DNA from: a bacterium Ga0077546 | GTDB taxonomy: Bacteria > Cyanobacteriota > Vampirovibrionia > Obscuribacterales > Obscuribacteraceae | DNA length: 5,066 nt | Assembly: GCA_001464165.1 (NCBI GenBank) | Contig: LNEX01000230.1 | Coordinates: 1-5,066, forward strand | Direction: 5' to 3' | Part shown: piece after piece, positions 1-5,066 of the stretch | Position numbering within the stretch: position 1 is the first letter of the stretch | Layout of the letters: each line of letters starts with the position of its first letter | Program-made: the position numbers and the translations under genes | Notes under the pieces: generated by a model | Seen by the model: only the letters and a program-made list of their open reading frames with translations | Told to the model about the DNA's origin: nothing | Databases searched by the model: none

Positions 1-494
1 AATTGATCAAGGGAGACGAACTCAATCTTGCCGGCCTTGGTGACGGAGCAGGTAATCTGGTAGGCCATGTCACCATGCGCAAGCGAGCCATTACAGAGAA
101 AGGCAAGGCTTGGGCGGGAGTGACTATTATTGATGAAGCCATGCTAGAAACAGCTCAGCGACTTGTCAAAGCGCTCTCTTGGCGCGGACCGCTTGAGGTT
201 GAAGCAATTAGAGGCGAAGACGGTCGCATCTTTCTAATTGAAATCAATCCACGCTTTCCATCGTGGATTTACCTAAGTCAGGCCGTCAATCGCAATCTTC
301 CCATTGCCGTCCTCAAGCTTCTAGACAAGCGCACTGACCTTGGGCTCGCAGCCCCAACATCAGGATACTTCTTCATCCGCCACGCTCAAGAGCTAGTGCT
401 CGACCTGTCGGAATTTGAATCAGTTTTGGTCAACGGTCGCAGCGGTCCTGTGCAAAATGCTGAACTAAGGGCCATCAAGGAAAAATCGGCATAG
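1..494 (+). CDS. ATP-grasp domain protein, C-terminal part (5' end outside window)
   Basis: Cut by the window edge; the reading frame is open from the first full codon at position 3 and ends at TAG 492-494, giving 163 visible residues. The TTG at position 3 is only where the window begins, not a credible start, because the visible part begins inside a domain. Numbering from that codon, residues 60-90 carry the ATP-grasp C-terminal signature: a strand with GPLEVEAI (62-69), then FLIEINPRFPSW (77-88), where E80 and N82 match the metal-binding E-x-N pair and R84 the following conserved arginine. Upstream, GHVTMRKRAITEKGKAWAG (21-39) fits the middle of the fold. ATP-grasp enzymes join a carboxylate to an amine or thiol through an acyl-phosphate. 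The closest flavour is the carbamoyl-phosphate-synthase-like/amino-acid-ligase group, but the substrate cannot be read from this fragment. It is followed after 108 bp by the decarboxylase gene on the same strand, so shared function is likely but inferred. Confidence 0.85.
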   Translation, partial: LIKGDELNLAGLGDGAGNLVGHVTMRKRAITEKGKAWAGVTIIDEAMLETAQRLVKALSWRGPLEVEAIRGEDGRIFLIEINPRFPSWIYLSQAVNRNLPIAVLKLLDKRTDLGLAAPTSGYFFIRHAQELVLDLSEFESVLVNGRSGPVQNAELRAIKEKSA

Positions 495-495
495 C

Positions 496-521
496 AAGTC
501 AGGCTAGGAAGTCAGGCTAGG
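496..521 (+). repeat. perfect 13-bp tandem duplication
   Basis: The 13-mer AAGTCAGGCTAGG occurs at 496-508 and again at 509-521 without mismatch, starting 2 bp after the ATP-grasp stop codon. A third, shorter echo (GGCTAG) lies at 541-546. It looks like a recent slippage duplication in non-coding DNA. No regulator binding site is recognised, although two direct copies 13 bp apart cannot exclude one. Confidence 0.8.
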
Positions 522-592
522 AAATCATCCTAAAAACTTGGGCTAGCGCTTTCGCCACCGCATGCATACACAGATCCATCTAACTGCCTTCT

Positions 593-596
593 GGAG
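593..596 (+). promoter_or_regulatory. ribosome binding site of the decarboxylase gene
   Basis: GGAG, 6 bp before the ATG at 603. This supports that ATG over the in-frame ATG codon at 627, which has no comparable purine-rich stretch at the right distance. Confidence 0.7.
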
Positions 597-602
597 ATTC
601 TA

Positions 603-1991
603 ATGCCTAGCAACAATTCAAACAGTATGGTTTGGGAACCGCCACTGATTCAGCCTCACCGCATTGGCGAAATCAACAAATTTGGCCGTGCCCGCCCCAA
701 AGAAAAACGTGTAAATCATGTATTTGATGTTGACATCGAACAACTAAAAGCCCTGTACGGCTCACCCCTATTCGTCACTAGCGAAAGCCGTTTGCGACAA
801 AATGTGCGCCAATTAACGAGAGCATTCGAAGTACGCTACGGCAATGTAAGCCACGGCTGGTCTTACAAAACAAACTATATCAGTGCCGTTTGCAACATCA
901 TGCATCAAGAGGGCTCTCTGGCAGAAGTAGTCTCAGCATTTGAATATGAGAAAGCTAGACAGTTAGGAGTTCCCGGAGACAAAATTATCTTCAACGGCCC
1001 GAACAAAGCCAGAAGAATTCTAGAGCGCGCCATCGCTGACGGTGCACAGATAAACATCGACCATCTTGACGAACTACACCTAATTGAGTCTGTCGCTAGT
1101 GCCCAAGGGCGCGTCGCCTCAGTAGGCCTGCGGCTCAATTTCGATACCGGTTTCAGCGAGCCCTGGAGTCGTTTTGGTTTCAATATTGAAACAGGCCAAG
1201 CACACCAAGCCGCCAAAGAAGTGGTGCTAAGCGAACACCTAAGATTGAAGGGCCTACACAGCCACATTGGTACATTTATTCTTGAGCCTCGCGCTTACAG
1301 CGAACAAGTAAAAATTATGTGTAAGTTTATGCGCGATCTAGAGGGGAGAGAGGAAGTCTGCATCGATACAATCGACCTAGGTGGCGGTCTGCCATCGCAC
1401 AATGCCTTGCAAGGGATCTACCTCCCACCAGATCAAGTGGTGCCATCAATTGGTGAGTATGCAGAAGCAATCTGCAATACCCTTGTGGAAGAAACCATGT
1501 ACCGCACTCGCACCAACAGACCAATGCCTAAACTAATAATTGAGAGCGGCAGAGCAGTAGTGGATGATGCCCAAGTCTTGCTCACTTCGGTAGTCGGGAG
1601 GAAACGCTTACCAGATGGCAGGCAAGCGGCCATTCTCGACGCTGGTACAAATTTACTTTTTACAGCCTATTGGTACAACCACAAAGTGGAATTGGCAGCC
1701 CCGTGCCGGGGTTTGCCAGAAGAAACCGTGCTCTATGGGCCACTGTGCATGAACATCGACGTAGTGAGAAATTCTATCCAGCTGCCCCCCTTGCAAGTTG
1801 GTGACACTATGGTGATTAGCCCCACTGGAGCATACAACAACACTCAGTGGATGCAATTTATAGAATATCGCCCTAACGTCGTGCTTGTGCATGAGGGCGG
1901 CGAAGTTTCAGTTATCCGCGAAGCCGAGAATCTAGAAGTAATGACGTCACAAGACCGACTACCAGAGCACCTCGCCTTGCCCTTTCTTTAA
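603..1991 (+). CDS. fold-type III PLP-dependent decarboxylase (Orn/DAP/Arg decarboxylase family 2)
   Basis: 462 residues, complete, with GGAG 6 bp before the ATG. The family has an alanine-racemase-like barrel that binds pyridoxal phosphate and a C-terminal beta domain completing the active site at a dimer interface. Visible motifs: SYKTNY (87-92) with K89 the likely PLP lysine; SRFGF (189-193); HSHIGT (219-224); the glycine-rich phosphate loop DLGGG (258-262); ESGR (315-318); DAGTN (346-350); GPLCMNID (379-386) with the catalytic-type C382 and D386; and GAY (409-411). The barrel spans about residues 50-320 and the beta domain about 320-430. The DAG and GAY segments resemble diaminopimelate decarboxylase more than ornithine decarboxylase. 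ESGR replaces the usual EPGR, and Met383 replaces the acidic residue that normally follows the active-site Cys, so the substrate is probably not standard DAP or ornithine; lysA should not be assigned. The first ~45 residues are an extension without recognised motif. It ends 12 bp before the transporter-peptidase gene. Confidence 0.9.
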   Translation: MPSNNSNSMVWEPPLIQPHRIGEINKFGRARPKEKRVNHVFDVDIEQLKALYGSPLFVTSESRLRQNVRQLTRAFEVRYGNVSHGWSYKTNYISAVCNIMHQEGSLAEVVSAFEYEKARQLGVPGDKIIFNGPNKARRILERAIADGAQINIDHLDELHLIESVASAQGRVASVGLRLNFDTGFSEPWSRFGFNIETGQAHQAAKEVVLSEHLRLKGLHSHIGTFILEPRAYSEQVKIMCKFMRDLEGREEVCIDTIDLGGGLPSHNALQGIYLPPDQVVPSIGEYAEAICNTLVEETMYRTRTNRPMPKLIIESGRAVVDDAQVLLTSVVGRKRLPDGRQAAILDAGTNLLFTAYWYNHKVELAAPCRGLPEETVLYGPLCMNIDVVRNSIQLPPLQVGDTMVISPTGAYNNTQWMQFIEYRPNVVLVHEGGEVSVIREAENLEVMTSQDRLPEHLALPFL

Positions 1992-1994
1992 GGA
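1990..1994 (+). promoter_or_regulatory. ribosome binding site overlapping the decarboxylase stop codon
   Basis: AAGGA shares its first two bases with the TAA stop (1989-1991) of the decarboxylase and lies 9 bp before the ATG at 2004. The overlap implies that the two genes are read from one transcript and suggests translational coupling (inference). Confidence 0.7.
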
Positions 1995-2003
1995 ACCACT
2001 ACC

Positions 2004-4421
2004 ATGCTAAAAGCATTTGCCAAAGTTTTCAGCGGCTACGGCTCGTTTTTCGGACTGCCCCATCCACTCTCTCGCTTTCTTCTGTTTGCCTGCACAATGC
2101 TCCACCCCGCTACAGGCTTAAGCGGCCTTGAATGCGCCGCTCTAGTTGTCGTGACCAGAAAGATGCTGTCATTTCCGGCAGGCGGTGAAATCGAAATAGT
2201 CAACGGCCTGCTCTTCGGCATGCTCATTGGCTCGCTCTACCAACCTAGCCTGGCATCAATTACTGTGCTCGCCTTAGGCGCAGTGCTAATAGTATTAGCC
2301 ACAGTTTGTCTCAGCGACACACTAGGTAAAGCCTGGCGGCTACCAGTGCTCGGCCTACCCTATGTCTTGACCAGTTACTTAATGCTGCCGATTGCCTCAC
2401 ACCTGGGCATGACATCATTTTTAGCACCATCTTTAGCAACATCTTTAGCAACACATGCAGCACCACATGCGGCACTATCAACATCACCTTTTGCAATATC
2501 TCCCTTTACAATTCAAGCATTAGGACAATCGCATCTCTTTAGCAATCTGGAATTTAGACTAGATTGGCCCTCCTGGCTAGTAGCTCCAGCAGGTGAAAGT
2601 GCATTAAATCTGTTTGCCCCGCTGGGCTCGCTCTATTTCAATGGCACCCCGCTGGGTGGTTTGATAGTCTTTGTTGCCTTCGCCATTTCTTCTCGCTACC
2701 TTGCCATACTAGCTCTGGCAGCCAGCATCACCTGCACCGTATTTTTACAGCAGTACTACACACCCATCTATCCCAGCATACTAGCCGTCAGCTCCCTTCC
2801 GCTATTAATAGCGCAGATGAATGGTGTACTGACTGCTGGAATAATTGGTGGCCTCTATACTGTGCCATCTATTCGCAGCATTTTAGTTGCTATCAGTTCA
2901 GGACTTCTGGCCTGCTTAATCACAGTATTCTTGGAAAATACATTCTGGAGCAATTCGTTTCCACCACTGGCGCTACCATTTGTGCTTTCCACATACATAG
3001 TCCTAATTGGCCTCAGCAGCAGACGTGGCGGTCCCTGGCTGAGGTTCTGGCTAATTACGCCAGCACTACCGGAGCAAAGCCTCGAGCGTCTCACAATTGC
3101 CAGAGCCCGGGGCCTTGACTTGCACAGCGTTGCTCTGCGCAGCCCGGTTTCAGGAAGTTGGAAAATCTACCAAGGAGTAGACGGCGCCTACACCCACAAA
3201 AATCAGTGGCGCTACGCCCTTGACCTAATACAAACAGAAAACCATCGCAGCTATAAAGAAAGCGGAACACTCTTGAGCGACTACTTTTCTTATGGCAAAG
3301 CTGTGCTCTCACCTGGGTGGGGCACTGTAGTGAGCCTAGTGAACAGCTGCCCTGACAATCAACCAGGCGAAGTTGACTTGGTCAACAATTGGGGAAACTA
3401 CATTCTTATGCAGCTCGACGACGGCCCCTATGCCATGCTCGCCCATCTACAGCGCGGTAGTGTTAGAGTAGCCGCCCATTCCAGAGTAGCGCCGGGGCAA
3501 CTTCTTGCCCTCTGCGGCAATTCCGGGCGCTCGCCACAGCCCCACTTACATATTCATGTACAAACGCAACCAGAAATTGGTAGCCCAACAGTGCCTTTTC
3601 ATTTCTGCCACGTGCTTGTCACAACTCAAGACGGCAGCACCACCTACCAGCTTAATGCGAGCCCGAAAGAGAATGAGACAATTAAGGCTCCGGCCCGCAA
3701 TGCCGCACTAGCCAGAGCATTAAACCTGAACGTGGGTCGCCGTTTTGAGTATTCAGTGAGTCAAGATGATCGCAATTACAAGAGCCGTTACAATTACAAG
3801 CTTGGTACTAAGTCCGAGAATGATACTAAATCCGAGAATGACACTAAGCTAGATCTAAAAGCAATCAGCCTGTCACGCGAAAAGCTAACAGTAGCTCTCG
3901 ATTTAAATGGCCAATTCTCGCTAGAAACTGGCCCCGACTGTCAGGCAAAAACCAGTTTCACAGCCAGCGAGGACCTGATCGCCTTCTTTGGCCGAAACAA
4001 CAAAGCCAGTCAGTTTCTCGATACATTCGTCTTAGCAGTTGGACTCACTCCTCTAGCAGAAGGCAATTTGCAATGGCAAGACAAAGTTCCGGTACGCTTG
4101 TTGCCATTTCCGTGGGCGGTCAAACTGCTCTGGGCCATGCTGCATCCCTTCAGCCCCTGCCTAAATAGCGAATATATACGCACGTGGAACTCAAAAGAAA
4201 TGATTTGGATCCAAACAGCAAATTACAACCTGCAAGTTTTTAACTTCAACTACTCTTACCGAACAGAGGCACGGATTTCAGAGCTAAGCGGCCTGCTTTC
4301 AATCGAATCGTTCGATCAAAAGGGGCAAAGACTCTTAAAAGCGACGCTTGATGGGGTTGGTATAAGGGAAGATAATGGCATTCCCGAAATTAGTTTTGAA
4401 GCGAGCAGAAGCATTAGTTAG
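2004..4421 (+). CDS. urea-transporter-like membrane domain fused to M23 metallopeptidase
   Basis: 805 residues, complete. Residues ~10-340 are hydrophobic and form two related halves, as in the UT family of urea channels: GYGSFFGLPHPLSRFLLFA (11-29) parallels LGSLYFNGTPLGGLIVFVA (207-225), IVNGLLFGMLIGSLYQPS (65-82) parallels MNGVLTAGIIGGLYTVPS (272-289), and LPVLGLPYVLTSYLML (113-128) parallels LALPFVLSTYIVLI (322-335). The halves are linked by an Ala/Ser/Thr-rich segment (~137-165) made partly of a 12-bp repeat. Residues ~378-535 are an M23/LytM domain: THKNQWRYALDL (397-408) supplies H398 and D407, AHL (480-482) supplies H481, and GNSGRSPQPHLHIH (505-518) supplies the H-L-H pair H514/H516. 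All expected zinc and catalytic residues are present, so it should be an active peptidase, presumably facing the periplasm and cutting peptidoglycan cross-links or a related peptide. Residues ~550-805 match nothing I recognise; they look soluble and mixed beta-rich after a charged repeat linker (591-615). UT channels conduct urea passively, but the actual solute here is unknown. Translation is probably coupled to the decarboxylase upstream. Confidence 0.9.
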   Translation: MLKAFAKVFSGYGSFFGLPHPLSRFLLFACTMLHPATGLSGLECAALVVVTRKMLSFPAGGEIEIVNGLLFGMLIGSLYQPSLASITVLALGAVLIVLATVCLSDTLGKAWRLPVLGLPYVLTSYLMLPIASHLGMTSFLAPSLATSLATHAAPHAALSTSPFAISPFTIQALGQSHLFSNLEFRLDWPSWLVAPAGESALNLFAPLGSLYFNGTPLGGLIVFVAFAISSRYLAILALAASITCTVFLQQYYTPIYPSILAVSSLPLLIAQMNGVLTAGIIGGLYTVPSIRSILVAISSGLLACLITVFLENTFWSNSFPPLALPFVLSTYIVLIGLSSRRGGPWLRFWLITPALPEQSLERLTIARARGLDLHSVALRSPVSGSWKIYQGVDGAYTHKNQWRYALDLIQTENHRSYKESGTLLSDYFSYGKAVLSPGWGTVVSLVNSCPDNQPGEVDLVNNWGNYILMQLDDGPYAMLAHLQRGSVRVAAHSRVAPGQLLALCGNSGRSPQPHLHIHVQTQPEIGSPTVPFHFCHVLVTTQDGSTTYQLNASPKENETIKAPARNAALARALNLNVGRRFEYSVSQDDRNYKSRYNYKLGTKSENDTKSENDTKLDLKAISLSREKLTVALDLNGQFSLETGPDCQAKTSFTASEDLIAFFGRNNKASQFLDTFVLAVGLTPLAEGNLQWQDKVPVRLLPFPWAVKLLWAMLHPFSPCLNSEYIRTWNSKEMIWIQTANYNLQVFNFNYSYRTEARISELSGLLSIESFDQKGQRLLKATLDGVGIREDNGIPEISFEASRSIS
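2416..2475 (+). repeat. in-frame 12-bp tandem repeat, five units
   Basis: Five consecutive 12-bp units: CATTTTTAGCAC, CATCTTTAGCAA twice (2428-2439 and 2440-2451, identical), CACATGCAGCAC and CACATGCGGCAC. They encode the four-residue series FLAP, SLAT, SLAT, HAAP, HAAL (offset by one base against the codons) in the segment linking the two halves of the transporter domain. Because the unit is a multiple of three, gain or loss of copies keeps the reading frame. Confidence 0.8.
3774..3848 (+). repeat. in-frame 18-bp periodic repeat (hexapeptide linker)
   Basis: Two near-identical 18-bp units at 3807-3824 and 3825-3842 (two differences) plus a 6-bp partial third copy encode TKSEND-TKSEND-TK. 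Just upstream, AATTACAAG occurs at 3774-3782 and 3792-3800, also 18 bp apart, encoding NYKSRY-NYKLGT. The stretch is therefore periodic at six residues (591-615), highly charged and probably an unstructured linker between the peptidase domain and the C-terminal region. Confidence 0.75.
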
Positions 4422-4482
4422 CAATTTAATTACGTGGCTGAAAGTGCAATCTTAAGAGAAATTGACAGAGAGACAGGGAACA

Positions 4483-4488
4483 GAGAGG
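4483..4488 (+). promoter_or_regulatory. ribosome binding site deciding the GTG start of the kinase
   Basis: GAGAGG lies 6 bp before GTG 4495. The frame has no ATG before 4939, which is beyond both membrane helices. The only other upstream candidate is TTG 4462, which has no good purine-rich site at proper distance. Confidence 0.6.
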
Positions 4489-4494
4489 CAAAGA

Positions 4495-5066
4495 GTGGTC
4501 TCGCATCCAAAGCCAGCGACACCGGACAGTTCAAAGATAGCAGCTACAGACGGCCTCAGTAAGAGTAGCAGTCAGCGGCTACTATTCATTTGCGGCTGCG
4601 CCATCATATGCGGTGGCACAGCGTTCTTCAGCACACAGAGCATTCAAAGCGTATTCAAAAGTCTTTACGAGGGATTTGATGGTAATAGCTTTGCACAAAA
4701 GACCTCCGACAGAACCCTTGCACCATCTTACATCGAGCAAGCAATTTGGCTAAGCTCATCCCTTTCATTTGCTGCCCTGTTATGCTTAGGATACGGCCTG
4801 CAACGGCAAAGCGAATCAAGAACAAAAGTCTTGACCAAGCTTCTTTTGAGCCTCAAAGATCGGAGCCAGTTGGCCTCTGTCGGCACAGACGCTGTCAATT
4901 GCAAAAGTCCTGACAACAAAGACAAAAGCTTCAGTGGCATGGACGGTAGTGACAAAGCTCTGGCCGAGGCCTTCAACAGTCTAGCCACAAGCTTAAGAGA
5001 CTTAGACAGCGGTCACAGACAGTGGGTAGCTGATACATCTCACGAGCTGCGAACACCAATAGCGGT
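4495..5066 (+). CDS. sensor histidine kinase, N-terminal part (3' end outside window)
   Basis: The frame is open from the TAA at 4453-4455 to the window end; from GTG 4495 it gives 190 residues. A polar N-terminus of ~28 residues precedes a first membrane helix (LLFICGCAIICGGTAFF, 29-45). A short outside segment of about 37 residues (46-82) and a second helix (about 83-102) follow. Residues ~103-175 occupy the place of a HAMP domain: the end, ALAEAFNSLATSLRDLD, matches the second HAMP helix, but the first helix lacks the usual proline and the connector is a polar stretch rich in Asp, Lys and Ser. The H-box follows, WVADTSHELRTPIAV, with phospho-acceptor His183 (codon 5041-5043). The dimerisation remainder and ATPase domain lie beyond the window. 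Such kinases autophosphorylate on His and pass the phosphate to a response regulator, not seen here. It starts 73 bp after the transporter-peptidase gene, so co-transcription is possible but unproven. The signal is unknown; so small an outside loop argues against a large ligand-binding sensor domain. Confidence 0.85.
   Translation, partial: MVSHPKPATPDSSKIAATDGLSKSSSQRLLFICGCAIICGGTAFFSTQSIQSVFKSLYEGFDGNSFAQKTSDRTLAPSYIEQAIWLSSSLSFAALLCLGYGLQRQSESRTKVLTKLLLSLKDRSQLASVGTDAVNCKSPDNKDKSFSGMDGSDKALAEAFNSLATSLRDLDSGHRQWVADTSHELRTPIA

Follow-up and report, generated by a model that had tools for sequence, protein, structure and literature searches.

Genes and Features of the Locus

The window, that is, the entire stretch of 5,066 nucleotides that was analyzed, contains the end of an ATP-grasp ligase gene, a decarboxylase gene, a long gene encoding a urea transporter (UT) domain joined to an M23 metallopeptidase domain (UT-M23), and the start of a sensor histidine kinase gene (Table 1); no RNA family was found within the window above the gathering score.

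Table 1. Features of the window, with the basis of each assignment.
Feature	Position	Strand	Basis and remarks
ATP-grasp ligase, C-terminal part	3..494	+	Start outside the window; ATPgrasp_Ter 2e-6, just under the cut-off (fragment)
Fold-III PLP decarboxylase, 462 aa	603..1991	+	Nearest solved relative is N-citrylornithine decarboxylase; Orn_Arg_deC_N 6.7e-29
AAGGA, ribosome-binding-site-like	1990..1994	+	Overlaps the decarboxylase stop codon; read from the sequence
UT-M23 fusion protein, 805 aa	2004..4421	+	Pfam and structure model
UT-fold pore domain, residues 10–335	2031..3008	+	Pfam, profile search, model, filter alignment
Post-channel segment, residues 336–375, K/R-rich	3009..3128	+	P356-E357 aligns with the C-terminal PE motif of solved UTs
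M23 metallopeptidase domain, approximately residues 376–540	3129..3623	+	H398, D407, H481, H514, H516; Pfam and model
C-terminal beta-rich domain, approximately residues 541–805	3624..4418	+	No Pfam match in the window protein; weakly like LolA/YmcC/RseB-type folds
Sensor histidine kinase, start	4462..5064	+	Runs off the window, start codon uncertain; HisKA 0.0052 (fragment); BaeS_SmeS 4.3e-8, under the cut-off

Pfam assigns residues 10–335 of the fusion protein to the UT family (PF03253) and residues 430–522 to the M23 family (PF01551), and the AlphaFold2 model shows both folds with high confidence. These checks confirm what an earlier note on this DNA had read from the sequence, namely, a UT-type fold of two halves at the N-terminus and a complete set of M23 residues; the five residues of this set (His398, Asp407, His481, His514, and His516) are invariant in all 87 aligned relatives. 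The note also mentions other bacterial UT proteins with an M23 tail, and both Pfam domains are present in 66 out of 67 database relatives of the window protein; the closest named one (80% identity) is from a Candidatus Obscuribacterales MAG, which makes this group the most likely origin of the window.

Across one-per-species genomes, 404 stretches with relatives were confirmed and 80 of them fetched; the scan patterns sit in the M23 domain, and hence some of the 324 unfetched stretches may encode other M23 proteins. According to the record titles, the hosts of the 80 fetched relatives include Melainabacteria, Gammaproteobacteria, Accumulibacter, Rhodocyclaceae, Rhodospirillaceae, Mariprofundus and other Zetaproteobacteria, Magnetococcales, Nitrospirae, Eremiobacterota, Geothrix, and Desulfobulbaceae. 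Judged by these domain matches, the UT-M23 fusion is real and widespread.

The Pore Domain and Urea Metabolism

The fusions share with the urea transporters of PF03253 (dvUT, 3K3F; UT-B, 4EZC; UT-A2, 8XD7) the fold, the two inverted halves, the predicted orientation, the pore leucines, and the terminal PE motif, but differ from them in the lost polar urea filter, the addition of C-terminal M23 and beta domains, and hosts mostly devoid of urease. According to the available part of the dvUT description, the filter comprises So with Glu187, Val188, Phe190, and Leu293; Sm with Leu84, Thr130, Leu247, and Thr294; and Si with Phe80 and Leu129 (PMC4357013). Gln24 and Val25 were placed in the dvUT Si by our own alignment, based on the UT-A2 list in the same part of that source.

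In the window protein, dvUT positions Gln24, Glu187, Thr130, and Thr294 correspond to Ser14, Ser209, Gly117, and Ala323, respectively. Across the aligned fusions, Gln24 is retained in none out of 86, Gln or Glu at position 187 in two out of 87, Thr130 in none out of 87, and Thr294 in four out of 87; both threonines never occur together (zero out of 87), these positions being mostly occupied by Gly, Ser, or Ala. In stand-alone UTs, the respective residues are retained in 14 out of 14, 13 out of 15, 12 out of 15, and 13 out of 15 proteins, with the full polar set present in 12 out of 15. The pore leucines Leu84 and Leu247 are kept in 84 and 86 of the 87 fusions, respectively, and the window protein scores 40.1 bits with the NCBI equivalog TIGR03441 (urea_trans_yut), far below the cut-off of 274.6. 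On this alignment, the UT-M23 pore is a UT fold that has lost the urea filter.

The genomic context was assessed in 42 fusion-bearing genomes of our choice, the hosts of 42 of the 80 loci. Urease alpha was above the cut-off in five of them, with one further weak match, and urea carboxylase in one (G031, also urease-positive); many of these genomes are metagenome-assembled, and some of the absences (37 out of 42 for urease) may be assembly gaps. Among the stand-alone-UT genomes, urease was above the cut-off in 14 out of 15, and the fifteenth, G021, also has a fusion.

Thus, urea, suggested earlier as the solute, disagrees with both the filter residues and the urease count. The UT fold is what speaks for a urea channel serving nitrogen nutrition with an accessory peptidase, and such a role seems highly improbable: it was rejected on the filter residues and on the urease and urea carboxylase counts. 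It is further opposed by mutational data, since Thr to Val substitutions at the equivalent sites impair the passage of urea, water, or ammonia in mammalian UTs, as stated in the available part of the source (PMC12171576), although this is not the same test, the fusions mostly having Gly, Ser, or Ala there. The papers found on a "urea transporter" of Zetaproteobacteria, in the parts available, concern the Urt ABC system, not UT, and were set aside. Named family members carry the label "urea transporter" in the sources, despite the lost filter and 37 out of 42 hosts having no urease match above the cut-off, and therefore the nitrogen metabolism of the hosts may be misread.

Predicted Location of the M23 Domain

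Like the M23 metallopeptidases LytM, lysostaphin, DipM, and ShyA, the fusion has the M23 fold and the metal and catalytic residues; unlike them, its M23 domain follows a polytopic channel and is predicted to be cytosolic. The HxxxD spacing is usual for M23 metallopeptidases, whereas the fusion has nine residues from His398 to Asp407, which sets it apart from LytM-type enzymes.

In order to place the domain relative to the membrane, Lys and Arg residues were counted on both sides of the channel. The side of the termini contains on average 12.43 of them (98 residues on average) versus 0.95 on the other side (72 residues), and with the termini excluded the loops still have 5.60 (42 residues) versus 0.95, in both cases in 87 out of 87 sequences. 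The hydropathy profile has no likely transmembrane segment beyond residue 350, and in the profile search the UT homology extends up to the M23 domain, ending at the same C-terminal end as in animal UTs. In UT-A1, according to the available part of the source, two UT domains are joined through an intracellular loop (PMC12171576). The positive charge on the side of the termini in all 87 sequences and the UT homology reaching the M23 domain therefore yield a cytosolic prediction for the M23 domain, and the C-terminal domain is likewise predicted to be cytosolic.

The earlier note had suggested an M23 domain at the outer face of the membrane, cutting peptidoglycan in the periplasm and coupled to solute passage via the UT pore. 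This agrees with the fact that the M23 domains of the fusions match best to murein hydrolases, and with the C-terminal domain, whose weak resemblance to periplasmic, LolA-like folds points against the cytosol, so that the two lines of evidence, the charge count and this resemblance, point to opposite compartments. Among 44 members, the C-terminal domain matched two Pfam families, each in one member only (E about 0.01). On the other side, the charge count opposes the periplasmic location in 87 out of 87 sequences, the homology continues to the end that is cytosolic in UTs, beyond which no transmembrane segment follows, the number of soluble cysteines is odd in 50 out of 87 fusions, and Cys429 and Cys504 do not strictly occur together (51 of the 87 fusions have both, 30 have one, and six have neither). 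Taking all this into account, we regard a periplasmic M23 domain as unlikely. The note itself had named a topology leaving M23 in the cytoplasm as evidence against its proposal, and this is the topology predicted from the charge and the UT homology. Its coupling of urea passage to wall cutting at the outer face thus finds no support, given the predicted cytosolic M23 domain, the lost filter, and the rarity of urease; a peptide-releasing step linked to the pore, also suggested there, lacks support at the outer face but could still take place at the inner side.

A search of plasmids matched only the M23 part of the fusion, among the best 15 of 41 and the best eight of 46 records. Among the stand-alone M23 relatives found on plasmids are haloarchaeal proteins (e.g., in L096, L097, and L101, the protein of the latter being without a clear transmembrane segment by hydropathy). 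When the stand-alone relatives were inspected by hydropathy, their charge patterns looked ambiguous by eye and indicate no topology. Haloarchaea are not known to have murein, and a peptidase of this type therefore need not act on the murein of its own host. Archaeal M23 enzymes can serve as weapons against bacteria, as stated in the available part of one study (PMC12352652).

A Four-Gene Cassette Ending in UT-M23

Clustering of neighboring open reading frames, followed by searches with HMMs made from the clusters, identified a cassette with the order PqqD-like protein, ATP-grasp ligase, PLP enzyme similar to N-citrylornithine decarboxylase, and, as the last gene, UT-M23. Sixty of the 80 loci include no less than 4.2 kb of upstream DNA, and every one of them (60 out of 60) has all three partners there. 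Frame starts follow the cassette order on the same strand in 58 of these 60; in the two others, L041 and L055, an overlap between the PqqD and ligase frames reverses the order by frame start. The constant presence of three cytosolic-type enzymes in these loci also counts against the periplasmic location of M23.

Since the HMMs had been trained on the same 80 loci, further loci were tested. All three partners were found in three out of three fusion loci outside the training set (L117–L119) and also in the later loci L126, L127, L128, L139, and L140, while in L129 and L130 the upstream side is ended by the contig end. None of the three partners was found in any of 15 stand-alone-UT neighborhoods of 7–13 kb each (L102–L116; 14 of the 19 stand-alone cases and the second UT of G021). 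Two loci (L124 in G085, L125 in G112) have UT-M23 but none of the three partner genes in 13 kb, and the whole-genome search listed no ATP-grasp ligase among its matches in either genome. Conversely, L120, L121, and L122 have the three partner genes but no UT or M23 match in the surrounding 8.5–10.9 kb. Hence, the tie of UT-M23 to the three enzyme genes is strong but, with these five exceptions, not absolute. In L120 and L122, the neighboring genes look by eye as if they encode a formylglycine-enzyme-like protein and an RND-type pump. Locus L118 seems to contain two tandem cassettes, a partial decarboxylase with UT-M23 being followed by a second PqqD–ligase–decarboxylase set that is ended by the contig end.

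Co-occurrence was considered in 398 Pseudomonadota genomes, of which at least 36 have the ligase (E at most 1e-60). A UT frame of at least 550 aa was taken to stand for the fusion, M23 itself being checked only in the fetched loci. Of the 32 genomes with such a frame, at least 29 have the ligase; among the matches listed, none of the 19 stand-alone-UT genomes does. In many genomes at most five first-pass candidates were scored, so that some ligases may have been missed, and Fisher values overstate the evidence because the genomes share ancestry. The three long-UT genomes without the ligase among the matches listed are G208 (contig cut, with a partial decarboxylase present), G085, and G112. The seven other ligase genomes are G249, G297, and G212, where a UT next to the ligase runs into the contig end; G230, with a cut contig; and G101, G163, and G200, which have no UT.

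Partner Proteins

The PqqD family (PF05402) was above the cut-off in three out of three proteins scanned, one of them a TetR–PqqD fusion, and ATPgrasp_Ter in both full-length ligases scanned; the orthologue L001:1513-2646 exceeds the cut-offs of both ATPgrasp_Ter and ATP-grasp_3. Among solved structures, the decarboxylase is closest to N-citrylornithine decarboxylase (7kh2, 2.5e-52), followed by LysA (2.6e-39) and BtrK (3e-22); the motifs GPxCM..D and GAYN are common to it and 7kh2, each being conserved in 93% or more of the 74 rows. It scores below the cut-offs of both TIGR01048 lysA (221.7 versus 297.9 bits) and the FslC model NF041039 (213.5 versus 500 bits). Its identity as the housekeeping LysA was rejected, as a separate LysA match above the cut-off is present in 32 out of 42 genomes; eight of the remaining ten, which have no separate LysA above the cut-off, have more than one weaker match.

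The cassette resembles the rhizoferrin pathway (synthetase and FslC) in the closeness of its decarboxylase to 7kh2 and in the adjacency of ligase and decarboxylase. It differs in having the PqqD-like protein, UT-M23, a decarboxylase under the FslC cut-off, and an ATP-grasp ligase where the rhizoferrin pathway uses a siderophore synthetase. In butirosin biosynthesis (BtrI/BtrJ/BtrK), an amino acid is loaded by a ligase and processed in its carrier-bound form by a fold-III decarboxylase; unlike there, no carrier protein was recognized in the cassette, and BtrK (2J66) matches the cassette decarboxylase only distantly. As in PqqD-type RiPP clusters, a PqqD/RRE-like domain adjoins modifying enzymes, but no precursor peptide was found, and visual inspection of the shared gene clusters shown revealed no radical SAM or YcaO gene. 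Among 953 small open reading frames within 2.5 kb, no conserved precursor peptide was seen across distant loci, which speaks against a RiPP with a local precursor. The largest group (six loci) was rejected as a peptide, as it reads as conserved DNA upstream of the TetR–PqqD gene; the same scan recovered PqqD-like frames in L021, L039, and L043 (partial in the latter).

Among the 66 loci with at least 2.2 kb downstream, 40 have a barrel-like protein nearby and 39 have a TPR protein; 35 have both and 22 have neither, the search covering both flanks (in L037 both lie upstream). The barrel-like protein of 305 residues, which we read as a probable outer-membrane barrel, had no family match in the one member scanned. 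By eye, N-termini are signal-peptide-like in ten out of ten TPR proteins shown and in most of ten barrel-like ones, which would suit a periplasmic M23 domain. The TPR and barrel-like proteins accompany many of the Proteobacterial loci, an arrangement like that of a path through the envelope; in most Melainabacterial loci a histidine kinase and a response regulator take their place. A TetR-like protein is fused to the PqqD-like domain in 15 loci, in one case confirmed by Pfam; these are L028:6673-7476 and 14 other loci of cluster 8, and the short conserved DNA upstream of it in six loci may be its operator.

The two-component genes of Melainabacteria and the TetR–PqqD fusions might suggest a sensing role, with the UT domain as a non-conducting membrane receptor and M23 as a signaling protease. 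However, the pore leucines are conserved almost throughout, and the regulators differ by lineage while the three enzymes are constant, which makes a sensor or regulator quite improbable.

Possible Role of the Cassette

The three cytosolic-type enzymes, the peptidase with its predicted cytosolic location, and the pore without a filter together lead us to favor a decarboxylated-product pathway. The ligase would join an amino acid either to an acid or to a peptide that the PqqD-like protein binds; the decarboxylase would take a carboxyl group off the ligase product; the M23 domain would release the product by cleavage where the pore opens to the cytosol; and the pore, altered and no longer of the urea type, would let this small product cross the inner membrane, with export as the favored direction. 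The product may be a decarboxylated amide or a peptide-derived amine, the option that we favor. We suggest tentatively, with somewhat less than even confidence, that UT-M23 is the membrane part of a four-gene cassette making a small decarboxylated product, released by M23 and passed by the altered pore. The first links of this scheme rest on gene neighborhood and homology; the substrate, release, direction, export, and product are what we infer.

Apart from a periplasmic M23 domain, the main competing explanation is salvage, in which the pore would import small amides or peptides, the cytosolic M23 would cut them, and the ligase and decarboxylase would recycle the pieces. Its anatomy is identical to that of export, the results are compatible with either direction, and the barrel and TPR partners suit import as well; but a ligase adjoining a decarboxylase looks biosynthetic, and a UT-type pore is narrow for peptides. 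We consider salvage improbable.

The export scheme would have a broader implication, which is more doubtful: a widespread biosynthetic cassette would have adapted a urea-channel fold to serve as the dedicated exit pore of a decarboxylated small molecule built on a peptide scaffold, and a murein-peptidase fold, shifted to the cytosolic side, would release this molecule at the pore mouth. Should the predicted topology hold, the fusion would tie a channel to a cytosolic M23 peptidase, and the cassette would represent a pathway to a metabolite common to Melainabacteria, several Proteobacterial groups, and other phyla. The individual domains are already known, save for the C-terminal one with no Pfam family; no description of the fusion or the cassette was found in open-licence papers, and the cassette is apparently undescribed.

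Other UT-Domain Architectures

Near the cassette, L117:4075-5652(-), L118:1897-3567(-), and L119:2900-4948(-) encode proteins with TPR repeats between two UT-like halves, Pfam finding UT and TPR in the two scanned; by eye, the first half of the L117 protein seems to keep the Gln and Thr filter residues. Eight UT proteins of 551–615 aa (L131–L138), found in eight out of 292 genomes from the phylum of G004, have a C-terminal EF-hand-like region and no M23 match, EF-hands being identified by Pfam in both proteins scanned. They have Gln at the positions of Gln24 and Glu187 in eight out of eight cases and both threonines in five out of eight, and are possibly calcium-regulated urea channels.
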